Source: Rhodanobacteraceae bacterium (GTDB lineage Bacteria > Pseudomonadota > Gammaproteobacteria > Xanthomonadales > Rhodanobacteraceae). From it: a DNA stretch of 55,763 nucleotides. This document shows positions 1 to 55,763 of the stretch, piece after piece. Both the position numbers and the translations under genes were made by a program. Under the pieces are notes generated by a model. The model did no database searches and was not told the origin of the DNA. It worked only from the letters and a program-made list of their open reading frames with translations. The stretch spans positions 1 through 55,763 of the forward strand of contig JAEUPP010000040.1 in NCBI GenBank assembly GCA_016790075.1, given 5' to 3'. The stretch's first letter is position 1; every line of letters starts with the position of its first letter.

Positions 1-1
1 G

Positions 2-2548
2 CGCCTGCGCGCCTGGCTCGACCGTGAAGGCAACCGGCTGATGCTTATCGCCACCGCCACCGGCGCCGTGGACTTCGATTACGAGCGTCCGCTGTTCCAG
101 GCACTCCAGTCTGTCCGCCTGAAGCCCTGGGAGCCCGAACAGGCGATCGAGTATTTCAACCGCCGCCGCACGGCGGAGGGCGGCGCACCGCTGGATGGCC
201 AGCAACTGGCCAAGGCCCGTGCCGTGGCCGACTTCATTGGCGGCAATCCGCGCCTGGCGCAGTTGCTGGCCGGCGTGCTCGACAGCCACGACGCCATGTC
301 GGTGGTCGAAGTCATGGACGCACTGGCGGATCGTCTGGCGGACTACTACCGCCGGCGTATCGACGATCTAGCACCCTTGGCTCAGGGTCTGCTCGATGCC
401 TTGATCCGCGGTGGCGAGCCCGCATCGCAGACCGAACTGGCGCGCCGCGTGAATGCCAGTGGCCAGGCCGACATTGCGCGCCCCATGCAGGACCTGCTGC
501 GCGCTGACGTCGTGCGCGGCGTGCCGGCCCCCGACGGCCGCGAAACCCTGTACCGCGTGACCGATCGCGTCTTTGTCCACTTCTATCGTGTGCGCCAAGG
601 GCAGCAAGCCGCGCTGCGCACACCACTAGCCACGATCCTCGAGTTCCTGCAGTCCTTCTACAGCGCCGACGAGAAGCGCGCCCAGGCCCGCGCCGCACTG
701 GACCGAGGGCAGGCGCCGAACGCACAGCTCTTTGCCCGCCTGGCGCTGGATGGACAACCGCAGTACGCCTTGCATAGCGCCTATGTGCTGGGCTTTGACG
801 GGCGATGGGACCGTGTGCTGCGTCACCTTGACGAGCCTGTTCCCGAGCCGATGCGCGCCCGTGGCAGCGCTTTGACGGCGGAGCCTGGTGACCAGGTCAC
901 CGCGGCGCGGCCCTGGGTTCCGCGTACCGAAGTGGGCCTGGCGGCCCGTGCCATCTTCGAAGCTCACGGCTTGGTCCGCATGGGGCTAGAGAGCGACGCA
1001 AAGAAGCTTCTTGACGACACACGGAGCGCTGAGAGCGACGACCTGACCGCGCAGATGCTTTTGCGGCACGAGTTAGTCGTGGTGTCATATTTCGTTGACC
1101 GAGACCGGGCGTCGGCAGTGCAGGCGGCGGCAGCGCTGGGGGCGCTCGCGGACCGTGCGCCGACAACGGATCTACGACTCATGGCGCTGCTAGAAAAGTC
1201 GTTCGCTCTCGGGATGGACGCAGAGCACGACCGCGCCATCGAGACAGCGCGTGAAGCAGCACACCTCGCGGCGGAAACCGAAGCAGTTGGCGAGCAGGCT
1301 ATGGCATTGCGATTTGCCGCGTGGTCAATGGGACAGTTGGCTAGGTACGAGGAGGCGGTCGCAGCGGCGCAGGAAGCCAGCCAATTCGCAAGCCAGGCAG
1401 GAGACCTTCGCGGGCAGGCTGTGGCATTGCGATATGCCGCGGGGTCCCTCGGACAGTTGGACCGCCATGCAGAAGCGGTCGCAACGGCGCAGGAAGCCAG
1501 CCAACTCGCAAGCCAGGCAGGAGACCTTCGCGAGCAGGCTGTGGCATTGCGATATGCCGCGGGGTCCCTCGGACAGTTGGACCGCCATGCAGAAGCGGTC
1601 GCAACGGCGCAGGAAGCCAGCCAACTCGCAAGCCAGGCCGGACACCTTCGCGAGCAGGCTGAGGCATTGCGATATGCCGCGTGGTCAATGGGACGAGTGG
1701 GTCGGCACGAGGACGCAGTGGCCATGGCACGCCGCGCTGCCGAATTGGCGCGACACACAGGGGATCGGGCGGAGGAAGCGGAGTCACTGCGGATTGCGGC
1801 GCTCAACCTCGATCAAGACCACCCCAGGAACGCCGCCGCTGTATTGCACGCATCCCTCGACAACCTGCGCAGCGAGCCGGATGCGGGCAACCCGCGGCGG
1901 CTGTGGAGCAGCCTGGGCGCCAGCCTCCTGGCGGCGCAGTGGGTCGAATCCCGCGAGGCCGTGGCCGCGTTTGGCCAGGCCCTGGGGCGCCAGGCTGCGC
2001 AAGAATCTCAGCACGATGCGATGGACTGGTCCGGCCAGTGGCTCGCAGCGGCGATCCGCGCCAATGCCTGGCCGGAAGTCGACGCCGTCCTATCAGCGCA
2101 TCCCGAGGCCTTGGCGAAGTCAATCCTTGCGTTCAGCGAGGCGCCCGGCAAGGCGCTAGGCCGCGTGGCAGAACACTCAGGCCGCGCCGCAGCCTTCGAA
2201 ACCACCCGGGAAGTGCTGCGGCGTGTCAGGCGCCTGGTCGCCGAAGACGACAGTGACGGCTGGAAGGTCCGCAGCATGGTCTCCAGCCTCGTTACAGGCC
2301 TGGGCACGTCGAGCCGTGACCCCGGGCTGTATCGCGACATCGCGGGCTTGCTGACCGCCGAGCTATCGGCAGGGGCGCCCGAGCAGGCCCAGCTCCTGAT
2401 CGAACTGGCGCAGCTGGACGAAGCCGAAGATCCCCAAGCCCGGCTGGCGCGGGTCGACCCCGACGTGGCTATCTGGCTGCGCCGGGTGCGCCAGCTGCCC
2501 GAGCCTGAGCCAAAGCCGCGCCGGGTTCGGGAGCGCAAGCCCAAATAG
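2..2548 (+). CDS. NTPase/winged-helix/TPR regulatory protein, C-terminal part (5' end outside window)
   Basis: The reading frame is open to the first base, so the gene begins upstream; 848 residues are visible. The first ~25 residues (hydrophobic LMLIATATG after a charged helix) look like the Walker B/sensor region of an AAA or STAND-type ATPase, and residues ~100-230 resemble the helical and winged-helix segment that follows such ATPases (LYRVTDRVFVHFYR). Residues ~420-600 are TPR-like repeats of 40 residues, the middle ones nearly identical. The end is basic and proline-rich (PEPKPRRVRERKPK). A signalling or regulatory NTPase in which the TPRs bind a partner is the likely role; the substrate is unknown and the P-loop is not visible. 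Inferred from domain pattern only. Confidence 0.72.
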   Translation, partial: RLRAWLDREGNRLMLIATATGAVDFDYERPLFQALQSVRLKPWEPEQAIEYFNRRRTAEGGAPLDGQQLAKARAVADFIGGNPRLAQLLAGVLDSHDAMSVVEVMDALADRLADYYRRRIDDLAPLAQGLLDALIRGGEPASQTELARRVNASGQADIARPMQDLLRADVVRGVPAPDGRETLYRVTDRVFVHFYRVRQGQQAALRTPLATILEFLQSFYSADEKRAQARAALDRGQAPNAQLFARLALDGQPQYALHSAYVLGFDGRWDRVLRHLDEPVPEPMRARGSALTAEPGDQVTAARPWVPRTEVGLAARAIFEAHGLVRMGLESDAKKLLDDTRSAESDDLTAQMLLRHELVVVSYFVDRDRASAVQAAAALGALADRAPTTDLRLMALLEKSFALGMDAEHDRAIETAREAAHLAAETEAVGEQAMALRFAAWSMGQLARYEEAVAAAQEASQFASQAGDLRGQAVALRYAAGSLGQLDRHAEAVATAQEASQLASQAGDLREQAVALRYAAGSLGQLDRHAEAVATAQEASQLASQAGHLREQAEALRYAAWSMGRVGRHEDAVAMARRAAELARHTGDRAEEAESLRIAALNLDQDHPRNAAAVLHASLDNLRSEPDAGNPRRLWSSLGASLLAAQWVESREAVAAFGQALGRQAAQESQHDAMDWSGQWLAAAIRANAWPEVDAVLSAHPEALAKSILAFSEAPGKALGRVAEHSGRAAAFETTREVLRRVRRLVAEDDSDGWKVRSMVSSLVTGLGTSSRDPGLYRDIAGLLTAELSAGAPEQAQLLIELAQLDEAEDPQARLARVDPDVAIWLRRVRQLPEPEPKPRRVRERKPK
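1261..1800 (+). repeat. 120-bp intragenic tandem repeats encoding 40-residue TPR units
   Basis: About 4.5 units with an exact 120-bp period lie inside the NTPase-TPR gene. Bases 1381-1500 and 1501-1620 differ at only two positions (118/120), while the outer units diverge to roughly half-length similarity. Each unit encodes a 40-residue helical hairpin ending in a glycine-rich turn (for example SQAGDLREQA). Conservation at the nucleotide level, including third codon positions, points to recent duplication or gene conversion rather than protein-level selection alone. Confidence 0.93.
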
Positions 2549-2722
2549 GAGAGTCAGCGCACACGCCCGACGATGGTCAAGGACATCGATATCACATGCG
2601 GCACCGGTAGCGCCGACTGTTTTTCCCGTACAGATCACTCCGCAAGGGCGTGAGCTCTGGACGACCATGAACTCAGGGAGATTGACGTGACATCCGCTAC
2701 AACGCGTGGAATGCCCTTGCGG

Positions 2723-3345
2723 TCAGGACAGCCAGATGTCCGAGCTGATACCGATAGATGCGCCAGCGATCTGCTCCGGGCTGGCGAATCCGGGCGAATA
2801 ACCGACTGCCGGTCGGCGCAGTGCCGGTCTTTGGGCAAGCCATCTACCAGTTCCATGGCAAACCATAGATGGCCGTCATCAGTATGACCACCGTCGAGCA
2901 GTTGGGCCATGCCTACATGGCGAAGCCCGGCGAGGATCTGCCGCTCTCAGCGGAAATTCTCACGGCTGCTGGCATCAAACAGGTTAGCAGGAAGCCATTT
3001 CAAGGCGGCGCTTTGCCAGAACTCGCCGTCAGCGCGACAGACAATGCCCATGCCACCGCGACCAATCTCATCGCGTATGCGGTACACATCCATCATCGCA
3101 CCCGGAAGAAGTTCCCGGGTCGGCTGCAGCGCTTTCATTGCACTGCGGCAGAGGGCTCTGCCCAAAAGCCCACCAGGCTCAAGCAATGTCAAGCAGCTCG
3201 ACTTCGGCATGCAGCTTCCCAGTTAGCCAACTCATCAGCATTAGCTATGGTGTGTCATCACACTGGCGGCACGATGCCGAGACCTGGCGCCGCCGGGCTG
3301 GAGAACGGGCATCGACGATAGGCGGTATTCGGATTCTGCCTGGCT
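2723..3345 (-). pseudogene. Decayed Ser/Thr protein kinase (partner of the ECF sigma factor)
   Basis: Read on the minus strand, this starts just after the sigma-factor stop. Codons from 3210 down give a kinase N-lobe: YRIRDEIGRGGMG (glycine-rich loop), then AALKWLPA (ATP-binding lysine). The frame is broken by TGA at 2949-2947 where homologues would have Arg (FR-stop-ERQIL), continues in the same frame to AQLLDGGHTDDG and WFAMELVDG (hinge), then jumps frame to GYSPGFASPEQIAG, the activation-segment end normally ~80 residues later. The HRD catalytic loop and DFG are therefore missing. A stop soon follows, and no C-terminal TPR or membrane part is found. ECF sigma plus kinase-TPR pairs are common in this lineage, so this is a dead former partner. 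Boundaries are approximate. Confidence 0.85.
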
Positions 3346-3895
3346 AGTCCGTAAACGCGATTCGCAAGCGCTCACGCGCCGCTTGCCAAAGTCGCTGCGC
3401 AGTGCGCAATGATACGCCCAGCGCCTCCGACACCTCAGCATCGGTGAGCCCGGCGAAAACTCTCAATTCGACAACACGTATCAGCCGATCGTCATCTGCC
3501 AAAGTGCGACGCATGATGTCATCCAGCTCAAGCAGATCTGATGCCTCCTGGTCGGCAGCCCTGTCGCATGCGCCAAGTGTAGTAAATTCCACATTGTAAC
3601 CACCGCGTTTGCTCGCCACTCGGTCACGTGCATGATTTATCAGCAGCTGGCGCATCGCACACGCGGCCACATTGAAAAAATGGCTGCGGCTTTGTATGCC
3701 GTGAGCGCCCTGTTGGTGCATCCGAAGGTAACACTCGTGCACCAACGCAGTCGTGTCAGAGGCATCACCTATATTCCTTTTTTGCGCGTTATGCGCAAGG
3801 CGCCTCATGTCTCCATACAAACGTTCGACTACTGTTTCCCAGGCCATCGCCTCGCCTTGCCGGGACTGAGCCAGCAGACCAGTAATCTCGCTCAT
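3344..3895 (-). CDS. ECF-type RNA polymerase sigma factor (kinase-associated X6-like group)
   Basis: 183 residues, the normal length for an ECF sigma factor. Residues ~25-95 form sigma region 2 (DTTALVHECYLRMH and SRSHFFNVAACAMRQLL, the form seen in the TIGR02999-like group) and residues ~130-180 region 4 (LRVFAGLTDAEVSEALGVS, a helix-turn-helix). The ATG at 3895 is preceded by a G-rich stretch on the coding strand that can serve as ribosome-binding site. Members of this group usually sit upstream of a Ser/Thr kinase with TPRs and are thought to be controlled by it; here the kinase is broken, so the sigma factor may be constitutively free, controlled by a kinase elsewhere, or no longer used. 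Targets cannot be deduced. Confidence 0.92.
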   Translation of the reverse strand: MSEITGLLAQSRQGEAMAWETVVERLYGDMRRLAHNAQKRNIGDASDTTALVHECYLRMHQQGAHGIQSRSHFFNVAACAMRQLLINHARDRVASKRGGYNVEFTTLGACDRAADQEASDLLELDDIMRRTLADDDRLIRVVELRVFAGLTDAEVSEALGVSLRTAQRLWQAARERLRIAFTD

Positions 3896-4562
3896 ACCGT
3901 TCCCCCCAAGAGCTGACTAACTCCAGCACAAATAGGTTAGCGCCACAATGCGGTGGCCGTGTGCCGCTACTCCCTAGCACACGGAGCCCAGTGTAAAAAA
4001 TTGTTTCCGCGGGGAATTGATGTGCATTCCATATCCGAGTGAGGCTTCCATAAGACCTGCGTTTGCATGCCTTGCGCTCGCTTCGGCATCACGGCAACGG
4101 CGCCGTCGCACCCTCATTTCATGCGGCGGGCGGCGGGCAGGAACATGACCTGCCGGGGTGTGGTTCGCACGCCGCGGAGTCAAGCCTTGCTACTCAACAG
4201 CTCGTGCGGAGCGGCTTTGTAGCGGATCAGGCTCAACTTTCATTGCGAGACGCCAAAGCCCGCAGCCAGGCCGACCAGCGAACAGTCCGTGGCTGCCTGA
4301 CCCATGCGTGACGCATTCCAGCCTAGTTCTGGGCAATTCAGACCGTATTCGCTGGCGCAGCGATGGTTCTGCTGGGCGAACCACCACTCGGTCATCTGCG
4401 GCTCAATACGAAGGGCGCTTCGCCGACCATGCCCGCATTTACGGCGGAGAGCTGGATTCTGGCAGATCTGGACAGATTCCTTGACAGACACGGTGGCGCG
4501 GCCGAGGTGGAATTCAGATCCCATTTCAGCAGCTTTGAATACCCCGGCTACCCGTTCCCCGC
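3896..4562. other. Gene-poor stretch upstream of sigma factor
   Basis: No convincing gene is visible here. Short open frames on both strands lack recognisable domains, ribosome-binding sites or consistent codon use. The only clear structure is the 8-bp inverted repeat at 3957-3984. The right end (about 4430-4562) may be further decayed sequence of the protease remnant that follows. Confidence 0.5.
3957..3984. promoter_or_regulatory. Inverted repeat upstream of ECF sigma factor
   Basis: CCGTGTGC and GCACACGG form perfect 8-bp arms around a 12-base spacer, about 60 bases upstream of the sigma-factor start. Position and symmetry suit a dimeric repressor operator or a leader hairpin; there is no T-run, so a terminator is less likely. 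The regulator is unknown. Confidence 0.4.
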
Positions 4563-4754
4563 AGTTGCATATTCGAATTTGGCTGGGCCGAGCAGCAACG
4601 CGGACCAGTAGGGGGCTTCGTCAAGCCCGGCTTCACTGCTCCCGGTGTCGAAGTCTACGCCGCTATTCCCGGAGGCTACGGCTATAGCACGGGCACATCG
4701 ATGGCAGCGCCGCACATCACCGGGGCGACCGCTTTGCTGCGATCAGTCCGCTAA
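4563..4754 (+). pseudogene. Subtilisin-family (S8) protease C-terminal remnant
   Basis: This frame reads GGFVKPGFTAPGVEVYAA, then YSTGTSMAAPHITGATALL, and stops with TAA at 4752-4754. GTSMAAPH is the catalytic-serine signature of peptidase S8, and KPxFTAPG normally lies just before it. The catalytic Asp and His regions are not found upstream; the upstream sequence reads in other frames with stops (PFPAVAYSNLAG in another frame may be part of the same gene, implying a frameshift). About 60 codons remain of a gene that normally encodes 400 or more residues. No ribosome-binding site or start is seen. Confidence 0.82.
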
Positions 4755-5431
4755 AACTGGACAGCCATGGAACTACTGTCCGCCTTGAAGTTGTCCGCAA
4801 CAATCCTTGGTAATTCCGACTGGACCTACTACGCAACAATTCATGCGACGGGCAGTGGTCAACCAGACATAAAATCGGCGACGAACTCGGCTCCACTGAT
4901 GAACAAGCGAGCCGACAACTTCGCCAACGCCGCATCGCCGACGGATTGGCGCAACCTCAAGCTTACTGCCAGAAGCTTTTTCAGGAACCCGAGCTCGACC
5001 ACGGCAACAGCAGCGGATCGGTAGGGTTTCATTGCCGTGCCAGTCTGCGCATGGCCAGCTACGGTCTTTGCCTGCCAACCGACCTTCCGGACACAAGTCC
5101 GCCGCAGCAAAGCGTTCGATGCCAAACATCGGCCACGCCGTAAGCCTATATCCGGACGTTCGCTGAAAGGATGCTGCTCCTGCTGCAATCAGGCACCTGA
5201 GATTTCACACCATTCGGAGCGGTACGTCTGAATTTTTTTGCAAGCGAGCAATTTCCGGTCGCCATCGCGACATGAAGTCCAATGATTTGTGACGCAATAC
5301 GCATTTCCCCACTATCTTGGCGCGTAGCTTGCCGTGCAACCGATGCATGTCGATCCTTGCCGCCGCCACGGCAATTCCATACGCGCCGGTATTCTCTAAG
5401 CCAAATTTCAGGCCGTTGTATAGGGGGCACC
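4755..5431. other. Gene-poor stretch between protease remnant and propeller gene
   Basis: Only short frames with no recognisable domain are present, and no tRNA or repeat was seen. The promoter of the downstream exported propeller gene must lie in the right part, but no clear -35/-10 pair was identified. Confidence 0.45.
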
Positions 5432-7912
5432 ATGTTTTATCCAGTCTGGTCTAGCCGCCGGATCCGCAGTCTTTTTTTGTCGGGTCTCGTGGCTGCTGTC
5501 ATGACACTGGCAGTCTCGAGCCGTTGGAGCAGTCAGCACGACGGATCCGGCGACAGCATTGACCCGCCCCGCATTGCAGGAATTTCCACAACAAATAAAA
5601 CAGCCGCTTTTTTACGTGACAGCGGCGACAAGGAACGGGAAGGCAGCGGCGAATGGAAACGAGAGCTTGCCCTGGCCGCCACGGCACCTATTCCAGTGGA
5701 TACCAGCCTTGGGGATTGGCGCCGCATTGGACCGGACGACGTCGGTGGCAAGACCTATGACATCGCCGTAAGTTACCAGCGCGCCAACGTACTGTACGCC
5801 GTATTTCACGAGGGCGGCGCCTGGAAGTCCACCGATACCGGCCAGAACTGGCAAATGATCAGCCATCCTTCCAACGGGATCGCTATCGACTCGGTCGCCG
5901 TCTCTCGCACTGACGACGCCGTGGTGTATCTGGGGCCGGACGACAGTACTACGGGCCTGCTTGCCAGTCGCGACGGCGGACGCAGCTTTACAACGATCGG
6001 CCCCAAGGTGGCCACACCAGCGCGCTTCGCGCGCATCGTGATACATCCGACCAATGACCGGATTATTTATGTCTCCACGTTGACCGATCTCTACAAGACC
6101 GTCGACGGCGGACAAAACTGGCAAACCATACTGTCCTTTCCGTCCGCATCGCCAGGGTTCTGGCCAGACTTTGCGGACGTCGCGATAAACCCGGCGGCGC
6201 CATCCACGCTGCTCGTGGCGCAGAAGCGGATTGGAATCAAACGCACGACGGATGGTGGCGCGACCTGGACAGCGGTAGGCGACGGCCTGCCGGCCATTGA
6301 TCAACCCGCCGTTATCGCCTGGAGTGAATCCGATCCCGCTATTGTCTACATCCAGCGCCTGGATCCCAACGATGGGGATCCTTACGTATTCCGCTCGCAA
6401 GATGCCGGTGCGACCTGGACCCAGCGAACCCGGGCTCCGGTCTGGGATCAGGGGCGCTACGACATGGCGATCGCGGTAAGCCCGGTCGACCCCAACCTGG
6501 TAATCATCGCCAATGCAAGCTCGACACGCTCGACCGACGGCGGTCTGACCTGGGCCAATAGCCAATACAGCAACGGTGTCGATCACAGCGCTGTGCGTTT
6601 TTCGCCGGTGCAGCCTTCACTGGTGTTCTACGGCGCCGACCAGTCAGTCAAGATTTCTACCAACGCCGGTGCCACGCGCGGGGCATCGGGCAAGATGATC
6701 CGGTCGTTCCACGCCGGCGCAGGCGTGGGTGTGTCCATCGTAAACGGCAATCGACGCATCTATTACAACGGCGGAGACCACTGGTCGAAAGTGATGCCTG
6801 ATGCCGATACCGCACGACCAGTGTCCAGCGTGTCCTGCTGCGAGACCAACGAATTTGCATCGTTTTTCGTGAATCCATTGGACCCGAATACCGTGTTCAA
6901 TACCCGAAGCGGCGAGCCGGTCTACCGGACCACGAACCGAGGTGTGGATACCGGCTGGACCACGGTCAGCGACGGTATCAATACGGCGGGATCCGGCCGT
7001 CTGCAGATTGTGTTTGATCCTAGCAATGTCGACGTGGTGTACATGGCCAACGTCAAGGAGCGCGGAGTCTACAAATCCACTCAGCGAGGGGCCAATGGAA
7101 GCTGGGTCCTGATCGGCCCCACGCCGTCGATAGCCGGTGCTCGTGTCTTCAATGTCGCCCTGGCGCCGTCCAATCCCAACATCGTCTATGCGCAGGATGA
7201 CGAAAACCAGGTTTTCTGGACGAACGACGGCGGCAACCATTGGAACCAGACGACGCCTGGCTTTGCGGGGGCCAGGAATCTAACCGTCGACCCAGTCGAT
7301 CCCAGCGTCATTTATTACCCTGCCCGCTATGGCGCCCGCCGCTGTACAGCCTACGGGGCACAATGCACCACCCTTGCCTACGATGTCCTCGGTAGACAGG
7401 TCGGTTTTTTTGTCACCGATCCGACCCACCCGACCTGGGTCTATGCCGCCACTTACACCCTCGGCGTACTGTTGTCCCGAGACAATGGAGCCACATGGAA
7501 ACGGGTGGGCAACAATCTGCCGAAGATCGATGTGAACTATCTGGCATGGACCCAGGGGCGTCTCTATGCATCGAACTACCAGGGCATATGGGAGCTGCGC
7601 TCTGATTCCTATGGCCAGCCCGCAGCGGTTGCCACATTGACCGCAACAGCCCACGCCAGTGCCGCCCGGATTGACCTCGCCTGGCCCGCCGCCAGCGGCG
7701 CCACGGGCTACCAGCTATTCCGCGACGAAACCCTGGTACTGACCAGCACGGCGGCCGAGCGCCAGTTTACCGACACTGGCCTGGACTCCCTGACCCGCTA
7801 TTGCTACCAGGTGAGTGCGATCAACCTCGAGGGCGCGGCTATCAGGTCAGCACCAGCCTGCGCCACGACCACACTTACCGACCGGATTTTTGCCGGCCGG
7901 TTTGATAACTGA
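5432..7912 (+). CDS. Exported Asp-box (BNR/sortilin-like) beta-propeller protein with FN3 domain
   Basis: 826 residues from the ATG at 5432, which has AGGGGG eight bases upstream and gives a signal peptide (basic RRIR, then a hydrophobic core to about residue 33). An earlier in-frame ATG at 5282 would bury that signal. About 11 Asp-box-like motifs follow between residues ~85 and 690 (WKSTDTGQNW, YKTVDGGQNW, RSTDGGLTW, FWTNDGGNHW, LLSRDNGATW), typical of sialidase/VPS10-type propellers; several are degenerate. Residues ~715-810 form an FN3 domain (TATAHASAARIDLAWP). The end is LTDRIFAGRFDN, a tail resembling that of the delta-60 protein at 49477-50874. No glycosidase catalytic residues were identified, so enzyme activity is not claimed. 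Confidence 0.88.
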   Translation: MFYPVWSSRRIRSLFLSGLVAAVMTLAVSSRWSSQHDGSGDSIDPPRIAGISTTNKTAAFLRDSGDKEREGSGEWKRELALAATAPIPVDTSLGDWRRIGPDDVGGKTYDIAVSYQRANVLYAVFHEGGAWKSTDTGQNWQMISHPSNGIAIDSVAVSRTDDAVVYLGPDDSTTGLLASRDGGRSFTTIGPKVATPARFARIVIHPTNDRIIYVSTLTDLYKTVDGGQNWQTILSFPSASPGFWPDFADVAINPAAPSTLLVAQKRIGIKRTTDGGATWTAVGDGLPAIDQPAVIAWSESDPAIVYIQRLDPNDGDPYVFRSQDAGATWTQRTRAPVWDQGRYDMAIAVSPVDPNLVIIANASSTRSTDGGLTWANSQYSNGVDHSAVRFSPVQPSLVFYGADQSVKISTNAGATRGASGKMIRSFHAGAGVGVSIVNGNRRIYYNGGDHWSKVMPDADTARPVSSVSCCETNEFASFFVNPLDPNTVFNTRSGEPVYRTTNRGVDTGWTTVSDGINTAGSGRLQIVFDPSNVDVVYMANVKERGVYKSTQRGANGSWVLIGPTPSIAGARVFNVALAPSNPNIVYAQDDENQVFWTNDGGNHWNQTTPGFAGARNLTVDPVDPSVIYYPARYGARRCTAYGAQCTTLAYDVLGRQVGFFVTDPTHPTWVYAATYTLGVLLSRDNGATWKRVGNNLPKIDVNYLAWTQGRLYASNYQGIWELRSDSYGQPAAVATLTATAHASAARIDLAWPAASGATGYQLFRDETLVLTSTAAERQFTDTGLDSLTRYCYQVSAINLEGAAIRSAPACATTTLTDRIFAGRFDN

Positions 7913-8417
7913 GATTGCCTCGACCAGTTCGTAGACCAGAGAAAATACAGCCGGACAGCGCCTGGTGCGCGTCTGGCGGCCCGGGGCGAATTGCCGCGAC
8001 CACAAGGCGCCGTGGATGCCGCCCCAGACGCTGACTGGCGCGCAATCGAGCTGCTGGCCAATGGCCGCATACGGTTTCTGCGCCCGTGATGACAGGATTT
8101 CGGCTGCGTTGAAAAATGCTGCGGCACGACGCGCGCAGCCGATGCTTTGCTCTGAATCGCCGCCCGGGCGCATGACAGATTGACGCCCGCTTCTCCGCTT
8201 GTGGTCATGCGGCGGAGCCCGCGCCGTGACCGCTACGGCAGCTTTATCGTTTCTTCTCGACAAGGCCCTGACGAACACCTAACTTCCCGCACGGGGAGCC
8301 GCGTGCGGGGAAGCGAGCGGCATCTGCAACACGCTGGGCGCTCGACGGGGAAACGGCGATGTCTCGCCGGGCTGAGGTCGTGCCGCCCTGATGTCTACAC
8401 ACAAGGGGAACATTGTC
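7913..8417. other. Gene-poor stretch between two exported-protein genes
   Basis: No supported gene in 505 bases. Open frames on the minus strand (about 7.8-8.28 kb) show no domain and no ribosome-binding site and are not called. The ribosome-binding sequence AAGGGGAA at 8403-8410 belongs to the next gene. Confidence 0.45.
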
Positions 8418-11400
8418 GTGGAACGAATGACTCGGGCTGTGGCGCAGGCCGGCGCCGCGATGGTACTGGTGCTTTGCGCTGCTATCGGACCGGTGACAGC
8501 CGCAGGCAAACCTCAGACGGAACCGGCACGACTCGCACCGAAAGTGCTGAGCGGCGAGACCCAGTTCGACACCATCCAGCTCGGTGAGGAGCCGATCAAG
8601 GGCGCGGTGCCGGCACGCGCACCGTCAGCGGCACCGCCGCCTCCGGCGCGCTATGCACCGGTCCCGTTCGGCCAGGCCTACGGCAGTGAGACGGAACCCA
8701 ACGGCACAGCCGCCACGGCCACGCCGATCACCGGCACCAACACCGTGATCCGCGCGAACCTGTACCCAAACGGCGACAACGACTTCTTTTCGTTCCAGGC
8801 CAACGCTGGCGACCGCGTCTATGCCGCGTTGATGACCTCGGCCTCGGCCGGCAACAGCACCGACAGCCAGCTGAGACTGTTCGCCAGCGACGGCACGACC
8901 GTGCTGGAGTTCGACGACGACAACGGCTCGTTCGCCGCACTGTCTTCCACGATCGCCGGCACGACGATACCAACGACCGGGACCTACTACCTCCGGGTCA
9001 ACGACTTCACCGCCGGCACGACCTCGCAGCGCAGCTATGAATTGCATTTCCGCCTCCAGTCGGGCACGCCTACCCCCGAAGTGGAAAGCAACGACACGCC
9101 GGCGACGGCCAATCCGCTGCCGGCCAACGGCTGGGTCAGCGGCACGCGCAACCCGGCTGCAGCAACCGAGGCGGACTGGTTCAGCCTCACGCTGAATGCC
9201 GGCGACACGGTCTACCTGTCGCTGGATCTCGATCCCGAGCGCGATGGCGTGACCTGGAATGGCCGCCTCGGCCTCGCCCTGTTCGGCGACGCCGCCAACC
9301 AGACTGTTGTAATCGACGATGCAGGCACTGGCGACGTCACGCCGAACCCGAATATCCCGTCTGAAGCACTGTTCATGACGGTCAAGGAAACGGGTACGTA
9401 TTTCGCGTTCGTCGATTCCGCAAGTGCCGCGACAGGCGGGCCGACCTCGACCTACCACCTCAGCGTCAGCGTGCATCCGAAGACTGACGAAGGCGTCAAC
9501 TGCACGACCTACACCAGCACCGACGTGCCCAAGACCATCGGCCCGACCAACGGCCTGGTCAGCTCGACGATCACGGTCCCGGGCAATCCGGTGATCGCCG
9601 ACGTCGACGTCATCCTCAACCTCAACCATGCGCTGATGCAGGACATCGATGCACATCTGCGCTCGCCGGCCGGCAACAACAATGGTCTGTTCTCTGACAT
9701 CGGCGCCGCCGCGACCGGCGGCCAGCAGCAGATGGACACCGTGTTCGACGACGAAGCGGGTATTCCTCCGGCGTTCACCGTACTCCGCGGCTTGCAATAC
9801 AAGCCCGAGAACAACTCCACCGCAGGTACAGCCAGCACCTCGGGCGCGTATCGCCTCTCGTCGTTCGACGGCGAGAACGCTGGGGGAACCTGGACGCTGG
9901 ACCTGTACGACGACACCACCGGTGCCAATGGCGGCACGCTGAACTCCTGGGCGCTGCGCATCTGCGAAGCGCCGCCGCCGCCGGCCTGCCCGCCGGGCTT
10001 CACGCAGACGACCGTCTTCGGGACCGACTTCGAGTCCGGCGCCGCCGGCTTCACGCATTCGGGTGCACAGGACGAATGGGAACTCGGGCTGCCCGCGACC
10101 GTGGCAACCACGACAGCCAACCCGGTTGCCGGGTTCAACACCTGCAACAGCGGCGTCTTCTGCTGGAAGACCGATATCGACAACACCTACAACGCCTCGT
10201 CGAACCAGGATCTGTTGTCGCCCAACATCAACCTTGCCGGCCTGGTTCCGCCGGTCGTCGTGCGCTGGGCGCAGCGCCATCAGGTCGAAACGGCGAACTT
10301 CGACCATTTCTTCGTCGACTTGCAGCAGGTCGGCGGCGCAACCCCGGTACGCCTGTACGAATGGATCGAGCCCACGCCGATCAGCGCCTCGGCGGGCACC
10401 GGCAACCCGCAGAACAACATTGGCGGCAGCTACGGCTGGGGCGTGTTCTCGCGCCGCGCCGACAGCCTCGCCGGTCTCAACAGCGAACTGCGCTTCCACC
10501 TCGACAGCGACACGAGCGTCCAAGTCGGCGGCGTCGCCATCGACGACGTCAGCGTAACCGCCTGCCGCGGACTATCGGCCGACGCCAGCATCACGAAGAC
10601 CGACGGCGTCACGACGGCGACGGCGGGCGGCAGCGTCACCTACACGATCACAGCCAGCAACGCCGGCCCCGATGCAGCCACCGGCGCGACCGTGGCCGAT
10701 ACATTCCCGGCCGTCGAGACCTGCACCTGGACCTGCGCCGGCGCCGGCGGCGGCACCTGTACAGCCGCGGGCAGCGGCAACATCGCCGACTTGGTGAATC
10801 TGCCGGTTGGCGGCTCTGTTACCTACACGGCGTCGTGTGCGGTGTCGGCCTCGGCCACGGGCACGCTGAGCAATACCGCGACCGTCACGCTGCCCTTCAC
10901 CGACAGCACTCCGGGCAACAACTCGGCGACCGACACCGACACGATCGTCGCGAGCGCTGATCTGGGCATCACCAAGACCGACGGCGTGACCTCGGCGACA
11001 CCGGGCGGCAGCGTCACCTATACGATCACCTCGAGCAATGCAGGACCGAGCAACGCAAGCGGTGCCACGGTTGCGGATACCTTCCCCGCCAGCCTGACCT
11101 GCACCTGGACCTGCGCGGGTGCCGGCGGTGGCACCTGCACGGCCTCGGGCAGCGGCAATATCAACGACACGGTCAATCTTCCGGCCGGCGCGAGCGTCAC
11201 GCACACCGCCTCGTGCACGATCTCCGGCAGTGCGAGCGGATCGCTGAGCAATACGGCAACGGTGGCCGCACCAGCCGGCGTGACCGATCCAACCCCCGGC
11301 AACAACTCGGCAACCGACACCGACACGCTCGCCGCCAGTGCCGACCTGTCGATCACCAAGACCGACGGCGTGACCTCGGCGACACCGGGCGGCAGCGTCA

Positions 11401-13403
11401 CCTACACGATCACCTCGAGCAATGCAGGACCGAGCAACGCAAGCGGCGCCACGGTTGCGGATACCTTCCCCGCCAGCCTGACCTGCACCTGGACCTGCGC
11501 GGGCGCCGGCGGTGGCACCTGCACGGCCTCGGGCAGCGGCAATATCAGCGACACGGTGAATCTGCCCGCCGGCGGCAGCGTGACCTACACCGCGAGCTGC
11601 GCGATCTCCGCAAGTGCGACGGGTTCGCTGACCAACACCGCAACGGTCGCTGCCCCTGCAGGCGTCACCGATCCGACACCGGGCAATAACAGCGCAACCG
11701 ACGTCGATGCCCTTGGCGCCAGTGCCGACCTGTCGATCACCAAGACCGACGGCGTGACCTCGGCAACCCCGGGTGGCAGCACGACCTACACGGTCACGGC
11801 AAGCAATGCAGGACCGAGCAACGCAAGCGGTGCCACGGTTGCGGATACCTTCCCCGCCAGCCTGACCTGCACCTGGACCTGCGTGGGCGCCGGCGGCGGC
11901 ACGTGTACCGCAGCAGGCAGCGGCAATATCGCCGGCACGGTAAATCTGCCCGCCGGTGGCAGCGTGACCTACACCGCGAGCTGCGCGATCTCCGCCTCGG
12001 CCAGCGGCAGCCTCACGAATACCGCGACGGTGGCCGCGCCGGCCGGCGTGACCGACACGAATCCGGCCAACAACTCGGCAACTGACGTCGATAGCCTTGG
12101 CGCCAGTGCCGACCTGTCGATCACCAAGACCGACGGCGTCACTAGCGCCACTGCCGGCGGCAGCGTCACCTACACGATCACGGCCAGCAATGCCGGTCCG
12201 AGTGCAGTCACCGGCGCAACAGTGAACGATACGTTCCCGCCCGTCGAAACCTGTACCTGGACCTGTGTGGGCGCCGGCGGCGGCACGTGTACCGCTTCGG
12301 GCAGCGGCAACATTGCCGACACGGTGAATCTGACCAGCGGCAGCAGCGTGACCTATACGGCGACCTGCGCGATCTCCGCGAGTGCGACCGGCTCGCTCGT
12401 CAACACGGCGACTGTCACAGCACCGGCCGGCACGACGGATCCGGTGCCGGGCAACAACAGTGCGACCGATACCGACGCGCTCGGCGCCCAGGCGCAGCTG
12501 TCGATCACGAAGACCGACGGCGTCACGAGTGTGGTCGCGGGCGGCAGCGTCACCTATGCGATCGTCGCGAGCAATGCTGGCCCTAGCGCCGCAAACGGCG
12601 CCACGGTCACCGACTCGTTCCCGACCGAGCAGACCTGCACCTGGACCTGTGCGGGCGCGGGCGGCGGCACCTGCCCGGCCTCGGGCAGCGGCAACATCGC
12701 CAGCACCGTGAATCTACCGGCCGGTGGCAGCGTGACCTACACCGCCGCTTGCACCGTGTCGGCCGCGGCAACCGGCACGACCAGCAACACGGCGACCGTC
12801 GCTGCGCCGGTGGGTGTCACCGACACGAATCCGGCCGACAACACCGCAACCGACGTCGACACGATCACGCCGATACCCGGCGCAGCATTGACCGCGAGCA
12901 AGACCGTCACGGGCAGCACGTTTGCACCTGGCACGGGAATCACCTACACGATCATCATCAATAACGCTGGCCCCGGCGCGCAGGCGGACAACCCGGGCAA
13001 CGAGTTCACCGATACGCTGCCCGCAGGCTTGACACTGGTATCGGCCAGCACCACATCTGGCACGGCGACCGCGACCGGAAACGTCGTGAACTGGAACGGA
13101 GCTATTGCCTCCGGCGGCAGCGTGACGATCACGATCAACGCGACGATCAACGCAGCAGCGAGCGGCACCATCGCCAACCAGGGCACGGTCGCGTTCGACG
13201 GCGATGGCAACGGCACGAACGAGCGCACCGTGCTCACCGATGATCCCGCCGCCGGCGGCGGCTCCGACGCAACGATCTTCAGCGTGGCCGGCGTGCCGGC
13301 CGCCCCGATCGTGCCGGTGCCGACGTTGACGCTCTGGACCCTGCTGCTGCTCGCGCTGGGCCTCGCCGGTCTCGCCTGGCGACAACGCTTGGGGAACCTC
13401 TGA
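8418..13403 (+). CDS. Large exported PPC / P-domain / DUF11-repeat protein with IPTL-CTERM tail
   Basis: About 1,661 residues. The GTG at 8418 is preferred because AAGGGGA lies eight bases upstream; ATG 8391 is upstream of that site and ATG 8427 is the other option. A signal peptide follows (VLVLCAAIGPVTA). Order: two pre-peptidase C-terminal-like domains (~80-215, ~220-350, with ETEPNGT and VESNDTP starts), a proprotein-convertase P-like domain (~355-520, ending WALRICEAP), a jelly-roll-like segment (~530-715), then seven DUF11-type repeats to about residue 1610. The C-terminus is VPVPTLTLW, a hydrophobic helix and WRQR: an IPTL-CTERM-type sorting signal, in known systems recognised by exosortase H. 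A surface adhesin or matrix role is inferred. The repeats are unusually alike at DNA level. Confidence 0.9.
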   Translation: MERMTRAVAQAGAAMVLVLCAAIGPVTAAGKPQTEPARLAPKVLSGETQFDTIQLGEEPIKGAVPARAPSAAPPPPARYAPVPFGQAYGSETEPNGTAATATPITGTNTVIRANLYPNGDNDFFSFQANAGDRVYAALMTSASAGNSTDSQLRLFASDGTTVLEFDDDNGSFAALSSTIAGTTIPTTGTYYLRVNDFTAGTTSQRSYELHFRLQSGTPTPEVESNDTPATANPLPANGWVSGTRNPAAATEADWFSLTLNAGDTVYLSLDLDPERDGVTWNGRLGLALFGDAANQTVVIDDAGTGDVTPNPNIPSEALFMTVKETGTYFAFVDSASAATGGPTSTYHLSVSVHPKTDEGVNCTTYTSTDVPKTIGPTNGLVSSTITVPGNPVIADVDVILNLNHALMQDIDAHLRSPAGNNNGLFSDIGAAATGGQQQMDTVFDDEAGIPPAFTVLRGLQYKPENNSTAGTASTSGAYRLSSFDGENAGGTWTLDLYDDTTGANGGTLNSWALRICEAPPPPACPPGFTQTTVFGTDFESGAAGFTHSGAQDEWELGLPATVATTTANPVAGFNTCNSGVFCWKTDIDNTYNASSNQDLLSPNINLAGLVPPVVVRWAQRHQVETANFDHFFVDLQQVGGATPVRLYEWIEPTPISASAGTGNPQNNIGGSYGWGVFSRRADSLAGLNSELRFHLDSDTSVQVGGVAIDDVSVTACRGLSADASITKTDGVTTATAGGSVTYTITASNAGPDAATGATVADTFPAVETCTWTCAGAGGGTCTAAGSGNIADLVNLPVGGSVTYTASCAVSASATGTLSNTATVTLPFTDSTPGNNSATDTDTIVASADLGITKTDGVTSATPGGSVTYTITSSNAGPSNASGATVADTFPASLTCTWTCAGAGGGTCTASGSGNINDTVNLPAGASVTHTASCTISGSASGSLSNTATVAAPAGVTDPTPGNNSATDTDTLAASADLSITKTDGVTSATPGGSVTYTITSSNAGPSNASGATVADTFPASLTCTWTCAGAGGGTCTASGSGNISDTVNLPAGGSVTYTASCAISASATGSLTNTATVAAPAGVTDPTPGNNSATDVDALGASADLSITKTDGVTSATPGGSTTYTVTASNAGPSNASGATVADTFPASLTCTWTCVGAGGGTCTAAGSGNIAGTVNLPAGGSVTYTASCAISASASGSLTNTATVAAPAGVTDTNPANNSATDVDSLGASADLSITKTDGVTSATAGGSVTYTITASNAGPSAVTGATVNDTFPPVETCTWTCVGAGGGTCTASGSGNIADTVNLTSGSSVTYTATCAISASATGSLVNTATVTAPAGTTDPVPGNNSATDTDALGAQAQLSITKTDGVTSVVAGGSVTYAIVASNAGPSAANGATVTDSFPTEQTCTWTCAGAGGGTCPASGSGNIASTVNLPAGGSVTYTAACTVSAAATGTTSNTATVAAPVGVTDTNPADNTATDVDTITPIPGAALTASKTVTGSTFAPGTGITYTIIINNAGPGAQADNPGNEFTDTLPAGLTLVSASTTSGTATATGNVVNWNGAIASGGSVTITINATINAAASGTIANQGTVAFDGDGNGTNERTVLTDDPAAGGGSDATIFSVAGVPAAPIVPVPTLTLWTLLLLALGLAGLAWRQRLGNL
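10578..12882 (+). repeat. Tandem DUF11 repeats, ~381-387 bp period
   Basis: Units begin near 10578, 10956, 11340, 11723, 12110 and 12491, each opening with the coding sequence for a version of ADLSITKTDG; a seventh, divergent unit starts near 12883. Every unit except the last also carries a Cys-rich core (TCTWTC then GGGTC). Units 2 to 4 share long stretches of near-identical bases, suggesting recent homogenisation, whereas units 1, 5 and 6 have drifted. Confidence 0.93.
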
Positions 13404-13433
13404 TTAAGTCGGAATTTGGTTTTGGATTTTTGA

Positions 13434-13484
13434 GCCCCCTTGAGTCAAGGGGGCGGCCAAATGCTTGCAAAGCAAGCATTTGGC
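13434..13484. repeat. Two adjacent perfect palindromes downstream of the DUF11 gene
   Basis: Two palindromes lie almost back to back, 30 bases after the stop codon. First: arms GCCCCCTTGA (13434-13443) and TCAAGGGGGC (13445-13454) around one base. Second: arms GCCAAATGCTTGC (13456-13468) and GCAAGCATTTGGC (13472-13484) around AAA, a 13-bp perfect stem. No T-run follows, so this is not a standard terminator; REP-like element, 3'-end stabiliser or protein site are all possible. Confidence 0.85.
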
Positions 13485-13584
13485 GGGGTTATGGAGATAA
13501 GCAGCTGGATACCGAAGCCTCGCTGCGGGCACTTGGTAGACCTTCCTTAGCGGGATGAGCGTGAGCTTCACCAGGTCACTTCGA

Positions 13585-13612
13585 GCGGCGCCTTCGGGCG
13601 CCGCTTTTTTTT
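13585..13612 (+). terminator. Rho-independent terminator
   Basis: GCGGCGCC, a TTCG tetraloop, GGCGCCGC, then eight Ts: a textbook terminator. It lies 180 bases after the DUF11 gene stop, so either that transcript has a long structured 3' end or the ~100 bases from about 13485 belong to a small RNA ending here. The remaining 13613-13835 holds no visible gene. Confidence 0.93.
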
Positions 13613-13835
13613 GATCTGCAGAAGAAAAAAGTCGCCCCGATGCGGATACGACATAGCCCGACGTCGAGGCAGAAAACTCAGGTTGGAGGACGTGGAGTCG
13701 CCGCCGGGCTTGATGGTGCGCAATGAACGACTTCAGCGCGAAAAAAATTCCTGAGCGCTGAATCCAAACGCAGTGCAGCCTGCGTCCAAGCGGCCGAAGC
13801 GTTGCAATGCTGCGGCGCCACCAAGGAGCAGGAAG

Positions 13836-15254
13836 ATGGGTGCAATTTACCGGATGCGGCGTGGGGTGGGTGTCCTCGTCTTGACTACACTGGCATTTTT
13901 TAGCGCCTCGGCGAGTGGCGGCACGCTGCCGGATACCGCCGCTGGCAAGGTGCTGGATGCGCGGCTAAAGGCCTTCGCCTCCGGTTCGGAGAAGCAACTG
14001 GCGCAATACCGGGCACAGCACGAGCCGGAACTGGACATCGAACGCGAGCTGGCCTTCTATCGCGACACCGGTGGTTTCGACGTGCTCAAGATCGAGCGTA
14101 GCGAGGCGCATGCGATCACGGCCGTGATCCGGGCGCGCGACGCCGACAGCATTGGCCGGATCGAGCTGGAGGTTAAACCGAGCACGCCAGAGCGCGTTTC
14201 CCGCCTGCGGATGCAGCCGGCATCGGATGTTCCCGCCGAGTTCATGCCGGCCCGGCTGGAACTGTCCCAGGTGCTGACTGGCGTCCAGGAAAAAGCCGGG
14301 ACCATGGCCCAGCGCCAGCAGTTCTCCGGCAATCTGCTGATCACACAGGGCGAGAAAACGCTGCTCAAGCGCAGTTGGGGACAGGCAGACCGGGACAGCA
14401 AGCGCGCCAACAGCAGCGAGACGCAGTTTCGCATCGCCTCGATGTTCAAGATGTTCACGGCGGTAGCCGTGCTGCAGCTGGTGGATGCCGGCAAGCTTGA
14501 TCTCGATGGCAAGATCGGCACCTATCTGCCGGACTACCCCAACCGCGAGCTCGCCACCCAGGTCACCATCCGCCAGTTGCTGAGCCATACCGGAGGAACC
14601 GGGGAGATCTTCACGCCGGAATACGCCGCGCAGCGTGACACGGTGCGTGAACACAAGGACTACCTGGCGTTGTTTGGAGCGCGCGCGCCCGAATTTGCGC
14701 CCGGCAGCTCCGCCCAGTATTCAAACTATGGCTACGTGCTGCTCGGCGCTGTCATTGAGCGAGTCAGCGGCCGCAGCTACTACGACTACGTGCAGGCGCA
14801 CGTGTTTGAACCCGCGGGCATGAGCGCCACTGGCGCCCTGCCGGAGCAGGAGATGCCCGCACAACTGTCGGTCGGTTACACCGTCCAGGACGGCCGCACC
14901 CAGGACAATCGCTCGTTCCTGCCATGGCGCGGCACGGCCGCCGGCGGCGGTTACTCCACAACCGGTGATCTGCTGCGCTTCGTGCAGGCGCTGCAGTCGG
15001 GGCAGCTGCTTCCAGCCAAGTGGGTGGCACAGGCCACGCGAACACAGAACAAGGACGGCTGGTATGGCTTTGGCTTTGCCGTCGGCGGCGAAGGTCGCCA
15101 GCGCTGGTTCGGTCACGACGGCGGCGCGGAAGGCATGAGTGGGAGCCTGCGCGTCTATCCGGAACTCGGGTACGTGCTGGTCGGCCTGGCGAACGTCGAT
15201 CCTCCCGCATCCGAGCGTCTGACAGAATATTTCAGTAACCGCATGCCGCTGTAA
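13836..15254 (+). CDS. Exported serine hydrolase of the beta-lactamase (class C / PBP-like) family
   Basis: 472 residues from ATG 13836, with AAGGAG seven bases upstream and a signal peptide (GVGVLVLTTLAFFSASASG). Residues ~30-150 are an alpha/beta segment without a clear match. The hydrolase domain (PF00144-like) follows: S202-M-F-K205 is the SxxK nucleophile motif, Y295-S-N297 the YxN motif, and H427-D-G429 stands at the KTG position, as in esterase/peptidase members of the family. SHTGGTG (~255) is also typical. The enzyme probably acts on peptides or esters in the periplasm or outside; true beta-lactam resistance is not implied. It is followed after 72 bases by the membrane-protein/ECF sigma operon, possibly on one transcript. 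Confidence 0.9.
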   Translation: MGAIYRMRRGVGVLVLTTLAFFSASASGGTLPDTAAGKVLDARLKAFASGSEKQLAQYRAQHEPELDIERELAFYRDTGGFDVLKIERSEAHAITAVIRARDADSIGRIELEVKPSTPERVSRLRMQPASDVPAEFMPARLELSQVLTGVQEKAGTMAQRQQFSGNLLITQGEKTLLKRSWGQADRDSKRANSSETQFRIASMFKMFTAVAVLQLVDAGKLDLDGKIGTYLPDYPNRELATQVTIRQLLSHTGGTGEIFTPEYAAQRDTVREHKDYLALFGARAPEFAPGSSAQYSNYGYVLLGAVIERVSGRSYYDYVQAHVFEPAGMSATGALPEQEMPAQLSVGYTVQDGRTQDNRSFLPWRGTAAGGGYSTTGDLLRFVQALQSGQLLPAKWVAQATRTQNKDGWYGFGFAVGGEGRQRWFGHDGGAEGMSGSLRVYPELGYVLVGLANVDPPASERLTEYFSNRMPL

Positions 15255-15326
15255 GGCCAGCACGGGCGTCGCTGGTGGCGCCGACAGGGCGCTGCCAGTT
15301 CACTAGATTTCTTTTGGAGCAGGACT

Positions 15327-15704
15327 ATGGAATTCCTCCCCATGTTGGTCATTCCGGCTGCGGTGATGCTGGCGCCCATCCTCACTACTGCGCTGGTGCT
15401 GCGCTACCGGCGCATCCGCAGCGAGGCACGTTACCGACTGCTGCTGCAACTGGCCGAAAAAGGAGTCGCCCTGCCGTCGACGCTGCCTGGAGAAGCCACT
15501 CCGCAGCACTGCGATCGGCGCCGGGCGCTGGTGCTGCTGGCCAGCGGCATCGGCTTGAGCGCAACGCTGCTGCTGCTGCCACTCGAATACCACGTCGGCC
15601 ATCGCCTGGCCGAATTGTGGGGCCTCGGTATCCTGCCGGTAGCGTTGGGGCTGGGCTATCTCAGCAACTGGTACCTGGCCCAGCGCGGGGGCGGGCGTGG
15701 ATGA
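15327..15704 (+). CDS. Small membrane protein upstream of ECF sigma factor
   Basis: 125 residues, with GGAG ten bases before the ATG. There are three probable membrane segments (residues ~4-25, ~68-88, ~95-115) with a basic loop after the first (RYRRIRSEARYR). It resembles the small DUF6249-like membrane proteins encoded beside ECF sigma factors in this group, but the family is not certain. Its stop overlaps the start of the sigma gene by eight bases, indicating translational coupling and a shared regulatory role. Confidence 0.8.
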   Translation: MEFLPMLVIPAAVMLAPILTTALVLRYRRIRSEARYRLLLQLAEKGVALPSTLPGEATPQHCDRRRALVLLASGIGLSATLLLLPLEYHVGHRLAELWGLGILPVALGLGYLSNWYLAQRGGGRG

Positions 15705-16278
15705 TCGCGATGCGCAGGCGCGCATCGATGCGGCTCTGGTCGAACAGGCGGTACGCGGTGACGATACCCGCGCCTTCGAAATCCTGGTGCGTCGGCACCA
15801 GGGAATGGTCCGCGCCCAACTGCGACGCCTGCTGCGGGACAACTGGGCGCTGGCCGATGATCTGGCGCAGGAGACCTTTGTTCTTGCCTGGCGCAAGCTG
15901 GGTCAGTTCCGCGGTGAATCACGTTTCAGCACCTGGTTGTACCGTATCGCCCATTCCTGCTTTCAGCAGCACTGGCGCAACAAGGGCTGGCGGGTGCAGC
16001 AGGAATCGGCGCTGGACGACGAAGACGACAACGAGATCCTGGACACGGCAGCGACCGATCCTGCGCTGGGCCTGGATCTCGATGCCGCTCTGCGGCTTCT
16101 GTCGGACAATCAGCAGGCGGCGCTGCTGTATTGCGTACAGCTCGAACTCAGCCATGAAGAGGCAGCTCTCGTGCTGAACATGCCGCTGGGCAGCGTGAAA
16201 ACGCATGTGGCGCGAGGCAAGGCGAAGCTGCGACAGCTGCTGCAGGACAGGGCACCGCCTCATCAATTGAGCAATTGA
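15697..16278 (+). CDS. ECF-type RNA polymerase sigma factor
   Basis: 193 residues from a GTG start inside the end of the preceding gene. Region 2 spans residues ~25-95 (FEILVRRHQGMVRAQ, DDLAQETFVLAWRKL, FSTWLYRIAHSCF) and region 4 residues ~130-185 (LSHEEAALVLNMPLGSVKTHVARGKAKL, helix-turn-helix). An acidic linker (DDEDDNEILD) separates them. It is the middle gene of a tight operon with a membrane protein before and an anti-sigma-like membrane protein one base after its stop, so release from the membrane by an envelope signal is the likely control. No target promoter was identified. Confidence 0.93.
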   Translation: MDDRDAQARIDAALVEQAVRGDDTRAFEILVRRHQGMVRAQLRRLLRDNWALADDLAQETFVLAWRKLGQFRGESRFSTWLYRIAHSCFQQHWRNKGWRVQQESALDDEDDNEILDTAATDPALGLDLDAALRLLSDNQQAALLYCVQLELSHEEAALVLNMPLGSVKTHVARGKAKLRQLLQDRAPPHQLSN

Positions 16279-16279
16279 G

Positions 16280-16594
16280 ATGACTGATCCTAGCGACGAT
16301 TCACTCGATGACCTGCTGCGCCGCTCCTTTGCCGGCGCAGTAACCGACGACGGCTTTACCGCACGAGTCATGCATGCGCTGCCGCCACACCGCCAACCGC
16401 GGCCCTGGCTGTTGCCGGGAACTGCACTTGCCGGGTGCCTCTTGGCCTGGCTGGCCCTGCTGCCATCACCACTGTGGCAACAGGTTGCACGCGAGGGTCT
16501 GGCGGGCAGCTTTGGCGCCGCGTCGGCCGGCGTCTGCGGGCTACTGCTAGTCCTGTCCCTGCTGGGCTGCAGTTGGGCGTTGGCCGAAGACTAG
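16280..16594 (+). CDS. Probable anti-sigma-factor-like membrane protein
   Basis: 104 residues. An acidic, cytoplasmic-type N-terminal segment (DDSLDDLLRRSF) is followed by two membrane segments (~45-62 and ~78-100). Size, topology and position one base downstream of an ECF sigma gene fit an inner-membrane regulator that binds the sigma factor. It lacks a recognisable zinc-binding anti-sigma motif (no HxxxCxxC), so the function rests on context. Confidence 0.75.
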   Translation: MTDPSDDSLDDLLRRSFAGAVTDDGFTARVMHALPPHRQPRPWLLPGTALAGCLLAWLALLPSPLWQQVAREGLAGSFGAASAGVCGLLLVLSLLGCSWALAED

Positions 16595-16769
16595 TGCGGC
16601 CGAACTCGCGCGGCAGGCAGGCCTGATCCGCACCGGATGGCTCAGGGGCTGCACGCAGACGATGCATGTTCCCCACACGCGGCGGCAATGCATCAACGAA
16701 CGTAACACCCTGGGCCTGCGCCTGCGGGCTCAAGCCAAGAAAGAGGCCGCGAACAACCGCTGAGCACGT

Positions 16770-17561
16770 TCAGCGCCCACGCACAAAGGCTGCCGCCAGC
16801 GCCAGGGTCTGGTCGCCGTCGCGTTCCTGCATCAAGGCCTGGCGCAGACGCGCAGGGGTCAGGCCGGTCATGGCGCGCAGTTCGCGATGCGCATGGGCCT
16901 GGTCGGCAAAGCCAGCCTGATGGGCTGCATCAGCCAGGGAATCGCTCCCCGCATCCAGCAAACGCAGGGTGGCCTGCAAGCGGCGGATGCGTGCGTACTC
17001 TTTGGGGCTCAGGCCTACGGCGCGCAAAAAGCGCCCCTGCAGGCTACGCAGCCCCAGCCCCAGATGCGCGGCCAGGGCCGCCACGGTGGAGCAGCCATCC
17101 AGCGCATCCAGACGAGCGCAGGCGGCCTGGATGGCGGCATCCGGCGGCGCCTGCAAACGCGCCCGCAGCGTCGCCCAGTCCTGCTTGAGCAGGGCCTGGG
17201 CCAATGCAGCTTCTTCGGCGCCCAGACCCACCACCCGGTCGCGCCAGGCCACCAGGCGCTCGGCCGACCAAAAGCTGGCACTGGCCGCCGGCTGCAGGCG
17301 CAGGCCCAGGCAGTCCAGCGGCTCGCGCGCCCACAGGCGCAGGGCCTGGCGCCCCTGGGCCGCAAACAGCCAGGCCTGCTGCGCCTGCCAGCGCCCCTTT
17401 TCGTCCTGCACCCAGGGTGGCGCACCGCGATGCACGATGAATTCGCAGCGCCCATCGGGATAGACCGTGTGGGGCTTCTCGCCGGCCGGCGCCTGCAACG
17501 ACCACAGGCAAGCCACCCAAGGCCGCAGGGTCTCAGGCGCCGCCCATTCGCGATAGTTCAT
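16770..17561 (-). CDS. AraC-family transcriptional regulator with DUF6597-like N-terminal domain
   Basis: 263 residues from the ATG at 17561 (reading MNYREW), chosen because GGAG lies six bases upstream; an ATG at 17576 lacks a site. Residues ~10-110 match the ligand-side domain often fused to such regulators (RPWVACLWSL, YPDGRCEFIVH). Residues ~160-255 hold the double helix-turn-helix of AraC proteins (LAAHLGLGLRSLQGRF, LADAAHQAGFADQAHAHRE). It is divergent from the small exported protein at 17665, with 103 bases between, so that gene is a likely target. Inducer unknown. Confidence 0.9.
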   Translation of the reverse strand: MNYREWAAPETLRPWVACLWSLQAPAGEKPHTVYPDGRCEFIVHRGAPPWVQDEKGRWQAQQAWLFAAQGRQALRLWAREPLDCLGLRLQPAASASFWSAERLVAWRDRVVGLGAEEAALAQALLKQDWATLRARLQAPPDAAIQAACARLDALDGCSTVAALAAHLGLGLRSLQGRFLRAVGLSPKEYARIRRLQATLRLLDAGSDSLADAAHQAGFADQAHAHRELRAMTGLTPARLRQALMQERDGDQTLALAAAFVRGR

Positions 17562-17664
17562 ACCCTGCTCCGCCATGCCAGATTGCGCATTTGTTCAAGA
17601 CCGACGCCCGTCCGCCGCAGAGACTGCGGCTATCCCGCATCGTTGATTCTGATAGGAGAGCACC

Positions 17665-18153
17665 ATGATGACGCACCGCATTCGACGCGCCACCTGCGGC
17701 CTGATCGCCTCGATCGCCTTGACGGGCTGGACCGCCGTGCAGGCCACCGAGGTGCCGAGCTGGCCGGACTGGATGGCGGGAAGCTGGTGCGGCGGCCACG
17801 GCGAGACCCATGTCGAGGAGGTCTGGCTGCGCAGCGGCGGCGGCCTGATGTTGGGCATGAGCCGCACGACTGACCCGTACCGCAATGAATTCGAGCACCT
17901 GCGTATCGAGCTGCAGGGCAGCCATCTGGTCTATCAGGCCCAGCCCCAGGGCCGCCCGGCAGTGCCCTTCACCCGCGGCCGTCACGGGCCGGACTTCGTG
18001 GAGTTCGACAACCCGCAGCACGACTTCCCGCAGCGCATCCGCTACCAGCGCGAGGGCGATCAACTGCGCGCCGAAATCTCCGGCCCCGGCCGGGATGGTC
18101 AGACCAAGTCCATCCCTTTCCACTACCGGGCCTGCGCACTAAATGGAGGCTGA
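17665..18153 (+). CDS. Small exported DUF6265-like protein
   Basis: 162 residues, with AGGAG eight bases before the first ATG. A signal peptide (GLIASIALTGWTAVQA) ends near residue 28. The mature part resembles DUF6265 proteins: WMAGSWCGGHGETHVEEVW near the start, GGLMLGMSRT, EFEHLRIEL, and FDNPQHDFPQRIRYQREGD, a compact lipocalin-like beta-barrel pattern. Biochemical function of that family is not established. It is divergently arranged with the AraC regulator, whose gene product may control it. Confidence 0.85.
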   Translation: MMTHRIRRATCGLIASIALTGWTAVQATEVPSWPDWMAGSWCGGHGETHVEEVWLRSGGGLMLGMSRTTDPYRNEFEHLRIELQGSHLVYQAQPQGRPAVPFTRGRHGPDFVEFDNPQHDFPQRIRYQREGDQLRAEISGPGRDGQTKSIPFHYRACALNGG

Positions 18154-18695
18154 TCCAGGACGAGCAGCGTATGGGGAGTTCAAACACCCTTTCAGGGGCA
18201 TCTGACGGACGGGTGGTGGTCGTGCAAATGTCTTCTGAGCACTACACACTCGGATGTCACTGCGCCCGGCAACTCCCGCGTTTACTCAACGCGCTACGGC
18301 CACTCAAGCCGGCTTCGCGAGAAAATTCGACCTCGCCGACGGCTTTCCGCAACAAGGCAGGGACGGTCACGGACATCCCCGGCGACAGGCGAGGGATTCG
18401 GTCTGGAAGGCTGCCCCCTGCCAACACAGGCGCACGCCCCGATGCGGCTGTGGTTCGTCCCCGTGCTGGAAGAAACGCAAGGTAGAAACACAAGATCATG
18501 CGCTAACGAGCGCCTCTCCGGTCGCCACTCCCCGTGTGGCAGGCGTGACGCTGCAGTTCCGGCACCACTCAGGACGCCGAGTGAGTTGTGACGGCGACAG
18601 GCTGGACCATTCGCTCGACAGCCGCAATCCATCAGAGAAATCCGTATTTCAGCCAGTTCCTGCTGCCCCCTGCCGCTCCAGGAACCGCCAGGCCT
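18154..18695. other. Gene-poor stretch
   Basis: No supported gene in 542 bases between the convergent exported protein and GGDEF-EAL genes. Short frames on both strands have no domains or ribosome-binding sites. No clear T-run terminator was seen. Confidence 0.45.
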
Positions 18696-20690
18696 TCAGG
18701 CTGCCAGCAGCGCAACGAATTCCCCCGGAGGCAGTGGCCGCGCAAACAGGTAACCCTGGCACTGCTCTATGCCATGGGCGCGCACCCAGTCCAGCTGTTC
18801 CGTAGTCTCCACACCTTCAGCCACAACGGAGAGCTTCATCAGCCGGCACATGGAGACGATCATCTCGGCCAGCGGCCGGTTGGCATCAATGCTCTGAATA
18901 AAGGTCTTGTCGATCTTCAGCGTCTTGATGGGGAAGCGCTGCAGGTAGGCCAGGTTGGAATAGCCTGTGCCAAAGTCGTCCAGCGCGATGCTCAGGCCCA
19001 GGGCTTCGATTTCACGCAGTAGTGTCATCAGCGCAGGGTCCTGCCCCAGCAACGTTGATTCGGTGATCTCCAGTTGCAGCCGCAGCGGATTGGTACCAGC
19101 CTGCGCCAGGCCGCGACGCAGATCACGCAGCAGCTCGCCATGGCGCAGCTGACGGGCAGAAAGGTTCACCGACACGTGCAGGTCGTGCCCCGCAGCCGCC
19201 CACTGCGCCTGCTGGCGTGCTGCTGCGGAAAAAATATGCGCGCCCAGTGCCTGAATCAGTCCGCTGCTCTCGCACACAGGGATAAACACATCCGCCGGCA
19301 CCAGGCCACGCTCGGGATGGCGCCAGCGCGCCAGCGCCTCGGCCCCGACTACACGGCCCGTGGGCACGTCGATGATGGGCTGATAGAAAACCTCGAACTC
19401 CTGCCGCTCCAGCGCGCGGCGCAGCTCGGCCTCCAGCGCGGTGCGGATGAGTACGGCGTTGGACATCCCCTGATGGTAGAAGGCCAGATCGTTACGCCCG
19501 CGCTCCTTCGCGGTGTACATGGCAAGGTCGGCGTGACGCAGCAGAGTCTCGAAGTCGGTGCCGTCATACGGGTACAGGCTTACGCCCAAACTGGGCGTTA
19601 CGCGTACCTCGTGTGCCGCCACGAATACGGGCTCGGCCACGGTGTACATGAGCTGCCCCCGCACGCGCTCGATTTCGCTGCGAACGTCCGCCCCCACCAT
19701 CAGGATGAGGAACTCGTCGCCCCCCAGACGAGCTACCAGGTCGCCGCCTCGCACCGTGCGCCGCAACCGGCGCGCCACCTCGACCAGCAGCGCATCACCG
19801 GCCGCATGGCCCAGGGTGTCGTTGATGTCCTTGAAATGGTCCAGGTCGAGAAAGATCAGTGCCGCTTCCTGATCGGCCTGGCGCAACGTCTCCACCGCCT
19901 CGGCGAAATGCTGCATTACGTGGCTGCGGTTGGGTAACCCGGTAAGCGAGTCGTGCTGGGCGAGGAATTGTGCGTGGGCCTCGGTGCGCTTGATGGCGCT
20001 GACGTCGGCTTCGCTCACCAGCACGGCATCCTGCCCCGTCACCGCATCGCGGCAGCGGCGCACGCTGATCTCGTGCCAGGAGCGCCCTGCCGCCGTGTGC
20101 ACAGCCAGAGTCTGCGTCGCCGCGCCAGACTCATCCAGCCGTTCAAGCAAGCCAAGCCCGGCCTGGGGATCGACGAAGCGGTCCTGCAGCGGTTCGGCCA
20201 GATCCCGCACCGACTCTCGTGCCGCCGGGTTGCGATACAGCGGCCGGCCATTGCGGCAGTACAGCGTGATCATCACTGCCGTGTGCAACAGCGCATCGAC
20301 CGAACGCAACGACTCGGGCTCGTTCTGCGCCTGGGCAAACGCTTCGCACAGCATGGCCATGCGGCCGTCCAGCAGCCGGTGGCCGCTGAAGCGCACGTTC
20401 AGTGATATCGGACGGGCGGCCGGGTACAGCGTCCATTGCTCGTTGAAGGTTGCACCGTGGGTAATGAAGTCGTTCTGGTACTGCGCCAGCCGGCGCGCGA
20501 CGGACTCGGACATGTCCGCACCCATGTCACGGCTGCACAGTTCTTCGAGCGTGGGCGCGTTCCACACCCCCAGCGCAGCCCGGTTGGCCCAATGCACACG
20601 ACGCTGGTCGATGTCAAAGATCCAAACCGGGGAAGTCAGCAGATCCAGCGCCTCGTAACGTTGCTGGCGTGCTCGCAGGTCGAAAGACAT
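18696..20690 (-). CDS. PAS-GGDEF-EAL cyclic-di-GMP signalling protein
   Basis: 664 residues, no signal or membrane segment, so cytoplasmic. Two PAS-like sensor regions (~10-125 with PVWIFDIDQRRVHWAN; ~140-240) precede a GGDEF domain (~245-405) with intact RLGGDEF and an EAL domain (~420-655) with intact GAEALARW plus the downstream motifs VNLSARQL, EITES and LDDFGTGYSNL that carry metal and base residues. Both diguanylate cyclase and phosphodiesterase sites therefore look functional; which dominates cannot be told from sequence. It starts eight bases after the stop of the GST-like gene and is probably co-transcribed with it. Confidence 0.95.
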   Translation of the reverse strand: MSFDLRARQQRYEALDLLTSPVWIFDIDQRRVHWANRAALGVWNAPTLEELCSRDMGADMSESVARRLAQYQNDFITHGATFNEQWTLYPAARPISLNVRFSGHRLLDGRMAMLCEAFAQAQNEPESLRSVDALLHTAVMITLYCRNGRPLYRNPAARESVRDLAEPLQDRFVDPQAGLGLLERLDESGAATQTLAVHTAAGRSWHEISVRRCRDAVTGQDAVLVSEADVSAIKRTEAHAQFLAQHDSLTGLPNRSHVMQHFAEAVETLRQADQEAALIFLDLDHFKDINDTLGHAAGDALLVEVARRLRRTVRGGDLVARLGGDEFLILMVGADVRSEIERVRGQLMYTVAEPVFVAAHEVRVTPSLGVSLYPYDGTDFETLLRHADLAMYTAKERGRNDLAFYHQGMSNAVLIRTALEAELRRALERQEFEVFYQPIIDVPTGRVVGAEALARWRHPERGLVPADVFIPVCESSGLIQALGAHIFSAAARQQAQWAAAGHDLHVSVNLSARQLRHGELLRDLRRGLAQAGTNPLRLQLEITESTLLGQDPALMTLLREIEALGLSIALDDFGTGYSNLAYLQRFPIKTLKIDKTFIQSIDANRPLAEMIVSMCRLMKLSVVAEGVETTEQLDWVRAHGIEQCQGYLFARPLPPGEFVALLAA

Positions 20691-20698
20691 CTCGGACC

Positions 20699-21013
20699 TC
20701 AGCTACTCAGCAGCGCGCCGATCTCGGCGTTGTCCAGGGGCCGGCGCAGGCGCGCCATCCAGGCCTGCAGATTCGGAAAGTGATTCAGACCAATACCGCC
20801 TTCGTCTGCGAGGTGCGTGTAGCCATCGACCGCCAGGTCGGCCACGTAAGGAACCTGACCATGTGGGTTAATGACCACGATCGACGGCAGGCGATTTTCC
20901 CCGGCCAGCACGTCGATGTAGCGCCGCTCGCAGCTGTGGCCGTTCTGGCACAACATCAGAGCCCGCTTGAAGCTGGTGCCCGAAACCAAAGTCACGTACA
21001 TCGTGTCGCCCAT
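20699..21013 (-). CDS. Internally deleted glutathione S-transferase-like protein
   Basis: 104 residues from the ATG at 21013 (GGGGAGG six bases upstream), against about 200 for a normal GST. The N-terminal part looks like the thioredoxin-fold start of a GST (SGTSFKRALML, ERRYIDVLAGE, INPHGQVPYV). It then jumps to ADLAVDGYTHLADEGGIG and FPNLQAWMARL, the last part of the GST helical domain. About 100 residues, including the cis-Pro/SNAIL glutathione-binding segment, are missing, with the frame kept. Catalysis is unlikely. It could be a decaying gene or a retained small protein; it sits directly before the GGDEF-EAL gene. Confidence 0.65.
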   Translation of the reverse strand: MGDTMYVTLVSGTSFKRALMLCQNGHSCERRYIDVLAGENRLPSIVVINPHGQVPYVADLAVDGYTHLADEGGIGLNHFPNLQAWMARLRRPLDNAEIGALLSS

Positions 21014-21185
21014 GCATGACCTCCCCAAAGGTGCGGTTAGGCTAACCTACAAGGCGGGGGTAAGGGCACGCGCGGATACCGATGCAATTCACCCGCCACT
21101 AGCACCAGAACCTGACCAGCCCCGGCACTCACCTGGTCCACGCTTCGCCGCATCTCTCGCAGATCGCGACGCTTGACTCGGGATT

Positions 21186-22409
21186 ATGGCCATGCCTTCC
21201 CAACAAGGAATCCGCGGCAGATCGGGAACCTGCGCATTGCAATCGGTCCAGCCATCGGAAATCGAACTCGAATACGCGTGGTCACCGGCACCGATGGAGT
21301 ACTCCCAGCACGGCATGCCCGCCGAGTGCTACTACGGTCTGGCCTTGCGCGACGAAGCGCAGTCGTCGGTTTCCAAAGTGCTGGAACTGGCCCAGCCCGG
21401 CGACATGGGTGAAGTCGCCACGGACGGCTTGGCGCGGGCACAGCTCATAGGCGACCAGCTCTCCAGCGCACGCGGCGATTTCGCCCAGGCGGAGCAGCAG
21501 TACACGGCGGCATCTGCCGCCGCTGCCACAAGCCGTACGTTTTACCTGCAGTGGTCGGCGCTGCGCTACCTCACCGAGGTCGCGATGAACCGCGCAGACT
21601 GGCCGCGTGCACGTGCCTCGGCCGAACAGATGGTAAGACTCAGCGAAGAACGGAAAGGCCGCGACAGCGCAGAACGCTTGCAAGCCATGGCATTGCTGAT
21701 TACGACGCTGCGCTATAGCGGCCAGCGCCAGACCCTGCCCAGTTTGCTGCACGATGCAGAAGCCTCAATCCAGCGCGTACGGGAAGCAAACAGCTTCGAG
21801 ATTCCGTTCTACCTGATCACCGACCTCGACTTTGCCACAGCGGAGCTGGCCTTCGACGGCGGTCGCTACGCCGAATGCATACACCGCGCGGATACGGCCA
21901 TAGGTCTGCTGAAACAACACGACGGCTACCTGACGAATCGCTACAACCTGCTGCTTACTGCCGGGTCATGCCATCTGGCAATGGACAACGCATCGGCAGC
22001 GCAGCAACGCGCCAGCGAAGCACTTGCTATCGCCCGCCAACGTATGGCCAGCAATCACCTCGCGCTCGCCAGTCCGCTGCGACTCTCGGCACTGGCGTTT
22101 TTGAAGGAGGGCGACCTCCCGCAAGCACGCAACAGTTTGTCTGCAGCGATCAACGAGCGCCTGCTGGCGGCCAAAGCCAGGCCGGTCTTCGATATCGGGC
22201 TTGCGCTGACCGCTGCCCTGGTATCGCGGCGCGAAGGGTGTCAGCTGCGCACGCAAGCGCTCGGAGCCCTGGCAAGTTTCGGGCTCGCCTACGGTCCCAA
22301 GGAAGCCAGGGGCAACAAGCTCCTACAACTGCTACTCGCCGATATTGCGACCGCCCAATCCAGCGTGGATGCGAGCTGCCCCCGCGTCCCGGCGCACCGG
22401 GCTTCCTGA
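21186..22409 (+). CDS. TPR-like helical protein, possibly the remaining C-terminal part of a larger regulator
   Basis: 407 residues from ATG 21186, but the start has no good ribosome-binding site and the first ~45 residues look non-native, so the true start may be later or lost. From about residue 80 the protein is a continuous series of amphipathic helices of TPR type (ARGDFAQAEQQYTAA, ADWPRARASAEQMVRL, AMDNASAAQQRASEAL, KEGDLPQARNSLSAAI). This resembles the C-terminal TPR half of Ser/Thr kinase-TPR or winged-helix-TPR regulators, but no kinase or DNA-binding domain is present. No signal peptide. Function not recognised. Confidence 0.5.
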   Translation: MAMPSQQGIRGRSGTCALQSVQPSEIELEYAWSPAPMEYSQHGMPAECYYGLALRDEAQSSVSKVLELAQPGDMGEVATDGLARAQLIGDQLSSARGDFAQAEQQYTAASAAAATSRTFYLQWSALRYLTEVAMNRADWPRARASAEQMVRLSEERKGRDSAERLQAMALLITTLRYSGQRQTLPSLLHDAEASIQRVREANSFEIPFYLITDLDFATAELAFDGGRYAECIHRADTAIGLLKQHDGYLTNRYNLLLTAGSCHLAMDNASAAQQRASEALAIARQRMASNHLALASPLRLSALAFLKEGDLPQARNSLSAAINERLLAAKARPVFDIGLALTAALVSRREGCQLRTQALGALASFGLAYGPKEARGNKLLQLLLADIATAQSSVDASCPRVPAHRAS

Positions 22410-23131
22410 CGGGATTGGCAATGGCGCGGATGACTGCGCGCTGCTGGATGCTGGCGACGATCTGGACCACGCCAGCGCGGTGGCAAGCGCCGCAGGTTCC
22501 TTGCGAGCCCGGCCGCCGTACTGGACCGTGGCAAACCATTGGCCCGCATTTCTCACGCCCCTTCTACTGCGGCCGCCGATACGAACGGGCGTGAGAAATG
22601 CGGTTTAGGCGAGCGCAATAGCGACGCCCGAAAATTGCCACTTAGAAAACCTCATGCGCGCCACAAACACGGCGCAGTATCGGGATCTGATACTCGCCGC
22701 ATCGTGAGCATAGATGGCCGCATTGGCCGATTGTGCCTGCCATGGTGCTACTGCACTCTGCACTGGCCACACGACTGAGCCCCTTCATACCCAGCCCAAC
22801 ACCCTGCACACGATGCCGTCATCTGCTGTCGCGAACGAAGAGACGCTGCCCAACCATAATGGAGTTCGCTGTGACGCAGCACAGTGCCTGCACCAAGGCA
22901 CGCGGCCTGAACGCATGCATTTTCCACACGCGGAAATGAAAAAACCTAATTCCTTTCAATAGAGAGGTGACGAATCAGTCTGATTTTTTGCAATGCATCC
23001 TGTGTGACCGCAGTACTGAGTCTTTTGCTTGATGGGCGTATTCGCCCTTCTTGTCCGCGATCCATGTTCACGCATGAATGCAACGCTGTTCCGTCATGTT
23101 TTATCACTCACCAGTCAGGTAACCACTCACT
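22410..23131. other. Gene-poor stretch with palindromic element
   Basis: 722 bases without a supported gene. It contains the fold-back element at 22544-22603 and, to the right, a more AT-rich segment (about 22900-23130) that probably holds the promoter of the kelch-PKD gene; a small GGGCG-TATT-CGCCC hairpin is at 23034-23047. No clear -35/-10 pair was chosen. Confidence 0.5.
22544..22603. repeat. Short fold-back element with CCGCATTTCTCACGCCC ends (family copy 1)
   Basis: Perfect 17-bp inverted ends, CCGCATTTCTCACGCCC (22544-22560) and its complement (22587-22603), enclose 26 bases containing CTGCGGCCGCCGATACG. The same end sequence and the same inner CTGCGGCnGCCGATACG recur in the longer element at 29723-29898, so this is a repeat family rather than a chance hairpin. 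REP/REPIN-like or MITE-like; no gene inside. Confidence 0.85.
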
Positions 23132-25330
23132 ATGACTACACCCATGCCTGCTTCCCTCCGATATTCCAGCAAGTTTTTTTCCACAATTTCCGCAGCGGTA
23201 CTGATGTTGTTATCCGTTCCGGCTACCTATGCGACCGAGTCCACCGGATCGATGGCAGTGGCCCGCTCCGAGCAGGCAGCGGCCAAGCTGCCGGATGGAC
23301 GCATACTTATGGCGGGCGGCAATTCCAGCGGTGGCCTGAGCACTGCAACCGCCGAGTTCTACGATCCGGCTTCCGGTGCATTCTCGCCGGCGCCACCGCT
23401 GCTGGATGCACGCGCCCAAGCCGGCGTCACGACGCTCCCCGATGGGCGCATCTTCGTCGTCGGCGGCGTGAAGCAGACATCATCGGGCGGTATGTTCCTG
23501 CGCAGCGCCGAAATCTACGACCCGTCGAGCGCGAGCTGGAGCCTGACAGCGGGTTCGCTGACTGGCAGCTCGGTTTCCACCTATCCGACGACCATCACCC
23601 TGCTCGATGGCCGAGTGCTGATCATCGACGGCACGAATTCGCAGGTGTTCGATCCGGCCAGCGGCCTGTTCACCCAGGCTATCGGACTGACCACACGGCG
23701 CAGCCGCGCGGCAGCCGAGTTGCTGCCGGACGGCCGCGTGCTGCTGGCGGGTGGTCAGGACAATAGCAACGCCGTACTGGCCAGTGCGGATATCTGGAAT
23801 CCCAGCACGAATAGCTGGAGCGCAGCCAACGGCAGCATGACGACGGCGCGCACGGCAGGCACTGCCACGCGCCTTTCTGATGGTCGGATTCTGGTTGTCG
23901 GCGGCTACAACAACGCAGGCAAGCAAGCCAGCGCCGAGCTGTTCGATCCGGTGTCGCAAACCTTCTTGCCCACCGGTGCACTGTCGACCGCACGCTCGGG
24001 ACATGTCGCCGTGGCTCTGGCCGACGGTGGCGTGCTCGTCGCTGGCGGTTACACCAATGCTTCGGTCACCAGCAGCCTTGAACGCTACAACCCGGTTTCC
24101 GGCACCTGGTCGAACGCAGGCTCACTGGCTTCGGCACGCAGTCGCTTCTTTACCGGAACGCAGTTGAACAACGGCAACGTGCTATTCGCCGGCGGCCCCG
24201 GCCCGCTCGCAACAGCAGAGCTCTACACAGGTGACACGATCCCGACCAACCTGCCGCCAGTATCGAACTTCACGGTGGCCACATCGAACCTGACGGCAAC
24301 CTTCACGGATACCTCCTCCGACCCAGATGGCACGATTGCTGCGCGCTCCTGGAATTTTGGCGACGGCACTACCTCGACCGCGGTCAATCCGGTGAAGAGC
24401 TACGCCAGCAGTGGTACCTACAACGTGATGCTGACCGTTACTGACAACGCCGGTGCGGCTACTTCGTTCACCAAGTCCGTTACGGTAAGCCTGCCCAACG
24501 TGGCGCCGACGGCGAACTTCAGCTTCATGACCAATGGACCCACGGCCAGCTTTACCGATGGCTCGACCGACAGCGACGGCAGCATTGCTTCGCGTTCATG
24601 GAACTTTGGCGACGGCACCAGCTCAACGGCGACCAACCCGAGCAAGACCTACGCGACTCCCGGCACCTACAACGTGACCCTGACTGTTACGGACAACCGT
24701 GGTGCGATCAACTCGGTCACGAAGCCAGTCACGCTGACCTGGACCAACGTGGCGCCGACGGCAAACTTCAGCGTTGTGACAAACGGGCTGACAGCCACCT
24801 TCACCGATGCCTCGACCGACAGCGACGGCAGCATCGTTTCCCGTAGCTGGAACTTCGGCGATGGCACCACATCCACGGCGACAAGCCCAGTCAAGACCTA
24901 CGCCGCTGCCGGCACTTTCACCGTGTCACTGACCGTTACCGACAACAGTGGCGCCACCAACACCAAGACCACCTCGGTGACGGTGAGTGCGCCGAGCTGC
25001 GGCGGTACGGTGTTATGCAACGGCGTGGCCGTGACAGGTCTCGCGGCCACTTCAGGCGCGACGACGGCGACCTACACCCTGGTCGTGCCGGCAGGTGCTA
25101 CCAACCTGAAGTTCACCATCGCTGGCGGCGTGGGCGACGCGGATCTCTATGTGAAGTACGGCTCCGCACCAACGATCTCCAGCTTCGACTGCCGTCCCTA
25201 CCAGAACGGCAACAACGAGACCTGCACCATCTCGAACGTGCGTGCCGGCACTTACTATGTCGTGCTGCGCGCATACAACCCGTTCAATGGAGTTTCACTG
25301 ACAGGCAGCTACACCGCTCCGGCACTGTGA
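23132..25330 (+). CDS. Exported kelch-propeller protein with three PKD domains and a PPC domain
   Basis: 732 residues with a signal peptide (STISAAVLMLLSVPATYA, cut near residue 34). Residues ~40-370 hold kelch-type propeller blades (LPDGRILMAGG, AEFYDPASGAF, LPDGRVLLAGGQ, SAELFDPVSQTF). Three PKD domains follow (~373-455, ~457-535, ~537-620), each with SWNFGDGT and TYNVxLTVTDN-type signatures. The last ~100 residues are a pre-peptidase C-terminal-like domain (VPAGATNLKFTIAGG, GDADLYVKYGS, GTYYVVLRAY). No catalytic domain was found; a carbohydrate- or surface-binding secreted protein, possibly a T2SS substrate, is inferred. Start chosen by signal peptide; the ribosome-binding site is weak. 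Confidence 0.9.
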   Translation: MTTPMPASLRYSSKFFSTISAAVLMLLSVPATYATESTGSMAVARSEQAAAKLPDGRILMAGGNSSGGLSTATAEFYDPASGAFSPAPPLLDARAQAGVTTLPDGRIFVVGGVKQTSSGGMFLRSAEIYDPSSASWSLTAGSLTGSSVSTYPTTITLLDGRVLIIDGTNSQVFDPASGLFTQAIGLTTRRSRAAAELLPDGRVLLAGGQDNSNAVLASADIWNPSTNSWSAANGSMTTARTAGTATRLSDGRILVVGGYNNAGKQASAELFDPVSQTFLPTGALSTARSGHVAVALADGGVLVAGGYTNASVTSSLERYNPVSGTWSNAGSLASARSRFFTGTQLNNGNVLFAGGPGPLATAELYTGDTIPTNLPPVSNFTVATSNLTATFTDTSSDPDGTIAARSWNFGDGTTSTAVNPVKSYASSGTYNVMLTVTDNAGAATSFTKSVTVSLPNVAPTANFSFMTNGPTASFTDGSTDSDGSIASRSWNFGDGTSSTATNPSKTYATPGTYNVTLTVTDNRGAINSVTKPVTLTWTNVAPTANFSVVTNGLTATFTDASTDSDGSIVSRSWNFGDGTTSTATSPVKTYAAAGTFTVSLTVTDNSGATNTKTTSVTVSAPSCGGTVLCNGVAVTGLAATSGATTATYTLVVPAGATNLKFTIAGGVGDADLYVKYGSAPTISSFDCRPYQNGNNETCTISNVRAGTYYVVLRAYNPFNGVSLTGSYTAPAL

Positions 25331-25370
25331 GGCCGCTGCGGCAAGACCACTAGTTACAGGCAGTAGCTCA

Positions 25371-25400
25371 GAACGCCCGGTCCGCCTGGATCGGGCGTTC
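25371..25400. terminator. Terminator-like hairpin between convergent genes
   Basis: GAACGCCCG (25371-25379) and CGGGCGTTC (25392-25400) form a perfect 9-bp stem with a 12-base loop, 40 bases after the kelch-PKD stop and just before the end of the convergent membrane-protein gene. It may serve both directions; the T-tract is short (TT on the plus side). Confidence 0.7.
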
Positions 25401-25426
25401 TTGCCGCAGCGCTTGCGTCCGCGGTG

Positions 25427-26743
25427 TCAGGCCGCGTCGCGTGTGCGTGGCACTTCGTCGCTTGCTTCGTCGCCGCTGGCAACAGCGGCTTGGGCCAGGT
25501 CGGCGCTGCGCTCCAGGGTGGCCAGGCTCAGCATCTCCACCACCGCAGATGCAAAGGCTTCGCGCCGCCGGCGCCAGCGCAGGAACAACAGCGTGATCGC
25601 GATCGCGACGACGGCGCTCAGGCCTAGCCACCACGCGAGTCCCAGCGACTGCCACAGATCGGCACCAGCAAGCGCGAGGCCGAACACCTGCAGCAGCGCG
25701 ACAGCCAGCAGCGGCGACGCAATCACGTAGACCTGCAGCAGCACACGCCGCGCCCGCACGACGCTGCTCAGGTGTTCGCTCCAGCCCTGCACGTTGCCGC
25801 CATGGGACGGAAGGCGGCCGAGCGCCACGCGATGCAGCACGCCCGCAATCAGCCAGACAGTCGCACACAGATGCAGCAGCACGCCGGGCAGCAGAGCGCT
25901 GGCCTGGCCGCCGTGGGCCGCATTGAAACCGCCGCTTAGAAGAATCGGCACGGTGATCAGCCACAGACCTAGGCTGACTCGCTGCTGCAAGCCGGCGCGC
26001 GCCGCTTCCAGTCGCTCGCCGAGCCGCTGTGAACCCGAACGCAGCGCGCGCTGTGCACCGTGCTCGCTGACCTCACGCTCGAAGCGCAGCCGATTCTCGA
26101 CCTGCTCGCTAGCGCGCCGGAAGGTCGGGCCGGCGAGGTCGTCAAGGAAACGGCGCAGCGCTGGCGCACCGGGAAAACGCCGCGCGATGGCGTGGGAGGC
26201 CAGCTCGATAATCGCGATCAGGGCTACACCGGCCAGCGCCGTGATCGGCAACACGCTTGGATGCATCCAGTCCAGCAGATCGATGTTCCACAATCCCTTG
26301 ACGATGACCATAACCATCAGCCACCAGACCAGCGGCGAGATGTAGACGACGCCGCGCACGAGACGCAGGCGGCGCCGCAACAGGGTGTCCAGCACTTCAC
26401 GCAGTGCCATCACCGGCGCGCTGTAGTCGATCCGCGCGATCACATGCCACTGGCTGGCATCGACGATGAAATGCACGACCAGCAGACTTAGCAGCGGCAA
26501 TGCGGCGAGCAGGTACGGCCATTCGCCGCCGTGACGCAGCACGAACAGGGCGAGCAGACCGATGCCAGCCGCACCCATCAGCAGTTGCAGCAGCAGGCCA
26601 CGACGGTGCCGGCCCAGCGCCGAACGCGTGCGTGCGCTCTGCAGGCGGCGCACGGCGTCGAGGTCGAGACTCAACTGCGCATCGAGTTCGCGGCCCTGTG
26701 CCGACCAGCGGCTCCTGAGTTGATCCAGATCCAGCGTACTCAC
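25427..26743 (-). CDS. Multi-span membrane protein coupled to an ECF sigma factor
   Basis: 438 residues from a GTG at 26743 that overlaps the TGA of the sigma gene (GTGA), with AAGGAG five bases upstream. A cytoplasmic N-terminal helix of about 50 residues (LDLDQLRSRWSAQGRELD) precedes eight or so membrane segments, with a charged central loop (~195-245). This architecture is that of the uncharacterised membrane proteins paired with ECF sigma factors in Xanthomonadales; the N-terminal segment is the obvious candidate for sigma binding. No enzymatic motif seen. An anti-sigma role is inferred from coupling. Confidence 0.85.
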   Translation of the reverse strand: MSTLDLDQLRSRWSAQGRELDAQLSLDLDAVRRLQSARTRSALGRHRRGLLLQLLMGAAGIGLLALFVLRHGGEWPYLLAALPLLSLLVVHFIVDASQWHVIARIDYSAPVMALREVLDTLLRRRLRLVRGVVYISPLVWWLMVMVIVKGLWNIDLLDWMHPSVLPITALAGVALIAIIELASHAIARRFPGAPALRRFLDDLAGPTFRRASEQVENRLRFEREVSEHGAQRALRSGSQRLGERLEAARAGLQQRVSLGLWLITVPILLSGGFNAAHGGQASALLPGVLLHLCATVWLIAGVLHRVALGRLPSHGGNVQGWSEHLSSVVRARRVLLQVYVIASPLLAVALLQVFGLALAGADLWQSLGLAWWLGLSAVVAIAITLLFLRWRRRREAFASAVVEMLSLATLERSADLAQAAVASGDEASDEVPRTRDAA

Positions 26744-27258
26744 GGGCACTCCTTCGCTGCGGCGTAATCACGCTGCAGCTTCTGCTTGATGCGGTTGATG
26801 CGGGTTGCGACATTGGTGGCACTGAGGCCGACGAGCGAGGCCATTTCTTCCTGCGAATACCCTTCGAGATACAGCAGGATCAGCGCGCGGTTGACCTCGT
26901 CCAGACGTGCGATCAACTGGTGCAGCGCGCGCAGGTCATCGCCCTCGGCATCGACCACCCGGTCGGCGGCGGCGAGGTTCATGCCAAAGTCCTCAATCGG
27001 CAGCGCGTCACGGATGCGCCGGCTCTCGCCACGGAAGAACGAGATTGCGACATTGATCGCGATGCGCTGCATCCAGCCTGCGAACACGGCGCCACGATCA
27101 AAGCGCGGCCAGGCCTGCCAGAGTTCGACGAGGATTTCCTGGATCAGGTCGCCGCGGTCTTCGCGCCGGCGGCAGTAGGCGTTGGCGACCTTGTACAGGA
27201 TCGCCTTGTGCTGCTGCAGTTGCGCGAGAAACGCATCGTCGCGGTGCGTCGTACTCAT
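26740..27258 (-). CDS. ECF-type RNA polymerase sigma factor
   Basis: 172 residues from ATG 27258 (MSTTHRDDAF), the usual ECF length; an upstream in-frame start at 27375 would add 39 residues of non-typical sequence. Region 2: ILYKVANAYC, RGDLIQEILVELWQ, FAGWMQRIAINVAISFFR; region 4: EGYSQEEMASLVGLSATNVATRINRIKQKL with a helix-turn-helix. Its stop overlaps the start of the membrane protein gene, so the two are made together, fitting sigma/membrane-regulator control by an envelope signal. Confidence 0.93.
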   Translation of the reverse strand: MSTTHRDDAFLAQLQQHKAILYKVANAYCRRREDRGDLIQEILVELWQAWPRFDRGAVFAGWMQRIAINVAISFFRGESRRIRDALPIEDFGMNLAAADRVVDAEGDDLRALHQLIARLDEVNRALILLYLEGYSQEEMASLVGLSATNVATRINRIKQKLQRDYAAAKECP

Positions 27259-28387
27259 GAATTCAAATGGCCGGAGCGGGGCCGGACTGGCACCCACCAG
27301 CTTGTTCGCCACAGGGTGCGGAAATATCACAGCAGCACCTGCGGAACTACTGCCGGCATCGGGCCGGGCAGGCATGCGTCGTCGGCCACGGCCGCGGGAC
27401 GGGAGATGTACATGAGGGCGATTCCGGAACAGGAAGGGGCGAGCGCGGGGCTCGCACTACCTATTCGCCGCGACGCGTGGATTTGTCACAGTAGTTCCTG
27501 GCATTTGTTCTCGGATTCCGCATAGACGCCCAATCGAGCGCGCGAAGTTCAAGGATGCCTTGGTGCTGCGCAGATTTCTGGTTCAGTGTTGACGCTTGCG
27601 GTCATGGCGATGCGAGGGCAGCACGCAGCTTTGTCGAAACCACAAGACTCAAGGCCAGGCCAGACTCAAGATCACGCAGATGTGCTACATCCGCGCCACC
27701 CTCGACATCGGCCGCTTCGATTGCGCGATGAAAATCGACGGTGCGGCCCAGTGGACGGGCGATATTCGGAATCGGATGTTTCGCCCTGCCTACGCCGCAC
27801 TCCTGAAGGCCAGCGGCGTGTGTGGCGCTGGCCTGATTCATGCGGCCATGGGCTTCGCGCGTATACCGCCGTTATCAGCGTCACTGGGGAATCGATGTTG
27901 CCAAATCAACTCCACACGAGATCGGCAAGAAGCCGCCGTCAATCAAGCAACTCGATGGAAGGGGTATCGATCTGCCGAGCTGGGCGTACACGCAGCTTCA
28001 AGGCGAACAATATCGCCAATACCCTTCCCGTCGGATTTGACCGTGCAGCAGAGTTGCCCCGGCATGTGCACGATGGCGGAAGGCACATCGCTGTTCGCGA
28101 TCAGCGGCGAGCTCTTCGGTTCTGCTTCCGGCTTCGTGCTGTGCCGCGGTTCGTCGAAGAGATTGCGCGAGAAGTTGTTGCAGGCGTCGTGGTTTTCTGA
28201 CGTCGTCGCAAAGCCACCGCAGGTCCTGATACTCGGTTGGATCACGATTCCGTCGCCGCGACAGTCCCACCACGTCTTGTCTGCCGGCCGCGCTGCCCAC
28301 CGAGCCGGCCCGCGCATGGGCAGAGTCGCTGCGTGCGCAGCGCGACTTCTGCGCCGCCGAGCGAGACACGCGCAGGGTGGGAAATGC
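27259..28387. other. 1.1-kb stretch without a supported gene
   Basis: No convincing gene. The longest minus-strand frame (about 27943-28317) has an acceptable length but no recognisable domain, ribosome-binding site or neighbour linkage and is not called. Long plus-strand frames across 27.6-29.1 kb run antisense through the glycosyltransferase gene and are shadows. Composition is slightly less GC-biased than in the flanking genes, as in decayed sequence. Confidence 0.45.
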
Positions 28388-29542
28388 TCAGGTCAGCGCG
28401 GCGCGGTACTGCGCTGCGAGTGCGGCCGCACAGGCGGCCGGTTCGTGCCAGCGCCGCAAATAGGCGCGGCCGTTGGCGATGAGCTGCGCCCGCAGCGCAA
28501 CGTCGGCCTGCAGGCATTGCACGGCCCGTGCGAAGGCGTCGGCGCTGTCGGCGATCAGCAGTTCGCGGCCGGATTCGACGGCGAGCCCGGCGGCGGCCAC
28601 GCGCGTGGCAACGACCGGCAGTCCGCGTGCCCACGCTTCGAGGATACGCATGCGGATACCCGAGCCGGTCAGCAGCGGCACCGCGGCGATTGCGCCATCG
28701 GGAAACGCGGTCGCGGAGTCCGTCGGCGCGGCATGCGCGACGACGTCGCGCGACACTGGGCTGCCTGTGCCGAAGACATGCAGGCGCAAGCCCGTGTTGC
28801 CGCGCAGGCGTGGTGCGACGCGGGCGAGGAACCAGTCCAGTCCCTGCCGGTTCGGCCACCAGCCCGCACTTCCGGCGAGGACCAGAGCCGGTTCGCCGGC
28901 GACGCGCGGGCCGGCCGGAAGCTGCTGCGGAAACGGCGGAGCGGCGACGGCGATTTTCACCGCGGCCTGCGGCGCGATCACGCGCAGTGCCGCGGCATCA
29001 TCTTCGGTCAGCGTGACCGTGGCGGCGACGCGCCGCAGCAGCTGCGCCTCGGCGGCGCGCAGGCGGCGCGCCTCGAACGCCAGCAGCGGGCGGGCCCGCC
29101 CGAGCTGCCGCCATAGCGAAGATTCCACATTTTGCATACGCAGCACGACAGGAGTTCCCGTACGGAACGCGGCGTCGCAGTTTGCTAGCGCCTGCAACTG
29201 CTCGGCGTGCACGATGTCCGGGCGCCAGTCGGCGAGGCGTGATGCCAGCGCTGCGGTAACCGCCGCATGGCGATGCCGTGCGAGGCTCAGCGCCGAACCC
29301 TCGCGCGCGGCGCGCCACGCCGCCGCGGCCCAGCTGTGCGGACGCAGCGGGATCAGTTGCGGCGTACAGACAGTGCGCAAGTGATCGAGGGCCGCCGGGT
29401 CCGCGGCATCCGCATCCACCGGCGCGATCAGGTGCAGCGCGTGGCCTGCCGCAGCCAGGGCCTGCAGCGTCAGCCACAGCACGAGGCGTCCACCATCGTG
29501 CGGGGGCCAGGGCGGTTTGGTCGCGACCACGAGGATCTTCAT
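28388..29542 (-). CDS. Glycosyltransferase (GT-B fold, family 4-like)
   Basis: 384 residues starting MKILVVATKPPWPPHDGG, the N-terminal beta-strand and glycine loop of GT-B sugar transferases. The C-terminal half has the donor-binding domain: VLAGSAGWWPNRQGLDWFL, LRLHVFGTGSP, and TGSGIRMRILEAWARGLPVVATRVAAAGL, equivalent to the E-x7-E region that holds the nucleotide sugar. No signal peptide; a peripheral cytoplasmic-membrane enzyme. It probably builds a cell-surface glycan with the second glycosyltransferase (29958) and the O-antigen-ligase-like gene. Donor and acceptor sugars cannot be told from sequence. Confidence 0.9.
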   Translation of the reverse strand: MKILVVATKPPWPPHDGGRLVLWLTLQALAAAGHALHLIAPVDADAADPAALDHLRTVCTPQLIPLRPHSWAAAAWRAAREGSALSLARHRHAAVTAALASRLADWRPDIVHAEQLQALANCDAAFRTGTPVVLRMQNVESSLWRQLGRARPLLAFEARRLRAAEAQLLRRVAATVTLTEDDAAALRVIAPQAAVKIAVAAPPFPQQLPAGPRVAGEPALVLAGSAGWWPNRQGLDWFLARVAPRLRGNTGLRLHVFGTGSPVSRDVVAHAAPTDSATAFPDGAIAAVPLLTGSGIRMRILEAWARGLPVVATRVAAAGLAVESGRELLIADSADAFARAVQCLQADVALRAQLIANGRAYLRRWHEPAACAAALAAQYRAALT

Positions 29543-29722
29543 GCGTGCCGAGTGTGCTGTCGTGTCATTGGGTCAAGGAAATGCCGGATGGAGTTCACTG
29601 CGACACCAGGCGCGGCGAGAACACCTACTGCACAGGGCGACTGGCCGCAATGGCGCCGCACGGCGAGCGGCCCCGGAATTATTAAACGGCAATGAGGAAC
29701 AGGACACCCGTGCAGGGCTTAG

Positions 29723-29898
29723 CCCGCACTTCTCACACCCGCTCGTAGCGAGGCCGCCGAGACGCCGTCCTGACGCGCGCCACAGACTGAGTGACGGCGA
29801 AGGCGTAACCGACACTACGTCGAGCCGGCACGAGGGAGCAGCACGCGTCAGGGCAAGCGTATCGGCAGCCGCAGCAGAAGGCTTGTGAGAAATGCGGG
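29723..29898. repeat. Long fold-back element with CCCGCATTTCTCACA-type ends (family copy 2)
   Basis: Outer ends CCCGCACTTCTCACA (29723-29737) and TGTGAGAAATGCGGG (29884-29898) match as an inverted repeat at 14 of 15 positions. The symmetry continues inward to CCTGACGCG (29769-29777) and CGCGTCAGG (29844-29852), so the arms are about 55-60 bases with imperfect matches between. The right arm shares its end and CTGCGGCnGCCGATACG with the element at 22544-22603. The rest of 29543-29957 holds no gene. It is REPIN- or MITE-like and non-coding; the mobilising enzyme is not identified. Confidence 0.8.
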
Positions 29899-29957
29899 TT
29901 AGTCGCGCGCGGCCGGCGTCGACAAGCACTGAGCAGCAACCGCAGAATATCCGCCTC

Positions 29958-31127
29958 ATGCGCGTCCTGTTCATTACTCAGCGTTTGCCGGCACACGCCG
30001 TGCGCGGCGACCAGCGCCGCGCGTTTGCGCACATCCGCGCGCTGTCGGCGCGCCATGCGATCACGTCGCTGAGTTTCGATGCCGCCGATGCGGCCGGCCG
30101 CGCCGCACTCGCGCCCTATTGCGAACAGGTCATCGTCGTGCCGCGCTCGCGTCTGCGCAGCGGCGCGCGTGCGCTTGCGGCGCTGGCCGGATCGCGGCCA
30201 CTGCAGGTTGCGATGAACGATGGCATCGCCGCGGGCCTGGACCTCGCCAAGCTGCGCGATTCCGGTTTCGACCTGGCCCATGTGCAGCCCATACGCCTTG
30301 CCGGACTGCTGCCGGCGCTGGCGCCGCTGCCCTGCGTCGTGGACTACGTCGATGCGCTGTCGCTGAACATGGCGCGGCGCGCGCAGCGGGATCGCACGCC
30401 GCTGCGCTGGATCGCGGCACTGGAAGCACGCCGCCTCGCCAGCTGCGAGCGCGAACTGTGCACACGCCATGCGACCGTGGTGTGTTCCGCCGTCGACCGC
30501 GCGGCGATCCGCGACGACGCGTTCGCGCCGCAGCTCGTGCGCAACGGCGTTGACCTCGACGAATTCGCCTTCACCACCACACCAGCGCGCGCGCCGGAAA
30601 TCGTGTTCGCCGGCAATCTTGGCTATTTTCCCAATGTGGACGCCGCGCACTGGTTTGCCACCGAGGTGCTGCCGCTGCTGCTGCGCGAGATGCCGCAGCT
30701 GCGCCTGCGCCTGGTCGGTGCGCGGCCAGCGGCAGCGCTGCGGCGTCTGGCGCGGTCGCAGCCGAACGTCGACCTGATCGGCGAGGTGCCGTGCATGCAG
30801 CCGCACCTGACCCGCGCCGCAGCCGCCGTGGTGCCGCTGCGCGCGGGCTCGGGCCAGCAGTTCAAGCTGCTCGAAGCAATGGCCGCGGGCACGCCGGTGG
30901 TCAGCTCGCGCCTATCGGCACACAGCATCCAGGCGATCGATGGCCGGCATCTGCTGGTGGCCGACGACGCGCCGGCAATGAGCGCAGCGCTGCTGCGCCT
31001 GCTGTCCTCGCCGGCGCTGGCGCAGGAACTGGCGCACGAAGCGCGGCGCCATGTCGAAGCAGAATTTTCCTGGTCGCGTTCGGCGCAGGAGCTCGAATCG
31101 GTATGGCAGTCGGTTGCCGCGCGGTGA
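29958..31127 (+). CDS. Glycosyltransferase (GT-B fold, family 4-like)
   Basis: 389 residues from ATG 29958 (MRVLFITQRLPAH), which begins exactly at the first beta-strand; an ATG at 29892 lies inside the fold-back element and would add an unrelated leader. The C-terminal domain has IVFAGNLGYFPNVDAAHWF, LRLRLVGARP, NVDLIGEV and SGQQFKLLEAMAAGTPVVSSR, the nucleotide-sugar site. The pattern resembles the GT4 enzymes of the EPS/PEP-CTERM-type glycan loci. It is divergent from the glycosyltransferase at 28388 and convergent with the ligase operon; surface-glycan assembly is the likely pathway. Specificity unknown. Confidence 0.9.
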   Translation: MRVLFITQRLPAHAVRGDQRRAFAHIRALSARHAITSLSFDAADAAGRAALAPYCEQVIVVPRSRLRSGARALAALAGSRPLQVAMNDGIAAGLDLAKLRDSGFDLAHVQPIRLAGLLPALAPLPCVVDYVDALSLNMARRAQRDRTPLRWIAALEARRLASCERELCTRHATVVCSAVDRAAIRDDAFAPQLVRNGVDLDEFAFTTTPARAPEIVFAGNLGYFPNVDAAHWFATEVLPLLLREMPQLRLRLVGARPAAALRRLARSQPNVDLIGEVPCMQPHLTRAAAAVVPLRAGSGQQFKLLEAMAAGTPVVSSRLSAHSIQAIDGRHLLVADDAPAMSAALLRLLSSPALAQELAHEARRHVEAEFSWSRSAQELESVWQSVAAR

Positions 31128-31197
31128 TCCGCACTGGCGAGGCGGTGTGGCAGCGGGCATGCCGTGGACGAAGGAACGGTTCAGCCCGAATGAAAAA

Positions 31198-31764
31198 CTA
31201 CTTTGGTGAAGGTGCAGCGTCCCGCAGCGGCGGCGCGCTGAGCTGTCCCGCACGCAACTGCGCGTCGAGGCGCTCGACTTGGTGCTGCAAATCCTCGCGC
31301 ATGGCCCTGGGCAAGGTCACTATCGCCTGTGGACTGGCCCAGGCCGTGCGCAGGTAGGCCGCGTTCGCACCGGCTTCGTCGCCGAGGGTGGTGCGGGCAC
31401 GCCCCAGATTGATCGTGAACTCCGGCCGCTCCCCGGCGTTGATCGCAGCCTCAAGCAGGGCCACGGCATCAGCGCCGCGGCGGATCATGATCAGCGCGAT
31501 CGACTGCGTCAGCACGGCGCGTGGATCACCGGGCAGCGCAGCGGCGGCCTGTGCGGCCAGGGTCTCGGCCAGGGTGACCTGGCTCAGTGCGGCACGATCG
31601 GCGTCAGCTGCGCTGGAGCGCGCGGCCGACTGGCTCATACGCAGCGCCTGAGCGACACGGAAGTTCGCATCGTACAGGCGCCACTCGGCCTGGTAGCGCG
31701 GAAACTCAGGCCACAGCGCCAGCGCGAACAGCGCGACGAGCAGCAGGCGCCAGAGCATCTTCAT
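31198..31764 (-). CDS. Membrane-anchored TPR-like protein (third gene of ligase operon)
   Basis: 188 residues. ATG 31764 overlaps the TGA of the ligase gene (ATGA). A single N-terminal membrane segment (LWRLLLVALFALALWPEF) is followed by a helical, TPR-like region (PRAVLTQSIALIMIRRGADAVALLEAAINAG, RPEFTINLGRARTTLGDEAGANAAYLR). Exposure on the periplasmic face is expected. A helper or scaffold for the Wzy_C-type ligase encoded immediately upstream is a reasonable inference. No signal cleavage site is obvious. Confidence 0.85.
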   Translation of the reverse strand: MKMLWRLLLVALFALALWPEFPRYQAEWRLYDANFRVAQALRMSQSAARSSAADADRAALSQVTLAETLAAQAAAALPGDPRAVLTQSIALIMIRRGADAVALLEAAINAGERPEFTINLGRARTTLGDEAGANAAYLRTAWASPQAIVTLPRAMREDLQHQVERLDAQLRAGQLSAPPLRDAAPSPK

Positions 31765-33134
31765 GCACCGGGCGACCGGGCCGTCGCGAGCAGCCGCCAG
31801 GCACGGCCGCAAGCCAGCAGCAGCATGATGGCTGTGAACGGAATCTGCAGCGGAAACCAGGTCAGCGCGGCAACGGCGCCGGCCACGATCACACCGAGCA
31901 TCATCCTTGCCTCCAGCCGCACACGCGTGGCCGCAACGTCGCGCGCGAGGCGCAACAATCCGCTCAACAGCCAGCCCAGGGCAGCCAGCACTGCGGCGAG
32001 CACCGGCAGCCCGGCTTCCGCCGCGACCTGCAGGTATTCCTGGTGCGCCTGGGCGAAGGCAATCGCCGGTTGCGGTGGCGGCAGGCGTCGCCGTAATACG
32101 ATTTCCGCGGCAAAGCGCTGGACCTGCGCCTGGTTCGCGTAGCTGCCCGGCCCATAGCCGGTCCAGGGTTTCGTCGCAATCATTTCCACGGCTGCAGCCC
32201 AGGCACCGAGCCGGTGGGTGGTCAACTGCTGCCAGGTGTCGACACTGACTGGCAGACGCGCCCAGGTCTGCGCGCGCAGCGCAGGTGCCGCCGCGCAGAC
32301 GCCCAGCAGCAGCGCGAGCGCCGCAGCCGCAAACGGCGCCCAGCGCAGCGCACGCCAGCGCAGGCTGGCCAGCACCGCTATCGCGGCGAACACGGCGACC
32401 AGGCTGGTCCGTTGCCGATTCGCCAGCATGACCGCGAGTCCGAGCACCAACAGTGCCCAGCCGGTCCAGCGGTAACGTACCGTCGACGCCGACAGGCCCA
32501 GCGCCGAACCGGCCGCCGCCATCAGGGCGCCACTCAGCGCAACATAGGCCTCGTTGCCGAGCAGCGCGCCAGTCGGGTAGCGACCGCCGGCCTGGCTGGC
32601 TGCGAATGGCAGATCCAGACCCACCCATTGCAGCAGAGAAATCACCGCATTGACCGCTGCGGCCAGCAGTGCGGCCACCAGCACGCGTCGGCCGCCCTCG
32701 CCATCCAGTGCGTGCGATGCACCAAGTGGCAGGAACAGGGCGAACAGCAGCAGTGTGCGCAGGGTCGATGCACTCGCTGCCGGCGCTTGTGCCACGAGCG
32801 TGGCAAGCAGCACTCCGGCCAGTGCCACCAGTGCTGCGAGCAGCGCCAGCCGGGCCAGACGAGGGGCATGTGCCGGCGTGTCGCGATGGAGGAACAGGTT
32901 GCACATCGCGCCGACATCGACGCGCCACAGCAGCGCCGTGACCGCCACGGCCGCAGCGATCAGTGCGACCAGGCGCTTGGGCGCGTCGAATCCTGCCTGA
33001 GCGAATGGATCCACCAGCCATGCCGTGCCGAGCAGCGCCACGATCAGGCTGGCGACAATGAGGTGTTCGCGACCGCGCGGCTGAGCCACGCCGCGATCAT
33101 CGCCCGCACAGGGTTGCGCCGCTCGGCGCGCCAT
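31761..33134 (-). CDS. O-antigen ligase/polymerase-like membrane protein (Wzy_C family)
   Basis: 457 residues from ATG 33134, which overlaps the upstream stop as TGATG. About eleven membrane segments. The periplasmic loop contains TGYGPGSYANQ and AQAHQEYLQVAAEAGLPVL, the conserved loop with the essential His-Glu pattern (HNEYLQ in relatives) of the Wzy_C/O-antigen ligase family, plus NRQRTSL with an arginine in an earlier loop. The family joins or polymerises lipid-linked glycans at the periplasmic face; some members glycosylate proteins. Here the neighbours are an FG-GAP lipoprotein-like protein and a TPR protein, not a complete lipopolysaccharide cluster, so the acceptor is uncertain. Confidence 0.88.
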   Translation of the reverse strand: MARRAAQPCAGDDRGVAQPRGREHLIVASLIVALLGTAWLVDPFAQAGFDAPKRLVALIAAAVAVTALLWRVDVGAMCNLFLHRDTPAHAPRLARLALLAALVALAGVLLATLVAQAPAASASTLRTLLLFALFLPLGASHALDGEGGRRVLVAALLAAAVNAVISLLQWVGLDLPFAASQAGGRYPTGALLGNEAYVALSGALMAAAGSALGLSASTVRYRWTGWALLVLGLAVMLANRQRTSLVAVFAAIAVLASLRWRALRWAPFAAAALALLLGVCAAAPALRAQTWARLPVSVDTWQQLTTHRLGAWAAAVEMIATKPWTGYGPGSYANQAQVQRFAAEIVLRRRLPPPQPAIAFAQAHQEYLQVAAEAGLPVLAAVLAALGWLLSGLLRLARDVAATRVRLEARMMLGVIVAGAVAALTWFPLQIPFTAIMLLLACGRAWRLLATARSPGA

Positions 33135-34564
33135 CAGTGCGAGTCCGAGCCCACAGGTCGCAGGCGCCACGCGCGGAAGCCGCCATTGCCGCGGCAGGGC
33201 GTCGTATCGCCGATGCTGTCTTCACCCGCGTAGGCGATGATCAACTCCAGGCTGCCGTCGGCGTCGATGTCGGCCAGCTGTGCGTCGAACACCTTGCAGC
33301 CGTTCATCGCCTCGATCGGCGCCAGACTCAGGTCGCGGCTGAAGCTGCGGCCTGAGCCGGCGAAGGTCAGGACACCGCCGTCTTCGCGCACAGCAACGAG
33401 ATCGTCGCGGCCGTCACGGTCGATGTCGCCGATGGCCAGAGCGGCGATGCTGTCGCGCGACACGGTGCTCCACAGCGCGAGCGGGATTTCCTTGCGGCTA
33501 CCGGCTGCGCGCACGGCCTGCAGCGAAACACAGAACTGCGTGTTTTCCACAGCGCGCGAGGCGGTGACGGCCTCGTCGCTGCCATCGCCGTCGAAATCAT
33601 GCAGCGCGACCGCGGTGACGGCCGCCGCGAGCGGCACGGAGCGCAGCTCGCCTGCGCGATAGAGGTTGCCATCGCCCTTTTGCAGCAGCAGACGGTTGCC
33701 TGCAACGCTGGTGCCGATCAGCGCATCGGGATGGCCGTCGCCGTCGATGTCGCCCACGGCAATCGCCGTGCCAAAGCTGTTGAGTACCTGCTCGGGCTTG
33801 GCGAAGTCCCACAGACCGCCGCGGTTGAACCACAGGCCGAGCGCGGCCGTGATGCCGCCACCACCGAGACGCGAGGGGCCTTCATTGAGCGCGAGCAGAT
33901 CGAGCTTGCCGTCGCGATTCCAGTCAGTCACCGCCAGCGCGCGCGAGGTGAAGACGGGTTCGAGCACCGATTCGGCCGGCAGGCGCAAAACCAGTCCGTG
34001 GCCCCACGGTGCGTAATGTCCACCGCCCTCGTTGATCAGTACGGCCAGCCCACGCAGGTGTGCGCTCAGGGCGATGTCCAGGCGGCCGTCGCCGTTGAAG
34101 TCGGCCGCCTTGACGTCGCCGTAGTCGTACGGCAACGGCGGGAAATGTACCTCTTTCCACTCCTGGAAACGCCCCTGGCCGTCACCGAGGAAAATAGTGG
34201 GCTGCGCAGCCCCCTTGCGCGCCGGGCCGACCAGCAGGTCCGGGCGGCTGTCACCGTTCATGTCGGCGAGGACGAAGCCGTCGCGCCACTGGCCGCTGTC
34301 CGGCAATCCGGTGTCAATGGCGCTTGCGGCGAAGCGCTGCGTGGCGCGCAGCCGCGCCGGCCGGCAGGCGGACTGGGCGTCGCGCGCACGCGCGGCCGCT
34401 TCGGGCGTCAGCGCGGGCCGCCGCGGCTGCGGACTGCACGCCGCGGCCAGCACGCATACGAGAACAACGACGACGATGCGACGGATCGCGCGCAGAGCAC
34501 CGGCCGGTTCGCGCTGCGGTTCTCCGGAAGGGCCATGCCGGCTCGGATTGCGCGCCTGATTCAT
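33134..34564 (-). CDS. Exported FG-GAP/VCBS-repeat protein, possible lipoprotein
   Basis: 476 residues from ATG 34564; further upstream in-frame TTG/GTG codons exist. A membrane/signal segment (IRRIVVVVLVCVLAAAC) ends in a cysteine that could be lipidated, although the position -3 residue is alanine, a weak lipobox. The body is a seven-blade-type propeller with FG-GAP calcium-binding loops: ADMNGDSRPDLLVG, ADFNGDGRLDIALS, TDWNRDGKLDLLAL, GDIDGDGHPDALIG, HDFDGDGSDEAVTA, GDIDRDGRDDLVAV, ADIDADGSLELIIA. First gene of a three-gene operon with the O-antigen-ligase-like and TPR proteins, with overlapping stops and starts. A surface glycan- or protein-binding role is inferred. Confidence 0.88.
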   Translation of the reverse strand: MNQARNPSRHGPSGEPQREPAGALRAIRRIVVVVLVCVLAAACSPQPRRPALTPEAAARARDAQSACRPARLRATQRFAASAIDTGLPDSGQWRDGFVLADMNGDSRPDLLVGPARKGAAQPTIFLGDGQGRFQEWKEVHFPPLPYDYGDVKAADFNGDGRLDIALSAHLRGLAVLINEGGGHYAPWGHGLVLRLPAESVLEPVFTSRALAVTDWNRDGKLDLLALNEGPSRLGGGGITAALGLWFNRGGLWDFAKPEQVLNSFGTAIAVGDIDGDGHPDALIGTSVAGNRLLLQKGDGNLYRAGELRSVPLAAAVTAVALHDFDGDGSDEAVTASRAVENTQFCVSLQAVRAAGSRKEIPLALWSTVSRDSIAALAIGDIDRDGRDDLVAVREDGGVLTFAGSGRSFSRDLSLAPIEAMNGCKVFDAQLADIDADGSLELIIAYAGEDSIGDTTPCRGNGGFRAWRLRPVGSDSH

Positions 34565-34632
34565 ACCGTCGTCCACCGTCAAAGCCGCGATGGTAACCGC
34601 AGCATTGCATCCATGGCTCGCGCGACCGCCGC

Positions 34633-34660
34633 AGAAAACCCCGGAGCGCCGGGGTTTTCT
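34633..34660 (-). terminator. Rho-independent terminator of the IPTL-CTERM operon
   Basis: A perfect 12-bp stem (AGAAAACCCCGG and its complement) with a four-base loop lies 20 bases after the stop of the minus-strand gene ending at 34681. On the minus strand it ends in TTTTCT; the A-tract/T-tract flanks also make it usable in the other direction. It separates this operon from the FG-GAP/ligase operon. Confidence 0.9.
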
Positions 34661-34680
34661 GGTGATGCGCCGCGGAACGC

Positions 34681-37320
34681 TCAGGCGCGCCGCAAGGCGT
34701 ATCCGGCACAGCTGCCCAGTACCAGCAGCAGCAAGAGCAGGTTCCAGGTCGACAAGGCCGGCACCGGCACGATGACAGGCGCCACTCCGTTGATGGAAAG
34801 CGGATAGGCGCGGCTGCCGCTGAACGCGTTCGCGTCGGTCGCCGTGACCGTGAAGTTGTACGGGCCACTAGTCGTCGGCGTGCCGCTGATCACGCCACTT
34901 GCGCTCAGGCTCAGGCCCGGTGGCAATGCGCCGGCGCTGACCGTGAACGTATACGGCGAAAGGCCACCCGTGGCGCTGAGGTTGGCCGAGTAGGGCTGAC
35001 CGACCGTGCCGCTGGGCAATGCAGCGGGATTGACGGTAATGGTGACGCCCGCCCCGGTCGGCGAGAACTCGACGTCGTCCCAGGCGCTGGTGCAGCTGGT
35101 ATCGGCCGGGAAATCGATCGAGCCGTCGCCGTCGTTGTCGATGCCGTCGCTGCAGGCGCGGGTCAATGCGTTCGACAGTTCGTTGAGATCGGTCGGACTG
35201 GCGCAGCCTGGGTCGGCGGCGTCGGAAAGGCCGTCGAAGTCGTTGTCCAGACCGTCGGAGCAGTCCGGTCCTTCGAAATTGTCAGAGGCCGTGGTGCAGG
35301 TCGGTGCGACACTGAAGTCGGTCAGTCCGTCGGCGTCGTTGTCAAGGCCATCACTGCACTGCGGCGGATTGACTTCACTGGTATCGGGGAATCCGCTGCA
35401 ACCGATATCGGCCGGGAAGTCGATCAGGCTGTCGCCGTCGTTGTCGAGACCGTCGCTGCACTGGGTTCGCTCGTTGGTCGACGCGGCGCTGGCGCAGCTG
35501 GTGTCGGCCGGGAAGTCGATGAGGCTGTCACCATCGTTGTCGATGCCGTCACTGCACTGGCTCACCTCACTTGCCCCCTGGGCACTCTCACAGCTGGTAT
35601 CGGCTGGAAAATCGATGAGGCTGTCGCCGTCGTTGTCGACGCCGTCATTGCACTGCGGATTGGTTTCGTTGTTGTCGTTCAGATCGGTGCAGCCCGTATC
35701 GGCCGGGAAGTCGATCAGGCCGTCGCTGTCGTTGTCGATGCCATCGCGGCACTGCGGATCCTGTTCGCTGGGGTCGTTGCGCGCGGTACATCCGGGGTCG
35801 GCCGGGAAATCGATCAACCCGTCGCCATCATCGTCGATGCCGTTGTCGCACTGGCCGAAGTTCTCGGTGTTGTCGTTAGGGAAACCGCACTGCGGGTCGG
35901 CCGGGAAGTCGATCAGGCCGTCGCCGTCGTTGTCGACCGCGTCATCGCAGGCGACGATGGCGTCTTCGGTAATGTCATGCGCAGTGGAACACTGCGGGTC
36001 AGCCGGAAAGTCGACCAGGAGATCACTGTCGTTATCGATGCCATCGCTGCAGGCAGGCGCCTCGAGCACATCGTTGGCGCTGCGGCAGCCCGGGTCGGCC
36101 GGGAAATCGATCAGGCCATCGCCGTCGTTGTCGATGCCGTCGCCGCACTGGAGGATGGTGATCGGCAGGTTGAACGTTTGCCGCTGCGCATGTGGCCAGG
36201 CAGCCGCCTGGGCGGTATCGCCGTATAACGACGTGGAGATGTGGCTGACGAACGAATGATTCGGCGAATTCTGGCCGTCGCCATTCAGGGACAGGTTGTA
36301 GCTGACGAATCCCCGGGTAAACGGGATGCTCGCCAGCACCGGGTCATCCAGCCGGATCGATTGCGTCGCCAATGGCAGCCGCGTCGCGGCCGCCGCGCTC
36401 GAGAATTCTTCCTGGTCATCGAAGGCGAAGATTCCGCCGCTGGGAATGCCCGCCGGTGGCGAGCCGCAGGCGAACGGCGCCACATTGCCGGGATCGCGCC
36501 AGACCTGCGCCGTCGTGCGGAACAGCACCTCGGCAAACGAATAGCGGCCGTCCCAGCCCGTCGGCAACGCCTCGCGGTTATCAGCACCGCTGGTACCGAT
36601 GCGGCGGGCATAGAAGGTGTAGTCGCCAGCACCGTCGGTGGCGGCGTCAGTGGAACTGGCTTCGATATGCACCAGTGCATCGCCGTAGGCGAACGACTGG
36701 GCCACGTTGGAGACCGAGGACTGCCCCCAGAGCACATTGTCGTTGCGCGCGATGCCCGTGCCGCCGGCGACGAAATAGCCAGCGTCACCGGGCACCAGCG
36801 AACTGCACGAGCCGACCACGTCGATGGTGACGTAGCCGCGCGACAGCGTGTCGCCATGCGGCGTGCTCGCGCACTGACCACCAAGCAGGCTGGACGGCTG
36901 GCCCTGGTGCGCGGCGATCAGGCCGCTGAGCTGCGTTGTGCTCAGCGCTGCCGGCGGCAGCGTCGCGGCGCAGGTCGCAAAGCCGCCGGGCGTCGATGCG
37001 GGCAGCGTGCCGGTTGCAAACAGCTGGCTAAGGTCGATCTCCGTAATGCCGTAGCCATCGAGGCGAACGTTGAAGTTGTAGGTCGGAACGCCGCGATCAC
37101 TCCACAGCGTGACATGGGCCAGCGTTTCCGTCGCCGCGCGATTGCCGACGGTGAGGACGGTCCGCGTGGCCGTCGGATTGGTCGCGTCGACCTCGAAATA
37201 CGGCAGCAGCAGCGTCGCCGCGGGTACGTTGTCCAGCGCATTGATGGTGGCGTGAGCCGGCGCGAAGGCGCCCAGCAGCAGGGCCGCACCCAGGCCGAGC
37301 AAGGAAGTGCACTTTTTCAT
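34681..37320 (-). CDS. Exported protein with 11 Asp-rich repeats, Ig-like domain and IPTL-CTERM-type tail
   Basis: 879 residues from ATG 37320, which has AGGAG upstream and opens a clean signal peptide (LGLGAALLLGAFAPAHA). Residues ~25-390 are homologous to the whole protein encoded just upstream (37338-38555): LDNVPAATLLLPYFEVD, RGYVTIDVVGSCS, GRYSFAEVLFRTTAQVWRDPG. Residues ~395-750 carry 11 units of CSDGIDNDGDSLIDFPADTSC type, a likely calcium-binding, disulfide-rich stalk. Residues ~760-850 form a putative-Ig (He_PIG) domain (PYTFTVSAGALPPGL). The tail VPVPALSTWN, hydrophobic stretch and ALRRA matches the IPTL-CTERM sorting architecture. Surface display after exosortase processing is inferred. 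Confidence 0.9.
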   Translation of the reverse strand: MKKCTSLLGLGAALLLGAFAPAHATINALDNVPAATLLLPYFEVDATNPTATRTVLTVGNRAATETLAHVTLWSDRGVPTYNFNVRLDGYGITEIDLSQLFATGTLPASTPGGFATCAATLPPAALSTTQLSGLIAAHQGQPSSLLGGQCASTPHGDTLSRGYVTIDVVGSCSSLVPGDAGYFVAGGTGIARNDNVLWGQSSVSNVAQSFAYGDALVHIEASSTDAATDGAGDYTFYARRIGTSGADNREALPTGWDGRYSFAEVLFRTTAQVWRDPGNVAPFACGSPPAGIPSGGIFAFDDQEEFSSAAAATRLPLATQSIRLDDPVLASIPFTRGFVSYNLSLNGDGQNSPNHSFVSHISTSLYGDTAQAAAWPHAQRQTFNLPITILQCGDGIDNDGDGLIDFPADPGCRSANDVLEAPACSDGIDNDSDLLVDFPADPQCSTAHDITEDAIVACDDAVDNDGDGLIDFPADPQCGFPNDNTENFGQCDNGIDDDGDGLIDFPADPGCTARNDPSEQDPQCRDGIDNDSDGLIDFPADTGCTDLNDNNETNPQCNDGVDNDGDSLIDFPADTSCESAQGASEVSQCSDGIDNDGDSLIDFPADTSCASAASTNERTQCSDGLDNDGDSLIDFPADIGCSGFPDTSEVNPPQCSDGLDNDADGLTDFSVAPTCTTASDNFEGPDCSDGLDNDFDGLSDAADPGCASPTDLNELSNALTRACSDGIDNDGDGSIDFPADTSCTSAWDDVEFSPTGAGVTITVNPAALPSGTVGQPYSANLSATGGLSPYTFTVSAGALPPGLSLSASGVISGTPTTSGPYNFTVTATDANAFSGSRAYPLSINGVAPVIVPVPALSTWNLLLLLLVLGSCAGYALRRA
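35090..36155 (-). repeat. Eleven tandem Cys-Asp repeats inside the IPTL-CTERM gene
   Basis: Units of roughly 30-37 codons each contain CxDGxDNDxD, then LIDFPADxxC, with a variable linker (for example ASEV, NNET). Two Cys per unit suggest a disulfide-stapled rod; the DxDxDG-like acid positions suggest calcium. Units in the middle (about 35385-35680) are closest in base sequence; units 9 and 10 have lost FPAD. Confidence 0.92.
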
Positions 37321-37337
37321 GATTCGGTGCTCCTGGC

Positions 37338-38555
37338 TCAAGGAACGGAGGGGTTGCTGCCGGTCGCGGCGTTGCCGAGCTGAATGCCCGGCACCAGATA
37401 GCGCGGACCGTTGGCCGGGATAGCCTGGGGTGCCGAGCGGAAGCTCAGCCAGGACTGGCGGATGGCACCGTAAGGACCACTCGCTGCGCTCAGGTTGAGA
37501 TTGGCGAACAGCCATCCCAACGGCTCAGTGATCGGCAGGCTGGCGCCGGCCACAGTGCCCGACACGAACGCGAACGGATTGCCGACCGGTGCGGCGGTGA
37601 TGTTGCCCGTGATATTGAACTGGGCCAGCTGCTGCTGGCCGGCCGGCAGGCCGGCAGGGGTGGCGCCGCAGGCAAACGGCGCGAGCGGTACGCCCGGATC
37701 TCGCCAGTAGTCGATGTCGGTGCGATTGAGGGTGACCCTGCCAGCCCAGGCGGTCGGCAGCGGCTCACGATTGTCGACGGCGTTGTGGCCGATCAGGCGG
37801 CCATAGAAGGTTTGTTTGTTCGGGCCGGCGGCAGTCACGGGATTGAGGCCGTCGGCTTCGATCGAAACCGCATCGTCGATGAGGTTGCGCCGGTTCGCCG
37901 CGTCGATGATGGCGTAGTCACCGCGGATGATGTTGCGGTTACCCGCAACGCCGCCGCCGTTTAGGAAATACCCCGCTGCACCAGGCACATCCCGCGTACA
38001 CTGGTTGGTCACGTCGACGGTCACATAGCCGCGCGCGATGCCGTCGCCGTAATTCATCGAACCGCACTGGCCGCCGAAATAGTCGGCATTGGGCTGGCCG
38101 CTGTGCGCACCGACGAGATCACGGCTCAGGACGCTGCCGCTTTCCAAATCCGGTAGAAAGCTATTGCAGCTTGCGAAGTTGATGTCCTGCGAAATCGGGC
38201 CTTTATTGCTGATGGTGTCGGTCGGATCCTGCCCTGCGCTGGCCGTCCTCGGCAGCCGGCGACGGAACACCAGTCCGAGGTCGATGACCTGCTGGTCATA
38301 GCCGGTCAGGTAGACGTTGAAATTCGCGGTGGGCAGGCCGTAGTCGGTCCACAGCACCACGTTGACCATGGTGGCCGATGCACTCGCGTTCTGCACCGTC
38401 AGCAGGGTGTTGACCCCCTGCGGTGAACGGGTATCGACCTCGAAATGCGGAAAAAGCAGGGTGGATCCAGGCACCTGATCGATGGTGCCGATGACCGCCG
38501 CGGCGGTCATCGAATAGAACGACAGCGCAACGAGCGCGAAAAAGCGGGCCAGCAT
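37338..38555 (-). CDS. Exported paralogue of the IPTL-CTERM protein's N-terminal domain, without sorting tail
   Basis: 405 residues from ATG 38555 (GGGGGGAG upstream; signal peptide FFALVALSFYSMTAAA). It shares the whole domain pattern with residues ~25-390 of the downstream protein: IDQVPGSTLLFPHFEVDT, VVLWTDYGLPTANFNVYL, GYDQQVIDL, ARGYVTVDV, FLNGGGVAGNRNIIRGDY, YWRDPGVPLAPFACG. It ends at NAATGSNPSVP with no repeats, Ig domain or anchor. The stop is 17 bases before the downstream start, so the two are an operon made by tandem duplication, giving a released and a putatively anchored form. The domain family is not recognised by name. Confidence 0.9.
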   Translation of the reverse strand: MLARFFALVALSFYSMTAAAVIGTIDQVPGSTLLFPHFEVDTRSPQGVNTLLTVQNASASATMVNVVLWTDYGLPTANFNVYLTGYDQQVIDLGLVFRRRLPRTASAGQDPTDTISNKGPISQDINFASCNSFLPDLESGSVLSRDLVGAHSGQPNADYFGGQCGSMNYGDGIARGYVTVDVTNQCTRDVPGAAGYFLNGGGVAGNRNIIRGDYAIIDAANRRNLIDDAVSIEADGLNPVTAAGPNKQTFYGRLIGHNAVDNREPLPTAWAGRVTLNRTDIDYWRDPGVPLAPFACGATPAGLPAGQQQLAQFNITGNITAAPVGNPFAFVSGTVAGASLPITEPLGWLFANLNLSAASGPYGAIRQSWLSFRSAPQAIPANGPRYLVPGIQLGNAATGSNPSVP

Positions 38556-38751
38556 GACTCCCCCCCGTAGCAACGATTCGAATTTTCCCCTGTCAGGCAT
38601 CCGTGGACGGAGGCTGCACGGCGCGAGCATAGCATCGGTCTCGTGTCTTTCATCCCCGGGAATCTTCCGGTTCGATGCCACACGGCTGCATTGCCGTCAT
38701 GCAGCGCAGGCCGCTGTCAGTTGTTCATCAATGTGAAATCGAGCGAGCCAA

Positions 38752-38773
38752 TTCAAGGACAATTCAAGGACAC
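38752..38773. repeat. 11-bp direct tandem repeat
   Basis: AATTCAAGGAC occurs twice in direct succession in the ~280-base gap between the paralogue gene and the diphthine-ammonia-ligase-like gene. It could be slippage or a paired binding site; too short to classify. Confidence 0.7.
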
Positions 38774-38838
38774 TTGGTTGCTCGCAAGACAAATCTGACC
38801 CGATGCGTGACCATTTCTCACCAGGGCGAGGCCTCAAC

Positions 38839-39528
38839 TCATGCGCACACCATCAGCGTCGGCACCTGAAACACCAACTCCGTGTGCACCAACGGTGGTC
38901 GTGAAGCAACCCGGCGTTGCACGCCGGGTGCGAGCTCAAGGCCCCGCGAAAAACCAGGACCATCCCAGGCTAGCGTGTGGAACTCACCGCCCTCGCCGCA
39001 GGGACAAACACCTTCGGGCAGCCGGGCCAGGAAATTGGCATCGTATTCGGCCCCACAATGACTTTCGTCCAGCCACCGTGTATCGACACAGACCACGCGG
39101 GCACGTATGCCGCGTTCAATAATTTCGCGGGCAACGGCGGAGCGTGCCAGACCCCACAACGGAAACACGGCTTGCAGACCGGCACGCGCGCAAACGGGCT
39201 CGAGCCAGTCGCGATGGGCCTGCAGATCGATGTCGCCAAACACCATGTGCGAGTGACCCGCGGCACGTAGCCGATTGAGCTCGCGCGCGAAGACCTCGCC
39301 GTACTCGCCCTCCCCGGCTTCGGCCGCCCGCCAGATGCCACCGAGCGCCAGGACCTGCGCCGCGATCAGCCCGGGGGAAAGCGCGTGGCTCTTGCTGGAG
39401 CCATCCGGGTCCATCATCGTAAGAAAAGTGCGAACATCCAAGCCTGCCGCGCGCGCGCGCAGCAGGGCGAGATACGAATCCTTGCCAGCGCTCCAGCTAA
39501 TGCTTGCGCGCGGTGCGGTTGTTTGCAT
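38839..39528 (-). CDS. Diphthine-ammonia ligase-like ATP-binding protein (DUF71/PP-loop family)
   Basis: 229 residues. The N-terminus has SWSAGKDSYLALL, the PP-loop that binds ATP in this adenylating family. Conserved blocks follow: VFGDIDLQAHRDWLEPVC, FPLWGLARSAVAREIIERG, and C-PCGEGGEFHTLAWDGP, matching GENGEFHT of the family. In eukaryotes and archaea such enzymes amidate diphthine; bacterial members have no diphthamide, so their substrate is unknown (a related ammonia ligase reaction is likely). Stand-alone; convergent with no other gene and divergent from the HExxH gene to the right. No signal, cytoplasmic. Confidence 0.85.
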   Translation of the reverse strand: MQTTAPRASISWSAGKDSYLALLRARAAGLDVRTFLTMMDPDGSSKSHALSPGLIAAQVLALGGIWRAAEAGEGEYGEVFARELNRLRAAGHSHMVFGDIDLQAHRDWLEPVCARAGLQAVFPLWGLARSAVAREIIERGIRARVVCVDTRWLDESHCGAEYDANFLARLPEGVCPCGEGGEFHTLAWDGPGFSRGLELAPGVQRRVASRPPLVHTELVFQVPTLMVCA

Positions 39529-39714
39529 CTGAATAGTGTTCAGGTCAGTGCCACATCAACCAGACATGGGAGCCTACGCGAAGCGCCGCTCTCAACGGGC
39601 TGCGTGAACGGACTTGTCGTGGCTGACCTTCTTGGCAGGATTTCGAGCCTTTTGGGGTATTGCTTCAACAACGCGCCCCCGATAGGTTGGACGCCGCATC
39701 GACTAAGAGTCTGC

Positions 39715-40365
39715 ATGCTCTGGATCCTCTGCTCCCTGTTGTGTTGTGGCCTGATCGCGCGCGAACTGCTCGGTGCGTGGCGCGGTGATCGCCCTGACCC
39801 GGTCTATCCGCCCTATGTGATCGTGTTGACGCTGTTGGCGGCAGGTTTTGCCTGGCCGCCGTTCAGCACCTGGCAATTCGAACGCTTTCTGGAACAGAAA
39901 GCGAGATTGCTGACCGAAGGCAGGAAGGTCTCGGTACATTGCAATACCCTTTTCGACAGCCTGTTCGATCCCGAAATGCTCGCCGCCGGGCATGCCAACC
40001 TGGAGAGCGGCAAGATCGTTATCCAGACACCCTGGTGTGGCGTGTTGCGTAGCTATCTCGATGCCCCGGAAGACGCCGACGGCGAGGCCATCTTCAGCCT
40101 GAGCCTCTTCACCCACGAGGTGATGCATATCCGCGGCGAGCGCAACGAAGCGGCGACTGAATGTCAGGCGATTCAGTACTACGCCCGAATGGCCCGTCTG
40201 CTCGGAGTGCCCGGCGGCTTGGCCGATGCACATGCCCAGCACAATTACCGCGAGATCTACCTGGTGCACCGCAGCAACGCCGGGGACAATTTCAGGCACT
40301 ATTTTTCGAGTGAGTGCGCTCCTGGCAAAGCGCTCGACTTGAGACTCAGCGATTCGGTCTGGTAG
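39715..40365 (+). CDS. Membrane protein with HExxH zinc-protease-like motif
   Basis: 216 residues from ATG 39715 (weak AAGAG upstream). An earlier in-frame start at 39385 would add 110 residues antisense to the preceding gene and is rejected. Two N-terminal membrane segments (LWILCSLLCCGLIARELL, YVIVLTLLAAGFAWP) are followed by a soluble domain with H134-E-V-M-H138 then RGERNEAATECQAIQYY, where Glu after the motif could be the third ligand. This resembles uncharacterised proteins with HEAxHLRGxRSEAxAEC. Membrane protease is plausible but unproven; no close neighbour explains a substrate. Confidence 0.75.
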   Translation: MLWILCSLLCCGLIARELLGAWRGDRPDPVYPPYVIVLTLLAAGFAWPPFSTWQFERFLEQKARLLTEGRKVSVHCNTLFDSLFDPEMLAAGHANLESGKIVIQTPWCGVLRSYLDAPEDADGEAIFSLSLFTHEVMHIRGERNEAATECQAIQYYARMARLLGVPGGLADAHAQHNYREIYLVHRSNAGDNFRHYFSSECAPGKALDLRLSDSVW

Positions 40366-40520
40366 CCGTGAGGGGCCAAATTCGGGGCAAGGAGCGGGCC
40401 GCGTGGCGTGGTGCCCCGAAACAACTTCGGATTCAGCGAACCGAGCTAAGGGCAGGCGTTCGTCCACCCTATACAACCTGGCACTCCGCAGGGTGACAAC
40501 TTGAATTTGTAAACACCCTC

Positions 40521-41255
40521 TTACGGAGCAAAGATGAGCTTTCCACCGGCGATTAGCAGCACTGCAGACAGCAAGCGCTTGATCATCTGACCTGGAATAC
40601 GCCGGCTGCCCATGTACGAACCCAGCAGTCCGCCTCCCGCTGCAACCGGTAGCAGCAGCCACAACGAGGCGGGCAGTTGCTGCGTACTGGCGACGTTGCC
40701 GAGCAGGCCGGCGCTGGAGTTGACCAGAATGAAAAGCGCCGAGACGCCCGCTGCGGCCTTGGGCAACGCCCAGCCCATGACAAGCAGTAGCGGGGTAAGG
40801 AAGATTCCGCCGCCAGTGCCCGTCAGACCCGATAGCAGCCCAATCAGGCCGCCGGCCAACAGCGCCAGAGCAAGCGGCGGCGGCTCGACCGGGCGATCGC
40901 TCCTGGCCGTGAACAGGAAATGCAGCGCTGAGAACACCAGCACGCCGCCGAGGAGGAGCTTGAATGACGACGTCGGCAAGCTCAGGTAGCCGCCAAGAAA
41001 CGCTGCAGGAACTGCAGGCAGTGCAAAAGGCCAGAAAAGCCGCCAGTTGAAATGTCCGGCTCCAGCAAACTGCACCGTAGCAACGGACGCAACCAGAATA
41101 TTGAGCGCCAGTGCGGTCGGCTTGATCACCGATGGCGCCATCGACAGCAGCGACATGACCGCGATATAGCCACTCGCACCGGCGTGACCCACCGAGGAGT
41201 ACAGCACCGCAATAAAGAACACACCAGTGATCAGGAAAACGAGATCTGGCTGCAT
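40521..41255 (-). CDS. TauE/SafE family membrane permease (putative sulfite/anion exporter)
   Basis: 244 residues from ATG 41255 (MQPDLVFLITG); a start at 41333 would add 26 unlikely residues. Seven to eight membrane segments in two internally similar halves, each with the family's glycine-rich loops: GASGYIAVMSLLSMAPSV in the first, SGLTGTGGGIFLTPLLLVMG in the second. This is the TauE/SafE (PF01925) pattern. Proteins of the family export sulfite, sulfoacetate or other small anions; the substrate here is not deducible. Monocistronic by spacing. Confidence 0.93.
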   Translation of the reverse strand: MQPDLVFLITGVFFIAVLYSSVGHAGASGYIAVMSLLSMAPSVIKPTALALNILVASVATVQFAGAGHFNWRLFWPFALPAVPAAFLGGYLSLPTSSFKLLLGGVLVFSALHFLFTARSDRPVEPPPLALALLAGGLIGLLSGLTGTGGGIFLTPLLLVMGWALPKAAAGVSALFILVNSSAGLLGNVASTQQLPASLWLLLPVAAGGGLLGSYMGSRRIPGQMIKRLLSAVLLIAGGKLIFAP

Positions 41256-41345
41256 CGGAGGAACTCGGGCACAGGCAATTGCAAGGTCCAACGTCGCGGG
41301 TTGAATACCACGAGGCCGGTTACGTGGCAGCAAGCATCGTAGTGC

Positions 41346-41380
41346 AGGCGAAGTCGCGCCGCCCGTTCCCTACTTCGCCT
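41346..41380. terminator. Hairpin downstream of hisN (possible terminator)
   Basis: AGGCGAAGT (41346-41354) and ACTTCGCCT (41372-41380) make a perfect 9-bp stem with a 17-base loop in the gap after the minus-strand hisN gene. No T-run, so a processing or Rho-linked end is more likely than intrinsic termination. Confidence 0.45.
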
Positions 41381-41428
41381 GAGGGCTAGCCGCCATCTGC
41401 CATAACAGAAAGCTCCGACCATCCACAC

Positions 41429-42223
41429 TCAATCCAACGCCGCACGAAACTCCGCCAACGCCCGCGCCTGCAGCGCCGGCGGTCCGGCGAGCACGCTGGT
41501 CGTAGCGAGATCCGGTGCCTGGCCGTTGAGGTCCGTAACGACGGCACCGGCTTCGCGCAGGATGACGACGAGCGGCGCGATATCGAGAATGTTCAGATCC
41601 GATTCGATGACCAGATCGATGCAGCCGCGCGCCAGCAGGTGGTAATGCAGGAAGTCGCCATAGCCGCGTGTGCGGCCGCTGCGCTGGATCATCCGCGCCA
41701 GTGCCTGCCAGCGTGCATCGCGGGACAAGGTCTTGATGTTGCCGAAGGAGATTGCAGTCTGCGCGGTGAAGTCGCTGGCATTGGACACCTGCAGCGGCTC
41801 GCCGTTGAGCCAGGCGCCGCCACCGCGTCGCGCCCAGGCAAGCTCGCCGTATTCGGAAGCGCTGGACACACCGAGCACGAGCTCGTTGCGGAACATCAGC
41901 GCGATCTGCGTGGAGAAAAATGGATAATGCCGCACAAAGCTCTTGGTACCGTCGATGGGATCGATAAGCCAGAGCCAGTCGCTGTCACCTTCGCGACCCT
42001 CTTCCTCGCCATAGAACGCATGCGCCGGAAATGCCGCGCGCAGCACGTCCTTGATGGCAGCTTCGGCGGCGCGGTCGGCTATCGTGACCGGTGTTTCGTC
42101 GGCCTTGATCTCGACGTCGAAACCGTCCCGATAGTAGCGACGTATGATCTGTGTGGCCGCTTCGGCGGCGTCGCGCGCGACGTCGAGCGCGCGTTCGAGA
42201 AAATCGGGCGTAGGGTTGCTCAC
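41429..42223 (-). CDS. hisN: Histidinol-phosphate phosphatase, inositol-monophosphatase type
   Basis: 264 residues, normal length. Metal and catalytic motifs of the inositol-monophosphatase superfamily are in place: ADETPVTIADRAAE (~41-54), GEE (~72-74), WLIDPIDGTKSF (DPIDGT, ~88-93), and NILDIAPLVVILREAGG-like segment (~218-233, here AGAV) supplying the last metal-binding Asp. The N-terminal pattern KxDETPVTxADRxAE fits HisN (histidinol-phosphatase) better than SuhB or CysQ, but a related phosphatase is possible. It follows gspN after five bases, so it is probably transcribed as the last gene of the T2SS operon, although unrelated in function. Confidence 0.85.
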   Translation of the reverse strand: MSNPTPDFLERALDVARDAAEAATQIIRRYYRDGFDVEIKADETPVTIADRAAEAAIKDVLRAAFPAHAFYGEEEGREGDSDWLWLIDPIDGTKSFVRHYPFFSTQIALMFRNELVLGVSSASEYGELAWARRGGGAWLNGEPLQVSNASDFTAQTAISFGNIKTLSRDARWQALARMIQRSGRTRGYGDFLHYHLLARGCIDLVIESDLNILDIAPLVVILREAGAVVTDLNGQAPDLATTSVLAGPPALQARALAEFRAALD

Positions 42224-42228
42224 GGTGC

Positions 42229-42996
42229 TCAGAACAGTTTGAACAAGTGGCCGTTGATCTTGAGCTGGCTGCTGCCATCGGGCTGCGGCTCGCCAATGTA
42301 ACGCAGCGCTTCGGCCACCTGCCTGTCGCCATTGCGCGCTGCCAGTCGCGCCGTGGCGCTGAACTGACCCGAGTTGACGACGAATTGACCGGCAACTTCA
42401 AGGTTGCTGCTGGCATTGTCCCTGACCGTGCCGCTGATGCTGCCGTCGGGCTGGGAGGCAAACTCTGCGACCAGTTCGCCGAGGCGTGCTTCCGCTTCAC
42501 CGCTGACCGCGGCTTCACGCCAGTGCGCGCTGCCGCGCGCGCCGCTGACCCAGCCGCCCGCGACGCGGGCATCGTCGATGCGGCCGTTGATGCTGCCATG
42601 CAGTTTCAAAGCCGGTATGTCCAGCGCCGGCGCCGCGGTCTCGGCCGGCAGCTGGAACGCCATGTTCTGCACCAGTACGCTGCCGTCGGCATCACGCGTC
42701 ACGTCGCCGTCGAAGGTGATGGCGCCGCCGCTCAAGTTCACACGCGCGGCGATACGGCGCAGCAGCAGCGGCGACTTGTCCACCGACCAGCGCATCGCGC
42801 CCAGCGGGGTGCCGAAGGCGCTTACCGAGGAGGCCTGCCCCTGCCAGACCGTACCGGAAATGCCCGCAAGCTGCAGCGGACCAAGATCAGGCTTGAACCA
42901 GCGCAGCGCCAGCTTGGCCGGCAGGGTCCAGGCGACGACAAAGCCGATTGCGGCGAGCAGCAGGAGCAACAGGAAAAGGCGGCGCAGCAGTTTCAT
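42229..42996 (-). CDS. gspN: Type II secretion system protein N (GspN)
   Basis: 255 residues. One N-terminal membrane anchor (RRLFLLLLLLAAIGFVVAWTLPA) and a periplasmic beta-rich domain (LAGISGTVWQGQASSV, MRWSVDKSPLLL, YIGEPQPDGSSQLKINGHLFKLF) fit the GspN family. In Xanthomonas it bridges the inner-membrane platform and the secretin. It follows gspM by 47 bases and precedes hisN by five. The secretin gene gspD, which comes next in the Xanthomonas xps order, is not here. Confidence 0.9.
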   Translation of the reverse strand: MKLLRRLFLLLLLLAAIGFVVAWTLPAKLALRWFKPDLGPLQLAGISGTVWQGQASSVSAFGTPLGAMRWSVDKSPLLLRRIAARVNLSGGAITFDGDVTRDADGSVLVQNMAFQLPAETAAPALDIPALKLHGSINGRIDDARVAGGWVSGARGSAHWREAAVSGEAEARLGELVAEFASQPDGSISGTVRDNASSNLEVAGQFVVNSGQFSATARLAARNGDRQVAEALRYIGEPQPDGSSQLKINGHLFKLF

Positions 42997-43043
42997 GCGG
43001 TTCGGTTATCGCAGTAGGTAAAAGTGCGGAAGTATCTAGGTAA

Positions 43044-43532
43044 TTATGGTTCTTCCAGCGTTACACGCGCGTTGACGCGGCCTGTGCCCTCGGCGCGATC
43101 TGCTGAAAAATCGGTAGCGACGACGCCAAAATCGCGCGCCAGCCCTTCCATCCAGTCGGCCAGGGCGTCGAACGAAGCGCCCTCGAAACTGACCCGCACG
43201 CTCTTGGGGCCGACAGGCTCTACCCGGCGCAGTTCATTGGCGAGCTGCGCACCACGCGCCGTTGCATCAGCCAGGGCGAGCAGGGACTTGCCCTGGCGCT
43301 CGACCTTGGCGCGCGCGCCCAGGCCGCGTAGCTGCGCTGCCCGCGCAGAATCGCTGCGCATCTGCTCCAGTTCGGCGCGCTGCGTTTCCACGCGCTGACG
43401 CAATTCGCCGCGTGAGCGCTGCAGCGGGTACCAGACCAGGGCCCAGATCAGCAGTACGGCACTGACCGCGGCCCCAATTAGCAGCACTCGCTGTTCACGC
43501 GGTTCGCGCGTAGCCCACCAGGCACGCATCAT
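43044..43532 (-). CDS. gspM: Type II secretion system protein M (GspM)
   Basis: 162 residues. A short cytoplasmic start, one membrane segment (VLLIGAAVSAVLLIWALVWYP), a coiled-coil region (~38-95, RGELRQRVETQRAELEQM) and a ferredoxin-like periplasmic domain (VRVSFEGASFDALADWMEGL) match GspM, which pairs with GspL in the inner-membrane platform. Its start overlaps the gspL stop (ATGA), indicating coupled synthesis. Confidence 0.92.
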   Translation of the reverse strand: MMRAWWATREPREQRVLLIGAAVSAVLLIWALVWYPLQRSRGELRQRVETQRAELEQMRSDSARAAQLRGLGARAKVERQGKSLLALADATARGAQLANELRRVEPVGPKSVRVSFEGASFDALADWMEGLARDFGVVATDFSADRAEGTGRVNARVTLEEP

Positions 43533-44701
43533 GGCGCGGCTCCGCTCAAGCGCATGCGCCCATCGACGCCGTTCTGCCCTGGATTGGCCGCAGTCAGCTC
43601 GACCTTGAGCCCGGGCAGCGTGGCCAGCCGTTCGCGCAGGGAGTCCAGCGTTGGTACGTCAGGCGCAGTCACGGCAAGCTCCAGGGTACCGTTGCGGAAT
43701 TCGATACCACGCGTGGTCAGGCGCGTAGTCGACCCCAGCACGGGCGCGATCAGGCCCAGTGTGCGCAGCAGCCCGCTGCTGGACTCGCCTCCCCCCAGGC
43801 GGGCGAGTGCACTCTTCATCAGCGCCGGCGGGTCACCGGCGACTTTTTCCATTTCAGGAAAACTCTGCACGAGGATGGCGCGCATGGCGGTGTCGAGGCG
43901 GTCCGATTCGCGCGCCAGCGAATAGCGTTCGAGCACGAGCTGCAGGAACGCCAGGAACAGCAGCGCCCCCGCAGCCACCGCAGCGCGGCGCCACCAGAGC
44001 ACGGCAGGCGCCCGACGATGATGCGGCGCATAAGCGCCCTGCAGCAGATTGAGCACCGGATCGGCACCGATCCCGTGTGCCAGCAGTACTAGCGCGTCAC
44101 CTTGCCGCTCATGGTAGGCCCGCACCGGCAAGGGCAGGTTCTGCCGCGGCTGAAAACGCGTATCGAAGACCTCGATTTCCGGCAGACTGCCGTCGTCAGC
44201 CAGCTCCAGCCATTCCGCCAGCAGTTCCGGCTCCAATGCGGCCGCACGCCAGGGACCCAGCCGCAATTGCGCGCTGCCGCTTTCGATCAGCAAATGACCC
44301 AGCGGCAGCGCCAGCGGTTCCGGCAACAGCAGGTCGGGGCGGATGCCGGCAGCGCCAAGCTCAGCCAGCCAGGCCGCCAACCGCGTGTGAGCGACTGCGG
44401 CGACGCCTACGGTCGCTGCGTCAACCCGCGCCGCCAGCGCAAAATGCATTTCTTCCACCGGTTGCGCCAGCTGATCTTCCAGCGCATACGGCACAGCCTT
44501 TGCGAGCTGAGCACGCTGCTTGCTGACCGCCGGCGCTTCGAGCAGCACGACTTCCGAACCCGGTACCAGCACGATGATCTGCTGCGCCCGCGCCACGGCC
44601 TCCGCCGGCGGCAGCCCCGGCGTCGACGCTGTCGCGGCTTCCGGCACGAGCCAGGCATGGCGGCCATGAGAGTGCAGGCGTATCAGCAGACGTTGCGACA
44701 T
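43529..44701 (-). CDS. gspL: Type II secretion system protein L (GspL)
   Basis: 390 residues, typical length. The cytoplasmic actin-like part (~1-240, VLLEAPAVSKQRAQLAKAVPYALEDQLA is the classic motif) contacts the GspE ATPase. A membrane segment (~240-262, AVAAGALLFLAFLQLVLERY) and a periplasmic ferredoxin-like domain (GIEFRNGTLELAVTAPDV) follow. A gap of 84 bases from gspK contains a 9-bp stem; otherwise part of the same operon. GspE itself is not in the window. Confidence 0.94.
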   Translation of the reverse strand: MSQRLLIRLHSHGRHAWLVPEAATASTPGLPPAEAVARAQQIIVLVPGSEVVLLEAPAVSKQRAQLAKAVPYALEDQLAQPVEEMHFALAARVDAATVGVAAVAHTRLAAWLAELGAAGIRPDLLLPEPLALPLGHLLIESGSAQLRLGPWRAAALEPELLAEWLELADDGSLPEIEVFDTRFQPRQNLPLPVRAYHERQGDALVLLAHGIGADPVLNLLQGAYAPHHRRAPAVLWWRRAAVAAGALLFLAFLQLVLERYSLARESDRLDTAMRAILVQSFPEMEKVAGDPPALMKSALARLGGGESSSGLLRTLGLIAPVLGSTTRLTTRGIEFRNGTLELAVTAPDVPTLDSLRERLATLPGLKVELTAANPGQNGVDGRMRLSGAAP

Positions 44702-44739
44702 ACGAACCGGACAGGACTGGATCGCGGGATTGTAGCAGC

Positions 44740-44786
44740 AGCCCGGCCGCTCTCCGGACCCGGGGTATCGTCACGCGGGCCGGGCT
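44740..44786. promoter_or_regulatory. Stem-loop in the gspK-gspL gap
   Basis: AGCCCGGCC (44740-44748) and GGCCGGGCT (44778-44786) form a perfect 9-bp stem with a 29-base loop, the right arm touching the gspK stop. The only sizable gap between coupled gsp genes. A TACAAT on the minus strand just after it could be a -10 for an internal promoter, without a clear -35. Confidence 0.4.
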
Positions 44787-45712
44787 CAGTCGCCACGTGA
44801 ACGCTGCAGCACACGCACTCCGCGTTCGCGGTCGACAAGGCTGGTCGGATGAAACACCAGACCGTCAAGCTCGATATCACCGCGCGCGAGGAAATAGCGG
44901 CTGGTGGTGCTGAGGCCACGTTCCTGCGTGGCCTCGAACGGAATCGCGAGATTCAGCAATTCCTGGCGGAACTCGCTGACCGCTTCCCAGTTCGCGCGGC
45001 CGTCCTGCCATAGACGCCGCGCGACTTCTTCCGTGATGCGGGGATTCAGCGACTGCAGCAGCGGAATCGTCGCTGTATTGAGGTTCAGCAGACTGCCCCG
45101 TGGCAGGGCGCAGACATGCGGCGCAAGCGTGGCGTATACGCTACCGCCGAACCCCTGCAGCAGACGCAGCTCGGATGCATGCGTGAAGTAGCGGTTGGCG
45201 GCACGGTAAGCGGGTACACCGGCACCGTAGACGCTGTCCTCAGCACCGCTGCCATGTCCACCACCACCGGGCTCGCCGTCCGTGTCTATCCAGTCGATCA
45301 CAATTTCCGCCAGGGTCGGATCCAGCCGCAGCGCGGTCAGCAGGCGGCGGAAACGTTCGCGCCATTCGGACTCGTTGCCGTCTGCGGACAGCAGATTATT
45401 GAGATTGAAGCAGCCGTTCTGGTCCCCAAGCTGCGCCGATATGCGCCCGCCAGGCACGTCGGTGGGCGGCAGGGGTATGGCCCAGATATCGCGCCGGGAA
45501 TCGTTGCGATTTTGCTCCTGGTCCTTTTCGAGCACGCGCGCTGCATACAGCTCCAGGCCACGCGCATAGGCATCCGCCTGCTCGTTGCGCAGCAGGTTTC
45601 GTGTACGCGCGGCGGCAAGTTCGCCGCGATCGAGCAACCCGGCAATGAGTATCGTCGCCAGCGCCACAACCAGCAGCGCGATCACGAGTGCGACACCGCG
45701 CTGGCCGTGCAT
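44786..45712 (-). CDS. gspK: Type II secretion system minor pseudopilin K (GspK)
   Basis: 308 residues. The N-terminal GVALVIALLVVALATILIAGLL is the pseudopilin transmembrane helix following a short basic leader (MHGQR); the large insert domain with PPTDVPGGRISAQLGDQNGCFNLNNL and FTHASELRLLQGF is characteristic of GspK, which caps the pseudopilus with GspI and GspJ. Its ATG overlaps the gspJ stop (TGATG). The position-5 residue of the processed helix is not Glu, as is usual for GspK. Confidence 0.94.
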   Translation of the reverse strand: MHGQRGVALVIALLVVALATILIAGLLDRGELAAARTRNLLRNEQADAYARGLELYAARVLEKDQEQNRNDSRRDIWAIPLPPTDVPGGRISAQLGDQNGCFNLNNLLSADGNESEWRERFRRLLTALRLDPTLAEIVIDWIDTDGEPGGGGHGSGAEDSVYGAGVPAYRAANRYFTHASELRLLQGFGGSVYATLAPHVCALPRGSLLNLNTATIPLLQSLNPRITEEVARRLWQDGRANWEAVSEFRQELLNLAIPFEATQERGLSTTSRYFLARGDIELDGLVFHPTSLVDRERGVRVLQRSRGD

Positions 45713-46329
45713 CAGCCGGCCCCGACCGGTGTCGTGCTGGACGGCAGTTCGATCAGACGACTGATCTCACCGACACCGTCGATATCCAGACGGAACTCGA
45801 TCGCCCGCGGCAGGGCCTCGAGCTTGTCGTCGCGGCGCGGCCAGGTGTCCAGCCAGTGGCCCTGCGCATCCAGGTAGCGAAAGTGCAAGCGACGCAGGCC
45901 ATCCCGCAGTGAACTGAATTCGGGCAGGCTGCCGGCCGCGCGGTCCAGCACCGCATAGCGACCACGCTTGAGCGTGTTGCCGTCGCGCTGGTAGACCACG
46001 CGTTCGAGATTGGAGCGTGCATCGATCAGCGCACTGGCAAAGCCGAGTCGGGTCAGTTCAAGGTTGTCGCCATCGCCCCGCAGTGCCGGCAGCGGTTCGC
46101 CGTAGTTGCCGCGCACCGGCCGCGCAACCGCACCGAGCAGATCGCGTTCCAGCATGCCTACGGCGCGCAGCGTGCGCGCAAAATCCTGTTGTTCGGCGAC
46201 CAGTGCCTCGCGCGCCCGGATCACCACATTGAGACCGCCCCAGGCCAATGCCGACATGATCGCGAACACGGCGGTCGCGACCAGTACTTCGACCAGGGTA
46301 AACCCCTGCGGCGGTCGCCGTGCACTCAT
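45712..46329 (-). CDS. gspJ: Type II secretion system minor pseudopilin J (GspJ)
   Basis: 205 residues. Prepilin-type leader and cleavage site (SARRPPQG, then FTLVEVLVATAVFAIMSALAW) with Glu at position 5 of the mature chain. The rest (QDFARTLRAVGMLERDLLGAVARPVRGNYG, FRYLDAQGHWLDTWP) follows GspJ. Together with I and K it forms the pseudopilus tip. It starts inside the gspI stop (ATGA). Confidence 0.94.
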   Translation of the reverse strand: MSARRPPQGFTLVEVLVATAVFAIMSALAWGGLNVVIRAREALVAEQQDFARTLRAVGMLERDLLGAVARPVRGNYGEPLPALRGDGDNLELTRLGFASALIDARSNLERVVYQRDGNTLKRGRYAVLDRAAGSLPEFSSLRDGLRRLHFRYLDAQGHWLDTWPRRDDKLEALPRAIEFRLDIDGVGEISRLIELPSSTTPVGAG

Positions 46330-46706
46330 GGCAGTACGCTATCGCCGGCAAAACCGGTCAGCTGCGCCACCGGATCGCTGCGTTCGCGGTCGGCGAAAAC
46401 CTGTACCTCCAGCCGGCGGATGCGTGCATCCGGTGTGCCGGCCACGTCCAACCGCCAATACCACTCGCGGCCGGCGAAACGTTGCTGGCCGTCGCGCCGT
46501 CCGGTCGCGGGCAGACGATCGCTGAGCCTCGTTTCGGTAATCACGTTCGCGGCAATCCAGCCGGCGTAGCTGCGCTCGCGCAAGCCGGCGAAATCGCGCG
46601 TGCTGACTCCCGCGGCATGTACCAGCGCGGTCAACGCCACACTGAGCACGACCAGCGCTATCAGCACCTCGAGCAAGGTAAACCCCGACGTGCGCCTAAC
46701 CGGCAT
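46326..46706 (-). CDS. gspI: Type II secretion system minor pseudopilin I (GspI)
   Basis: 126 residues from ATG 46706 (MPVRRTSG, cleavage, FTLLEVLIALVVL), which puts the prepilin site in the usual place; an earlier start at 46745 lengthens the leader to an unusual size. The body (NVITETRLSDRLPATGRRDG, REWYWRLDVAGTPDARIRRLEVQVFADRE) matches GspI. It overlaps gspH by 11 bases and gspJ by 4. Confidence 0.93.
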   Translation of the reverse strand: MPVRRTSGFTLLEVLIALVVLSVALTALVHAAGVSTRDFAGLRERSYAGWIAANVITETRLSDRLPATGRRDGQQRFAGREWYWRLDVAGTPDARIRRLEVQVFADRERSDPVAQLTGFAGDSVLP

Positions 46707-47235
46707 CGCGTCGCTCCCGCACCACCTCGCCGTCGATCTGACCATCCAGGCGCCAGCGCAGACTCAGATCCGGCAGACCCAGCTCCAGGCGGAACGGGGT
46801 GAGTTCGCCGGATGCGAAGCAGACTACCGGCGGTGTCTCCGGCGACTGCGGCTGGATCTCCAGGCGTTTGCCATCACGACTCAATTCCGCGCGCAGGTTG
46901 GCTGGCCATTCGCGTTCGCGCAGTTCGCCCTGGGTAATCACTTTCCAGCTGTCACCATTGCGCTGGCTGAAGGCATAGCCGTTGTCGGCCAGGCTCAAGC
47001 CAACCGCGAGACCGCCAATTTCTGCCTGTTCACAGGCATAGGCCAGCAAGGCCTGCAGCCGCTCCGCTTCGCGCTCAAGCTGGCGCTCACCGCCGGCCCC
47101 CGACAGGGCGATGCTGACAGCAGCAGCGAGCACGCCGAGGATCACAACGACGACCAGGATCTCAATCAGTGTGAAGCCACGCACCTGCACGTGGCTGGCT
47201 ACTGAAGCCTTCGGTCGACGCAAGCGCGCGGGCAT
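46696..47235 (-). CDS. gspH: Type II secretion system minor pseudopilin H (GspH)
   Basis: 179 residues from ATG 47235 (six bases inside a GTG alternative). A long basic leader ends in VQVRG, cleaved before FTLIEILVVVVILGVLAAAV. The globular part (QALLAYACEQAEIGGLAVGL, GYAFSQRNGDSWKVI, LSLRWRLDGQIDGEV) is GspH-like. It lies 15 bases after the gspG stop, in the same operon. Confidence 0.93.
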   Translation of the reverse strand: MPARLRRPKASVASHVQVRGFTLIEILVVVVILGVLAAAVSIALSGAGGERQLEREAERLQALLAYACEQAEIGGLAVGLSLADNGYAFSQRNGDSWKVITQGELREREWPANLRAELSRDGKRLEIQPQSPETPPVVCFASGELTPFRLELGLPDLSLRWRLDGQIDGEVVRERRDAG

Positions 47236-47250
47236 GAGCACGGGCGGCGC

Positions 47251-47700
47251 TCAACTCTTCCAGTTGCCGATATCTGCGGCTTCGCCCTCACCTCCGGGCT
47301 TGCCATCGGCACCCAGCGTATAGACGTCCATATCACCATGAGACCCCGGATGCAGATAAAGGTAGTTGCGGCCCCAGGGATCTTTGGGCACCGCATCGAG
47401 ATAACCACCCTTGCGCCAGTTCGGTGCTTCCGGTGAGCCGCTAGGCTTGTTCACCAGCGCTTCCAGGCCTTGTTCGGTCGCGGGATAAGCGAAGTTGTCG
47501 AGCTTGTAAGTATTGAGCGACGTCGTGATCGCCTGGATGTCTGCCCTGGCACGCGCCACGCGCGCCTCACCCGGATGCTCCATGACCCTGGGTACAACGA
47601 CTGCTGCGAGAATGGCGAGAATCACGACGACGACGAGGACTTCGATCAGGGTGAAGCCGCGCATCACGCGCGCAGGACCCAAGGCGGAAATGGCAATCAT
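47251..47700 (-). CDS. gspG: Type II secretion system major pseudopilin G (GspG)
   Basis: 149 residues from ATG 47700, with AAGAAGG seven bases upstream. The leader ends at Gly15, before FTLIEVLVVVVILAILAAVVVP; mature body has VMEHPGEARVARARADIQAI, NTYKLDNFAYPATEQGLEAL, PKDPWGRNYLYLHPG and GADGKPGGEGEAADIGNW, the calcium-binding C-terminal loop of GspG. It builds the pseudopilus fibre. First gene of the operon, divergent from bioA with 50 bases between. GspE and GspF, upstream of G in most xps operons, are absent. Confidence 0.96.
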   Translation of the reverse strand: MIAISALGPARVMRGFTLIEVLVVVVILAILAAVVVPRVMEHPGEARVARARADIQAITTSLNTYKLDNFAYPATEQGLEALVNKPSGSPEAPNWRKGGYLDAVPKDPWGRNYLYLHPGSHGDMDVYTLGADGKPGGEGEAADIGNWKS

Positions 47701-47750
47701 GCTTAGCCTTCTTGCGAGCCAGGGAAAACGTCGCCGATCATAGCAAAGCC

Positions 47751-49115
47751 ATGTCATCCCCCTATCCCCGTACCAACGCCGCGCTCGCCGCGCGCGATCT
47801 CGCCGTGCTCTGGCATCCCTGTACCCAGATGCACGATCACGAAACCCTGCCCTTGCTGCCGGTGGTCGGTGCCGAGGGCGTCTGGCTCTATGACGCCGAC
47901 GGCGGCCGCTACCTCGATGCGGTGAGCTCCTGGTGGACCAATGTATTCGGCCATCGCCATCCGCACCTGGTGGCAGCGCTCAAGCAGCAGCTCGACACCC
48001 TGGATCACGTGATGCTCGCCGGTTTCACCCACGAACCCGCACTGGAACTAGCTGAAGCGCTGATCCGCGTCGCACCACCCGGACTCGCCCGTGTGTTCTA
48101 CGCCGACAACGGATCGAGCGCGGTCGAAGTCGCACTGAAGATGAGCTTCCACTACTGGCGTAACCTCGGCCACGGCAGCAAGCAGCAGTTCATTGCGCTG
48201 AGCGGCAGCTATCACGGCGAAACCCTGGGAGCGCTGTCAGTCAGCGACGTTGCGTTGTACCGTGAAACCTACGCCCCGCTGCTGCTCAAGCCGTTGCTGG
48301 CGCCCTCACCCGATGCCTACGAAGCCGAGCCCGGCGAAAGCCCGCGCGATGTCGCCACACGACGGCTGGCGCAACTGCGCGCAGTGCTGCAACGGGAAGC
48401 GGAAACAACCTGCGCCATCATTGTCGAGCCGCTGGTGCAGTGCGCCGGCGGCATGCGCATGTACGACGCAAGCTATCTCACGGGGCTGCGCGCACTCTGC
48501 GACGAATTCCACGTGCACCTGATCGCCGACGAGATTGCTGTCGGCTTCGGCCGTACAGGAACCTTGTTCGCCTGTGAACAAGGCAACATCACTCCCGATT
48601 TTCTCTGCCTGTCCAAGGGCTTGACCGGCGGCATGCTGCCGTTGTCGGCGGTGCTGACCAACAACACCGTCTACGCAGCGTTCTACGCCGACTACGCCAG
48701 CGGCAAGGCGTTCCTGCATTCGCACAGTTATACCGGCAATCCGCTGGCCTGCCGTGCGGCGTTGGCCACGCTGGAGCTTTTTGCTACAGAGCCCGTACTG
48801 GCGCGCAATCGCGAACTGGCCGCTTGCCTGGCGCGCGAACTCGAACCGTTGCGCGAACACACCAACGTCGCCGACCTGCGCCAGACCGGCCTTATCGCGG
48901 CCGTTGAACTGGCCCAGGACCGCCGCACACGCCAGCCATTCCCCACTTCCGAACGTCGCGGCCTGCGCGTGTACCGCTATGGCCTGCAGCACGAGATGCT
49001 GCTGCGGCCACTCGGCAATGTGGTCTATTTCATGCCGCCTTATGTGATCACGCCGGAGCAGATAGCCACAATGGTGCGCGTCGCGCGCGATGGGATAGCC
49101 GCTGCGGTTGCCTGA
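47751..49115 (+). CDS. bioA: Adenosylmethionine-8-amino-7-oxononanoate aminotransferase
   Basis: 454 residues from ATG 47751 (MSSPYPRTNAALAARD), chosen because it fits the family start; an in-frame start at 47712 overlaps the gspG promoter region. A PLP class III aminotransferase: WHPCTQMHDHE, YLDAVSSWWTNVFGH, FYADNGSSAVEVALKMSFHYW, SGSYHGETLGALSVSD, DEIAVGFGRTG, and K289 in LSKGLTGG as the PLP-binding lysine. The PCTQM and SSWW segments distinguish BioA. It transfers an amino group from S-adenosylmethionine in biotin synthesis; other bio genes are not in this window. Confidence 0.95.
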   Translation: MSSPYPRTNAALAARDLAVLWHPCTQMHDHETLPLLPVVGAEGVWLYDADGGRYLDAVSSWWTNVFGHRHPHLVAALKQQLDTLDHVMLAGFTHEPALELAEALIRVAPPGLARVFYADNGSSAVEVALKMSFHYWRNLGHGSKQQFIALSGSYHGETLGALSVSDVALYRETYAPLLLKPLLAPSPDAYEAEPGESPRDVATRRLAQLRAVLQREAETTCAIIVEPLVQCAGGMRMYDASYLTGLRALCDEFHVHLIADEIAVGFGRTGTLFACEQGNITPDFLCLSKGLTGGMLPLSAVLTNNTVYAAFYADYASGKAFLHSHSYTGNPLACRAALATLELFATEPVLARNRELAACLARELEPLREHTNVADLRQTGLIAAVELAQDRRTRQPFPTSERRGLRVYRYGLQHEMLLRPLGNVVYFMPPYVITPEQIATMVRVARDGIAAAVA

Positions 49116-49476
49116 TACGGACTGCGTGCCTCCTTGAGCGCAGACGTCGGGTATGTCCCGCTGCTTGTCCACTGCAGGGGCGATCGTTAGTAAGGATTCA
49201 ACTCCGTGGGAGTGGACAGGCTCCGGTATCAGCAGGCGATCCGCCGCGACACTTGGATTCTCCTGCCCACATCTGTCCAGCGATGTGCAGGGTGAATTCT
49301 GCTTCAGCGCTTGGACCGCGCAGGACAGCCTATGCCCTGCGTACCGCGAAGCCCTCAAACCCTTGCGCGTCCAATCTGGTCTCAACAACTGGCGGAGAAA
49401 CGGCAACTGGGCGTGATCCCTCATGCGCCAGCGATGCGTATGCACGCATGACCAACTACTGCAGGGAGTATTTGTC
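49116..49476. other. Intergenic stretch before the delta-60 gene
   Basis: 361 bases without a supported gene or a clear promoter. The ribosome-binding site of the following gene (CAGGGAG, about 49462-49468) lies at the right edge. Confidence 0.45.
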
Positions 49477-50874
49477 ATGCGTTTTCCCCGTCCGCTGTAC
49501 ACCATCGGTACCGCGTTCATCGCTTTATGCACCAGCCAAGCCAGCGCCGCCGACGGAGATCTGTTCCCGGACTGGGGTCTTCTGGGTTCGGGCCAGACGA
49601 TAATCCAGTATGACCTCGGCACGGAAAAAAGCGACAACGCAGTCGATTCGGCAGCAGCCGCGGACGGCAGCGTCTATATCGCAGCTACCGTTACTGATGC
49701 GCAGAACCGCAACCGCATCGGCGTCAGCAAACTGACACCACAAGGTGTACTGGACACTACGTTTTCAGGCGATGGCAAAGTGCTCGGCGGGAGGCTCAAC
49801 GTGGTCGCAAATGCCATCGCGCTTACCAGCGATGGCTATCTGCTCGTTGCGGGAACCTCGGTAGACAACGCCGACGACCCGAACATGCTCGTCTGCCGCT
49901 TTGCCGCAACCAACGGCCTGGTAGTCAACTTTCCCGCACCGACCAGCAGCCACTGCATCACCCTGACCACGTTCAACGGATCAAGCGACCTTGCACGCGA
50001 TATCGTCGTTCAACCCGACGGCAAGTTCATCGTCGCCGGAGTGCTGGATTTCGGCGACAACCAGCGCTACGCGACATTCGCTCGCTTTGAGGCCAACGGC
50101 CAGCTCGACCCCAGTTTCGGCAACTTCGTCAATCCGCGCCTGTCACTGATCCGCAATACCAGCGTATACAAATCTCACGAGCTCAACGCCATCGCATTGG
50201 CAAGCAACGGCAAGATTGTCGGTGCTGGCTCAACGACGTTTCTCGACTCCAACGACCGCCGCGGCCTGCTTGTCCGCCTCAATTCCGACGGCACCGGAGA
50301 CAGCCTCTCAGCCAGCGGCGAACTGTCTTTCGCCATCGATAACGGCGCAAACCTCAGAACCGTCGCCAGCGACCTGATGACTGTCGGAACTGGCAACCCC
50401 GAAGACAACGTCTACACCGTTGGTTTCTATGACGCCGAGCAGGGCCGCAGGGCCGGCTTTATCGCGAAGTTCCTGCAGGGCAACATGCTAAACAATGATT
50501 TCGGCCCTAATGACATGGGTTATTCCGTCGCCATCAGTGCAAATTCCAACGTATCTTTTTCCAGGATAGAACGAAAACCAGGTGGAGGATTTTTTACCCT
50601 TGGCTACCGGGACGACCTTGGCAGCGACGACTTCGAAGTTCGCTCGTTCAACAGCGATGGCCGCGCCTCACTGACTTTCGGCGACGGCAATGGCTATGCA
50701 CGCGTCAGCTTCCTGCTGCAGGGATCCAAAGATATTCCGGCCGCCATGAGCTTCAGCAACAGCGGTGTAATCGTCACCGGCAGCACGCAAGTGAGCCAGA
50801 CGAACTTCGATATCGTCGCCGCCAAGCTGCAGTACGACCGGATCTTCGTCAACGGCTTGCAGAGCGTGGACTGA
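49477..50874 (+). CDS. Exported delta-60 repeat (propeller-like) protein
   Basis: 465 residues from ATG 49477 (GCAGGGAG upstream; signal peptide TIGTAFIALCTSQASA). Delta-60-type repeats: DSAAAADGSVYIAATV..KLTPQGVLDTTFSGDGKV; NAIALTSDGYLLVAGTS; RDIVVQPDGKFIVAGV..ANGQLDPSFG; NAIALASNGKIVGAGS. They form a secreted propeller-like domain, of unknown biochemical role. The C-terminus reads LQYDRIFVNGLQSVD, similar in place and sequence to LTDRIFAGRFDN at the end of the Asp-box protein at 5432-7912. Transcribed alone; followed by a GC-rich hairpin and the heme-receptor promoter. Confidence 0.88.
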   Translation: MRFPRPLYTIGTAFIALCTSQASAADGDLFPDWGLLGSGQTIIQYDLGTEKSDNAVDSAAAADGSVYIAATVTDAQNRNRIGVSKLTPQGVLDTTFSGDGKVLGGRLNVVANAIALTSDGYLLVAGTSVDNADDPNMLVCRFAATNGLVVNFPAPTSSHCITLTTFNGSSDLARDIVVQPDGKFIVAGVLDFGDNQRYATFARFEANGQLDPSFGNFVNPRLSLIRNTSVYKSHELNAIALASNGKIVGAGSTTFLDSNDRRGLLVRLNSDGTGDSLSASGELSFAIDNGANLRTVASDLMTVGTGNPEDNVYTVGFYDAEQGRRAGFIAKFLQGNMLNNDFGPNDMGYSVAISANSNVSFSRIERKPGGGFFTLGYRDDLGSDDFEVRSFNSDGRASLTFGDGNGYARVSFLLQGSKDIPAAMSFSNSGVIVTGSTQVSQTNFDIVAAKLQYDRIFVNGLQSVD

Positions 50875-50886
50875 GTGTTTGCGACG

Positions 50887-50928
50887 GAGCGGGGGCTCCT
50901 GCTTGGGGGGACAGCAGCCCCCCCGCTC
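50887..50928 (+). terminator. GC-rich hairpin downstream of the delta-60 gene
   Basis: GAGCGGGGGCT (50887-50897) pairs with AGCCCCCCCGCTC (50916-50928) apart from two extra Cs; CTGCT/AGCAG may extend it inside. No T-run follows, so intrinsic termination is doubtful, but it separates the delta-60 gene from the heme operon. Confidence 0.5.
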
Positions 50929-50944
50929 TGGCGCACTGCGCGGC

Positions 50945-50975
50945 TTGACTCGCAATTAAGAATCATTATCATCAA
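50945..50975 (+). promoter_or_regulatory. Promoter overlapped by a Fur-box-like site (heme-receptor operon)
   Basis: TTGACT (50945-50950) and TATCAT (50967-50972), 16 bases apart, make a good sigma-70 promoter. The sequence TTAAGAATCATTATCATCA across the -10 resembles the Fur box (repeats of NATWAT). Binding of Fe-Fur there would block transcription, so iron-repressed expression of the TonB receptor is inferred. Distance to the ATG is about 90 bases. Confidence 0.75.
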
Positions 50976-51062
50976 ATAACTTTTCTTAGCTGCGTATCGC
51001 CAGCCGCGTTCGCCCCGGACGCCGTCAGCCGCGCTCCACGTACCACAGGCTGACCCCGTTCC

Positions 51063-53315
51063 ATGCCATCGACCCGACTATCCCTGGCAATCGCCTGCGC
51101 GATTGCCACAGCACCGCTACGTGCTGCCCCCGAACCGGCCCCAGCCGCCACCCCGGACACCTACGACCAGCTCGAACGCATCATCGTCTCGGCAACATTC
51201 ACCGCACAGGCGGTAAAGGACGTCGCCGCAGAAACGACGGTGCTGCTGCGCCAGGACATGGATCGCCGCCTGCAGCAGGATCTGCGCGATCTGGTGCGTT
51301 ATGAGCCCGGCGTCAGCGTCATTGGCGGCGGCCGCTTCGGAATCCGCGGATTCGCGATCCGCGGCCTTGACGGCAATCGGGTGCGCATCGAAATCGATGA
51401 CATCAGTGCGCCGGATGCTTTCGCCATCGGCAGCTTCTCCAGCGCCGGCCGTGATTTCGTCGACCTCGATTCGCTCAAGCGCGTGGAAATCGTACGCGGC
51501 CCCGCATCGGCGCTGCATGGTTCGGATGCACTCGGTGGCGTCGTCAGTCTGGTGACCAAGGATCCCGGCGACTATCTCGTCGACGCCAAGGATGGTGCTT
51601 ACCTCGGAATCAAGGGCACTTACGACAGCGCCGATCGCCAGTCGGGTGAAAGTATTACGGGTGCCCTGCAGAACGGAAACCACGGACTGCTCGCCTTACT
51701 CACGCATCGCGACGGGCACCAGCTCGGCAATCGTGGTGAGCTCGACTCCCTGGGCAGCACGCGCACGCGCCCTAATCCCCAGGAGACACAAGGCAACGCC
51801 CTGCTGGCGAAGTACGTCTACGGTGGCGAGGAACAATCGTCGCGATTGACGCTGGATGCGTCGCGCAACACGTCAACCACCCATGCACTGGACCAGCTCG
51901 GCGTGCGCAACGTCGGCGGCGCACCGGTACTGGTTACGCGCCTGGACGCTGACGACAGCAAGCAGCGCACACGGCTGTCGTTCGACCAGCACTACAGCAG
52001 CAACAGCGGACCGTTCGACCTGCTCGACTGGCGCGTCTACACGCAAACCAGCGATACGCGTCAGGACACCTTCGAGGACAGGGCAGGCTTTGCAGGCGGT
52101 ACGCCGACGAATCCGCTCTCGCGTTATCGCCGTTTCGACTACGAGCAACGCGAGCACGGCGTCGACGGGCTGGCTCGCAAGCAGCTGACTGTGGGCGCCG
52201 TGACACACGACATCGCCTACGGCTTCGAGTACGCGGCCGGGCGCACTCGTGCCCAGCGCGACGGGTTTCAGCGCAATCTGACTACCGGCGCAGTGACCCG
52301 CGTCGTGGCACCCGACGTGTTTCCGGTGCGGGACTTCCCGCTCACCGACACATCACGCACGGCCCTGTTCTTGCAGGACGACATCGGCCTGGCCAGCGAC
52401 CGGCTGCATCTCGTTCCGGCCCTGCGCTACGACCGTTTCGAGGTTGATCCGCGCCACGATCCGGTGTTCCTCGCCGACAACCCCGGCGTCAACGTGGTCT
52501 CGCTGGCAAGCGATCGCGCCTCTCCGAAATTTTCCGCAATTTATACATTCAGCAACAACTGGCGCGCATACGGCCAGCTCGCAAGCGGTTTCCGCGCGCC
52601 ACCCTACAGCGACGTCAACGTCGGATTCACCAACCTGCAGTTCGGCTATACCGCACTGCCAAATCCCAAGCTCAAGCCCGAGACCAGCCGCAGCGCCGAA
52701 GCCGGTCTGCGCGTCGACGGCGAAGCCGGCTACGCCAGCGTCTCGGTCTACCGCAGCCGCTACAAGGACTTCATCGAGTCGCTGGTCAATGTCGGCACCG
52801 ATCCTACGACGGGCCTGATGCAGTTCCAGTCGGTCAATCTCGGCCGGGTCGACATACGCGGCGCCGAAGCCAGCGCGGGACTGCGCCTGGGCCAGCTCAG
52901 CCCCGCCCTGCGCGGAGTCGAAATCCGCACCTCACTGGCCACGGCCCGGGGCGACGACCGCGTGCGTGAGGCACCGCTGACAAGCATAGAACCGGCCAAG
53001 GCCGTGCTCGGCCTTGCCTATGAAGGTGCGCACTGGGGCGCGGAACTCATTGGCACCTTTGTCCGTGCCAAGCGCCGCCTCGCGCCGGTTCAAGGCGGTC
53101 GCGCGTTCGCTGCACCGGGCTACGCCGTCGTCGATGCATATCTGCACTACGAGCCGCTGCCGTCGCTGAGCCTCTACGCCGGTTTCACGAATATCGGCAA
53201 CCGGCGCTACTGGGAATGGAACAGCGTGCGTGGCATGGCGGAATCGCCGGTCATCGACCGCTACAGCGCCCCCGGGCGCGCCGCGAGCGCGGGCTTCGCG
53301 CTGAGCTTCAACTGA
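51063..53315 (+). CDS. TonB-dependent heme/hemoglobin receptor
   Basis: 750 residues, with a signal peptide (SLAIACAIATAPLRAAP) and a TonB box-like LERIIVSAT. A plug domain (~50-190: RLQQDLRDLVRYEPGVSVIGGG, FGIRGFAIRGLDGNRVRIEIDD, VEIVRGPASALHGSDALGGVVSLVTKDP) is followed by a barrel with heme-receptor signatures GFRAPPYSDVN (FRAP) and LPNPKLKPETS (NPNL-like), ending in the aromatic-type strand ASAGFALSFN. It matches the TonB-hemoglobin/transferrin/lactoferrin receptor group. Outer-membrane uptake of heme iron, controlled by the Fur-box promoter upstream, is the inferred role. The adjoining gene (53338) is likely its partner. Confidence 0.93.
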   Translation: MPSTRLSLAIACAIATAPLRAAPEPAPAATPDTYDQLERIIVSATFTAQAVKDVAAETTVLLRQDMDRRLQQDLRDLVRYEPGVSVIGGGRFGIRGFAIRGLDGNRVRIEIDDISAPDAFAIGSFSSAGRDFVDLDSLKRVEIVRGPASALHGSDALGGVVSLVTKDPGDYLVDAKDGAYLGIKGTYDSADRQSGESITGALQNGNHGLLALLTHRDGHQLGNRGELDSLGSTRTRPNPQETQGNALLAKYVYGGEEQSSRLTLDASRNTSTTHALDQLGVRNVGGAPVLVTRLDADDSKQRTRLSFDQHYSSNSGPFDLLDWRVYTQTSDTRQDTFEDRAGFAGGTPTNPLSRYRRFDYEQREHGVDGLARKQLTVGAVTHDIAYGFEYAAGRTRAQRDGFQRNLTTGAVTRVVAPDVFPVRDFPLTDTSRTALFLQDDIGLASDRLHLVPALRYDRFEVDPRHDPVFLADNPGVNVVSLASDRASPKFSAIYTFSNNWRAYGQLASGFRAPPYSDVNVGFTNLQFGYTALPNPKLKPETSRSAEAGLRVDGEAGYASVSVYRSRYKDFIESLVNVGTDPTTGLMQFQSVNLGRVDIRGAEASAGLRLGQLSPALRGVEIRTSLATARGDDRVREAPLTSIEPAKAVLGLAYEGAHWGAELIGTFVRAKRRLAPVQGGRAFAAPGYAVVDAYLHYEPLPSLSLYAGFTNIGNRRYWEWNSVRGMAESPVIDRYSAPGRAASAGFALSFN

Positions 53316-53337
53316 GGAACCAAGGGACATTTATACA

Positions 53338-54456
53338 ATGAGGTTCGCCATTATTTCCGCAGCTTTGCTCGTCACCAGCGCCTGCGCGACCACCGCCGGC
53401 AGCCGGCATGCCTCGACACTCACGGGGCTTGCGCCCTCCACCGCAGCACCAGCCAACTACCAGCGCCCCTGCGAAACAGTGCCTACAACGGTACAAGCCG
53501 CATTCGAGTGCGACCGCCGCAGCATCCTCGGCATGGCCGGTGAGTTTCGGGTTACGTTTGCATTCGACGAGACCGTGGCGCTGAAACCGGGCTATGCCCC
53601 GAAGGCCGCGCAGCGCTCCGGAGGCGACGAAATCGTCCTGGTCGTAGAAGACCGGGGAGACTTCATCTCACTGCAGCACATACTCGTCGCCGGCAGCGGC
53701 AAGGACGCAACCGTCATCAAGCACTGGCGCCAGGACTGGCAGTACGAACCCAGGGACATGCTTGTATTCCGCGGCCACAAGCGCTTCGAGCTCGAACCCG
53801 TGGCCACCGGCAGAGCACACGGCGCCTGGTCGCAGTCAGTTTATGAAGTCGACGATGCGCCGCGCTATGCGAGTATCGGGCGATGGGATCATGCCAACGG
53901 TATCGACGCCTGGACCTCTGACTTCACCTGGCGGCCGCTGCCTCGGCGCGAATACACCAAGCGCAACGACTATCAGGTGCTGGGGGCAGTCAACCGTCAT
54001 ACCTTGACCCCCAGCGGCTGGATGCACGAGCAGGACAACGAGAAACTACAGCTCGACGCCGATGGCAGGACTACCGCCCTGGTGCGGGAAATCGGTATCA
54101 ACAGCTACGTGCGCACGGACCAGATCGACTTCTCCCCAGGCCAGGCCTACTGGAACAGGACCCGGGATTTCTGGCGTGAGGTGCGTGAAGCGTGGGCGCA
54201 GGCCGCACGCGAACGCAAGTCCTACGAGCTTCAGCAGATGCTCGATGAGCGCCCGCGTTTCGAGGCACTTTTTACGCTGGCGGAAAAGGCCGGCAACGGC
54301 GAAACGGTTACACGCACGCAGATCGATGCGGTGTTGCAGCGAGCACTCGCACTGGGCCCAGCCCAAACCAGCACGGCCGAGCCGCTCAACGTGCAACCCC
54401 AGGCCCCCACGCAAGCACCATTACCCGTGTCACCGGCGCAGGGAATGCCGGATTGA
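53338..54456 (+). CDS. Exported DUF6607-like protein linked to heme receptor
   Basis: 372 residues, starting 22 bases after the receptor stop, so in the same operon. A signal segment (FAIISAALLVTSAC) ends in a Cys that could be lipidated, but the lipobox is atypical. The mature protein is a beta-rich domain with repeated aromatic motifs (IKHWRQDWQYEP, MLVFRGHKRFEL, YEVDDAPRYASIGRWDH, TSDFTWRPLPRREYTKRNDYQVL, YWNRTRDFWREVREAW). It resembles DUF6607 proteins, which I recall being encoded beside TonB-dependent heme receptors; no biochemical function is established. C-terminal ~40 residues are a Pro/Gln-rich low-complexity tail. Heme release or handling in the periplasm is an inference. Confidence 0.82.
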   Translation: MRFAIISAALLVTSACATTAGSRHASTLTGLAPSTAAPANYQRPCETVPTTVQAAFECDRRSILGMAGEFRVTFAFDETVALKPGYAPKAAQRSGGDEIVLVVEDRGDFISLQHILVAGSGKDATVIKHWRQDWQYEPRDMLVFRGHKRFELEPVATGRAHGAWSQSVYEVDDAPRYASIGRWDHANGIDAWTSDFTWRPLPRREYTKRNDYQVLGAVNRHTLTPSGWMHEQDNEKLQLDADGRTTALVREIGINSYVRTDQIDFSPGQAYWNRTRDFWREVREAWAQAARERKSYELQQMLDERPRFEALFTLAEKAGNGETVTRTQIDAVLQRALALGPAQTSTAEPLNVQPQAPTQAPLPVSPAQGMPD

Positions 54457-54510
54457 CTTCTGTCGGGCAGAAGCAGGTTCCATGGCTGCATGCGAACACA
54501 GCCGATCTAC

Positions 54511-54531
54511 GCAGCGTCGGAGCGACGCTGC
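54511..54531. terminator. Hairpin after the heme operon
   Basis: GCAGCGTCG, GAG loop, CGACGCTGC: a perfect 9-bp stem 55 bases after the stop. No T-run; a processing or Rho-linked end is possible. Confidence 0.45.
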
Positions 54532-54581
54532 GCACGGCGATCCGGCAGATCAGCTATCGCGGCCGCTACTGAGTTTTCGCT

Positions 54582-54734
54582 TCACGGCTCGGAGCGGAGC
54601 TGCTGTTCCACCAGATCCATTTCAACCAGCTCAGCTTCGTCGCTATCGCGACTGGCGAACCACAGACGGCCGCCACTCAGATCGATATTGCGATCAAACA
54701 CGATCAAACACAGCCACGCACAAATCAGATTCGA
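54582..54734 (-). other. Possible remnant of a gene ending, invaded by the repeat array
   Basis: On the minus strand a 50-codon open frame ending with TGA at 54584-54582 reads FDRNIDLSGGRLWFAS, then DEAELVEMDLVEQQLRSEP. It has protein-like composition (propeller-type strand spacing) but no start, and the upstream side runs into repeat units. It could be the last codons of a former gene cut off by the array. Function unrecognised. Confidence 0.25.
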
Positions 54735-54939
54735 TCAAACACAGCCACGCACGATCAAACACAGCCACGCACGATCAAACACAGCCACGCACAAATCAGA
54801 TTAATCCGACACGCCGTCGGGATATTTTCGCATGAGATCAAACACAGCCAGATCAAACACAGCCGAGATCAAACACAGATCAAACACAGCCACGCACAAA
54901 TCAGATTAATCCGACACGCCGTCGGGATATTTTCGCATG
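54692..54939. repeat. Nested tandem/iteron-like array upstream of an HUH transposase
   Basis: GATCAAACA occurs nine times, at 54692, 54702, 54733, 54753, 54773, 54836, 54851, 54867 and 54878. Longest shared form is GATCAAACACAGCCACGCAC, a 20-bp unit that appears five times in full. A 62-bp unit occurs twice without a mismatch (54773-54834 and 54878-54939): it consists of the 20-bp iteron, ACAAATCAGATTAAT, a hairpin CCGAC-ACGCC-GTCGG, and GATATTTTCGCATG. Several copies are truncated, giving a nested arrangement. The second 62-bp unit ends 32 bases before the transposase start. REP-like target or regulatory site of that transposase is the leading explanation. Confidence 0.9.
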
Positions 54940-54971
54940 CGCTTGCAAAGCAGCAGCGGGACAATGCCCGC

Positions 54972-55763
54972 ATGGCTCAGCCCCGCTCCCAACTGGTCTC
55001 TACGGATGAACGCGGCGTATTCCACTGTGTGCAACGCTGCGTGCGCCGGGCCTGGCTATGTGGAGAAGACAAGTACACCGGCATTTCGTTTGAGCATCGC
55101 AAGCAGTGGGTCACAGACCGGATAGCCCTCGTCGGCCAGTGCTTTGCCGTCGCGATCCATGCCTATGCCGTGATGAGCAATCACCTGCATCTGGTGCTGG
55201 AAGTTGATCCGCTGGCACCGGCGCACTGGTGTGCTGAAGACATTGCACAACGCTGGGTGCGGCTGTTTCCACCGCGCGAGGCCACTGAGTTGGCGTTCGA
55301 GATGAAATGTCAGTCGGTCATCAATGATCCGATTCGTCTGGGTGTGATCCGCCAACGTCTCGGTAGCCTGTCCTGGCTGATGAAGTGTCTGGTTGAACCG
55401 ATTGCCCGCCGTGCGAATGCGGAAGACCTCTGCAAGGGACGATTCTGGGAAGGCCGCTTCAAGTCGCAGGTATTGAAAGATGAAAAGGCATTGCTGGCGG
55501 CGATGGCCTATGTGGACCTGAACCCGATTCGGGCGGGCATCACCCACCGGATGGAAGATCAACAACACACCAGCGTGAGCGAGCGGGTTCGGGAAGCGAA
55601 CGATCACCCGCAACTACTGGCCTGTGTGGTGCAGCCCAGAGTCGCGACGATCACGCCAGCTTTGCCGGATATCCGACTGCGTGACTACCTGGCGCTGGTG
55701 GAATGGACCGGCAAGCAGCTGCGGGGTGACCACGCTGTAGCTACTTCCGAAGCAGCGCCAGCG
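54972..55763 (+). CDS. IS200-like / RAYT-like HUH transposase, N-terminal 264 residues (runs off window)
   Basis: ATG 54972 opens a frame that stays open to the last base, so the gene continues outside. Y1-type HUH signature: SNHLHLVLEV, with His71-x-His73 for metal binding, and Tyr180 in AMAYVDLNPIRAGI as the likely nucleophile; GRFWEGRFKSQVLKDEKALL precedes it as in REP-associated tyrosine transposases. The N-terminal FHCVQRCVRRAWLCGED also fits. Such proteins process single-stranded hairpins at repeats rather than mobilising a full IS. The 62-bp unit just upstream contains a hairpin that could be the substrate. The antisense frame (about 55056-55613) is a shadow. Family assignment by motif only. 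Confidence 0.88.
   Translation, partial: MAQPRSQLVSTDERGVFHCVQRCVRRAWLCGEDKYTGISFEHRKQWVTDRIALVGQCFAVAIHAYAVMSNHLHLVLEVDPLAPAHWCAEDIAQRWVRLFPPREATELAFEMKCQSVINDPIRLGVIRQRLGSLSWLMKCLVEPIARRANAEDLCKGRFWEGRFKSQVLKDEKALLAAMAYVDLNPIRAGITHRMEDQQHTSVSERVREANDHPQLLACVVQPRVATITPALPDIRLRDYLALVEWTGKQLRGDHAVATSEAAPA

Follow-up and report, generated by a model that had tools for sequence, protein, structure and literature searches.

Truncated copies of a mobile element's own end in tandem beside a Y1 HUH transposase gene

Gene and array at the contig end

The window, by which we mean the whole stretch of 55,763 nucleotides that was analyzed (contig JAEUPP010000040.1 of a Rhodanobacteraceae bacterium, assembly GCA_016790075.1), ends in a Y1 HUH transposase gene preceded by an array of short direct repeats. 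The gene is cut at 55763, where the contig also ends. Between 54692 and its start codon at 54972 lie nine gapless direct units, each starting with GATCAAACAC. Units 1 to 8 are exact prefixes of unit 9, with lengths of 10, 30, 20, 20, 62, 15, 14, and 11 nt; five of these prefixes are followed by no extra nucleotide, two by one, and one by two. The features, read from the sequence unless another basis is given, are as follows.

54660..54691, + strand: flank outside the array, abutted by unit 1; presumably host DNA
54692..54701, + strand: truncated unit 1, a 10-nt prefix of the element end
54702..54732, + strand: truncated unit 2, a 30-nt prefix plus one extra nucleotide
54733..54752, + strand: truncated unit 3, a 20-nt prefix, the "iteron" of an earlier note on this DNA
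54753..54772, + strand: truncated unit 4, a 20-nt prefix
54773..54835, + strand: truncated unit 5, a 62-nt prefix plus one extra nucleotide; first 62-bp copy
54836..54850, + strand: truncated unit 6, a 15-nt prefix
54851..54866, + strand: truncated unit 7, a 14-nt prefix plus two extra nucleotides
54867..54877, + strand: truncated unit 8, an 11-nt prefix
54878..54971, + strand: complete left end up to the start codon, holding the second 62-bp copy (basis, homologous left ends at other copies)
54889..54896, + strand: terminal core, 11 nt in from the start of the unit, GCCACGCA here and GGACACCC in most relatives (by eye, from the alignment and end tables)
54972..55763, + strand: Y1 HUH transposase, 264 codons visible, with its 3' part past the contig end (basis, HxH at residues 71 to 73 and Y180 in YVDLNP)

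The earlier note was right that a 62-bp unit has two identical copies (54773-54834 and 54878-54939), and the ATG of the HUH gene at 54972 lies 32 bases past the second copy. The truncated copies that it saw around these units are likewise real, with nine GATCAAACAC starts in the array, none in the rest of the window, and a density far above chance. One 10-mer occurs nine times within 300 bp in the array, compared to at most three times in 551 of the 555 300-bp windows of the 55.8-kb stretch, and the remaining four windows all overlap the array. The earlier note described an array built from a 20-bp iteron plus a hairpin. There is no such composite unit: one and the same element end, truncated at two different lengths, gives the 20-bp "iteron" and the 62-bp "iteron plus hairpin", and the window array as a whole consists of truncated copies of the mobile element's own left end.

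The same note suggested a previously undescribed REP family acting with its enzyme and proposed a search of the genome for the unit. The 14-mer GATCAAACACAGCC has seven exact matches in the 5.6-Mb genome, all seven inside the window array, so that the iteron is absent elsewhere in the genome, an outcome that the note itself had named as refuting its suggestion; with one mismatch, the 14-mer was found at two single places. Homologues of the left end gave 13 matches, of which 12 lie at transposase copies (three of these in the window array). The 5-bp hairpin is indeed present in both 62-bp copies, but the left end shows no folding advantage over shuffled sequence (z of 0.08 on the + strand and -1.03 on the - strand), and the hairpin is not conserved among element copies. 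In a set of 16 left ends from this genome, pairing of the 5-bp stem was seen in 58.8% of cells, which is below shuffled pairing, and none of the 16 carried two-sided changes in the stem. At the left end, the only end at which this was scored, the unit hairpin is preceded by ATTAAT and not by GT[AG]G. The right end of one copy (L021), the sole right end folded, folds better than shuffled sequence (z of -3.5 and -2.6). The earlier note is partly supported: the repeats and the HUH enzyme are real, and the REP reading is not supported.

Other tandem repeats lie elsewhere in the window at 1290-1686, 10590-12745, 24290-24951, and 35406-35949, with periods of 120, 384, 249, and 96 to 99 bp, respectively. 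The neighboring gene at 53338-54456 belongs to the DUF6607 family and follows a TonB-dependent receptor gene. Rfam at its gathering threshold gave no family for positions 54000-55763, the phage search gave no match, and PHROGs gave no family.

The transposase and its relatives

The window protein has His71-x-His73 and Tyr180, as had been claimed from the sequence, with an HUH-to-Tyr spacing of 109. The tyrosine opens the motif YVDLNP (residues 180 to 185), in which Y180, V181, L183, N184, and P185 are invariant in 42 sequences; the HUH motif reads NHLH, compared to the majority consensus NHYH of 42 relatives. Complete copies in the same genome encode 322 amino acids (8 of 8 translated). Profile matches were weak: all 13 members of A1 matched Pfam Y1_Tnp at E values up to 1 (best, 4e-5), the window protein had no Pfam match at 1e-3, and its score against NCBIfam REP_Tyr_transpos (NF047646) was 43 bits, below the cut-off of 80. 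The window protein was modelled with AlphaFold (mean pLDDT, 89), and the best Foldseek match of the model was the RAYT (TnpAREP) structure 4er8 (E of 2e-4; TM-score of 0.39 by query and 0.58 by target), followed by IS200/IS605 transposases at E values of 0.03 and above. The single-tyrosine HUH fold is common to the IS200/IS605 group (IS608 and ISDra2), for which we know of no end arrays. The subclass 1.1 enzymes of that group have Y---Q and a short core-only protein, in contrast to Y---NP and 322 amino acids here.

By its length, YVDLNP motif, HUH-Tyr spacing, and copy pattern, the enzyme fits TnpAY1 subclass 2.3, a placement that draws on sequence features. In the account of this subclass by Quentin et al. 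(2018; PMC6006769), the median length is 325 amino acids and the spacing is 110, the YVDLNP motif is present, the HUH motif is NHYH (NHLH in the window protein), and several moderately diverged copies per genome occur, mostly in gammaproteobacteria. Our observations add terminal cores and end arrays. The main text of that paper, which defined the subclass, does not use the words tandem or array and reports no REP-like structures for it.

A total of 25 protein matches were recovered from the genome itself, many of them partial and at contig ends, and 12 other long matches were 72 to 94% identical to the window protein. At E values of 1e-20 or better, the protein was found in 16 of 61 genomes (own included), with at most 22 matches each. 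A scan of named genomes, which covered the best 80 matches and is no census, left 79 loci, mostly from gammaproteobacteria. Among the matches listed were Tahibacter, Dyella, Colwellia, Psychromonas, Microbulbifer, Endozoicomonas, and others, as well as a few MAGs labelled Verrucomicrobia, Opitutae, or Planctomycetota. Three scan loci repeated earlier ones and were removed from the array and end counts, after which no other identical end regions were left.

Several loci had arrangements of their own. The contig that carries one relative (L158) comes from a MAG with the label Klebsiella pneumoniae, which may reflect a binning error. Genome G039 holds complete and truncated copies within 18 kb of one contig (C1, 2466676-2484438), all on the + strand, and the truncated copies keep the N-terminal side. 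Self-comparison suggests direct tandems of transposase copies or parts over ~6 kb in Dyella flava (L108) and Microbulbifer thermotolerans (L169). Two orthologous copies near a tRNA-like gene (L135 and L136), ~79% identical over 4 kb and possibly domesticated, had no arrays at their ends. At L192, a 3' gene fragment left of the element (1150-1371) shares 84% identity with the 3' end of a gene ~4 kb downstream (5166-5388).

Arrays at element ends and their edges

Arrays resembling that of the window numbered 77 and were found in 65 of 146 loci, mostly in gammaproteobacteria, at either element end; a core-defined array was absent at the other 81. Repeat-rich 400-bp windows, defined by at least five repeated 11-mers, made up 116 of 268 beside the gene, compared to 7 of 173 in distal positions, and the gene-adjacent ones were divided between the left (59 of 140) and right (57 of 128) sides. 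The link between repeats and enzyme drawn in the earlier note stands as this association, and a functional connection would be a reading of it. The other comparison which that note proposed, between genomes with and without the transposase, was made by a left-end motif pattern alone: the pattern occurred in 7 of 16 genomes with the gene and in 3 of 45 without it, counting hits that were only in part checked as ends, and it does not match the diverged ends of the window's own genome.

Examples of units in that genome are GGAAACCTGGCC, CGTAAACCCAGCCACCC, and CGGAACAGCAGCCACCC at left ends and GGGTGTCCTAGGTTCG and GGGTGTCCTAGGGAACCC at right ends. A CGGCCGAAAGCGG unit is common to two copies ~5.4 kb apart (L029 and L034), and CCATAC-type ends recur in G039. 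The same layout was seen in 18 ends of distant relatives, picked for high repeat counts. In the arrays inspected at other copies, the units carry their own locus's outer sequence, left or right. Read outward, both ends bear a TGGGTGTCC-like core, with 90 left and 76 right ends matching at least seven of its eight letters. These eight letters were the search criterion; a preceding T (93 to 94%) lies outside it. Beyond the core there is a weak base preference for ~10 nt and then almost none.

The outermost 9 nt were more alike within genomes (4.9 of 9 positions at left ends and 4.0 of 9 at right ends; 34 pairs each) than between them (~2.7). Left and right outer sequences were more similar than expected when all elements were shuffled (n = 59; P = 2e-4), and a shuffle within genomes showed no excess (n = 20; P = 0.48). 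A guide model, in which the left and right outer sequences of each element would match specifically, was rejected on the within-genome shuffle, and the similarity is a lineage-level preference. Two further observations concern repeats beside elements. At L018, downstream of the element (L193), a diverged C-terminal fragment is followed by its own right-end-like array of GTGCGTGTCCTTGAGTGTT units, and arrays may accordingly outlive the gene. At L121, a CRISPR-like array begins next to the right end of a relative, 274 bases past the transposase gene, and continues as far as the locus extends, with GTTTCAATCCGCGCGCGCTTCGAGTGAAGCGCGCGAC present at least 38 times at a spacing of ~71 bases.

The edges of the units differ in kind. 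We compared 137 adjacent pairs of core-bearing units, drawn from 77 arrays and selected by a minimum of 5 shared nt on the outer side of the core. On that side, the shared stretch was 8 to 10 nt in 81 of the 137 pairs (median, 9; interquartile range, 8 to 10), while inside the core it was 0 to 58 nt in 135 pairs and 109 and 150 nt in the other two (median, 5; interquartile range, 1 to 12). The outer and inner spreads differed (P = 1e-5; Brown-Forsythe test), also with one value per array (P = 6e-4) and in the 72 pairs sharing at least 5 nt on both sides (P = 8e-4). Of 12 shuffled cores, 10 gave 6 to 23 pairs compared to the 137 real ones; the remaining two coincide in part with the real core when shifted, and their pairs numbered 92 and 74. 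A core-free k-mer test found the outer extent less variable in 20 arrays, more variable in 8, and equal in 10. The outer word was present four or more times in 62 arrays, and in 50 of these the edge lay 7 to 9 nt out under a rule whose floor was 7. The edge is thus near-fixed and not a single base, falling at 7 to 10 nt in most arrays, 11 nt in the window, and ~12 to 15 nt in Pseudoalteromonas examples.

Junction overlap was measurable at 70 of 307 junctions and reached at least 3 nt at only 5 of these. At 106 of the 307, 1 to 5 nt of the match were missing. Deviations of at least 6 nt (131 of 307) arose because units had diverged or had been mis-delimited by the automatic rule. The window array, whose core has diverged, was itself mis-delimited by the automatic rules in the junction set and in the pair test, where it contributed one false pair on a chance core inside a unit; that its units start at a fixed point 11 nt out from the aligned core is based on the alignment and on the prefix anatomy.

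Repeats of this kind also occur in Pseudoalteromonas replicons deposited as complete, with exact right-end repeats of 205, 131, and 178 bp (L198, L203, and L211), where an assembly artefact is accordingly improbable. An insertion between the isocitrate dehydrogenase gene and the acetolactate synthase genes is common to two P. shioyasakiensis strains. The distance from the isocitrate dehydrogenase gene to the transposase is 212 bp in one and 385 bp in the other, and the longer region has a repeated block; the two regions are only 84.9% identical, so that the strains are not a close pair. The element is absent at this site in three other records. A genus search for an empty site, made with one element and its flanks, found the left flank in all seven relatives (one as a short piece) and the right flank in none. 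At the element-free Pseudoalteromonas sites, the junctions were too diverged to call the outermost 8 to 9 nt target or element, and neither set of comparisons contained a clean empty site. In Pseudoalteromonas sp. HL-AS2 (L201), ~110 bp with a CGGGTGGCGCTTCGCTTAACCGACCTACG-type palindrome lie on both sides of the element (~3690-4000 and 5150-5330), and the element-free site of HL-AS1 has one palindrome similar to the CGGGTGGCGCTTCGCTTAACCGACCTACG type.

How the arrays may arise

The near-fixed outer and scattered inner edges, mirrored at both ends, point to site-specific cleavage at the terminus followed by an unspecific stop. We lean, by little more than an even judgment, toward arrays built by transposase nicking, short strand-displacement copying, and tyrosine-mediated joining. 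The transposase would nick each strand at the element's 5' terminus, so that the flank ends in a 3'-OH and the element in a tyrosine-linked 5' end. The flank 3'-OH could then prime inward strand-displacement synthesis of variable length, and the new 3' end would be joined to the tyrosine-held 5' end, so that one truncated unit is added outside the old end. Repeated rounds, each adding one truncated unit, would build the array. Such joining needs no microhomology, in agreement with the rarity of overlaps of at least 3 nt (5 of 70). In IS200/IS605 elements, the left-end cut puts the tyrosine on the 5' end of the element. For a related TnpAREP in vitro, the account in PMC8266576 has the Tyr-5'P link resolved by the 3'-OH of an added oligonucleotide.

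Longer units extend into the gene. N-terminal fragments lie upstream of complete elements at five loci (codons 1-18 at L064, 1-90 at L073, 1-74 at L075, 2-26 at L076, and 1-34 at L098), and C-terminal fragments lie downstream at L095 and L076. The L075 fragment is identical to the neighboring copy L073 at 74 of 74 residues and to its own element at 68 of 74, which suggests that not all units need be strictly local. At L098, an N-terminal fragment (codons 1-181) lies downstream of the element, a position that nicking, copying, and joining as proposed do not predict.

The main rival would have the transposase make the fixed end by a nick or break and host repair build the units, either by re-priming of the 3' end on end sequence nearby or by its joining through a host ligase or an error-prone polymerase. 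We think this unlikely, while giving it appreciable weight: it accounts for the near-fixed outer edge and for the apparent filler in some units, and the junctions missing 1 to 5 nt of match suit host end-joining or template switching as well. The scarcity of overlaps at measurable junctions counts against it, as does the window array, where five of eight units join without an extra nucleotide and two of eight with one. It is improbable that the arrays reflect one-ended transposition in trans, by which truncated copies would be inserted repeatedly beside a resident end. One precise and one variable end are the pattern that PMC3189936 describes for IS801, and IS91 shares the HUH chemistry. Also in agreement would be the truncated copies of G039, which lie no more than 18 kb apart and retain the N-terminal side, and the L075 fragment, which resembles its neighbor. 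However, IS801 fragments in that description are trapped at new sites and stop at a preferred tetranucleotide, whereas here the units stack at the element's own ends, their inner stops are scattered, and those inspected carry the outer sequence of their own locus, as local copying predicts.

Ordinary slippage during replication, or unequal recombination at an end prone to repeats, independent of the enzyme, seems quite improbable to us. Short-unit tandem arrays can arise in this way, and regular multi-unit blocks are present in some arrays (the right end of L066 and the left end of L200), but the breakpoints are asymmetric, with a near-fixed outer edge and a scattered inner one, and repeats are rare in the distal flanks of the same loci (7 of 173). 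Mobilization of a REP family by its RAYT is scarcely probable at all. The closest solved fold is a RAYT, a weak NF047646 match exists, and the HUH folds are related. RAYT/REP and REPIN systems, as described in PMC3116915 and PMC8266576, nevertheless combine dispersed palindromes with a domesticated enzyme, unlike the non-dispersed, locus-specific end copies and multicopy enzyme here. Dispersed REPs, a low-copy gene, a GT[AG]G hairpin foot (at the left end), and a REP_Tyr_transpos score above the cut-off are all missing in our case; the iteron has no dispersed copies, 12 of 13 left-end matches lie where there is a transposase copy, and the hairpin is not conserved. Replication-initiation iterons were set aside as well: the gene encodes a transposase-type HUH enzyme, and the units are truncations, not iterons.

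TIRYT enzymes and TIRtrons (Di Nocera et al. 2013; PMC3733652) are similar in that their description gives Y1 enzymes with inverted terminal repeats, some in dimers or clusters. The TGGGTGTCC-like core that faces outward at both ends of relatives is likewise an inverted terminal repeat, of which the window copy shows the left end only. The TIRYT consensus GGGGWSAS differs from TGGGTGTCC and the core GGGTGTCC here, 20 of 26 TIRYT map to subclass 2.1 in the classification of PMC6006769, and fixed-edge truncated arrays do not appear in the passages of PMC3733652 on these elements. That repeats grow in tandem near HUH enzymes is already known: REPIN clusters in tandem, flanking DNA included, are reported for P. 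fluorescens SBW25 (PMC3116915), large GTAG REP clusters show tandem reiteration with flanking DNA of variable length (PMC3733652), and Marinomonas REPs are concentrated near their gene (PMC8266576), in each case according to the relevant sections of those papers. What print lacks, as far as the literature searched goes, is the fixed-edge, prefix-truncated form at element ends, of which we found no description in the open-access literature searched.

More tentatively, it is possible that the transposase acts as a local DNA writer and that the arrays are a readable log of cleavage events and of the reach of synthesis. If so, transposases would have a further reaction beside excision, insertion, and REP dispersal, and REP-like tandem clusters might originate in this way. 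Papers cited here treat as open both the way in which TnpAREP-type Y1 enzymes move DNA and the origin of tandem REP clusters. In dozens of elements, the arrays place a candidate cleavage point with an accuracy of a few bases, and this footprint is accessible to checks in vitro. The draft genome has contig breaks at copies of the element, to which multicopy elements with such end arrays may contribute. Arrays could also serve as strain markers, as the length of the region differs between the two P. shioyasakiensis strains at their common insertion.
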